From positions 1-36,755 of the forward strand of contig JAAYLC010000038.1 in assembly GCA_012522045.1 (NCBI GenBank): 36,755 nucleotides of DNA, read 5' to 3'. This document shows, in pieces, positions 1 through 36,755 of this stretch (its first letter is position 1; the number at the start of each line of letters is the position of its first letter). This stretch comes from Bacteroidota bacterium (GTDB lineage: Bacteria; Bacteroidota; Bacteroidia; Flavobacteriales; Flavobacteriaceae). A model generated the notes under the pieces. It saw only the letters and a program-made list of their open reading frames with translations. It ran no database searches and was not told the origin of the DNA. The translations under genes were made by a program, and so were the position numbers.

Positions 1-710
1 ATGTTGCCATTTATCGCGACAAAACGATTGCTGACGATACCACTTTCAAACCTTTGTATAATCGGTCGTTGCGAACGTTGGATTTTGATCTTTCGGTAGA
101 TTCGCTTGAAATTACGAATGCGCAAATCGGATATACCGAACGGCATCAAAAAGAAAATCGCGGCGGAAAACTGACTTTCTCCGATTTAAATGCTAAAATT
201 GCTCAAGTTGGGAACACATACAAAAATCCTGTTGTTGCTGAAATTCATACCGTTTTTATGAACAACGCACGGGTTGCCGCTACTTGGGAATTGGACGTTC
301 ACAGCCCGATGGACCAATTTTTGTTTAAGGCGGAAGTTTCAGCTTTTGACGCCGGGCGAATCAAAGATTTTGTACGCCCAAATCTCAATGCCGAAATAGA
401 GGGAACGGCACATAAGACCTATTTTATCATTGACGGGAACAATGAAAATTCCACCACCGATTTGCGCATTAAATATTCCGATTTGAAAGTAAATATCCTA
501 AATAAAGACAAAAAGAAAAAGCGAAAATTGATTTCAGCTGCTGCCAATATTGTCATTCCAAAAGACAGCAAAAATCACGAGGAATCGTTTAATGAGAGTA
601 CGGGCAAAACCCCTCGTAACAAGACGCAATCAGTTTTTAATCAACTTTGGATCAGCCTGGAAAGCGCTTTAAAAGAAGCAATTCTGCCCGGTTTGTTGAA
701 AAATTTGTAA
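1..710 (+). CDS. AsmA-like family protein, C-terminal part (5' end outside window)
   Basis: The frame is open from base 3 to the TAA at 708-710 with no start needed at the left edge, so this is the last ~235 residues of a longer protein. It reads as alternating beta-strand and polar segments, with phrases such as LDFDLSVDSLEI and AEIEGTAHKTYFIIDG. These resemble the repetitive beta-rich C-terminal region of AsmA/DUF748-type envelope proteins, which sit at the inner membrane facing the periplasm and are linked to lipid or outer-membrane homeostasis. A basic stretch (KDKKKKRK) lies near the middle. The stop is only 5 nt from the stop of the convergent ABC-F gene. Family assignment is by general pattern only; the N-terminal domain that would settle it is missing. 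Confidence 0.6.
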   Translation, partial: VAIYRDKTIADDTTFKPLYNRSLRTLDFDLSVDSLEITNAQIGYTERHQKENRGGKLTFSDLNAKIAQVGNTYKNPVVAEIHTVFMNNARVAATWELDVHSPMDQFLFKAEVSAFDAGRIKDFVRPNLNAEIEGTAHKTYFIIDGNNENSTTDLRIKYSDLKVNILNKDKKKKRKLISAAANIVIPKDSKNHEESFNESTGKTPRNKTQSVFNQLWISLESALKEAILPGLLKNL

Positions 711-715
711 ACGGA

Positions 716-2632
716 TTATTCCAAGGCATCGATTTGATTTACCAACTTTTCCCAGGATTCCATTTCGCGGTTTAATTGTTGTTTCTTCTGTTCGTATTTT
801 TTAAAAAAGTCGGGTTGCGCTACGGCTTCATCGTAATTGTTCAACAGCTTTATATCTGCTTTTTCAATTTCACTTTCCAATTTGGAAATAGTACGCTCCA
901 CATTGGACAGTCTGTTTTTTAAGGATTTAAGTTGCTTTTGAATTTCATAATCATTGGTTTTTGATTCGTTCTTTTCAACTGTTTTGGATTCGGATTTTGT
1001 TTTCTTTTCGGCTTCTCTTAGATTTTCGAGATTGCGTTGTTCCAAGAAATAATCAATATCGCCTAAATATTCTTTAATCTGATGATCTTTAAACTCATAC
1101 ACTTTGGTGGTCAGCCCTTGCAAAAAATCCCTGTCGTGCGACACCAACAGTAAGGTTCCTTCAAAATTTATCAAGGCTTCTTTCAATACATTTTTAGATT
1201 TGATGTCCAAATGGTTTGTCGGCTCATCCATCACGAGCACGTTAAACGGTTGCAACAACAATTTTGCAAGTGCGAGTCGGTTTCGTTCTCCTCCGCTCAA
1301 CACGCGGACGTATTTTTCTACTTCATCTCCACGAAAAAGGAACGACCCCAAGATGTCACGCACCCGGCTGCGATTGCTTTCGTTTGCGGCGTCAATCATC
1401 GTGTCCAACACCGTTTTGTCGCCGTCCAGATAATCCGCTTGATTCTGTGCAAAATATCCGATTTGAACATTGTGACCGAGGGTTAGTTTTCCCGAATAGG
1501 GAATTTCACCGACAATTATTTTCGCCAACGTCGATTTTCCCTGTCCGTTTTGACCTACAAAAGCAATCTTCGCATCTCTTTCGACCAAGAGGTTTACGTT
1601 TTGCAACACCTTGTTTTCTCCGTAGGATTTGGAGACGTTTTCTGTTGTTAGAATAACCTTGCCCGGAGTCACCGAAACCGGAAAGCGCAAAGACATCACA
1701 CTATTGTCGTCTTCGTCCACTTCAATTCGATCGATTTTATCCAACTTCTTGATAAGGGATTGCGCCATAGAAGCTTTGCTTGCTTTGGCTCGAAACTTAT
1801 TGATTAATTTTTCGGTGTGTTCTATTTGTTTTTGTTGATTTTTTTGTGCTGCCAGTTGTTGTTCTCTGAATTCGCTACGCAATAAAAGATATTCGGAATA
1901 CGGCTTGTTGAAATCATAAATTTTCCCGAGGGAAATTTCAATTGTTCTGTTGGTTACATTATCTAAAAACATACGGTCGTGAGAAACGATAACGACCACC
2001 CCGGGATAGGTTTGCAGAAAATCTTCCAACCATAAAATGGATTCGATATCGAGGTGGTTGGTAGGTTCGTCCAATAACAGGATATCATTGTTTTGCAACA
2101 ATAATTTTGCCAGTTCGATACGCATTCTCCAGCCTCCCGAAAAGGTTTCGGTGGGCATATGAAAATCTTCTCTTTGAAATCCCAATCCTTGCAAAATACG
2201 TTCGGTTTCGCCTTGATACGTATACCCGCCGTGAATTTCATATTGATGTTGAATATCGTTGAGGTCAATCATCAATTGATGATAGCCTTCGCTTTCGTAA
2301 TCTTCACGTTCGGAAAGCTGTGTGTTGATGTGTTCCAGTTTTTGCTCTAAATCTCTGATGGTTACAAATGCCTCGTATGCTTCTTCCAATACGGTTCGCC
2401 CTTTGACAAAATCGATATCCTGTTTTAAAAATCCGATGGATATTTCCTTATCTGTAGCGATTTGTCCTTCGTCGTATTCTTGTTCTCCCGCCAAAATCCG
2501 AAGCATGGTAGATTTTCCGGCACCATTTTTTCCAATCAATCCAACTCTGTCTCCCGGTTTTAGTTGAAACGTAACGTTTTCAAAAAGATAATCTCCTTGA
2601 AACGAGACAGAAAGGTTATAAACATTTACCAT
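716..2632 (-). CDS. ABC-F family ATPase (Uup/EttA-like)
   Basis: This 638-residue soluble protein has two ATP-binding cassettes and no membrane segment, which is the ABC-F layout. Cassette 1 has Walker A GKNGAGKST (34-42), signature SGGWRMRIELAKLL near 165 and Walker B ILLLDEPTNHLD near 185. Cassette 2 has Walker A GQNGQGKST near 360, signature LSGGERNRLALAKLLL and Walker B VLVMDEPTNHLD. A charged inter-domain linker follows cassette 1, and the C-terminal ~90 residues form a Lys/Glu-rich coiled coil as in Uup. ABC-F proteins act on the ribosome E site or on stalled complexes, and some give antibiotic resistance. Nothing here points to resistance, so a housekeeping translation factor is more likely. 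The gene is divergent from the DUF983 gene; a palindromic promoter lies between them. Confidence 0.9.
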   Translation of the reverse strand: MVNVYNLSVSFQGDYLFENVTFQLKPGDRVGLIGKNGAGKSTMLRILAGEQEYDEGQIATDKEISIGFLKQDIDFVKGRTVLEEAYEAFVTIRDLEQKLEHINTQLSEREDYESEGYHQLMIDLNDIQHQYEIHGGYTYQGETERILQGLGFQREDFHMPTETFSGGWRMRIELAKLLLQNNDILLLDEPTNHLDIESILWLEDFLQTYPGVVVIVSHDRMFLDNVTNRTIEISLGKIYDFNKPYSEYLLLRSEFREQQLAAQKNQQKQIEHTEKLINKFRAKASKASMAQSLIKKLDKIDRIEVDEDDNSVMSLRFPVSVTPGKVILTTENVSKSYGENKVLQNVNLLVERDAKIAFVGQNGQGKSTLAKIIVGEIPYSGKLTLGHNVQIGYFAQNQADYLDGDKTVLDTMIDAANESNRSRVRDILGSFLFRGDEVEKYVRVLSGGERNRLALAKLLLQPFNVLVMDEPTNHLDIKSKNVLKEALINFEGTLLLVSHDRDFLQGLTTKVYEFKDHQIKEYLGDIDYFLEQRNLENLREAEKKTKSESKTVEKNESKTNDYEIQKQLKSLKNRLSNVERTISKLESEIEKADIKLLNNYDEAVAQPDFFKKYEQKKQQLNREMESWEKLVNQIDALE

Positions 2633-2712
2633 TCTATGTAGTATAAATTTATGATAGTTATCAGTCCTATGCGCTAAATAAAATCGAAATTATTTTAATT
2701 CTCATAAGATGC

Positions 2713-2730
2713 TTAACTTTGCAAAGTTAA
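2713..2730. promoter_or_regulatory. Palindromic TAACTTTG promoter element between divergent genes
   Basis: TTAACTTTGCAAAGTTAA is a perfect 18-bp palindrome. It holds the Bacteroidota -7 motif TAnnTTTG as TAACTTTG on both strands (2714-2721 plus, 2722-2729 minus). On the plus strand it lies 21 bp ahead of the DUF983 ATG; on the minus strand ~80 bp ahead of the ABC-F ATG. No good TTTG -33 box is seen at the usual spacing on either side. It could be a two-way promoter, an operator overlapping the -7 box, or both. Confidence 0.55.
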
Positions 2731-2742
2731 AAAACAAGTGAT

Positions 2743-3144
2743 ATGAGCATGTTGAAAGGAACAAAACTTTATAGCATTTTTACGGGCACCTGTCCGGTTT
2801 GCCATCAGGGTGAAATGTATACGGAGCCTAATGCTTATAAGACTACAAAGATTTTGAAGATGAATGAACACTGTAGTCATTGCGGAATTAAATTTAAAAT
2901 TGAACCTTCTTTCTTTTACGGAGCCATGTATGTAAGCTATGCTGTTGGAGTTGCAATAGCCACAGCTGCGTTTGTTATTTCTTATTTCTTTTTGAATTTA
3001 AACAGACATTATACTTTTCTTGTAATCACGCTTACCTTGATTGCTACTTTCCCTTTTATTCTTCGTGTTTCAAGAAATATTTGGATAAACTTTTTCTTGA
3101 ATTACAACGAAAACATCCTTAAAGAGAAACAAAAAGAAGGATAA
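2743..3144 (+). CDS. DUF983 family zinc-ribbon membrane protein
   Basis: This 133-residue protein begins with two Cys pairs, CPVC near residue 18 and CSHC near 45, the arrangement of a small zinc ribbon. Two hydrophobic helices follow (about 63-85 and 90-110), then a short charged tail (KEKQKEG). This is the standard DUF983 layout. Its function is not established. The start ATG follows a TAACTTTG -7 motif; a second in-frame ATG lies two codons on and could equally be used. The gene is convergent with the FAD oxidoreductase, 10 nt stop to stop, with no obvious terminator between them. Confidence 0.85.
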   Translation: MSMLKGTKLYSIFTGTCPVCHQGEMYTEPNAYKTTKILKMNEHCSHCGIKFKIEPSFFYGAMYVSYAVGVAIATAAFVISYFFLNLNRHYTFLVITLTLIATFPFILRVSRNIWINFFLNYNENILKEKQKEG

Positions 3145-3154
3145 GGTTTTGATT

Positions 3155-4189
3155 TTACACCGTTGGAATTGCGTTCGCGGATTCCAAACAATCAATAAGT
3201 ACACCGGCATAATAAGGGGCTGTTGTCAGTCCCCGCATGCCGAGTCCGTTAAAACACGCCATCCGCGGATGCGCGGAATGTTGTTTGAGGATGGGTTTGT
3301 TATCAGGTGTGAGCGGCCGAATTCCGGCAAAATGATGTTCAATGGTAAAAGCGCAAGCGATCATTTCTTCTATATCCGATTTAAGGATTTCAAACGCTTT
3401 ATCTGACGGTTCCCAATCCAATCCATCACTTTCGTCTCCGAAGGTTGCGCCTACTTTATAGGTGTCAGCTCCTAACGGAATCAAATAGCGTTTTCCTTTT
3501 AATATGCCCGTAGCTTTTAAATCGGGAGCGTGAACAATCAAGTATTCTCCTTTTCCGGGTTTTAGGGCGATATCTTTAAAAAAAGGATTGTTCAATACGG
3601 AAATTCCTTCACAAAAGACAATGTGTTTTGCTGTAATTCCCTTATATTCAAAGGTGTCATGGGTAAGGCGGAGTTGGTCATACAAAAACCGCACATCGTG
3701 ATAACACCCGAGTTTGCGCAATTCGGAAACGTATTGATCAATGAGCGTTTGGATGTCGATTTGTGCCGTTTGATTGATTATGCCCATTCCGTAGGGGGCA
3801 TTGATATTCGGATTGCCATTGCTTACGATGTCCGGATTGAGATACGCTTTCATCTTCACCTTATCGGAAGCTGCCATCCAATTATTTTGCTCTTGATAAG
3901 AAGCGAATATTCTATAAATCGGTTTTTGACAGTAGAAGGAATTCCCCTTGAGTTTATTTTGTAAAGACGCATAAAAGTCGAGTGCCTTGGGGTAAAATTT
4001 TTCAGTATGGGGAGGCGTGGTAAACCACTTTAGCACTGTGGGATTTAATATTCCGCCGGAAACTGCTGTGGCACACTTTGAATACGTATTAAAAACTTTA
4101 AACGACAACTTTCGGGCTTGTAGTTCTTCACAAATTGAAATTCCGGCAATGCCCAGTCCAACGATAAGATAATCCAGAGGTTTTGACAT
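3155..4189 (-). CDS. FAD-dependent oxidoreductase (DadA/GlyOx-like)
   Basis: The 344-residue protein opens with the dinucleotide-binding motif YLIVGLGIAGISICEEL (residues 7-23) of the D-amino-acid dehydrogenase/glycine oxidase superfamily. It also shows GGILNP around 55 and, near the C-terminus, HHFAGIRPLTPDNKP, typical of the FAD domain. The substrate is not evident. The start was taken as the ATG at 4189 (MSKPLDYLIVG), since the longer reading to 4219 would run through the terminator hairpin that follows gldN. That terminator's T-tract ends only a few nt before this ATG, and no TAnnTTTG motif is visible in the gap, so expression may rely on readthrough from gldN or an atypical promoter. Confidence 0.85.
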   Translation of the reverse strand: MSKPLDYLIVGLGIAGISICEELQARKLSFKVFNTYSKCATAVSGGILNPTVLKWFTTPPHTEKFYPKALDFYASLQNKLKGNSFYCQKPIYRIFASYQEQNNWMAASDKVKMKAYLNPDIVSNGNPNINAPYGMGIINQTAQIDIQTLIDQYVSELRKLGCYHDVRFLYDQLRLTHDTFEYKGITAKHIVFCEGISVLNNPFFKDIALKPGKGEYLIVHAPDLKATGILKGKRYLIPLGADTYKVGATFGDESDGLDWEPSDKAFEILKSDIEEMIACAFTIEHHFAGIRPLTPDNKPILKQHSAHPRMACFNGLGMRGLTTAPYYAGVLIDCLESANAIPTV

Positions 4190-4194
4190 AGGTG

Positions 4195-4239
4195 TAAAAA
4201 AAATCCTCCAAACTATCACTTTGATAAACTTGGAGGATT
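4195..4239 (-). terminator. Intrinsic terminator after gldN
   Basis: On the minus strand AATCCTCCAA (4239-4230) pairs perfectly with TTGGAGGATT (4211-4202) around an 18-nt loop, and the stem runs into a T-tract at about 4203-4196. It lies 22 bp past the gldN stop and ends about 6 nt before the ATG of the FAD oxidoreductase. Confidence 0.85.
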
Positions 4240-4261
4240 AAAAATTAGAAATAAAAAGGAA

Positions 4262-5161
4262 TTAATAACTCCATAAATCCATTTCAATATTTCGGATTTG
4301 TTCTTTGATACGATCTGATTCAATGAGTTGCATCAACGCATTGTCCACAACATATTCATCGATGCTTCTGTCACCGTAGATATTGTCTTCTTTGTAAATT
4401 ACAGAGTTGAATCTTCTTGAATTTAACAAGTGATCGAAAGACACGGGTTGCGAGCTATTCTTGTTGTTGAACACCATGGCTTCGTGCAATACTTCTCTGG
4501 CATCCGGATAGAATATCCAGAAGAGCTCCACTGATGCATCAATATTATCATCAGGGTATGCTTTGGAACGTGCTTCATTTGCAACCGGACAAATTGCCAG
4601 CAAACGATATTTCAGTTCGCCCTGACGTTTGTCGATATACCAAATTCCTCGAATTCGATACTGTTGAACGTCGGCAGCATCCAAGGTAAAGCTACGAATA
4701 TACTGCGGATCAACAAAACCTTCGGCGTTCAGTTGTTCAATTCCCAAATCGGTTGTATCACTGTACACCAAAGAAGATGAAATATCCTGAAGGTCTCTTT
4801 TTTCGGTAAAATAAGAATCGGCATACACTTCTGTAATGCGACCGCTTTTGATACCTTTTACCAAGACATCGTACAGGGATCTTCTTTCTGAACCAATGTT
4901 GTTCGTGTCAATCGGATAATACAGCGGGAAATTAATTCGCTCGTCAAGATCGATGATTTCCCAGACTGTTTTAGACCATAATATATCTCTCTCATCTGTA
5001 TAACCGTATGGAAGCGGAGAATCATTGTCATAGATCATCTGCTCTTCGGTTTTTTTACCAATCTCTTGTGGTGTAGTGGCATTCAAGACATTTACCTGAG
5101 CATTGATTTGTGAACCTATCACCAGTCCAAAAACAGTTAAAACAACACTTTTCAAATTCAT
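4262..5161 (-). CDS. gldN: Gliding motility / T9SS protein GldN
   Basis: This 299-residue protein has an N-terminal signal peptide (hydrophobic run LKSVVLTVFGLVIGSQINAQ, cleavage after about residue 21). The segment TVWEIIDLDERINFPLYYPI is highly characteristic of GldN. GldN (PorN in Porphyromonas) is a periplasmic protein that binds the lipoprotein GldK to form the ring under the outer membrane in the type IX secretion system. The gene is the last of gldKLMN, 22 bp after gldM, and is followed at once by a strong terminator. Length agrees with the family. No sign of damage. Confidence 0.95.
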   Translation of the reverse strand: MNLKSVVLTVFGLVIGSQINAQVNVLNATTPQEIGKKTEEQMIYDNDSPLPYGYTDERDILWSKTVWEIIDLDERINFPLYYPIDTNNIGSERRSLYDVLVKGIKSGRITEVYADSYFTEKRDLQDISSSLVYSDTTDLGIEQLNAEGFVDPQYIRSFTLDAADVQQYRIRGIWYIDKRQGELKYRLLAICPVANEARSKAYPDDNIDASVELFWIFYPDAREVLHEAMVFNNKNSSQPVSFDHLLNSRRFNSVIYKEDNIYGDRSIDEYVVDNALMQLIESDRIKEQIRNIEMDLWSY

Positions 5162-5183
5162 ATCAATCGGTTTGTTTATATTT

Positions 5184-6764
5184 TTAGTTTGTCAACTCAA
5201 TAAACACTGGAGTAATTTTCTTCAGTTTGTAAGATGTATTGCCCACAATGGTGGCGTCAATATCAAATATTTGAACTGTTTCTCCTCGTTTAGCACGTCT
5301 CAATGTAGCGACGGCAGCTGCGTTTAATTTATCTCCACTTACTCTTACTGTCGGTTGTCCGGAAACTTTAAAGCTAAATCCGGTAACTCTTAGATTTAAG
5401 TCAAATTCAAAGTCCGGCAAGGTGGCTCCGACAGAAGAAATTTCAAGACCCTGACGCTGCATTCTAACAGGTCCTCCGTCACCGTCTTCTCCACGAATGG
5501 TTCCGGTTGGTCTGGGAACGTCTCTGATACGGAAAACAGAATTTGAACTTACAGGCTCACCATCAGGTAAAGTTCCACTCGCTGTGATGGTAACTTCTCT
5601 TCCCGCTCCGGGTCTCATGATATATTTGGAACCGGATACTTTTGTTAAGCCGGGTGCAGATGCATCCACGTTGTTATCCGGAATTCCGGGAATCGAAATG
5701 GTCATCGGGTTGTCCACACCACGATACACCACGTTCATCTTGTCTGCAGCAATTACCGCTGAATTTGGCTTTGAAATAGTTGCAAATGATACGTTTACCG
5801 GAATTTCAGTATCCTCTCCGTTTTCAACGAAAATCAAGTTTCCTTCAATTTTGTGGTCTCCGGGGCTTCCAGCTCCGATTTTCAACACCACTTTTCCGTC
5901 TTCAATTTCGTATTGATCAGAAGTCAAAGGACGCCCGTCAAGAGTCAATTCTACACGGTTTGGTCTTGTATTGGGGTCTTTTCTACCCAAAACAATAGCT
6001 CCCTCAAATTGCTCGCCTGAGTAATACGCACTTTTAGAAGTCTCCAATAAGGTGTTGTACTGCGTAAAAGAAAGAGCAGCTGCTTGCTGACCTGCCAACA
6101 TCGTTTGAAGAATTTCACTTTGTGTGTTTCTGATATCATTTTGAATTTGTGTCATCTTGGTTTTTGAAGCAATCATCGGAAAGCCTTGGAATTGATAATT
6201 TAACCAAGGTTCGGTTACCCCGTCACGTCTGGTAATATCAGGAGTTCCGAATTTTCTGTTGATGTCTTGAACAATAGAAGCATACGCCGGATTATCACCC
6301 AAAATATTGAGTAAATTCTCGCGGTATGAGTTCATGTTTTCAATGAACGCATTTCCAAGTTCGGTATATCCATCTCCCGAAAACAACATTTGATCCAAGT
6401 GATCTTTTGTATCTTGAATTTCGTAATTGTTCATGTCTTCCGGAGCAAGATTTGCACGCGCGTCTAATTGATTTTTTACATCAGCGATAAAAGCATCAAA
6501 ATCTTTAGACAACGTATTGATCTGATCTGCTTTTCGCTTGACTTCACCGTATTGTTCCGGCTGCGCGCTTGCTTGTTCGCTTAAATTATCTACGAATGCT
6601 GTGATTCGATTGTCCATCGAGACGTTGGACTCTTCTAGTCTTTCATTTAGAACACCGAAAGCAGTTAACACTTCTTTTGACATATTCAATGCTAGCATCG
6701 CAATGAATATCAAATACATCATGTTAATCATTTTCTGTCTCGGCGATAGTTTTCCCTGTGCCAT
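5184..6764 (-). CDS. gldM: Gliding motility / T9SS motor protein GldM
   Basis: The 526-residue protein starts with a short basic stretch, then one membrane helix (about 12-33, MINMMYLIFIAMLALNMSKEV), and the rest is periplasmic. This fits GldM/PorM, in which a dimer spans the inner membrane with GldL and reaches through four periplasmic domains (D1-D4) to the GldK/GldN ring. The helical region to about 220 corresponds to D1; the beta-rich remainder, with VVLKIGAGSPGDHKIEG, matches D2-D4. Together with GldL it turns the proton gradient into motion driving secretion and gliding. It lies 36 bp after gldL and 22 bp before gldN. Confidence 0.95.
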   Translation of the reverse strand: MAQGKLSPRQKMINMMYLIFIAMLALNMSKEVLTAFGVLNERLEESNVSMDNRITAFVDNLSEQASAQPEQYGEVKRKADQINTLSKDFDAFIADVKNQLDARANLAPEDMNNYEIQDTKDHLDQMLFSGDGYTELGNAFIENMNSYRENLLNILGDNPAYASIVQDINRKFGTPDITRRDGVTEPWLNYQFQGFPMIASKTKMTQIQNDIRNTQSEILQTMLAGQQAAALSFTQYNTLLETSKSAYYSGEQFEGAIVLGRKDPNTRPNRVELTLDGRPLTSDQYEIEDGKVVLKIGAGSPGDHKIEGNLIFVENGEDTEIPVNVSFATISKPNSAVIAADKMNVVYRGVDNPMTISIPGIPDNNVDASAPGLTKVSGSKYIMRPGAGREVTITASGTLPDGEPVSSNSVFRIRDVPRPTGTIRGEDGDGGPVRMQRQGLEISSVGATLPDFEFDLNLRVTGFSFKVSGQPTVRVSGDKLNAAAVATLRRAKRGETVQIFDIDATIVGNTSYKLKKITPVFIELTN

Positions 6765-6800
6765 TTTCTTAGTTTAGATATTAAAAATTAGTACAAGAAA

Positions 6801-7457
6801 TTAGTTTCTAGTTGTCATTGCAGAAAGCATCCCTCCATACACTCCGTTTAGAGAGGATAAGTTCGTAGCTAAATGACTCATTTGTTGCTGCAATTGCTCA
6901 GCATTTTCAGCAACTTGTTTGTTAACTTCTGCTTGTCTGCTTGCAGATTCTATTTGAATTTTATATAAGCTGTTTAAAGAATCCAATTGTGCTGCCGCCA
7001 ATGCCATTTCTTCGCTATACTTTTTAGTAGAGCTCATAACTTCAGTAACAGGAGCAATTCCTTTTGCAGCGCCTTCAAATGAACGAATACTTGCACTTAA
7101 ACTATTCATTAACTCAGCATCAATTCGTGCTTCTTTCAGCATACTATCCAATTTTTTGGACAATTGTGCTTCAGCTTCTTTATCTTCAACTTGTTTTTGC
7201 TTTTGTTTATCACGCGCAGGACCTCCTGCCAATTCCGGATAAACCAAAGACCAATCCACATCCTCATCAACCGGCTCGAAAGCGGATATAGCGAAAATAA
7301 TAGCCTCGGTTACAAGACCGATAGTTAATAAAAGGTTTCCTCCGATTCCCGCAATTTCGTAGTGGGTAATCTTAAATAACGCTCCAACAATTACAATTGA
7401 AGCTCCCAGCCCGTAGGCCATTTGAAATAACTTTTTTGAAGATTTCGATTTTGCCAT
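6801..7457 (-). CDS. gldL: Gliding motility / T9SS motor protein GldL
   Basis: The 218-residue protein has two membrane helices (about 13-29 and 38-58) followed by a cytoplasmic tail rich in Glu, Gln and Ala that should form a coiled coil. GLVTEAIIFAISAFEP in helix 2 places a buried glutamate at residue 51. In the GldL family the glutamate at this point has been implicated in proton-driven rotation of the GldLM motor. The gene follows gldK by 93 bp, the widest gap in the operon, which contains a short direct repeat. Family length and order are as expected. Confidence 0.95.
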   Translation of the reverse strand: MAKSKSSKKLFQMAYGLGASIVIVGALFKITHYEIAGIGGNLLLTIGLVTEAIIFAISAFEPVDEDVDWSLVYPELAGGPARDKQKQKQVEDKEAEAQLSKKLDSMLKEARIDAELMNSLSASIRSFEGAAKGIAPVTEVMSSTKKYSEEMALAAAQLDSLNSLYKIQIESASRQAEVNKQVAENAEQLQQQMSHLATNLSSLNGVYGGMLSAMTTRN

Positions 7458-7519
7458 GATTTTAAAAAATTAGTAATATAAATGTTTAGGGTTTAGTAAT
7501 TTGTTTAATGTATGTAGGT

Positions 7520-7557
7520 GGAATATGTTTTTAGTTTGGGGAATATGTTTTTAGTTT
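7520..7557. repeat. 20-bp-period direct repeat spanning the gldK stop codon
   Basis: GGAATATGTTTTTAGTTT occurs at 7520-7537 and again at 7540-7557, exactly 20 bp apart. The second copy contains the gldK stop codon (complement of 7551-7553). The first copy is therefore a duplicate of the gene's last codons placed in the gldK-gldL spacer. It looks like a recent slippage or tandem duplication. Confidence 0.8.
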
Positions 7558-8894
7558 TCTACTCCCATATAATCTTGTACCGTTCGGAAACCGATGTAAC
7601 TTCTTGCCGAATCAGCGTATTCGTAGTCTCTCGTACTTACTTGAAGGAAATATGCCACGTCTTTCCACGATCCTCCGCGAACAACTTTTCTCATGTTTTC
7701 CTCATCGTTTACACTCGGATTCATAGAAGATGAATATTCGTAAGAGTCCGGCGCATAAGATGAAGCTACCCATTCTGAAACGTTTCCTGCCATATTGTAC
7801 AGGTTGTATCCGTTGGGTTCGTATGATCGTGCTTCAACGGTATAAAGCGCATCGTCTGCGGCATAATCACCACGCAAGGGTTTAAAGTTTGCCATAAAAC
7901 AAGCGCGGTCATCTATAGTATAAGGACCTCCCCAAGGATATGATCCAGACTCGAGACCTCCTCGTGCGGCATACTCCCATTCTGCTTCACTAGGAAGACG
8001 GAAAGAGTTTACAAAATTTTGTTTTTTAGATTTTTGATACGCATTCTTATAGAGTGTCCTCCAAGCACAGAATGCTTTTGCCTGTTTCCAGTTTACACCA
8101 ACCACGGGATAATCTCCGTATGCCTCGTGCCAGAAATAGTCATTGTGCATGGGCTCGTTGTAAGAATAGTTGAAATCTCTGATCCAAACCGTAGTGTCGG
8201 GATAAATTTCAAGCTCCTCTTGTTTGATAAAATCACTTCTTCGCTTCCCTTTATTACGTGCAGCGGCTTCAATATCCATATAGGTATATTGGAATTTCAA
8301 TTTGCTCACGTCAATGGTTCGCTGTCCGTTATATGCTTCCTCAATAGGAATATACATCGTATCCATTACTTCGGCATAATATTCATCCGGATATTTTGAA
8401 GTGTCCCAGATAATATCAACTCTTTTGTTGATTTTACGTCCGGCGTAATAATCCTCACTGATACTGTAATAATTGTCATACATGTATTGATCGTAAGGAG
8501 TCATTTCTTCATTTTCCTGATCCAAGAATGCAAATTCTCCGATTCCGCCATCACCCGGAGTGGCTCCGACTTCATCAGCCATGATGGCCAATCTCAAACG
8601 GACGATAGAATCTCTCACCCAATAGACAAACTGACGGTATTCTGAATTGGTAATTTCAGTTTCATCCATATAAAAAGAACGAACGGTAACGGTTTTTGGG
8701 GGCGCATCATTTACACCTACAAAATCGTCGTCACTTTTTCCCATTATAAAAGATCCACCGGGAACCAAGGTCATTCCATACGGTTTTTGAGGATACCATT
8801 TTTTTCCTTTTACTCCTACAAGTTCTCCTCTGTCATTCTTATTACAACCAACTAAGAAAGCGAGTATCGCAATGAAAGCAATGTATTTATTCAT
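7551..8894 (-). CDS. gldK: Gliding motility / T9SS lipoprotein GldK
   Basis: The start was placed at 8894 (MNKYIAFIAILAFLVGC), giving a lipoprotein signal with Cys17 as the lipid attachment site; a longer reading to 8957 would add an upstream stretch overlapping the promoter. The mature protein is a formylglycine-generating-enzyme (SUMF1/FGE-sulfatase) fold: GMTLVPGGSFIMG at the beginning, FRLPSEAEWEYAARGG and NMAGNVSEWVASSY near the end, and VRGGSWKDV at the C-terminus. In GldK (PorK) this fold is structural: the protein forms the outer-membrane-attached ring with GldN. Length 447 agrees with the family. First gene of gldKLMN; a promoter candidate lies just upstream. Confidence 0.95.
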   Translation of the reverse strand: MNKYIAFIAILAFLVGCNKNDRGELVGVKGKKWYPQKPYGMTLVPGGSFIMGKSDDDFVGVNDAPPKTVTVRSFYMDETEITNSEYRQFVYWVRDSIVRLRLAIMADEVGATPGDGGIGEFAFLDQENEEMTPYDQYMYDNYYSISEDYYAGRKINKRVDIIWDTSKYPDEYYAEVMDTMYIPIEEAYNGQRTIDVSKLKFQYTYMDIEAAARNKGKRRSDFIKQEELEIYPDTTVWIRDFNYSYNEPMHNDYFWHEAYGDYPVVGVNWKQAKAFCAWRTLYKNAYQKSKKQNFVNSFRLPSEAEWEYAARGGLESGSYPWGGPYTIDDRACFMANFKPLRGDYAADDALYTVEARSYEPNGYNLYNMAGNVSEWVASSYAPDSYEYSSSMNPSVNDEENMRKVVRGGSWKDVAYFLQVSTRDYEYADSARSYIGFRTVQDYMGVEN

Positions 8895-8926
8895 GTGTAC
8901 GGTTAATTTTATTAAATACAAGGGCG

Positions 8927-8958
8927 TAAACGTATTTAAAAAATGTGAGAAATACAAT
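8927..8958 (-). promoter_or_regulatory. Promoter candidate for gldKLMN
   Basis: On the minus strand ATTG (8958-8955) is followed after 20 nt by TACGTTTA (8934-8927), one mismatch from TAnnTTTG. The predicted start lies ~25 nt before the gldK ATG. This suggests that gldKLMN can be transcribed separately from topA and the arginase-like gene. Confidence 0.5.
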
Positions 8959-8992
8959 TTTTTTTTTGCTTACCCCTTAATTTTACAATTTT

Positions 8993-10168
8993 TCAATATT
9001 TATAAATTTCATTTTTAAGCCGAGCTTTCAACCATTTCTCAGGAATTTCCTGATTGCATGCCGTTATATAATCTTGTTGTGTACAAGGCAATAACGTTTG
9101 TTTTGAGTATTTATTGGCTGTGCCTTCAAAGGGCAATTCCATCCACCAACGCTCCGATTTATTGCTCTTTAAAAAAATTAGATTTATTTGTTCTTCTTCC
9201 AACGGGACGACGTAAGTGGTGTATTGCGACTCATTTTGAAAATCTTCATCATCCATCCTGAAATTCACGCCTTCGATAAAATACCAAAGAATCTGAGCCA
9301 CCAACATCGCACTTTCAGCTTTTAGCGTATTTGCAAGCTCATACACGCCAAAAGAACGAACTTGATTGCTGATTCCGGCATATCTTGCTAAAGCACAAAT
9401 CTCACGTCCGTCAAACCCATTCGGGCTGTTATGATTTTTATAACGCATCGAATTTGCATTTATTGCAGTCACATCCAAAGTTACTATGTCCGAATTTCGA
9501 AAAACGGGTTCTGTTAGGCTAATATCTGCCGTCACATCTCCCAAACGATACGCGTCAAAATAAAGCTTGTCCATCAATGCGATTTCTTCCGGCGGATTCA
9601 AAAAAGATTGATAGCCCAAAACTGCATAATTAAAGAGATTAAAAGGCTCCCCAACGATAATCTTTCCGATATACGATTTGTTGTTGAAAGGCATGTCCGA
9701 ATTTCCGATATCAAATCGGCTGTCTATATTGGTTATATTAACCATTCTTCCTAGGTGGTTATACCCGCGATATTGTCCATAGGACATATCTTGGGGACCG
9801 CCAAGAATAATCGGAATTACATTTAATCGCAACAATTCCGACACCACGGCACGCAGTGCATGCATGGAATCTTCACGGGTGTGCCCGGCAGGAATATCTC
9901 CGATATCCGCAATTTTGTGTGTCCAATTCCCGGGATAAAGTCCGTAAAAAGCTTTTCTCACTGCTTCGAGATTTAACTCCTCCGCGATGTCAACAGCATC
10001 AGAGGCGCGATTTTCACGAACGCCCACAAGTGCAAAAAATGTGTGTTCCAAGTCGGGTATGTCATTTCCATCTGTATACATCGCTATTTGTTTTCCTATG
10101 GTACTTACGGAGAGATCATCCACAAAACAAATGAAATCTTGAGACAGCGGGGATAAAAAATCAATCAT
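8993..10168 (-). CDS. Arginase/formimidoylglutamase-family protein with degraded metal site
   Basis: This 391-residue protein follows the arginase-fold motif order, but with changed ligands. The GGDH motif reads GGPQ (123-126, His to Gln). The DAHxD motif reads DSRFD (149-153, His to Arg, both Asp kept). The SFDxDxxDP motif reads TLDVTAIN (second Asp to Thr at 234, Asp-Pro to Asn-Ala). At least three of the six manganese ligands are lost, so ureohydrolase activity is unlikely; automatic annotation might still call it formimidoylglutamase or agmatinase. Residues ~300-391 are an extra C-terminal part. Its start overlaps the topA stop as TAATG, and gldK starts ~100 bp downstream. A non-catalytic role linked to the envelope or T9SS is an inference from position only. 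Confidence 0.8.
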   Translation of the reverse strand: MIDFLSPLSQDFICFVDDLSVSTIGKQIAMYTDGNDIPDLEHTFFALVGVRENRASDAVDIAEELNLEAVRKAFYGLYPGNWTHKIADIGDIPAGHTREDSMHALRAVVSELLRLNVIPIILGGPQDMSYGQYRGYNHLGRMVNITNIDSRFDIGNSDMPFNNKSYIGKIIVGEPFNLFNYAVLGYQSFLNPPEEIALMDKLYFDAYRLGDVTADISLTEPVFRNSDIVTLDVTAINANSMRYKNHNSPNGFDGREICALARYAGISNQVRSFGVYELANTLKAESAMLVAQILWYFIEGVNFRMDDEDFQNESQYTTYVVPLEEEQINLIFLKSNKSERWWMELPFEGTANKYSKQTLLPCTQQDYITACNQEIPEKWLKARLKNEIYKY

Positions 10169-12693
10169 TATTTCTTAGTTGATGTCTTTTTTGTTTTTGT
10201 TGTTGTCTTTTTTGCTGTTTTTTTACTCTTCGCCTTGGCTTTCGGCGCTTTTTTGTCTAACAAAGCTTTTACTTCCTCTAATGAAAGTTTATCCACTTCC
10301 GTTTCCTTGGGAAGTTCCACTTTTGTCTTGCCTTGAATCAAATTAAACCTTCCCCATCGTGCTTTTTCAATTCTTATTTTTTCTTCCGGCCATTCGCGAA
10401 GTAATTTTTCTGCTTCCTTTCGCTTCTTATCTTCAATAAGCTCCACGATATCTTCATCGGAAAGATTGTCAAAATCATACTTCTTGTTTACGTTGATGAA
10501 TATATTGTTCCACTTTAAATAAGGTCCGAAACGCCCCACTCCTTTTTGTACAGGTTTGTCTTCATACATATATATAGGAGCGTCTGCTTTTTTCTTTTCT
10601 TCAATCAATTCTATCGCAAAGTTAGCATCTACATCCAACGGGTCAATACCCTTTGGCAGGGATATAAAGGTATCTCCGTGCCGCACATAAGGACCGTAAC
10701 GTCCGTTGTTCACTTCCACTTCTTTATCTTCGTAAACTCCCAGGTTTTTAGGCAGTTTAAACAAATCCAACACTTCTTCGAACGTAATGAGGTGCAATTG
10801 TTGATCGGGTCTGAGACTGGCAAATTTTTTATCTTCATCCTCCGCGGCGCCAATTTGCGCCATAGGTCCGAATCTTCCGAGACGAACCAACACCGGTTTT
10901 CCGGTTTCGGGGTCTTCCCCCAGGATTCTTTCTCCGCTTTCGCGTTCGGCATGTTCCTCAACATTCTTCACAGTCGGGTGAAAGGCTTCGTAAAAATCTT
11001 TCATCATTTTAGACCACTCCAATTTGCCGTCTGCAATTTCATCAAAATCCTCTTCTACTTTGGCGGTAAAATGATAGTCCATGATATTTTCAAAATGGGC
11101 AACCAAGAAATCGGTTACAATGATGCCAATATCTGTCGGAACAAGTTTCCCTTTATCCGACCCGACTATTTCTTTCATTTTCTTTTCAGAGACCTTGTTG
11201 TTTTTCAGTCGGATTTGAGTGTAGTTGCGTTCCACACCTTCAATCGAACCTTTCTCGACATAATTCCTGCTAATAATCGTTGAAATCGTTGGCGCATACG
11301 TAGAAGGACGCCCAATTCCCAATTCTTCCAATTGTTTCACGAGCGACGCTTCTGTGTAACGATAAGGAGGTCGGGTAAATCTTTCAGTGGCAGTAATATA
11401 ATTGACCTCCACTTTTTCGCCTATTTTCATAGTTGGCAACATGCCATCTTGCTCTTCATCTTCCGTATCGGTTCCTTCCAAATAGACCTTTAAGAATCCG
11501 TCAAACTTAATCATCTCTCCGTTTGCGATAAACTGCTGGCTTACTTTTTCGGTCGAAAGAATATCGATTTTCACATTAGTTCGCTCCAATTGGGCATCGC
11601 TCATTTGAGACGCGATGGTTCGTTTCCAAATCAGTTCATACAGGCGCGCCTGATCTCGGTCTGCGGTGATAGTGTGTTGCGCCATGTTAGTGGGTCGAAT
11701 CGCTTCGTGTGCTTCTTGAGCGCCTTTGCTCTTTGATTTAAAAACCCTCGGCTTGCTGTATTCTTTTCCGTAATAATCCGCGATTTCCTTTTGTGCGGCG
11801 GTTCGAGCCGCATTCGACAAGTTTACGCTATCTGTTCGCATATAAGTTATCAAACCGGCTTCATAAAGTCGCTGTGCAAGGGTCATTGTCTTGCTGACCG
11901 AAAAATACAATTTACGCGCTGCTTCTTGTTGCAACGTTGATGTTGTAAACGGAGGTGCCGGAGATTTGGAAGCGGGTTTTTTGGTCAGGTCGGCAATTTG
12001 ATAGGAAGCGTCAATGTTTTTATTAATAAAATCGACTGCTTCTTCTTTGGTTTTAAAATTTCCGGCAATTTTAGCTTTGAATTTATTTCCTTCTACGGTA
12101 GTAAACTCGGCATCCACACGATAGGACGCTACCGGAACGAAAGCTTCTATTTCGCGTTCTCTTTCCACTATCAACCGGACGGCAACTGACTGAACCCTTC
12201 CAGCAGAAAGACCGCCCTTCACTTTTTTCCACAATACGGGCGATAATTGATACCCTACCAAACGATCCAAAACTCTTCGCGCTTGTTGCGCATCTACCAA
12301 ATTGTAATTAATGCCTCTTGGATTTTCTATCGCACGGTTGATTGCAGATTTCGTAATCTCATGAAACACAATCCGTTTTGTCTTTTTCTTATCCAGATTC
12401 AATTCTTCTGCCAAATGCCACGCAATGGCTTCTCCTTCTCTATCTTCATCACTCGCCAACCAAACTGTCTGTGCTTTGTCAGAAAGTTTTTTTAATTCAT
12501 CGACCAGTTTCTTCTTATCCTTACTCACTATATATTTAGGAGTAAAGTCTTTTTCCACATCCACTCCCAATTCATTCGCAGGCAAATCCGCAATATGCCC
12601 AAAACTAGAAGTGACTTTAAAATCCTTTCCGAGCAACTTTTCTATTGTTTTGGCTTTTGCAGGCGACTCTACGATGACTAAATTTTTTACCAT
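10168..12693 (-). CDS. topA: DNA topoisomerase I (type IA)
   Basis: The 841-residue enzyme relaxes negative supercoils by cutting one strand through a tyrosine. The TOPRIM domain is at the N-terminus (NLVIVESPAKAKTIEKLLG, then ASDEDREGEAIAWHL). The catalytic tyrosine is in GLITYMRTDSVNLS near residue 295. GLSAGRVQSVAVRLIVERE marks the central domain. Instead of Cys4 zinc fingers the C-terminus has four topoisomerase C-terminal repeats (GRFGPMAQ, GRYGPYVR, GRFGPYLK, ARWGRFNL) and a Lys/Thr/Ala-rich tail that should bind DNA. The last A of its TAA is the first base of the arginase-like ATG, implying translational coupling. Confidence 0.97.
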   Translation of the reverse strand: MVKNLVIVESPAKAKTIEKLLGKDFKVTSSFGHIADLPANELGVDVEKDFTPKYIVSKDKKKLVDELKKLSDKAQTVWLASDEDREGEAIAWHLAEELNLDKKKTKRIVFHEITKSAINRAIENPRGINYNLVDAQQARRVLDRLVGYQLSPVLWKKVKGGLSAGRVQSVAVRLIVEREREIEAFVPVASYRVDAEFTTVEGNKFKAKIAGNFKTKEEAVDFINKNIDASYQIADLTKKPASKSPAPPFTTSTLQQEAARKLYFSVSKTMTLAQRLYEAGLITYMRTDSVNLSNAARTAAQKEIADYYGKEYSKPRVFKSKSKGAQEAHEAIRPTNMAQHTITADRDQARLYELIWKRTIASQMSDAQLERTNVKIDILSTEKVSQQFIANGEMIKFDGFLKVYLEGTDTEDEEQDGMLPTMKIGEKVEVNYITATERFTRPPYRYTEASLVKQLEELGIGRPSTYAPTISTIISRNYVEKGSIEGVERNYTQIRLKNNKVSEKKMKEIVGSDKGKLVPTDIGIIVTDFLVAHFENIMDYHFTAKVEEDFDEIADGKLEWSKMMKDFYEAFHPTVKNVEEHAERESGERILGEDPETGKPVLVRLGRFGPMAQIGAAEDEDKKFASLRPDQQLHLITFEEVLDLFKLPKNLGVYEDKEVEVNNGRYGPYVRHGDTFISLPKGIDPLDVDANFAIELIEEKKKADAPIYMYEDKPVQKGVGRFGPYLKWNNIFINVNKKYDFDNLSDEDIVELIEDKKRKEAEKLLREWPEEKIRIEKARWGRFNLIQGKTKVELPKETEVDKLSLEEVKALLDKKAPKAKAKSKKTAKKTTTKTKKTSTKK

Positions 12694-12717
12694 ATTGATT
12701 GACTTTCATTTTGCCTA

Positions 12718-12725
12718 CAAAAGTA
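12718..12725 (-). promoter_or_regulatory. -7 promoter motif for topA
   Basis: On the minus strand TACTTTTG is a perfect TAnnTTTG match ending 24 bp before the topA ATG. No convincing -33 TTTG is seen at 17-23 bp spacing; the upstream region is A/T-rich. Confidence 0.5.
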
Positions 12726-12827
12726 TGTGATTTTTTTTATACCTGTCATGAACGTATAAATTAATTGATTTTCTTGCAGTTATTTCTTGCTGACAAGTCT
12801 GAAAAGACTCAAAATAAACGCTGTCAA

Positions 12828-12860
12828 TTTGTCATTAATCAAGATATAATTGTAATTTTG
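12828..12860 (+). promoter_or_regulatory. Promoter for the miaB operon
   Basis: TTTG (12828-12831) and TAATTTTG (12853-12860) are separated by 21 nt, an exact match to the Bacteroidota -33/-7 consensus. The miaB ATG lies 23 nt downstream. Confidence 0.75.
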
Positions 12861-12883
12861 CATTCCTTTTTGTACCGATACTT

Positions 12884-14359
12884 ATGGAAAAGAATATTGA
12901 TGAAAGCATCCAAGGCAGCACGCTGGTTTTGGATTCAAAAGCAGAAAACACCAAAAAACTTTTTATTGAAAGTTACGGATGTCAGATGAATTTCAACGAC
13001 AGTGAAATTGTCGCTTCCATATTGGCTGAACAAGGATACAATACCACCGACTCCTTGGAACATGCCGATTTGGTTTTGGTAAATACGTGTTCCATTCGCG
13101 ATAAGGCCGAACAAACGGTTCGCAAGCGCTTGGAAAAATACCAAGCTGTAAAACGCATGGCGAATCCTGAAATGAAAGTTGGCGTCTTAGGCTGCATGGC
13201 GGAGCGATTAAAAGAAAAATTCTTGGAAGAGGAGAAAATCGTCGATTTGGTCGTTGGTCCCGATGCATACAAAGACATTCCGAACCTTTTAAAAGAAGTT
13301 GAAGCAGGTCGTGATGCTGTAAACGTAATCTTATCGAGAGATGAAACCTATGCCGATGTCAACCCCGTTCGTTTAGGCGGCGGCGGAATTACGGCATTTG
13401 TAAGCATTACCCGCGGTTGCGACAATATGTGCACCTTTTGTGTGGTGCCGTTTACCCGTGGACGCGAACGCAGCAGAGATCCATACAGCATTTTAAACGA
13501 AATCACGGATTTGGTAGAAAAGGGATATAAAGAAGTGACTTTGTTAGGTCAGAATGTGGATAGTTATTTGTGGTATGGCGGAGGGCTTAAAAAAGATTTT
13601 CACAAAGCTTCTGAAATTCAAAAAGCTACTGCCGTTAATTTTGCGCAGTTGTTGGATATGGTTGCCAAAGCACATCCTGCTTTGCGCATTCGATTTTCCA
13701 CCAGCAATCCTCAAGATATGACCGAAGATGTGCTTCATGTGATGGCGGCACACAAAAATATTTGCAAACACATCCACTTGCCTTTCCAAAGCGGGAGTAC
13801 GCGTATCTTAAAAGCGATGAATCGACAACATACCCGAGAAGAATATATTGAATTGGTCGACAAAATTCGAGAAATCGTTCCCGACTGCGCACTGTCTCAT
13901 GACATCATTGCCGGCTTCCCGACTGAAACCGAAGAAGACCACCAAGACACGCTCAGTTTGATGGAATATGTAAAATACGATTTCGGATTTATGTTTGTCT
14001 ATTCGGAACGTCCCGGTACTTTGGCTGCCCGTAAATTGGAAGACGACATTCCCGAAGCAATAAAAAAGCGTCGTTTGCAAGAAATAGTAGCCTTACAACA
14101 GCAGCACAGCGCATACAATACAAAGCGCATGCTTGGCAAAACGGTCGAAGTGCTGATTGAAAAAGAATCTAAAAAGGACGCAAACGAATGGAGCGGAAGA
14201 ACATCACAAAATATGGTGGCTGTTTTTCCCAAAGAAAATTACAAAGCCGGTGATTTCGTTATGGTAGAAATCACCGACTGTACCACGGCAACCTTGATAG
14301 GAAAAGCAGTGGGGTATTCTGAAAATCATAAATCCGAAAATTCGAGTACTTATGGATAA
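12884..14359 (+). CDS. miaB: tRNA-2-methylthio-N6-dimethylallyladenosine synthase MiaB
   Basis: The 491-residue protein is a radical-SAM methylthiotransferase that converts i6A37 to ms2i6A37 in tRNAs reading U-starting codons. The N-terminal domain carries the three cluster Cys in [25 protein letters not shown] and [10 protein letters not shown]. The radical-SAM motif is [22 protein letters not shown] (CxxxCxxC). A C-terminal TRAM domain ([13 protein letters not shown] onward) should bind tRNA. Intact, usual length. The ATG follows a consensus promoter. The stop overlaps the start of the sigma-54 activator by 8 nt, so the two are co-transcribed and probably coupled. Confidence 0.97.
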
Positions 14360-15626
14360 TGTTCAAGCTATTAAACAACGGTTTGGAATTATTGGAAATG
14401 ACATCAAATTAAATCGTGCAATTGAGAAAGCGATTCAGGTGGCTCCTACCGATATCTCTGTTTTGGTCACCGGGGAAAGCGGTGTCGGAAAAGAGAGCAT
14501 TCCGAAGATTATCCATTCGCTTTCTCACAGAAAGCACGGCAAATACATTGCAGTCAACTGTGGCGCCATTCCTGAAGGCACGATTGATAGTGAACTTTTC
14601 GGTCATGAAAAAGGCGCATTTACGGGCGCCACTGCCACGCGAAGCGGATATTTTGAAGTTGCCGACGGAGGAACCATTTTTTTGGATGAAGTTGGAGAAC
14701 TTCCGCTTCCTACACAAGTACGCCTCTTACGTGTTTTGGAAAACGGCGAATTTTTAAAAGTAGGTTCGTCCAAAACTCAAAAAACAGATGTGCGCATAGT
14801 TGCCGCTACCAATGTAAATATGGCACAAGCCATAGAAAAAGGCAAATTTCGAGAAGATTTGTACTACCGACTTTCCACTGTGGAAATTAATTTGCCGCCT
14901 TTACGTGAAAGAGAAGGCGATATTCATTTGCTCTTTCGGAAATTTGCATCTGATTTTGGACAGAAATACAAAATGCCATCCATCAAACTTACGGATGATG
15001 CCGTGCAGTTACTGACAAAATATCGTTGGAACGGGAACATTCGCCAGTTGCGAAACGTCGCGGAACAACTCTCTGTCTTAGAACAAAACCGAGAAATCAA
15101 CGCAGCAACTTTAAAACAATACCTGCCCGATTTTTCCAGCAACCTCCCTGCGCTGGTCAGTTCAGAAAAAAAGGAAAGCGATTTTAGCAGTGAACGCGAA
15201 ATCTTATACAAGATTCTTTTCGATATGAGACGCGATGTAAACGATCTTAAAAAACTTACTTTGGAATTGATTAAATCAGGGAATATTTCAAAAGTACAAG
15301 AAGAGCAATCTTCGTTGATAAACAAAATCTATGCGGACGAGCGTTTTATTGATGATGAATTTCCTACCATGGAAGAAACCGGTGAGGAAGAAACCACTGC
15401 CGAAATGGAATTAATCGGATTGCCGGAATCTCAGAAAGAACCCAACAAATCTTATGAATATGTTGAAGATATTGAGGAAGAAGAAAGCCTTTCACTGCAA
15501 GAAAAAGAACTGGAGTTAATTAAAAAATCCTTGGAGAAGCACGGAGGAAAAAGAAAGGATGCCGCTGAAGAATTGGGAATTTCCGAGCGCACACTCTATC
15601 GTAAAATCAAATATTACAACCTGTAA
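14352..15626 (+). CDS. Sigma-54-dependent transcriptional activator, Fis-type, no receiver domain
   Basis: The 424-residue protein starts almost directly with the AAA+ domain. Walker A is GESGVGKES (41-49), the sigma-54 contact loop is GAFTGA (88-93), Walker B is [12 protein letters not shown] near 110, and the arginine-finger region is [23 protein letters not shown]. After an acidic linker (about 300-375, rich in Glu) comes a Fis-type helix-turn-helix ending [23 protein letters not shown]. There is no N-terminal receiver, GAF or PAS domain, so activity is not set by a classical two-component signal. In Flavobacteriia a gene of this kind commonly sits between miaB and lptE. Targets are unknown. 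It overlaps miaB by 8 nt and precedes lptE by 12 nt. Confidence 0.9.
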
Positions 15627-15638
15627 CACTAAAGCCTC

Positions 15639-16166
15639 TTGAAGTCAATTTCTTTTTTTTCATTTAATTTCCGTCTGTTTTATCTGCTGATGGCATGGGT
15701 TGTCATCGGATGCGGTGCCTATTCATTTACAGGGGCGGACATCGACTACAACACCACACAAACGTTTCAGGTGAATTATTTTCAAAACGCAGCCCCGATT
15801 GTAGAACCCGGAATTGAAAGAGATTTTACACAAAAACTTCAAGATTTATTAATCAATCAGACCAATTTGTCTTTGGTTTCCAATGGGGGAGATTTGATTT
15901 ACGAAGGAGAAATTACGCAGTATTATATTTCACCCATTACGGCTACTTCTGACAGTCGCGCCGCACAAAACAGGCTGACCATCGGTGTAAATGTCCGGTT
16001 TTACAACACCAAAAATCCCGAAAAAGTTTTTGAACAAGTCTTTAGTTTTTATTACGATTATCCGGGAACGGTACAACTAACCGGAAGCGCATTACAAAAT
16101 GCCGTTGACATTATCTTTGAGAACATCACGCAAAACATTTTCAATAAATCCTTGGCAAACTGGTAA
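15639..16166 (+). CDS. lptE: LptE-like LPS-assembly lipoprotein
   Basis: This 175-residue lipoprotein has a hydrophobic signal ending AWVVIGC (Cys25 lipid site) followed by GAYSFTGADI, typical of the Bacteroidota LptE family. It should plug the LptD barrel that inserts LPS in the outer membrane. The start codon must be TTG at 15639: no ATG lies ahead of the signal peptide, and the first internal ATG (codon 18) would leave too short a signal. It sits 12 nt after the sigma-54 activator and 19 nt before the TPR gene. The fold region has the expected pattern (YEGEITQYYISPITA; NRLTIGVNVRFYN). Confidence 0.85.
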   Translation: MKSISFFSFNFRLFYLLMAWVVIGCGAYSFTGADIDYNTTQTFQVNYFQNAAPIVEPGIERDFTQKLQDLLINQTNLSLVSNGGDLIYEGEITQYYISPITATSDSRAAQNRLTIGVNVRFYNTKNPEKVFEQVFSFYYDYPGTVQLTGSALQNAVDIIFENITQNIFNKSLANW

Positions 16167-16185
16167 GTTCCATTAACAAAGCACG

Positions 16186-17097
16186 ATGAACAAAGACACT
16201 TTTACATATTTGCTTGCGCATCCCGAAAAAACAAGCAGTTCGGAAGTCGTTTCTCTTGAAATGCTCTTGCGGACGTATCCTTTTTTTCAAAGTGCCCGTG
16301 CTTTGCAATTAAAAGGATTGAAAGACCAAGGAAGTTATCGGTACAACGATGCTTTAAAAGTTGCCGCCACGCATACAACCGACCGTGATGTGTTGTTTCA
16401 ATTTATCACTTCTGAGCATTTCATTCAGCATGAAATTTCAAAAAACATTCTGCAACACTCAGACGATGTCCATTCCATTTCCGTTGTTATAGACGATATT
16501 TCGGAAGCAGTCAAAACAGATGAAAACGCCCGTTTTGAGGAAGAAAAACAAAAAGCTGCTGCCATTCTCAATCCAAATTTATTTGAGCGAAAAACCGCAT
16601 CTATTGAAACGATGGTCGCCACGCATAGAGACAGCACCGAAGTTTCCGACACCACTGACATTCTCCAACCCAAACCTTTGGAGTTTACCAAAAAAGACAG
16701 ACATTCTTTTTCAGAATGGTTGAAACTTTCAAAACTTCAACACATCGACAGAAAAGAAGAAAAAAAACCGCTTGATGCTGAAGAGAATGACCCTTCACGA
16801 AATCGTCAAGCAGCCTTGATTGAAAAATTCATTCAGGAAAAACCGCGTATTGTTCCCGGAGCCCCGAAAGAAACGGTGGATTCGGTAGCGGATACGTTAA
16901 AAAAATCCTCTGATGAATACGGTAATAAAGAGGCGTTAATGACAGAAACTTTGGCGAATGTTTACTTACAACAACGCAATTTTAAGAAAGCAATTCAAGC
17001 ATATAAAATATTAATTTTGAAATATCCCGAAAAAAGTAGTTTCTTTGCAGACCAAATTCGGGCAATTGAAAAACAGATAAATCCGGAAGACACATGA
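16186..17097 (+). CDS. TPR-containing conserved protein upstream of secG
   Basis: The 303-residue protein has no signal peptide or membrane helix. The N-terminal ~80 residues (LLRTYPFFQSARALQLKGLK) are helical. The middle is charged and low in complexity. The C-terminal segment MTETLANVYLQQRNFKKAIQAYKILILKYPEKS is one clear TPR unit. Similar genes sit between lptE and secG in many Flavobacteriia, but a defined function is not known to me. The last bases overlap the secG start as ATGA (4 nt), which implies coupled translation and a link with Sec or envelope assembly. Confidence 0.75.
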   Translation: MNKDTFTYLLAHPEKTSSSEVVSLEMLLRTYPFFQSARALQLKGLKDQGSYRYNDALKVAATHTTDRDVLFQFITSEHFIQHEISKNILQHSDDVHSISVVIDDISEAVKTDENARFEEEKQKAAAILNPNLFERKTASIETMVATHRDSTEVSDTTDILQPKPLEFTKKDRHSFSEWLKLSKLQHIDRKEEKKPLDAEENDPSRNRQAALIEKFIQEKPRIVPGAPKETVDSVADTLKKSSDEYGNKEALMTETLANVYLQQRNFKKAIQAYKILILKYPEKSSFFADQIRAIEKQINPEDT

Positions 17098-17438
17098 GTA
17101 CGTTTACAATTTTTTTAATTCTGATAATGATCGTGGCCTTTTTATTGGTCATCGTTATAATGGTTCAAAACCCTAAAGGAGGCGGTTTGTCTTCATCATT
17201 TGGCGGCGGCGGTGGCGGTCAGATTGGGGGCGTTCAACAAACGGGAGACTTTTTAGACAAGAGTACCTGGACCTTGGCAACCATTATGATTGTATTGATT
17301 TTGGTATCCAACATCTTTATTATGGGTGGCAGCAGTCTGCAATCCAAAACTTTTGATGAAAATGCAGTTCCTGCGATACCTGCAACGGAAAATACGTTTC
17401 CCACAGGTGCAGGCGACACTACAGACACACCTGAATAA
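17094..17438 (+). CDS. secG: Preprotein translocase subunit SecG
   Basis: The 114-residue protein has two membrane helices (about 3-22 and 57-79) joined by a glycine-rich loop with MVQNPKGGGLSSSFGGGGGG, the SecG signature. SecG assists SecYE/SecA in moving proteins through the inner membrane. The C-terminal ~30 residues are a low-complexity acidic/Thr tail (ATENTFPTGAGDTTDTPE). It is translationally coupled to the TPR gene by a 4-nt overlap and is the last gene of the miaB-secG run; a strong hairpin follows. Confidence 0.95.
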   Translation: MSTFTIFLILIMIVAFLLVIVIMVQNPKGGGLSSSFGGGGGGQIGGVQQTGDFLDKSTWTLATIMIVLILVSNIFIMGGSSLQSKTFDENAVPAIPATENTFPTGAGDTTDTPE

Positions 17439-17463
17439 GAAAACTACTAAGACATTTAGTTAA

Positions 17464-17494
17464 AACAATGCCGGCTTTTTAAGCCGGCATTGTT
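17464..17494 (+). terminator. 14-bp hairpin after secG
   Basis: AACAATGCCGGCTT (17464-17477) pairs perfectly with AAGCCGGCATTGTT (17481-17494) around a 3-nt loop, 26 nt past the secG stop. A long T-tract is missing (TTGGTATT follows), so it may be a weak intrinsic terminator or an mRNA 3' end stabiliser. The rest of the 328-bp interval to 17766 holds only a 27-codon remnant gene (17632-17715). Confidence 0.7.
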
Positions 17495-17631
17495 GGTATT
17501 CACAAATCGCTTCAGCAGCTTATTGTACAATTATTTGAACGGTTTGCAAGTTCGGCCTTTGCTCACTTTAATTTATATGGAGGATTTAGAAACTTAGTCG
17601 GAAAGGTTAGAAAGTCTAAAAAGTTTTAAGT

Positions 17632-17715
17632 TCAGGGATTATCGTATTCGGGTTCTTGGGCATAACCATTTGAACAAAATAATGCAATAATAAAAAAATA
17701 GTAATAGTTCTTCAT
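17632..17715 (-). pseudogene. Truncated paralogue of the short secreted protein (27 aa)
   Basis: Reading the minus strand from the ATG at 17715 gives MKNYYYFFIIALFC, then SNGYAQEPEYDNP and a TGA. The signal peptide and cleavage region (NGYAQE) match the neighbour at 18438-18656 (TNGYAQEEYDEPE), but the frame ends 8 residues past the likely cleavage site. It lies just downstream of lipoprotein copy A, in the same relative place as the longer paralogue behind copy B. This marks a tandem repeat of a two-gene unit with the last gene cut short. Confidence 0.6.
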
Positions 17716-17766
17716 TAGTTAGAAGTTTTATGGTGGATATTTATAATTAAGTAGTGTACTCTTTAT

Positions 17767-18393
17767 TTATGGAAAACCGGTATTATTCACAGTACGCCAA
17801 TTAATATCAAAACGCCCTTCAGTAATCTCTATAAAATCGCCGGGGTCATCCCTGTTTACCATAGTACAGCTAAACGTGCCTGAAACAATCCCATTTTCGT
17901 AATCATAGCGGGTAATAGTAAGTGTCCCGCCGTTTTCTATGGAGCAGTACCACTTAAAAACTTGTGCTTCCTTATCCCACCATCTGGCTCTTATATTAAT
18001 GGAATGGTTTGCTTGCCCCAATCTTTCGCAATTGCTTTCCTTTATAGAAAAAGTACCTTCCCCATTTTTATGCAAGTCAATAATATGTAAATCTAATAAC
18101 CCTCCATTTCCGCTCTTATAATCCCTCACATTGATTTCATCATAAACATAATTTGGAGAATCTCCAAATGCGGAGAACCACATTCCCTTGTTCGGGGGAA
18201 TAGCTGCTGTTCCATCCCGTGGTATTAACAGTTTCCCATCCACATAGCAGCCAAAGGTGTTTTCTCCGGTTTGGGTTATGGGCGGTAGGGTAGGAACAAA
18301 GGCATCGTCATCGTTATTACAGCCTCCTGCCCCTAAAAGGAAAAATGATAGTATTGCCGGTATCAGGATATGGTTTTTTAACAGTGTTTTCAT
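17767..18393 (-). CDS. Putative surface lipoprotein, copy A
   Basis: This 208-residue protein has a signal peptide ending LLGAGGC with Cys25 as lipid site, followed by NNDDD. Acid-rich residues just after the Cys match the Bacteroidota export signal that sends lipoproteins to the cell surface. The mature part begins TQTGENTFGCYVDGKLLIPRDGT and ends FIEITEGRFDINWRT; the layout resembles DUF6252-type proteins (tentative). The start at 18393 was chosen because copy B begins with the same MKTLLKNHILIP; a longer reading to 18456 only covers a repeated leader. The first 62 residues are identical to copy B and the rest has diverged. Function unknown. Confidence 0.8.
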   Translation of the reverse strand: MKTLLKNHILIPAILSFFLLGAGGCNNDDDAFVPTLPPITQTGENTFGCYVDGKLLIPRDGTAAIPPNKGMWFSAFGDSPNYVYDEINVRDYKSGNGGLLDLHIIDLHKNGEGTFSIKESNCERLGQANHSINIRARWWDKEAQVFKWYCSIENGGTLTITRYDYENGIVSGTFSCTMVNRDDPGDFIEITEGRFDINWRTVNNTGFP

Positions 18394-18428
18394 GACTTCT
18401 GTTTTTTGTTTATTTGTTAAATATAATC
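18391..18428. repeat. 38-bp leader repeat, copy 1 (upstream of lipoprotein A)
   Basis: These 38 bp, from the start codon of lipoprotein A back through its leader, are identical to 20047-20084, which is the start codon and leader of the beta-barrel gene. The promoter half beyond it differs: here the -7 region reads ATATTTTG rather than the consensus TACTTTTG. Confidence 0.85.
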
Positions 18429-18437
18429 CAAAATATT

Positions 18438-18656
18438 TTAACACGAACTCCAACAAGGGATTCTTGTTGTATCGTTAAAAACATCAAGTTGTGCCCAGGG
18501 AAAAACCCGTTCATACAGCACCCCGGAGGTAAATTCTTCCTTATCAATGTTTATCAACAGACTGTCTATATTGACTTCGGGTTCATCATATTCTTCCTGG
18601 GCGTAGCCGTTTGTAAGAAAAAGTATAGCGATAACGAAAGGTAGTAATTTTTTCAT
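18438..18656 (-). CDS. Short secreted protein, probably the N-terminal fragment of a longer gene
   Basis: The 72-residue reading has a clear signal peptide (MKKLLPFVIAILFLTNGYAQ, cleavage after about residue 20) and a mature part EEYDEPEVNIDSLL, then FTSGVLYERVFPWAQLDVFN and a short tail ending IPCWSSC. The conserved-looking text stops abruptly near DTTRI, just where the DNA turns into the leader repeat of lipoprotein A. This suggests the 3' part was lost when the unit was duplicated. It sits 44 bp after lipoprotein B. It may still be translated as a small secreted peptide. Function not recognised. Confidence 0.55.
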   Translation of the reverse strand: MKKLLPFVIAILFLTNGYAQEEYDEPEVNIDSLLINIDKEEFTSGVLYERVFPWAQLDVFNDTTRIPCWSSC

Positions 18657-18700
18657 GGTAGTTTGTTTTGGTTAAAATAATAGTGTTGTTATCTTTGTTT

Positions 18701-19327
18701 TTATGGGAAATTTCCGGGTAATTCATTCCATTTAATATCAAAACGACCTTCTGTAATCTCTATGAAATCATTCGGGTCATCCCTGTTCACGGCAGTACTA
18801 TTAAAAGTTCCTGATACAATTCTATTCTCAAAATCATAGCGGGTAATAGTAAGTGTCCCGCCGTTTTCTATGGAGCAATACCATTTAAAAGCCTGTGCTT
18901 CCTCATTCCACCATCTTACAAAAAGATTAATATTGGGATTAGCATCCACATTAGCTTTACAATTGCTTTCATTTATTGTATAAGTGCCCTCACCATTTTG
19001 CTGTAAATCTGTAATATGAAGAGTTAAAAGTCCTCCATTACCACTTTTAAAATCTCGAACCATTATTTCGTTATATGTAAAATCTGTTGGACCTGGTCCT
19101 GCAATAAACCTTAACCCAGAATCAGTAGTGTGTAAGGATCCCGTGCCATCCCGGGGAATCAGGAGCTTGCCATCCACATAGCAGCCGAAGGTGTTTTCAC
19201 CGGTTTGGGTAATGGGTGGCAAGGTAGGAACAAAGGCATCGTCATCGTTATTACAGCCTCCTGCCCCTAAAAGGAAAAATGATAGTATTGCCGGTATTAG
19301 GATATGGTTTTTTAACAGTGTTTTCAT
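18701..19327 (-). CDS. Putative surface lipoprotein, copy B
   Basis: This 208-residue paralogue of copy A has the same signal peptide, Cys25 and NNDDD surface-export-like signal. The DNA is nearly identical for the first ~106 bp of the gene (one difference). The mature domain then diverges, with many replacements in the middle (SLHTTDSGLRFIAGPGPTDFTYNEI against the matching part of A). The C-terminal ITEGRFDIKWNE is again similar. The start at 19327 (MKTLLKNH) is set by alignment with copy A. It follows the beta-barrel gene by 29 bp on the same strand and is probably co-transcribed with it. Function unknown; DUF6252-like at best. Confidence 0.8.
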   Translation of the reverse strand: MKTLLKNHILIPAILSFFLLGAGGCNNDDDAFVPTLPPITQTGENTFGCYVDGKLLIPRDGTGSLHTTDSGLRFIAGPGPTDFTYNEIMVRDFKSGNGGLLTLHITDLQQNGEGTYTINESNCKANVDANPNINLFVRWWNEEAQAFKWYCSIENGGTLTITRYDFENRIVSGTFNSTAVNRDDPNDFIEITEGRFDIKWNELPGNFP

Positions 19328-19356
19328 GTTTTTTATTTTTGTCAAGAAAAGTGTTA

Positions 19357-20049
19357 TTACTCGCCTGTTTCATTTTTAAAATTATACTTAACCCCAAAAC
19401 TTATTAAATTATTTCTTAAGTAATGATTTCTGTTTCCCAAAAGAGTCGATGTATAACCCTTCTCTGTACCAGTCAAAAGATCAAGTTCTGCATATATCGC
19501 CATTTTTTTATTTATAAAATAATTAAATCCGAATCCTGCATTAGCGCTTCCATATTCGTTTAAATAGTCTTCTGTTGGCATATTTTCAGAATAGTTGATA
19601 TATTCACTCTTGGTTTCTATTGTATAACCATAGCCCAGTTTTAGATGTCCTTTTAAATTTTTATACAATCTAAATTCCCACTTTAAATTGAAAGGAATTG
19701 TAATTAAAGTTCCTCTAAATGTTCCATGCCTTTCATCAGTACCCAACCAGCCCGTAGTAGATGGCTCATAGAACGAAACGCCTGCTTTATAATACTTAAC
19801 TTTGCCTGACAGACTCCACTGTTTTCCAAAATAATATTCTGCCAATACACCTCCTTGAAAAAACTGTGCGGATTCCCCCACATTAAAATCATAAACACTG
19901 TTTATTCCAATTTCTGCCCCAAAATACCAGGTATTCTTTGGGTTTACAATTTCCAATTCTTGCGAAATAGTTTTGCCGGAAAGTAAACTTAAAACAATAA
20001 ACATCAGCATTTTTAATTCTAATTTCATTTTAAGTAGATGCATTATCAT
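19357..20049 (-). CDS. Outer-membrane beta-barrel protein (porin-family-like)
   Basis: The 230-residue protein has a signal peptide (hydrophobic LKMLMFIVLSLLSGKTISQ) and then alternating amphipathic strands with many aromatic residues: WYFGAEIGINSVYDF, WSLSGKVKYYKAG, GHLKLGYGYTIETKSEY, GFGFNYFINKKMAIYAELDLLTG. It ends ISFGVKYNFKNE, a typical last strand. This matches a small 8-stranded outer-membrane barrel (OmpA/OprF-type or porin-family). The start at 20049 is favoured because the ATG plus leader recur as a repeat in front of lipoprotein A; internal ATGs at 20043 and 20028 are possible. First gene of the accessory cluster; a consensus -7 box precedes it. Confidence 0.8.
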   Translation of the reverse strand: MIMHLLKMKLELKMLMFIVLSLLSGKTISQELEIVNPKNTWYFGAEIGINSVYDFNVGESAQFFQGGVLAEYYFGKQWSLSGKVKYYKAGVSFYEPSTTGWLGTDERHGTFRGTLITIPFNLKWEFRLYKNLKGHLKLGYGYTIETKSEYINYSENMPTEDYLNEYGSANAGFGFNYFINKKMAIYAELDLLTGTEKGYTSTLLGNRNHYLRNNLISFGVKYNFKNETGE

Positions 20050-20084
20050 GACTTCTGTTTTTTGTTTATTTGTTAAATATAATC
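20047..20084. repeat. 38-bp leader repeat, copy 2 (upstream of the beta-barrel gene)
   Basis: Identical to 18391-18428. It spans the start codon and the 5' leader of the beta-barrel gene, 1656 bp from the first copy and in the same direction. Confidence 0.85.
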
Positions 20085-20091
20085 AAAAGTA
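20084..20091 (-). promoter_or_regulatory. -7 promoter motif of the accessory cluster
   Basis: On the minus strand TACTTTTG fits TAnnTTTG exactly and lies 34 bp ahead of the beta-barrel ATG. It should drive the beta-barrel, lipoprotein and short secreted genes. Confidence 0.55.
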
Positions 20092-20161
20092 TTTCATTCC
20101 CATTCAAGAAAGACAAGCTTAAATGCTTTGTGTCTAGCTAAACAATCCAAAAATCAAAGTT

Positions 20162-20199
20162 AGAAGCTGTTGAAAGTACTTTGAATAACAACCGCTTCT
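20162..20199 (+). promoter_or_regulatory. Inverted repeat 1 upstream of groES
   Basis: AGAAGCTGTTG (20162-20172) pairs with CAACCGCTTCT (20189-20199) with one mismatch around a 16-nt loop. There is no T-tract, so it is not an obvious terminator. It may be an operator or a structured region ahead of groESL. Confidence 0.4.
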
Positions 20200-20229
20200 G
20201 ACAAGCTGGCACTTTTGTTTGGAAGAATT

Positions 20230-20260
20230 GGCAGAAACCGCTAATGGCATACTTTCTGCC
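20230..20260 (+). promoter_or_regulatory. Inverted repeat 2 upstream of groES
   Basis: GGCAGAAA (20230-20237) and TTTCTGCC (20253-20260) form a perfect 8-bp inverted repeat with a 15-nt spacer, ending 53 bp before the groES ATG. It is not the CIRCE sequence (TTAGCACTC-N9-GAGTGCTAA). A regulatory role in heat-shock control is possible but unproven. Confidence 0.4.
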
Positions 20261-20313
20261 TAATGCATGTCGTGTAAAAAAAATAAGGTTTAACTAAAAA
20301 AATAGTATTGAAA

Positions 20314-20589
20314 ATGGCATTAAAAATTCAACCGTTAGCAGATCGCGTTCTGGTAGAACCGCAAGAAGCCGAAACAAAAACAGCTTCAGGTATTTATATC
20401 CCGGATTCTGCAAAAGAAAAACCACAACAAGGTAAAGTCGTTGCAGTAGGAAACGGAAAAGAAGATCACAAAATGACTGTAAAAGTCGGTGATACTGTTC
20501 TCTATGGAAAATATTCCGGAACAGATTTAAAATTTGAAGGCAAAGATTACCTTATTATGAGAGAGGATGATATTCTCGCCATCATCTAA
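20314..20589 (+). CDS. groES: Co-chaperonin GroES
   Basis: The 91-residue protein is the heptameric lid of the GroEL folding chamber. [44 protein letters not shown] contains the mobile loop, and [33 protein letters not shown] the C-terminal part; length and motifs are as expected. The ATG at 20314 (MALKIQPL) was preferred over an in-frame TTG two codons earlier. It is followed 92 bp later by groEL. The intergenic region contains a small inverted repeat, GTTGAAC (20594-20600) with GTTCAAC (20620-20626). Upstream are two further inverted repeats but no CIRCE element. Confidence 0.97.
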
Positions 20590-20681
20590 AAAAGTTGAAC
20601 GTTCTTTATATCAAAACAAGTTCAACAATCACATTAATTACAAATCACAAAGCATACTATCTAAAATAAACGCATAATAAA

Positions 20682-22319
20682 ATGGCAAAAGAAATAAAAT
20701 ACGATATTGAAGCCCGTGACGGCATAAAACGAGGCGTTGATGCTTTAGCAAACGCAGTAAAAGTAACGTTAGGTCCAAGAGGACGTAATGTAATCATCAG
20801 CAAATCTTTTGGTGCTCCTCAAGTCACCAAAGACGGGGTAACGGTAGCCAAAGAAATCGAATTGGAAGACACACTCGAAAACATGGGTGCACAAATGGTT
20901 AAAGAAGTCGCTTCCAAAACAAATGATTTGGCAGGTGACGGAACCACCACCGCAACTGTTTTAGCGCAAGCAATTGTGCAAGAAGGACTTAAAAACGTTG
21001 CTGCCGGTGCCAACCCGATGGAACTTAAAAAGGGAATCGATCAAGCGGTGGAAGCGATTGTCGAGAATCTTGAAAAGCAAACAACCAAAGTAGGAAATTC
21101 TTCCGAAATGATTAAGCAAGTAGCTTCTATCTCTGCTAATAACGATGAAGTCATTGGAGAACTCATCGCCAATGCTTTTGAAAAAGTAGGAAAAGAAGGC
21201 GTAATCACTGTTGAAGAAGCAAAAGGTACAGATACCTATGTAGAAGTTGTGGAAGGAATGCAGTTTGACCGCGGTTATCTTTCTCCTTACTTCGTAACCG
21301 ATACCGAAAAAATGCAAACGGTTTTGGAAGATCCTTACATCCTTCTTTACGACAAGAAAATATCGTCGATGAAAGATTTACTTCCTGTTTTGGAACCGGT
21401 TGCTCAACAAGGGAAATCACTGCTTATCATCGCTGAAGATGTGGACGGTGAAGCGTTGGCAACGTTGGTGGTCAACAAATTAAGAGGTTCGTTAAAAATC
21501 GCTGCTGTAAAAGCGCCCGGATTTGGAGACCGAAGAAAAGCAATGTTGGAAGACATCGCCATCCTTACCGGAGGTACGGTGATTTCTGAAGAGCGTGGAT
21601 TCACCTTAGAAAACACTACTGTAGACATGCTTGGTTCTGCCGAAACCATTACTTTGGACAAAGACAATACGACCATCGTAAACGGTGCCGGAGATAAAGA
21701 AGCGATTAAGAGCCGCGTCAATCAGATAAAAGCTCAGATAGAAACCACAACCAGCGATTACGACAAAGAAAAACTTCAAGAGCGTTTGGCAAAATTAGCC
21801 GGCGGTGTTGCGGTTCTTTATGTAGGAGCAGCTTCTGAAGTGGAGATGAAAGAGAAAAAAGACCGTGTTGACGATGCACTTCACGCCACGCGTGCTGCTG
21901 TGGAGGAAGGAATCGTTGCGGGTGGAGGTGTCGCCTTGGTTCGTGCGATGGAAGTGTTGAAATCCATCACCACCGACTCTTTGGATGCGACCACCGGAGT
22001 AAACATCGTGGCACGTGCCATTGAAGCGCCACTCAGAACCATTGTACAAAACGCAGGTGGCGAAGGTTCCGTGGTAATCAACAAAGTAAAAGAAGGCGAG
22101 AAAAACTTCGGATACGATGCAAAATCTGAGAAATACGTCGATATGCTTGAAGCAGGAATTATCGATCCTAAAAAAGTAACACGTGTGGCTCTTGAAAATG
22201 CGGCATCGGTAGCCGGAATGATTCTTACTACTGAATGTGCCTTAGTAGATATCAAAGAAGAAAATGCCGGTGGCGGAATGCCTGCCGGAATGGGCGGAGG
22301 AATGCCGGGAATGATGTAA
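20682..22319 (+). CDS. groEL: Chaperonin GroEL
   Basis: The 545-residue 60-kDa chaperonin folds proteins in an ATP-driven double ring. Motifs include [20 protein letters not shown], the ATP site [15 protein letters not shown] near 86-100, the apical-domain run [23 protein letters not shown], and the Gly/Met-rich tail [16 protein letters not shown]. Length is typical and all domains are present. It forms an operon with groES and is ended by a strong terminator at about 22342-22374. Confidence 0.98.
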
Positions 22320-22341
22320 TTTTTTCTTCAAACCAACTTTA

Positions 22342-22374
22342 AAAATCCCACGGTTTTTCTGTGGGATTTTTTTT
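22342..22374 (+). terminator. Intrinsic terminator of groESL
   Basis: AAAATCCCAC (22342-22351) pairs with GTGGGATTTT (22361-22370) around a 9-nt loop and runs into TTTT (to 22374), 22 bp after the groEL stop. Confidence 0.9.
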
Positions 22375-22447
22375 ATGATTCCGAATCTGAATATTTCATT
22401 TTTATAATCTGTTTACGTTACTTTTAAATTATCCCGTTTAGTCATTG

Positions 22448-22455
22448 TATTTTTG
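22448..22455 (+). promoter_or_regulatory. -7 promoter motif close to the start of the LuxE-like gene
   Basis: TATTTTTG is an exact TAnnTTTG match ending 9 nt before the ATG at 22465, so the mRNA leader would be only a few nt long. A -33 TTTG is not evident. Confidence 0.5.
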
Positions 22456-22464
22456 CATCACAGC

Positions 22465-23463
22465 ATGAAGGACAAACTCATAAATAAAATATTTAACATC
22501 AATTCTCCCGAAGCATTTGAACAGACTGCATTGGAAGTGTTTCGGTATCAATATGAAAATGTAAGCGTGTATCGAAAATTTTGCGATTTGATGCGGGTAA
22601 CTGTCGATGCCGTGAGCACCTCTAAAGAAATTCCTTTTCTTCCGATTCAGTTTTTTAAAAGTCAACAAATCATCGCCGAAAGATTAACACCTCAAACCGT
22701 ATTTACCAGCAGCGGTACCACCGGACAAATAACCAGCAAACACTACGTTTACGATTTAGAACTTTACGAACGCACTTTTTCCGACATATTTAAACAGTTT
22801 TACGGGGCGCCTTCGGATTATGTGATACTTGCGTTGCTTCCGTCCTATATGGAACGGGAAGGTTCGTCATTGATTTATATGGTTCAAAAGCTCATCGACA
22901 AAAGCGGAAATGAAAAAAGCGGAAATGAAAAAAGCGGGTTTTATCTACACAATTTAGAAGCACTTGCTGCTCAACTCAATGCGCTGGATCAGGAAAATTC
23001 AAAAGTGATTCTCATCGGCGTTTCCTATGCGTTATTGGATTTGATTGAACTACAGAAATTTAATCTGCAAAACACCATCATCATGGAAACCGGCGGCATG
23101 AAAGGACGCCGTCGGGAAATGGTTAAAGCAGAATTACACGAAACTTTAAAACAAGGATTTGGCGTTCGACAGATTCACAGTGAATACGGAATGACCGAAT
23201 TGCTTTCGCAGGCTTATTCATCCGGAGACGGCAAATTTAGTTGCCCACCGTGGATGAAAATCTACACCCGAGATTCCGAAGATGCCAAAACATTAATCCG
23301 CGGAAAAACAGGTGGAATCAATGTGATTGATTTGGCAAATTTATTTTCATGTGCGTTCATCGCCACACAAGATTTGGGAGTCGTAAATGAGGACGGAACA
23401 TTTGAAATTCGCGGGCGATTTGATGCGAGTGATATCCGCGGTTGCAACCTGATGATTCTTTAG
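22465..23463 (+). CDS. LuxE/acyl-protein synthetase-like adenylate-forming protein
   Basis: The 332-residue protein has the ATP/AMP motif TVFTSSGTTGQITSKH near 75-90, QIHSEYGMTELLSQAY near 235, and a C-terminal GTFEIRGRFDASDIRGCN, the layout of LuxE-type acyl-protein synthetases. Such proteins activate a carboxylic acid as acyl-adenylate and transfer it to a thiol. No luxCD or other light genes are nearby, and copies of this family are common in Flavobacteriia with unknown substrate. The start was set at the ATG at 22465 rather than an in-frame TTG at 22453, which lies inside the -7 motif. A 15-bp tandem repeat inside the gene encodes KSGNE repeats. Confidence 0.75.
   Translation: MKDKLINKIFNINSPEAFEQTALEVFRYQYENVSVYRKFCDLMRVTVDAVSTSKEIPFLPIQFFKSQQIIAERLTPQTVFTSSGTTGQITSKHYVYDLELYERTFSDIFKQFYGAPSDYVILALLPSYMEREGSSLIYMVQKLIDKSGNEKSGNEKSGFYLHNLEALAAQLNALDQENSKVILIGVSYALLDLIELQKFNLQNTIIMETGGMKGRRREMVKAELHETLKQGFGVRQIHSEYGMTELLSQAYSSGDGKFSCPPWMKIYTRDSEDAKTLIRGKTGGINVIDLANLFSCAFIATQDLGVVNEDGTFEIRGRFDASDIRGCNLMIL
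22900..22937 (+). repeat. 15-bp in-frame tandem repeat (KSGNE)
   Basis: The unit AAAAGCGGAAATGAA occurs at 22900-22914 and 22915-22929, and its first 8 bases again at 22930-22937. It encodes KSGNE-KSGNE-KSG in a likely surface loop; a change of one unit would keep the frame. Confidence 0.9.
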
Positions 23464-23562
23464 ATAACTTTAACTTTTAACCCTGTAAGATATAGCGAAG
23501 TAGTGCGTCTAACCTAGTGTGAAAGAGTAATGATTTTTCATAATTTGGTTGGTTAGTTAGTG

Positions 23563-23586
23563 AAGTCCCCGCATCCGCGGGGATTT
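23563..23586. terminator. Hairpin between convergent LuxE-like gene and tyrS
   Basis: TCCCCGC (23566-23572) pairs with GCGGGGA (23577-23583) around a 4-nt loop, extended by A-T pairs outside. It is followed on the plus strand by TTTCCTATTTTAT. It lies ~100 bp past the LuxE-like stop and 27 bp past the tyrS stop, so it may serve both genes. Confidence 0.65.
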
Positions 23587-23613
23587 CCTATTTTATAACC
23601 TTTTATCAAACCT

Positions 23614-24909
23614 TTAAACCGCCCGAATGATAAAATAATTCTTCTTTCCGCGCTGCAGTAAAACGAATTGATTTTTAATCAAATCTTTTGCAGTTATCAC
23701 ATACGAATCGGTAACCTTTTCTTTGTTGACGGAAATTGAATTTTCCTTCAAAGCACGCCTTGCTTCCCCGTTTGATTTTAAAAAATTAGTCTTTTCTCCC
23801 AATGCACTCACGATATCGATACCGGTTTCAATTTCAGCTTTTGACAGTTCAGCCTGCGGAACACCCTCAAAAACATCCAAAAAGGTTTGAACATCCATGT
23901 TTTTTAAATTCTCCGATGTAGATTTCCCAAATAAGATTTCCGAAGCTTGGATGGCTTTCGCTAATTCCTCCGTTCCATGAACGATGGTTGTAATTTCTTC
24001 TGCCAACTTTTTCTGCAACACTCGAAGATGAGGCGCTTCTTCGTGTCGTAAAATCAATTCATCGATGGTTTCTTTGGAAAGAAACGTAAAAATTTTGATG
24101 TACCGCTTGGCATCTTCATCCGAAGTGTTTAGCCAATATTGATAAAATTTATACGGAGAAGTTCTCTCGGCATCCAACCACACATTTCCACCTTCGGTTT
24201 TTCCGAATTTTGTGCCGTCACTTTTTGTAATCAAAGGACACGTCAGGGCATATCCTTTGCCGCCTTCCACTCTGCGAATCAATTCGGTTCCGGTGGTGAT
24301 GTTCCCCCACTGATCGCTTCCGCCCATCTGAAACGTGCAATCGTGGGTTTTGAACAAATGCAAAAAATCATATCCTTGAATCAGTTGATAACTGAATTCG
24401 GTAAACGAAAGCCCTTCCGAATCGTCTCCGCTGATTCTCGATTTTACGGAATCTTTTGCCATCATATAATTTACGGTAATGTGTTTTCCGATGGTGCGAA
24501 TAAACTCTAAAAAAGAGAAATCTTTCATCCAATCGTAATTATTGAGCAAAAGCGCAGCATGTTCATCTGCATCTGAAAAATCCAAAAAGCGGGAAAGTTG
24601 TTGTTTTATCGCTTGTTGATTTCTAAGCAATGTTTCTTCGTCAAGCAAATTCCTTTCTGCACTTTTCATCGAAGGATCTCCAATCATTCCGGTGGCACCT
24701 CCAATAAGAGCAATCGGACGGTGTCCGTGTCTTTGGAAATGAGCCAGCAACAATATGGGAACCAAATGACCTATATGTAACGATTCAGCGGTCGGATCAA
24801 AACCGACATAGGCTGTACGTGTTTTTTCGTTTAAATGAGCTTCCGTTTCCGGCATGACATCATGAATCATCCCTCGCCATCGCAGTTCTTCAATAAAACT
24901 ATTTTTCAT
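23614..24909 (-). CDS. tyrS: Tyrosyl-tRNA synthetase
   Basis: The 431-residue class I synthetase charges tRNA-Tyr. The HIGH motif is LHIGHLVP (residues 44-51). The KMSKS-type motif is [11 protein letters not shown] near 235. The tyrosine-site segment [34 protein letters not shown] is intact. The C-terminal ~70 residues form the S4-like RNA-binding domain ([24 protein letters not shown]). Length and motifs are normal. It has its own promoter (CTTG-N21-TATCTTTG, 24958-24926) and is divergent from the epimerase gene. Confidence 0.97.
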
Positions 24910-24925
24910 ATTTTATAAATTTTGA

Positions 24926-24958
24926 CAAAGATATATTTAACGGTTCTAATAGTGCAAG
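24926..24958 (-). promoter_or_regulatory. Promoter for tyrS
   Basis: On the minus strand CTTG (24958-24955) and TATCTTTG (24933-24926) are 21 nt apart, close to the TTTG/TAnnTTTG consensus. The -7 box ends 16 bp before the tyrS ATG. Confidence 0.65.
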
Positions 24959-25012
24959 AAGATGCTTTTTGATTGCTTCTAAATATTCTATAAAAAGCGT
25001 ACTTTCGCATTT

Positions 25013-26023
25013 ATGATATTAGTAACCGGCGGAACAGGTTTGGTAGGCAGTCACTTATTGTACTTTCTCCTGAAAGAAAAAACACAACACATACGCGCTC
25101 TTCACCGTAAATCGAGTGATATTGAGTCCGTAATGTCTATTTTCAGACACTACACTCAGGCCGAAAAAGCTGAAAAGCTGTTCAACCAAATTGAATGGTT
25201 TGAAGCCGACATCACAAACTTGCCGGAATTGGAAAAAGCTTTTGTCGGTATCACTCAGGTATATCACTGTGCGGCATTTGTCAGCTTTAACCCTTCGGAT
25301 TTCGACAAGTTAAAAAAAATAAACGTTGAAGGCACTGCCAACATTATGAATCTGTGTATCGATTTCAAAATAGAAAAATGTTGTTTTGTAAGTTCGATAG
25401 CCACCTTGAGTAAAAAACCGGAACAACTTCTGGCAGACGAAAACAGTTATTGGGATCCTAACGAAAAAAACAGCGCTTATTCCCTAACCAAATACGGCGC
25501 CGAAATGGAAGCTTGGCGCGCTACACAAGAAAGTTTGGATGTGGTCATTGTAAACCCCGGGGTCATTCTTGGGATTTCTCCGAATCGCCAGGAAAGCAGC
25601 ATCGTCGCTACTTTAAAAAATCGGAAAAACATTCCATTTTACACTTCAGGCGGAAACGGTTTTGTCGATGTGCGCGATGTGGTCAAAATCATGACAGCAT
25701 TAATGAAACTCCCGATAAAAAACGAACGCTTTGTCCTCGTGGGTGAAAATGCGGACTACAAAAGCTTTTTAATGAAGTTTGCAAATGTTTTCAATAAAAA
25801 GCCTCCCAAAAGAAAAATATCCAGGCTTCCGTTGAATATTTTAAACCAAATCGAATGGGTGTCGCATCTCATATTCCGCAACCGCCGCAAATTATCCAAA
25901 GATCTGATAAGAAGTCTTTATACCAACCGCAAGTATGACAATTCTAAAATTGTAAACCTTCTGGATTATCGCTTTATTTCCTTGGATGAAACTTTTCAAC
26001 ATCTTAAAGAACATAGCAAATAA
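25013..26023 (+). CDS. NAD(P)-dependent epimerase/dehydratase family protein (extended SDR)
   Basis: The 336-residue protein begins with the Rossmann motif MILVTGGTGLVGSHLL (GxxGxxG) and carries the catalytic YxxxK as YSLTKYGAE near 162. VYHCAAFVSFNPSDF and NVEGTANIMNLC are typical of extended short-chain dehydrogenases. The substrate is unknown; dihydroflavonol-4-reductase-like relatives in Flavobacteriia are similarly uncharacterised. A -7-like TACTTTCG (25000-25007) lies 5 nt before the ATG, hinting at a very short leader. It converges with the DUF4296 gene, 15 nt stop to stop. Confidence 0.85.
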   Translation: MILVTGGTGLVGSHLLYFLLKEKTQHIRALHRKSSDIESVMSIFRHYTQAEKAEKLFNQIEWFEADITNLPELEKAFVGITQVYHCAAFVSFNPSDFDKLKKINVEGTANIMNLCIDFKIEKCCFVSSIATLSKKPEQLLADENSYWDPNEKNSAYSLTKYGAEMEAWRATQESLDVVIVNPGVILGISPNRQESSIVATLKNRKNIPFYTSGGNGFVDVRDVVKIMTALMKLPIKNERFVLVGENADYKSFLMKFANVFNKKPPKRKISRLPLNILNQIEWVSHLIFRNRRKLSKDLIRSLYTNRKYDNSKIVNLLDYRFISLDETFQHLKEHSK

Positions 26024-26038
26024 GAATGCTATAGCATT

Positions 26039-26434
26039 TTAGGGTATTTCATTCGTTGTTTTTACCGAATCTGGTTGTTTGAGTTTTAACCGCTGATTAA
26101 ACAGACTGTCCACTTCTTTTTCCATAGCCACCAAATTTGCCTCTACTTTTTGAAAAATGTCAATATAGGTATCAATCGATCCGGCATAATAATTATTGCT
26201 TTGTGCAAATTGTGTACTGTCGATGTCATATTTGGCATAAATCAATGAATCGAGACGGATATTTTTATGAATCATTTCTCTCGAACCGATTCCTCGTGCT
26301 GCATTTGCCAGATACAAATCTGTCAGAATTTCGACCATCTTGTCTTCACCAATCAGGTTTTCCGGTTTGGGAGGTCTTTGTACATTTTGACATCCTGTAA
26401 TTACAATCGCCAGAAAGAAAATTATTTTTTTCAT
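26039..26434 (-). CDS. DUF4296 lipoprotein
   Basis: The 131-residue lipoprotein has signal FFLAIVITGC (Cys15 as lipid site), then PKPENLIGEDKMVEILTDLYLANAARGI, the hallmark of DUF4296. The rest is helical and charged (FQKVEANLVAMEKEVDSLFNQRLKLKQ). Function unknown; found in Flavobacteriia next to dihydroorotase. Its ATG overlaps the pyrC stop as ATGA (4 nt), so translation is coupled to pyrC. Confidence 0.85.
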   Translation of the reverse strand: MKKIIFFLAIVITGCQNVQRPPKPENLIGEDKMVEILTDLYLANAARGIGSREMIHKNIRLDSLIYAKYDIDSTQFAQSNNYYAGSIDTYIDIFQKVEANLVAMEKEVDSLFNQRLKLKQPDSVKTTNEIP

Positions 26435-27771
26435 GCGTTAAATTCTAAACGTTCGGCCTTCCCTCGATTTTGCAATTTGGAACCTTCATATACCACCACG
26501 CCATTTACTAAGGTATGTGTAACTCTCGATTTAAAATTTGTTCCTTCCAAGGGGGACCATCCGCATTTGTATAATATGTTTTCTTTTTTTACGGTCCAAG
26601 GGAAATTTAAATCCACCAAGACCAAATCGGCTTTGTAACCTTCACGTATAAATCCGCGTTCTTTGATTCGGAATAAAATAGCAGGATTGTGCGCAAATTT
26701 CTCCACTATTTTTTCCAACGAGATTTTCTCCCGATGATACAATTCCAACATGGCTACGAGCGCGTGTTGAACCATGGGTGCTCCGGAAGGCGCATGGACA
26801 TAATTGTTGTTTTTTTCTTCCAAGGTATGTGGGGCATGATCGGTGGCAATTACATCAATTCTGTCATCCAACAACGCTTGAAGCAATCCGTCTCTATCTT
26901 TTTGCGTTTTAATGGCCGGATTCCATTTTATCTTCGTCCCTTTCGTAGCATAATCCGCTTCCGTAAACCACAAATGGTGCACACAAACCTCAGCTGTTAT
27001 TTTCTTTTTGCTCAAAGGTTTACTCTTACTGAACAAATGGGTCTCTTTTTCGGTTGACACATGAAAAACATGCAAACGTGCTCCGGTTTTTTTTGCCAGT
27101 TCAACAGCTTTAGACGACGATATGTAGCAGGCCTCTTCACTGCGAATTTTGGGATGCATTGAAATCGGAATATCCTCTCCGTATGTTTTCATCGCGTCTT
27201 TGAGATTATTCTGAATGGTTTTTTCATCTTCACAATGAACGGAAATCAGTAATTTTGTTTTCGAAAAAATTTCTTCCAGTGTTTTGGGATTGTCCACCAA
27301 CATATTTCCGGTAGATGAACCGAGAAACAATTTTAATCCTGCCACTTTTTTGGGGTCGACCTTTAAAATTTCTTCCAAATTATCATTGGTTCCTCCAAAC
27401 ATGAAAGAATAATTCGCCCAAGATTTTTTGGCTGCAATTTCAAATTTTTCTTCAAGCAATTCGATGGTGGTTGTTTGCGGATCGGTATTGGGCATTTCGA
27501 TAAAAGAGGTAATTCCTCCTGCCACAGCTGCTGCAGATTCACTTTCAATATCGGCTTTGTAAGTCAGTCCCGGCTCTCGGAAATGAACTTGATCATCAAT
27601 CATTCCCGGCAACAGATAGAGTCCATCGGCATCGATGATTTTGGTGTCAATTGTTTTGACGCTAATGGAAGGTGCAATTTCTGCAATACGTCCGTCTGTG
27701 ACCATTACGTCATTGCGGGTAATGGTTCCTTCGTTTACAATATGGGCATTTTTTATGAGTACAGATTTCAT
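26431..27771 (-). CDS. pyrC: Dihydroorotase
   Basis: The 446-residue amidohydrolase closes carbamoyl-aspartate to dihydroorotate in pyrimidine synthesis. MIDDQVHFREPG (58-69) is the metal-site motif, but the first His of HxH is Gln61; His63 and Arg65 are kept. I recall this Gln in other Bacteroidota homologues. Other site residues are present: KLFLGSSTGNM (Lys for carbamylation), SVHCEDE, HVFHVSTE, and DVIATDHAPHTLEEK (catalytic Asp). The C-terminal amidohydrolase strand (GYKADLVLVDLNFPWTV) is intact. It is in an operon with the glycosyltransferase (30 bp upstream) and DUF4296 (4-nt overlap). Confidence 0.92.
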   Translation of the reverse strand: MKSVLIKNAHIVNEGTITRNDVMVTDGRIAEIAPSISVKTIDTKIIDADGLYLLPGMIDDQVHFREPGLTYKADIESESAAAVAGGITSFIEMPNTDPQTTTIELLEEKFEIAAKKSWANYSFMFGGTNDNLEEILKVDPKKVAGLKLFLGSSTGNMLVDNPKTLEEIFSKTKLLISVHCEDEKTIQNNLKDAMKTYGEDIPISMHPKIRSEEACYISSSKAVELAKKTGARLHVFHVSTEKETHLFSKSKPLSKKKITAEVCVHHLWFTEADYATKGTKIKWNPAIKTQKDRDGLLQALLDDRIDVIATDHAPHTLEEKNNNYVHAPSGAPMVQHALVAMLELYHREKISLEKIVEKFAHNPAILFRIKERGFIREGYKADLVLVDLNFPWTVKKENILYKCGWSPLEGTNFKSRVTHTLVNGVVVYEGSKLQNRGKAERLEFNA

Positions 27772-27801
27772 TGAAAATCTAAAATTTGATAATTTGTTGT
27801 T

Positions 27802-28557
27802 TTAAGTGATATTAAAAAAAGTTTTCCGGAATCTTTTTGGACTCAGCATACTTCTTATTTTCATCCGAAACACGCCAAAAACAGCTTCTGAAATAATTTT
27901 GGAACTCATTTTAGACACGCCTCTTTCGCGGTCGGTAAAAATAACGGGAACTTCAATAATTTTAAAACCCGCAAAATGTGCTTTGAATTTCATTTCAATT
28001 TGAAAAGCGTAGCCTACAAAACGAATTCGGTTCAGGTTGATGGTTTGTAAAACTTCCTTTTTATAACAGATAAACCCCGCTGTGGTGTCGTGAATATTCA
28101 TGCGCATCACGGCCTGAACATATTTTGAAGCAATCCAGGACAGCAAAATTCTGCTCATCGGCCAATTTACGACATTTACACCTTTCACATACCGTGAACC
28201 GATGGCGACATCGTATCCGTCATCTTTACACGCCTTGTACAATTTCAGCAAATCCGTCGGATTGTGTGAAAAATCGGCATCCATTTCAAAAATAAAATCA
28301 TAGTTCCTTGCCAACGCCCATTTGAACCCGGCAATATAAGCCGTTCCGAGTCCTGATTTTGAATTGCGTTTCAATAAAAACAAACGCTCCGGAAAAATAC
28401 CCTGAGATGTTTCCACCAGCGCAGCTGTTCCATCAGGAGAATTGTCATCGACTACCAGCACATGAAACGCAACATCCAATGAAAAAATATGATCCAACAA
28501 TCTTTGAATGTTATCTTTTTCATTATAGGTAGGAATTACGACTAAGGCTTTGGACAT
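27802..28557 (-). CDS. Polyprenol-phosphate mannosyltransferase-like glycosyltransferase (GT2)
   Basis: The 251-residue protein starts ALVVIPTYNEKDNIQRLL and has LVVDDNSPDGTAALVE and the metal-binding EMDADFSHNP, all typical of GT2 dolichol/polyprenol-phosphate mannose synthases. GVSKMSSKIISEAVFGVFRM is the usual C-terminal segment. It has no C-terminal membrane domain (unlike GtrA fusions). It would move mannose or a similar sugar to a lipid carrier at the inner membrane. First gene of the glycosyltransferase-pyrC-DUF4296 operon, with a TACCTTTG promoter 15 bp upstream. Confidence 0.88.
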   Translation of the reverse strand: MSKALVVIPTYNEKDNIQRLLDHIFSLDVAFHVLVVDDNSPDGTAALVETSQGIFPERLFLLKRNSKSGLGTAYIAGFKWALARNYDFIFEMDADFSHNPTDLLKLYKACKDDGYDVAIGSRYVKGVNVVNWPMSRILLSWIASKYVQAVMRMNIHDTTAGFICYKKEVLQTINLNRIRFVGYAFQIEMKFKAHFAGFKIIEVPVIFTDRERGVSKMSSKIISEAVFGVFRMKIRSMLSPKRFRKTFFNIT

Positions 28558-28572
28558 CGTTTCTTATTTTTA

Positions 28573-28580
28573 CAAAGGTA
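28573..28580 (-). promoter_or_regulatory. -7 promoter motif for the glycosyltransferase-pyrC operon
   Basis: On the minus strand TACCTTTG is an exact TAnnTTTG match; the glycosyltransferase ATG is at 28557, 15 bp beyond the motif. Confidence 0.6.
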
Positions 28581-28648
28581 TTTTTTTCTCAATGCTTTAA
28601 AGAATCGTTTTCATTTATTGGTAGAAATTCTCACATTTGATTTTGACT

Positions 28649-28656
28649 TACATTTG
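28649..28656 (+). promoter_or_regulatory. -7 promoter motif for DUF4271-hemD
   Basis: TACATTTG fits TAnnTTTG exactly and lies 18 nt before the proposed TTG start at 28675. It falls inside the longer reading that begins at 28618, which argues for the later start. Confidence 0.5.
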
Positions 28657-28674
28657 TACCAAATTTATACCGAA

Positions 28675-29325
28675 TTGGAATTAACCGAAAGAATTTTTGA
28701 ACAAAATAATTGGACAATCTTAATATTGACCTTTTGTTTTGTGCTTCTTGCCGTGCTGCGGCAGTTGGAGCCCAAAAAATTCACGGATTTCTTTACCATT
28801 CCCGTCAGTGTTAAATACTTTAACGTTTACAATCCCAACGGGCAACTCACCTATTTTGAAATTTTATTTTTTCTGTTTCAGTTGTTGAATCTGGGGATTT
28901 TTGTCCATTTTTTACTCCATTACTTTCACGGCTATCCCGACCATCCTGTGGCTATTTTGCAAATAACGACTGTAATTGCCATGTTTATTTTGGGGAAGAT
29001 TTACATCGAGAAAATTCTGGCAAATATTTTTTCCGTTGACGGAATTATTCAAAAATACCTTTATAAAAAACTTTCATACCGAAATTTGCTTTCCATTCTA
29101 ATTTTTTCGGGCAATCTCTTCTTTATTTTGAGCATCCAACCAACGCCGACACACATTCAGATTTTTATTGTTTTTTTGATTTTATTAAACCTTTTTATTC
29201 TCTTTAATATATTTAGACAGAATTGGAATCTCATCCGATTCAATTTCTTCTATTTTATTTTGTACCTTTGTGCGCTTGAAATTTCCCCTTATATAATTCT
29301 TTATTATCTGTTTATAAAATTATAG
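28675..29325 (+). CDS. DUF4271 membrane protein
   Basis: The reading frame has no ATG before residue ~100, so a non-ATG start is required. TTG at 28675 (giving MELTERIFEQNNWTILIL) is preferred because a consensus -7 box (TACATTTG) sits 18 nt before it and family members begin just before the xNxW motif. TTG at 28618 is the alternative and would add 19 residues. The protein (216 aa) has about six hydrophobic helices (for example WTILILTFCFVLLAVL and LLSILIFSGNLFFIL) and is an inner-membrane protein of unknown function. It is followed 30 bp later by hemD; this pairing is common in Flavobacteriia. Confidence 0.8.
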   Translation: MELTERIFEQNNWTILILTFCFVLLAVLRQLEPKKFTDFFTIPVSVKYFNVYNPNGQLTYFEILFFLFQLLNLGIFVHFLLHYFHGYPDHPVAILQITTVIAMFILGKIYIEKILANIFSVDGIIQKYLYKKLSYRNLLSILIFSGNLFFILSIQPTPTHIQIFIVFLILLNLFILFNIFRQNWNLIRFNFFYFILYLCALEISPYIILYYLFIKL

Positions 29326-29355
29326 AGGTTATTAAAAGAAAAATCAAGAGCATCT

Positions 29356-30105
29356 ATGAAAGTAAGGACCATCCTCGTTTCCCAACCGGAACCCAAAGTT
29401 GAGAACTCACCGTATTTCGATTTAAGTGAAAAACAAAAGGTCAAGATCGATTTTCGGCCTTTTATTCATGTCGAGGGCGTAAGCGGAAAAGAAGTGCGTG
29501 GACAAAAAGTCGATTTATCCCAGTATACCGCTATTATATTGACCAGTCGAAATTCTGTAGATCACTTTTTCAGAATTGCCGAGGAACTTCGATTTAAAGT
29601 ACCTGACACAATGAAATATTTTTGCCTGAGCGAAGCTGTGGCTTTTTATCTTCAAAAGTATGTCGTGTACCGCAAGCGGAAAATATACGTGGGCAAACGC
29701 ACCTTTCCCGATCTTGTACCACTTATCAAAAAATACAAGAACGAAAAATTTTTACTGCCTTTATCCGATAAATTAAAACCTGAAATTCCGCAAATTTTGA
29801 ATGAATTGAAAGTAAACTGGAAAGAAGCCACTTTCTACCGCACCGTCATCAGTGACTTGTCAGATTTGCGCGATGTCTATTACGACATTCTGGTTTTCTT
29901 TAGTCCCAGCGGGATTGAATCGCTGTTTGAAAATTTCCCGGATTTCAAACAAAATGACACTCGTATTGCGGTTTTTGGAAACACCACGGTAAAAGCTGCC
30001 AAAGAAATGGGACTTCGCGTGGATATTCAAGCGCCTACACCCGAGACGCCGTCAATGACCATGGCATTGGAAAAATACATTCAGGAAGTAAACACCAAAA
30101 AATAA
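29356..30105 (+). CDS. hemD: Uroporphyrinogen-III synthase
   Basis: The 249-residue protein matches HemD, which closes hydroxymethylbilane to uroporphyrinogen III in heme synthesis. HemD sequences are poorly conserved; the assignment rests on the two-lobed alpha/beta pattern with YTAIILTSRNSVDHFF in the first half, ILVFFSPSGIESLFENFP and IAVFGNTTVKAAKEMGLRVDIQAPTPETPSM in the second (the latter is the usual HemD C-terminal motif). It is transcribed with DUF4271 and ends in a clear terminator (30123-30163). No other hem gene is present in the window. Confidence 0.88.
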   Translation: MKVRTILVSQPEPKVENSPYFDLSEKQKVKIDFRPFIHVEGVSGKEVRGQKVDLSQYTAIILTSRNSVDHFFRIAEELRFKVPDTMKYFCLSEAVAFYLQKYVVYRKRKIYVGKRTFPDLVPLIKKYKNEKFLLPLSDKLKPEIPQILNELKVNWKEATFYRTVISDLSDLRDVYYDILVFFSPSGIESLFENFPDFKQNDTRIAVFGNTTVKAAKEMGLRVDIQAPTPETPSMTMALEKYIQEVNTKK

Positions 30106-30122
30106 ATTCTCATATCAATACT

Positions 30123-30163
30123 AAAGCCTTGAGTCGCACCATAAATTTATGGTGCGGCTTTTT
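30123..30163 (+). terminator. Intrinsic terminator after hemD
   Basis: GCACCATAAA pairs with TTTATGGTGC (palindrome 30136-30155). An outer AAAGCC (30123-30128) pairs with GGCTTT (30156-30161), and a TTTTT run (30159-30163) follows. Confidence 0.9.
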
Positions 30164-30197
30164 GGTCATGAATGCCCCCATACATCTTTTTTCTTAT

Positions 30198-30205
30198 TAT
30201 TTTTG
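30198..30205 (+). promoter_or_regulatory. -7 promoter motif for polA
   Basis: TATTTTTG matches TAnnTTTG exactly and ends 40 nt before the polA ATG; no TTTG -33 box at standard spacing. Confidence 0.45.
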
Positions 30206-30245
30206 AAACTTCTTGCTTAAAAGCATACAACTTAAATCACACATT

Positions 30246-33068
30246 ATGAGTCAGAAAAAACGCCTCTTCTTGCTTGATGCCTATGCACTTATTTTTAGAG
30301 GCTATTACGCACTGATAAAAAATCCGATTATCAACAGCAAAGGACAAGACACTTCGGCAATTATGGGTTTTTTAAATTCCCTTTTCGATGTCATCCGTCG
30401 TGAAAAACCGAACTATTTGGCGGTATGTTTTGATAAAAACGGAAGCACGGAACGCACCGAACTTTTTGAAGATTACAAAGCAAACCGAGCTGCCACTCCC
30501 GAAGTGATCAAAGAATCGATACCCATTATCCAAGACATTCTCCAAGCGATGAACATTCCGGTAATCGAATTGCCCGGATTTGAAGCAGACGACCTCATCG
30601 GCACCCTTGCAAAACAAGCCGAGCAAAAGGATTATACGGTGTATATGGTGACGCCCGACAAAGATTTTGCCCAACTTGTATCGGAAAATATTTTTGTTTA
30701 TCGCCCCGCACGGATGGGAAACGGCATCGATATTTGGGGAGTTCCTGAAGTCCAAGAACGATTTGGCGTGGAACATCCCGAACAAGTCATTGATTTCCTA
30801 GGAATGATGGGCGATGCCAGCGACAACATTCCCGGAATTCCCGGAGTGGGAGAAAAAACTGCCAAAAAATTCATCGAACAATACGGAAGCATGGAAAACC
30901 TCTTGGCAAACACGCACGAATTGAAAGGAAAGATGAAGCAACGCGTTGAAGAAAATGCCGAATTGGGACTGCTTTCCAAACAGCTGGCAACCATCAACAC
31001 GAATTGCGATGTTACTTTTGACGAAACCCTTTTTCAAGCAGAATTACCGGACGGCGAAAAAGTTCAACAGATTTTTGAAGAGTTGGAATTCCGAAGACTC
31101 AAGATGCAATTTTTAAACCTTTATAAAGTTGAAGCTCCCACAGACTCGCAAACGGATATGATTCAAACAGCTTCCGGAATTGAAGTACAAGCCGGCAGCG
31201 GACAATTTTCGCTTTTTGAAAATGGCAATGGCTCCGACACCTTGGTTGAAAATTTCAGTTCACGAAAAACAGCAGCAACCAAATCTCATTTTTATCAGTT
31301 GGTAAAAGAAGGGTTGGGCAAGGAATTATTTATAAAAGAACTTTTGCAACAATCATCGGTATGCATCGATATTTTGAGCGACAATGACAATTGTTTAGAA
31401 GCCCAATTGGTGGGAATTGCCTTTTCTTGGGCTGCCGGAAAAGGATTTTACCTTCCCTTTACCAGAGAAAACACCACTGCGAATTTGAAGCTCCTCACGC
31501 CATTTTTTGAAAATGAAACGGTAGAAATCATCGGGCAAAATTTAAAAAACGATTTGAAAATTCTAACCAAGTACGGCGTGAATTTTAAAGGCAAATTGTT
31601 TGATACCATGATTGCGCATTACCTCATCAATCCCGATATGCGGCATGACCTTTTTGTCCTGAGTGAAACGTATTTAAACTACACCCCGCTCACCAAACAA
31701 GAGATTACCGGAAAAGGCAGAAAACAACTTCCGATTCATGAAGTTCCCGTTGAATCTCAAATGGCGTATGCCGTGGAAAACGCCGATATTATCTTTCAGT
31801 TGCGGCAACTTTTTGAAAAAGAACTGGAAGACGCAAAAACCAAGGAATTGTTTCACACCTTAGAAATTCCCCTTTTGCGCGTGCTGGCATCGATGGAGCT
31901 TGAAGGAATCAATTTAGACACCCAATTTCTAAATTCCTTGTCAGAAGCATTAGACAATGACATTGCTTTGTTAGAAAAGCGGATATATGAAGCTGCCGGC
32001 GAAGAATTCAACATCGCCTCTCCAAAACAATTGGGAGACATTCTTTTTGGCAAACTCAAGCTGATTGACAAACCTAAAAAGACAAAAACCGGACAATTTT
32101 CAACTGCTGAAGATGTGCTTGTCGGTCTGGCAAAAGACATTCCGATTATTCGCGATGTGTTGGAATATCGCGGTCTGGCAAAACTGAAAAGCACGTATAT
32201 CGATGCGCTTCCGTTGCAAGTGGAAAAAACCACCGGAAGGGTTCATACCGATTATATGCAAACGGTAGCTGCCACGGGAAGATTGAGTTCCAACAATCCC
32301 AATCTTCAAAACATTCCCATTCGTACCGAACGCGGACGTCAGGTAAGGAAAGCATTTATTGCCAAAAACGAAGATTACGTCCTGATGGCAGCGGATTATT
32401 CACAAATTGAGCTTCGCATAATCGCTTCATTGAGCAATGAAACCACGATGATCGAAGCGTTTAAAAATCGTGAAGACATTCACGCATCCACAGCGTCGAA
32501 AGTATTTGACGTCCCTATAGATCAAGTCACACGTGAGCAACGGAACAATGCAAAGACGGTTAATTTCGGTATCATTTACGGAGTTTCGGCTTTTGGCTTG
32601 AGCAATCAAACCAATTTAAGCCGCAGTGAAGCCAAAGAATTAATCGACACGTATTATGCTACATATCCCCGACTTCGCAACTATGTGAGCAATCAAATTC
32701 AGTTTGCTCGCGAAAACGGTTATGTACAGACTGTTTTAGGCAGGAGGCGCTATTTAAAAGACATCAACGCGCGCAATCAAATTGTTCGCGGAGCTGCGGA
32801 ACGCAATGCGGTAAATGCGCCGATACAGGGAAGCGCGGCGGATATTATCAAAATTGCAATGATTAAAATACACGAGCAATTAACCCAAGAAAATTTACAA
32901 TCCAAAATGTTGTTGCAAGTCCATGACGAATTGGTTTTTGATGTTTACAAACCCGAATTAGAACACGTAAAAACGATTGTAAAAGAAAACATGGAAAACG
33001 CCCATCAGCTGACAGTACCGCTTGTTGTTGATTTCGGAGTCGGTGCGAATTGGTTAGAAGCCCATTAG
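30246..33068 (+). CDS. polA: DNA polymerase I
   Basis: This 940-residue enzyme fills gaps and removes RNA primers. The 5' nuclease domain (1 to about 290) is intact: CFDKNGSTERTELFEDYKANR, LPGFEADDLIGTLA, VTPDKDFAQLV, MMGDASDNIPGIPGVGEKTAK. The polymerase domain has motif A AADYSQIELRIIASL, motif B RNNAKTVNFGIIYG and motif C LLQVHDELVFDV. The 3'-5' exonuclease domain is present but its acidic site is degraded: DxE reads DIL (Asp375, Leu377), Asp436 is kept in QNLKND, and the YxxxD motif reads YAVEN (Asn512). Two of four catalytic acids are therefore lost. The start was set at the ATG at 30246 (MSQKKRLFLLDAYALIF) rather than the in-frame codon at 30213. Confidence 0.96.
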   Translation: MSQKKRLFLLDAYALIFRGYYALIKNPIINSKGQDTSAIMGFLNSLFDVIRREKPNYLAVCFDKNGSTERTELFEDYKANRAATPEVIKESIPIIQDILQAMNIPVIELPGFEADDLIGTLAKQAEQKDYTVYMVTPDKDFAQLVSENIFVYRPARMGNGIDIWGVPEVQERFGVEHPEQVIDFLGMMGDASDNIPGIPGVGEKTAKKFIEQYGSMENLLANTHELKGKMKQRVEENAELGLLSKQLATINTNCDVTFDETLFQAELPDGEKVQQIFEELEFRRLKMQFLNLYKVEAPTDSQTDMIQTASGIEVQAGSGQFSLFENGNGSDTLVENFSSRKTAATKSHFYQLVKEGLGKELFIKELLQQSSVCIDILSDNDNCLEAQLVGIAFSWAAGKGFYLPFTRENTTANLKLLTPFFENETVEIIGQNLKNDLKILTKYGVNFKGKLFDTMIAHYLINPDMRHDLFVLSETYLNYTPLTKQEITGKGRKQLPIHEVPVESQMAYAVENADIIFQLRQLFEKELEDAKTKELFHTLEIPLLRVLASMELEGINLDTQFLNSLSEALDNDIALLEKRIYEAAGEEFNIASPKQLGDILFGKLKLIDKPKKTKTGQFSTAEDVLVGLAKDIPIIRDVLEYRGLAKLKSTYIDALPLQVEKTTGRVHTDYMQTVAATGRLSSNNPNLQNIPIRTERGRQVRKAFIAKNEDYVLMAADYSQIELRIIASLSNETTMIEAFKNREDIHASTASKVFDVPIDQVTREQRNNAKTVNFGIIYGVSAFGLSNQTNLSRSEAKELIDTYYATYPRLRNYVSNQIQFARENGYVQTVLGRRRYLKDINARNQIVRGAAERNAVNAPIQGSAADIIKIAMIKIHEQLTQENLQSKMLLQVHDELVFDVYKPELEHVKTIVKENMENAHQLTVPLVVDFGVGANWLEAH

Positions 33069-33128
33069 CACATTTCCGAAAAATCCGCATCGTTTTTGTT
33101 TATTTTGCAAATAAATAGGTATCAGCGT

Positions 33129-33159
33129 CTTGTTTTTCAATAAAATAACCGTACATTTG
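33129..33159 (+). promoter_or_regulatory. Promoter for rplM-rpsI
   Basis: CTTG (33129-33132) and TACATTTG (33152-33159) are 19 nt apart, nearly the exact Bacteroidota consensus. The rplM ATG is 50 nt downstream; the short leader contains a GCCC/GGG mini-hairpin. Confidence 0.7.
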
Positions 33160-33209
33160 CACGCCCGTAAAAAGGGAACAATGAATTATTAACTTTTGAC
33201 AAAAAACTA

Positions 33210-33665
33210 ATGGATACATTAAGTTACAAAACAGTATCTGCCAACAAAAACACCGTTACAAAAGAATGGTTATTGGTGGATGCGGACGGTCAGGCATTGG
33301 GTCGTCTTGCCAGTGAAGTAGCAATTTTACTTCGCGGAAAGCACAAGCCAAATTATACTCCCCACGTTGATTGCGGAGACAATGTAATTATCATCAATGC
33401 CGAGAAAATTAACCTTTCAGGAAAAAAATGGGATGAGAAAACCTACATTCGTTATACTGGGTATCCCGGCGGTCAGCGAAGTCTTACTGCAAAGGAAATG
33501 CTTAAGAAGGACCCCAGAAGATTGGTTGAAAAAGCTGTAAAAGGAATGCTTCCAAAAAACAAATTGGGTGCAGAATTATTCAGAAATTTGAAGGTGTACG
33601 CAGACGCGCATCACGCTCATGAAGCACAACAACCAAGAACTATTAACCTTAATACTGATAGATAA
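33210..33665 (+). CDS. rplM: 50S ribosomal protein L13 (uL13)
   Basis: The 151-residue protein has [46 protein letters not shown] and [20 protein letters not shown], the uL13 signature, then [12 protein letters not shown] near the C-terminus. It binds 23S rRNA early in assembly. The last A of its TAA is the first base of the rpsI ATG (TAATG), so the two are coupled, the near-universal L13-S9 pairing. Confidence 0.98.
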
Positions 33666-34051
33666 TGGAGACAATTCACACTATAGGACGTAGAAAAACA
33701 GCCGTAGCACGTATCTATCTCAAAGAAGGAAACGGCACAATCACCATCAACAATCGTGAATTTGCAAATTACTTTCCGACAGACCCTCTACAATATAAAG
33801 TAAAGCAACCTTTGGCGCTGACGAACAACGAAGATGCCTTTGACATTACCGTCAACGTTTTTGGCGGCGGCATCACTGGACAAGCAGAAGCCATCCGTTT
33901 GGCGATTTCCAGAGCAATGTGCAAATTAGATGAGGAAAATCGTGGAATTCTAAAACCCGAAGGACTTCTCACCAGAGATCCGAGAATGGTTGAACGCAAA
34001 AAATACGGGCAGAAAAAAGCACGTAAAAAATTCCAATTCTCTAAGCGTTAA
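33665..34051 (+). CDS. rpsI: 30S ribosomal protein S9 (uS9)
   Basis: The 128-residue protein begins IHTIGRRKTAVARIYLKEGNGTITIN, contains VNVFGGGITGQAEAIRLAISRAMC, and ends GLLTRDPRMVERKKYGQKKARKKFQFSKR. The C-terminal Lys/Arg tail reaches the P-site tRNA in the ribosome. Translationally coupled to rplM; a 12-bp hairpin follows, then the rpsB leader. Confidence 0.98.
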   Translation: METIHTIGRRKTAVARIYLKEGNGTITINNREFANYFPTDPLQYKVKQPLALTNNEDAFDITVNVFGGGITGQAEAIRLAISRAMCKLDEENRGILKPEGLLTRDPRMVERKKYGQKKARKKFQFSKR

Positions 34052-34065
34052 TCACTTAAAAACAT

Positions 34066-34103
34066 TTGTTGTGCTGTTTCTAACACGAACAGCACAACAA
34101 TTT
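34066..34103 (+). terminator. Hairpin after rpsI
   Basis: TGTTGTGCTGTT (34067-34078) pairs perfectly with AACAGCACAACA (34088-34099) around a 9-nt loop and is followed by ATTTATC. The T-run is short, so termination may be partial, letting some transcripts continue into rpsB. Confidence 0.7.
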
Positions 34104-34237
34104 ATCTAGTTCATATTTATTATTAATCAAGCTGTTATTCGCTTTTTAAAAAGAGGCGAAGTTAGTTTAGCATCTAAACCAAGTCCGTAAAAGAAGGAAC
34201 GGTTGCTATCCTTGACAGAACGTAAACTAAAACAAAA
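34104..34237 (+). promoter_or_regulatory. Structured leader of rpsB-tsf (candidate S2 autoregulatory RNA)
   Basis: This 134-nt non-coding stretch contains several possible stems: GTTTAG (34165-34170) with CTAAAC (34174-34179) around CAT, AAGGA (34194-34198) with TCCTT (34209-34213), and a weaker TTCGC/GGCGAA stem near 34138-34160. S2 represses its own rpsB-tsf operon through a leader RNA in other bacteria; whether this leader is equivalent is inference. No perfect TAnnTTTG motif is seen in it. Confidence 0.4.
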
Positions 34238-35059
34238 ATGGCAAACAAAGTAGAAGTAAAAAAATTACTTGACGCAGGTGTACACTTTGGACACCTCACC
34301 CGCAAATGGAATCCGAACATGGCTCCTTATATTTATATGGAGCGCAACGGAATTCACATCATCAACCTATACAAAACTGCTGCAAAAATTGAAGAAGCTT
34401 CAGAAGCACTTAAGAAAATTGCAGCCAGCGGTCGAAAAATCCTTTTCGTCGCTACCAAAAAACAAGCAAAAGACATTGTCGCCGAAAAAGCAAAAGCGGT
34501 CAATATGCCTTACATCACCGAAAGATGGCCGGGCGGAATGTTAACCAACTTTGTGACCATCCGAAAAGCAGTAAAGAAAATGACTGCCATTGACCGGATG
34601 AAACAAGACGGAACTTTCAACACCTTGTCTAAAAAAGAAAGACTTGCCGTAGACCGTCTTCGTGCCAAATTAGAGAAAAACTTAGGGTCTATAGCCGACA
34701 TGAGTCGTCTTCCTGCTGCCTTGTTTGTCGTGGACATCACCCGTGAGCATATTGCTGTGGCAGAAGCCTTAAAGTTAAACATCCCGATTTTTGCAATGGT
34801 GGATACCAACAGCGATCCGAGAAACATCGATTATATCATCCCAAGTAACGACGATGCTTCAAAATCCATTGAAAGCATTATCGGCTATGTGACTGATGCG
34901 ATTAAAGAAGGACTTTCCGAAAGAAAAGGCGCGAAAGAAGAAGAGGAAAAAGCTGAGGAGGAAGAAGAGAGAAAAACAGTTGCAACCGCTATTGATGAAG
35001 ACGATGATGAGGATGCTCCAAAATCAAAATCAGGAGGAAGAAAACGAATTAAATCCTAA
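34238..35059 (+). CDS. rpsB: 30S ribosomal protein S2 (uS2)
   Basis: The 273-residue protein has [24 protein letters not shown] at the start, [17 protein letters not shown], and [44 protein letters not shown], the S2 signatures. Beyond about residue 230 the C-terminus is a charged extension: a Glu/Lys run, an acidic DEDDDEDAP and a basic [10 protein letters not shown] end. It may reach the ribosome surface. It is followed 39 bp later by tsf, the conserved S2-EF-Ts operon, and preceded by a long structured leader. Confidence 0.98.
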
Positions 35060-35098
35060 GAAAAAGCAAATAATTAATGCAAGTTAAAAATAAGAACT

Positions 35099-36067
35099 AT
35101 GACTAAAATAACTGCTGCAGACGTAAATAAATTAAGACAAATTACCGGTGCCGGAATGATGGATTGCAAAAACGCATTGGTTGAAGCAAACGGTGATATC
35201 GATGAAGCGATTTCAATCCTTAGAAAAAAAGGACAAAAAGTTGCCGAAAAACGTGCCGATCGCGAATCGAGTGAAGGAGTGGCAACAGTAAAAATCAATG
35301 AAGACCAAACACGAGGCGTAGCAATTTCTTTGAATTGCGAAACAGATTTTGTGGCTAAAAACGAAACCTTTGTGGAATTGGCAAACAAGTTTGCCGAGAT
35401 TGCGATTCATCACAACACTCTAGAAGAATTTCTTGCTGCTCCGTATGAAGGCGATTTGACCGTTCAGGATAAGTTAACAGAGCAAACCGGTGTTATTGGA
35501 GAGAAGATTGAAATTGGCGGTTTTGAAGTATTGGAAGCTCCATTTGTCGGCTCGTATGTTCACGGAAATAAGATTGCTGCGCTTACGGGACTTTCCAAAA
35601 ATTTTGATCAGGCCGATGCGCTTGCCAAGGACATTTCTATGCAAGTTGCTTCTATGGGTGCTACCACGCTATCTTATCACGATTTTGATCCGGAATACAT
35701 TGCTGCAGAAACGGAAGCGCGCATTGCTGCCATTGAAAAAGAAAACATTGAATTGGGCAGGCTTGGTAAGACGTTAAAAAACGTACCCCAATACATTTCT
35801 CGCGCACAATTAACACCGGAAGTACTTGCAAAAGCAGAAGAAGCTGCTCGCGAAGAGTTAAAAGCAGAAGGAAAACCGGAAAATATTTGGGATCGCATTC
35901 TTCCCGGAAAAATGGATCGTTTTATTAAAGACAACACCACATTAGATCTTGAAAAAGCATTGCTTGACCAAGCGTTTATCAAAGACGAAAAGAAAAATGT
36001 GGCCGAACACGTCAAATCTTTTGGAGATGTAGAAGTAGTTGGCTTTAAAAGAGTTTCATTGGCATAA
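35099..36067 (+). CDS. tsf: Elongation factor Ts
   Basis: This 322-residue factor exchanges GDP for GTP on EF-Tu. An N-terminal UBA-type domain (TAADVNKLRQITGAGMMDCKNAL) is followed by the EF-Tu contact NCETDFVAKNETF near 82-94 and the core domain (VGSYVHGNKIAALTGL). After ~190 the sequence contains the extended helical insertion usual for Bacteroidota, and it ends DVEVVGFKRVSL. In an operon with rpsB; a perfect terminator follows. Confidence 0.97.
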   Translation: MTKITAADVNKLRQITGAGMMDCKNALVEANGDIDEAISILRKKGQKVAEKRADRESSEGVATVKINEDQTRGVAISLNCETDFVAKNETFVELANKFAEIAIHHNTLEEFLAAPYEGDLTVQDKLTEQTGVIGEKIEIGGFEVLEAPFVGSYVHGNKIAALTGLSKNFDQADALAKDISMQVASMGATTLSYHDFDPEYIAAETEARIAAIEKENIELGRLGKTLKNVPQYISRAQLTPEVLAKAEEAAREELKAEGKPENIWDRILPGKMDRFIKDNTTLDLEKALLDQAFIKDEKKNVAEHVKSFGDVEVVGFKRVSLA

Positions 36068-36090
36068 GTCAAAGAGACATACATTTTATA

Positions 36091-36126
36091 AAAACCGCCT
36101 TGCAAATTTGCAAGGCGGTTTTTTTT
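36091..36126 (+). terminator. Intrinsic terminator of rpsB-tsf
   Basis: AAAACCGCCTTGCAAA pairs with TTTGCAAGGCGGTTTT as a perfect 32-bp palindrome (36091-36122), continuing into a T-run to 36126. It begins 23 bp after the tsf stop. Confidence 0.95.
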
Positions 36127-36219
36127 AGGGTTTAAAAATGGGGGATGCATTTTTATAAACTCCCCCAAAAATAGTACAGTTTAAAAGTAGAAAAAAAGTA
36201 TTAATTTTAAACTGTTATT

Positions 36220-36505
36220 ATGAAAAAGAAGCAAATTCAGTCCGACCCAAATTGCCAAGATCCTCAAGGAGTTTGAACTTGATAAAACTGCTGAGACTCT
36301 ATTACGGGAGTATGGAGTACGCAAAGCAACCCTATACAAGTGGCGCCACCGCTATGGTGGAATGGAAGCCAGTAAGCTTAAACGCATCGAACAATTGGAA
36401 GAAGAAAACTCCAAGTTAAAGCGTATGTATACAGATTTAGACCTTGAAATGGATATGGCTAATTATATTATAGAAAAAAGCTCTAAAGCCTTGCAGGAAA
36501 CGTGA
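36220..36505 (+). pseudogene. IS3-family transposase OrfA remnant (frameshifted)
   Basis: Translation from the ATG at 36220 gives MKKKQ, then one extra A (AAA at 36233-36235) shifts the frame. The next frame reads FSPTQIAKILKEFELDKTAE, then YGVRKATLYKWRHRYGGMEA and KLKRIEQLEEENSKLKRMY, the helix-turn-helix and leucine-zipper of IS3-family OrfA. At the end the expected IIEKKL-stop is lost because the A-run at 36474-36479 seems one A short, giving [12 protein letters not shown] and a stop at 36505. The usual A6G slippage site for OrfAB is thus present but out of phase with the OrfA frame. Only the left part of the IS is here; no right end is seen. Confidence 0.8.
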
Positions 36506-36755
36506 TATAGTTAGGGATTTAAAACAAAGGTATCCCGGCTGCGAGGCGCAACGCATCAAGCTCGCTTCCTTTTTGGTAAAGGGAACTTCAAAGGAAAAGA
36601 CCGTTTTCATTTTTGACGAACCCACTACCGGGCTTCATTTCCACGACATTAAAAAATTGTTGGCCTCATTTTACGCTTTGTTGGACAGAGGCCATACGGT
36701 AATCGTTGTGGAGCACAACCTGGACTTGATAAAATGTGCAGACCACATTATAGAC
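36480..36755 (+). pseudogene. Chimeric frame: IS3 OrfB start fused to a UvrA fragment (runs off the window)
   Basis: Frame 36480 reads [19 protein letters not shown], the normal start of IS3-type OrfB, then switches at about 36534-36543 to [55 protein letters not shown]. The second part is the UvrA signature (LSGGEAQR, here with Cys in place of the second Gly), Walker B and the His loop of its C-terminal ATPase. All stays in one frame to the last base. UvrA is the damage-sensing ATPase of nucleotide excision repair; the upstream ~85% of the gene is absent, so this cannot be a working uvrA. A junction made by recombination or an assembly join is equally possible. Confidence 0.75.

Follow-up and report, generated by a model that had tools for sequence, protein, structure and literature searches.

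Why do two tandem lipoprotein genes of a Flavobacteriaceae-like bacterium begin almost identically and then diverge, and what are the short ORFs that follow each of them? We analysed a window of 36,755 nucleotides on one contig (C222) of a genome of 2.69 Mb in 247 contigs (93% complete); GroES and GroEL are 93% and 91% identical to those of Aequorivita. The interval between secG and groES holds a beta-barrel gene, lipoproteins B and A and two short ORFs, all on the minus strand (Table 1) and in the order described by the initial annotation: barrel, lipoprotein B, secreted ORF, leader with lipoprotein A, truncated ORF. The T9SS core genes gldK, gldL, gldM and gldN lie about 9 kb from the lipoprotein locus within the same window, and the host therefore very likely has a T9SS. 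A search of the lipoprotein site found no RNA element or tRNA.

Table 1. Features of the secG-groES interval and its surroundings in the window.
Feature	Position	Strand	Evidence or remark
gldK, gldL, gldM, gldN (T9SS core)	4262-8957	-	
secG	17094-17438	+	one flank of the interval
27-codon remnant of another, diverged hydrolase N-terminus copy (MKNYYYFFIIALFCSNGYAQEPEYDNP)	17632..17715	-	no further hydrolase sequence up to secG
Lipoprotein A, Riean_0653 family (NF052634), downstream copy, retained	17767..18393	-	143.8 bits, cut-off 57
Lipoprotein A 5' part (signal peptide and linker, codons 1-34), near-identical to lipoprotein B	18292..18393	-	recent recombination tract
52-bp leader ahead of lipoprotein A (5' UTR and start codon, -7 element probable)	18387..18438	-	49/52 identical to the barrel leader
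Hydrolase N-terminal stub, about 66 residues of homology, 72-codon ORF	18438..18656	-	tblastn to T9SS-exported alpha/beta hydrolase
Lipoprotein B, Riean_0653 family (NF052634), upstream copy	18701..19327	-	148 bits, cut-off 57
Outer-membrane beta-barrel protein (OMP_b-brl)	19357..20049	-	PF13505, E 4.6e-12
Same leader ahead of the barrel gene	20043..20094	-	49/52 identical to the lipoprotein A leader
groES	20314-20589	+	other flank of the interval

Lipoproteins A and B are tandem paralogues of 208 amino acids each with 75% protein identity, in line with the tandem duplication first proposed, and both exceed the curated cut-off of the Riean_0653 family in NCBIfam, with which they share length and lipobox. 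Each has CNNDDD after the lipobox. This had been called a surface-export-like signal, and it agrees with the published Bacteroidetes lipoprotein export signal (LES), an acidic stretch at +2 to +6 relative to the lipobox cysteine that both proteins have; over 68 family members, acidic residues at +2 to +7 average 2.5, against 0.8 expected from the cores. On these signals, A and B are probably surface-exposed lipoproteins. Their C-terminal halves show a weak likeness to the DUF5025 and DUF6252 lipoproteins of Pfam, with scores below the curated cut-offs. The AF2 model is all beta (pLDDT 87.6) but had no match in the PDB at E <= 1e-3, and sequence searches for a clue to the fold returned matches at chance level only; the fold was dropped as a guide to function.

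Counted from the ATG, A and B differ at a single site in the first 102 nt or so and are about 70% identical over the remaining gene, which bears out both the near-identical 5' end and the downstream divergence noted at the outset. Identity along the gene is 0.45-0.7 in mid-gene and rises again at about codons 145-165. The longest identical runs, of 75 and 46 bp, were matched in 0 of 20,000 codon shuffles, and for silent codons alone the longest run has p = 0.0015. In codons 1-35 dS is 0.04, whereas in codons 36-208 it is 1.69, with dN 0.226 and dN/dS 0.13; codons 36-62 encode identical protein at a dS of 2.4, and silent sites in codons 63-143 are saturated. Because dS is 0.04 in the one part and about 1.7 in the other, with dN/dS about 0.13, we regard A and B as old, constrained paralogues with a recently common 5' end. 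Two explanations had been offered for this mosaic, gene conversion at the 5' end or selection for a changing exposed part; the runs and the low 5' dS uphold recombination, while diversifying selection on the core is unsupported, with no dN/dS above 1 in the variable part (codons 36-208, A against B). A recent neutral duplication is rejected by the dS outside the 5' tract.

Most tandem arrays of the Riean_0653 family show the same combination of constant 5' end and diverged core. Among 36 tandem pairs, 86% resemble each other more closely in the signal peptide than in the core; for pairs taken from different genomes, with cores at least 0.5 identical, the figure is 7%. L154 and L155, two species of the same genus, have orthologous cores that are 92% alike and signal peptides that are 65% alike, each signal peptide being 92-98% alike to those of array neighbours with other cores; constant parts have recombined with variable parts. 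Recombination that shuffles diverged cores under a constant leader explains the array pattern, and point-mutational diversification does not. The array ahead of a hydrolase at L152:2674-8393 counts about nine whole or partial lipoprotein genes, which fall into two sub-families and share signal peptides.

A leader including the start codon had also been recorded ahead of both the barrel gene and lipoprotein A, at 38 bp. The two copies share 37 identical bp including ATGA, or 52 bp at 49/52 (E 5e-18), and are the only ones with at most 3 mismatches in the 2.69 Mb genome (reversed control, 0). The leader contains a TAnnTTTG-like element, which from its consensus we take to be a promoter element, and would thus have a promoter role. 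A related barrel stands ahead of a lipoprotein-hydrolase pair in Aureibaculum (L029). The idea that the barrel and the exposed lipoproteins form a variable surface module is accordingly supported in one part, the barrel beside lipoproteins in relatives, and not in the other, selection acting on point substitutions.

The ORFs that follow the lipoproteins were annotated as NGYAQE-type secreted genes of 72 and 27 codons. The ORFs exist, but they are not genes of their own. In tblastn the 72-aa ORF matches the beginning of a large gene that lies immediately downstream of a lipoprotein in relatives (Altibacter, Lutibacter, Lacinutrix, Polaribacter, Aureibaculum, Aequorivita and others), and it aligns with residues 1-66 of hydrolases of about 1000 aa, which rules out a small secreted protein gene. 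Judged by alignment, both ORFs derive from the N-terminus of a single large secreted hydrolase and are truncated. The 72-codon ORF stops exactly at the start of the lipoprotein A leader, and no further hydrolase sequence was found between the 27-codon remnant and secG. Both copies lack the nucleophile elbow, hydrolase domain and C-terminal sorting domain of a T9SS-exported hydrolase, and cannot be active because they end after about 66 and 27 codons. In the hydrolase model most of residues 12-52 score below 50 pLDDT and confidence is low over most of the stub region, which gives no support to the stub as a folded independent domain. Comparisons of stubs with full-length hydrolases give dN below dS, in sequences too short to prove constraint.

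Full-length homologues of the 72-codon ORF, which the initial annotation had proposed to look for, are alpha/beta hydrolases of about 770-1140 aa with a signal peptide. The members scanned have the domains Abhydrolase_1, PGAP1 and DUF676 and the T9SS sorting domain Por_Secre_tail (the sorting-domain match of the L024 hydrolase is weak), and a GPSMGG nucleophile elbow and other blocks are common to eight aligned hydrolases; full-length relatives thus combine elbow, hydrolase domain and sorting tail. Foldseek with the AF2 model matched solved esterases and lipases, at up to E 9e-7, and from sequence and model together the enzyme is predicted to be of the lipase/esterase type. T9SS polymorphic toxins with TANFOR (PMC7073777) are similar in being large secreted proteins of Bacteroidota with small partner genes adjoining. 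They differ in that a Pfam scan of three of the present hydrolases reported no TANFOR or polymorphic C-terminal toxin domain, and in that the enzyme domain here is conserved.

A scan of genome contigs and two surveys, of 200 genomes of the family and 396 of the order, gave 51 distinct loci with family lipoproteins. At 27 of these 51, which were chosen for strong family scores so that no fraction of them is an unbiased frequency, a hydrolase, whole or frameshifted, lies directly downstream of the lipoprotein or lipoproteins. Where both are present the order is lipoprotein(s) then hydrolase, and the reverse was seen 0 times; L154, from another family of the order, has three lipoproteins and then a hydrolase of 1007 aa. 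Altibacter lentus (L020) and Aureibaculum flavum (L029) each have an intact pair with a single lipoprotein gene. About 24 loci have at least two lipoprotein copies (nine at most). The pairing is not obligatory, because at about 20 loci the lipoproteins have no adjacent hydrolase, and beside five hydrolases the partner's place is taken by a barrel or an unrelated lipoprotein. Eight separate loci have isolated hydrolase N-terminal stubs, with 47-80 residues of homology, that lie amid the lipoprotein copies or behind them (the window, C15 of the same genome, L030, L033, L101, L153, L158 and L162), and every stub ends within the first tenth of the hydrolase gene. Weak further remnants occur at L024 and, by inspection, at L163. 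In the literature we found no comparable system, whether of T9SS effectors with immunity proteins or of tandem lipoproteins, and the lipoprotein/T9SS-hydrolase module, which is widespread in Bacteroidota, is apparently undescribed.

Several individual loci deserve mention. L162:6456-7510 has two 64-aa hydrolase stubs, one behind each of two lipoprotein copies; they agree in mature sequence and C-terminus and differ in signal peptide. A 94-aa ORF between two lipoproteins at L151:4795-5076 resembles a hydrolase with an internal deletion, its signal peptide being joined to a KPLIVVEGFD segment. After an orphan lipoprotein, the ORF at L164:4818-5153 joins a signal peptide to a Fic-like HPFIDGNGR motif. 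Repeated Riean_0653-like domains are found at C135:3500-4100 of the same genome as the window and in similar proteins of about 450 aa elsewhere.

The chromosomal site itself recurs. Between secG and groES, Aequorivita sp. UBA3180 (L032) has a leucine-rich-repeat (LRR) protein, a lipoprotein and a hydrolase of 1056 aa, and A. vladivostokensis (L025) has two lipoproteins and a frameshifted hydrolase. In the latter, at L025:10773-11842, the second lipoprotein gives way to sequence from the middle of the hydrolase, another decaying copy. The hydrolase also occupies this spacer, in differing orientation, in four further genomes of several genera (L109, L110, L112 and L117), where a barrel, LRR protein or other lipoprotein lies upstream of it. 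Its presence in Aequorivita and these four genomes makes the secG-groES interval a recurrent home of the hydrolase. The single intact unit of Aequorivita sp. UBA3180 is the kind of relative that would have pointed to a recent neutral duplication in the window, but the paralogues are too old for that. A second, diverged array in the same genome as the window (C15:9000-11585, L011) has several lipoproteins, one or more of them broken, a 70-residue hydrolase stub and a hydrolase of at least 1046 aa.

We think it fairly probable that the locus is a decayed lipoprotein/T9SS-hydrolase module whose surface lipoproteins work with an exported hydrolase, and in which a constant leader has been recombined onto diverged cores. 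Such a module consists of at least one export-signal Riean_0653 lipoprotein, usually with a barrel of the outer membrane or a leucine-rich-repeat protein sorted by T9SS alongside, followed by a large secreted alpha/beta hydrolase with a T9SS tail. The locus in the window would, most parsimoniously, have arisen from an ancestral order of leader, barrel, lipoprotein and hydrolase by an old tandem duplication of the lipoprotein and the hydrolase start, ending inside the latter. The hydrolase body would then have been lost from both copies, and the 5' part of lipoprotein A would later have been replaced by the barrel leader and the start of lipoprotein B, with the ATGA common to both start sites as the junction. 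A constant promoter and signal segment on long-diverged cores would give several core variants one expression and export signal.

The lipoproteins are probably displayed on the cell surface and may be partners of the exported hydrolase, on which its activity, anchoring or handling would depend; A and B, intact with no local hydrolase, may serve the related C15 hydrolase or have a separate role. In a Riemerella study (PMC7881567), hemolysis was lost in transposon mutants of Riean_0653 and regained with the lipoprotein ORF alone, and the purified protein was not hemolytic. This mutant phenotype and the T9SS lipase-like neighbour in half of the loci are why we favour a surface partner of the hydrolase. 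Distances between cores and between hydrolases are correlated (Spearman 0.34, Mantel p 0.0025, with shared ancestry not removed), and lipoprotein copies proximal to the hydrolase are not consistently better matched to it than distal copies; tight lipoprotein-hydrolase co-evolution was not adopted as an explanation.

The Tle lipases of T6SS have lipoprotein inhibitors, Tli, and these pairs share features with the present loci: an alpha/beta-hydrolase lipase adjoins a lipoprotein, and lipoprotein copies are tandem or orphan. The Riean_0653 lipoproteins might likewise be immunity proteins that protect the cell against its own T9SS lipase and those of neighbours, A and B having been kept after loss of the local enzyme. 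The arrays of diverged copies, some orphan and without enzyme, would fit, as would the retention of A and B under purifying selection and the finding that half of the arrayed copies have their nearest core relative in another genome. A precedent is Tle3/Tli3, a phospholipase and an outer-membrane lipoprotein inhibitor (PMC9860674). The present hydrolase differs, however, in its export: relatives have a signal peptide and Por_Secre_tail, not T6SS delivery, and the lipoprotein gene is upstream. Injection into neighbours by T9SS is not known, the hydrolase domain is conserved and not polymorphic, and some intact hydrolases have no family lipoprotein upstream. Moreover, the reduced hemolysis on loss of Riean_0653 reported in Riemerella (PMC7881567) is the opposite of what loss of an inhibitor should give, unless effects were polar or indirect. 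We consider immunity possible but unlikely.

A related reading, which we hold to be doubtful, is that the copies are leader-anchored cassettes, a constant promoter, signal and export segment being recombined onto variable cores that recognise or neutralise T9SS lipases of the cell and its neighbours, with the stubs as scars or recombination anchors of cassette capture.

Decay in the window and elsewhere could also mean that the whole locus is neutral wreckage, with A and B as leftovers of an inactive module and the 5' identity as incidental gene conversion: both window hydrolase copies are broken, the L025 and L149 hydrolases are frameshifted, and L021 and L102 have lipoprotein pseudogenes. 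This is improbable for A and B, which keep intact 208-aa frames and a dN/dS of 0.13 at a dS of about 1.7 (constraint that could partly predate hydrolase loss) and identical protein over codons 36-62 despite saturated silent sites. Antigenic or phase variation, in which the constant 5' end would feed variable exposed cores and so evade phages or predators, shares the constant leader and recombining cores of most arrays but is improbable, as copies are mostly complete genes, A against B gives no positive selection, and no silent cassettes, invertible promoter or invertase/recombinase were noticed among the neighbouring ORFs of the inspected loci, which included one genome of the genus.

The Riemerella study (PMC7881567) is the sole functional report on the family that we found; tandem arrays, a neighbouring T9SS hydrolase and hydrolase stubs do not feature in the passages of it cited here. 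Until now the family was known from nothing but this hemolysis-defective mutant. Here it is linked to a conserved secreted T9SS lipase-like enzyme, and the role of the lipoproteins thereby becomes directly testable. The comparison also exposes a repeated genome pattern of variable lipoprotein arrays, hydrolase stubs and homogenised 5' ends in Flavobacteriales and beyond. If the leader-anchored cassette reading were true, surface repertoires in these bacteria would be built by repeated recombination onto long-lived cores.
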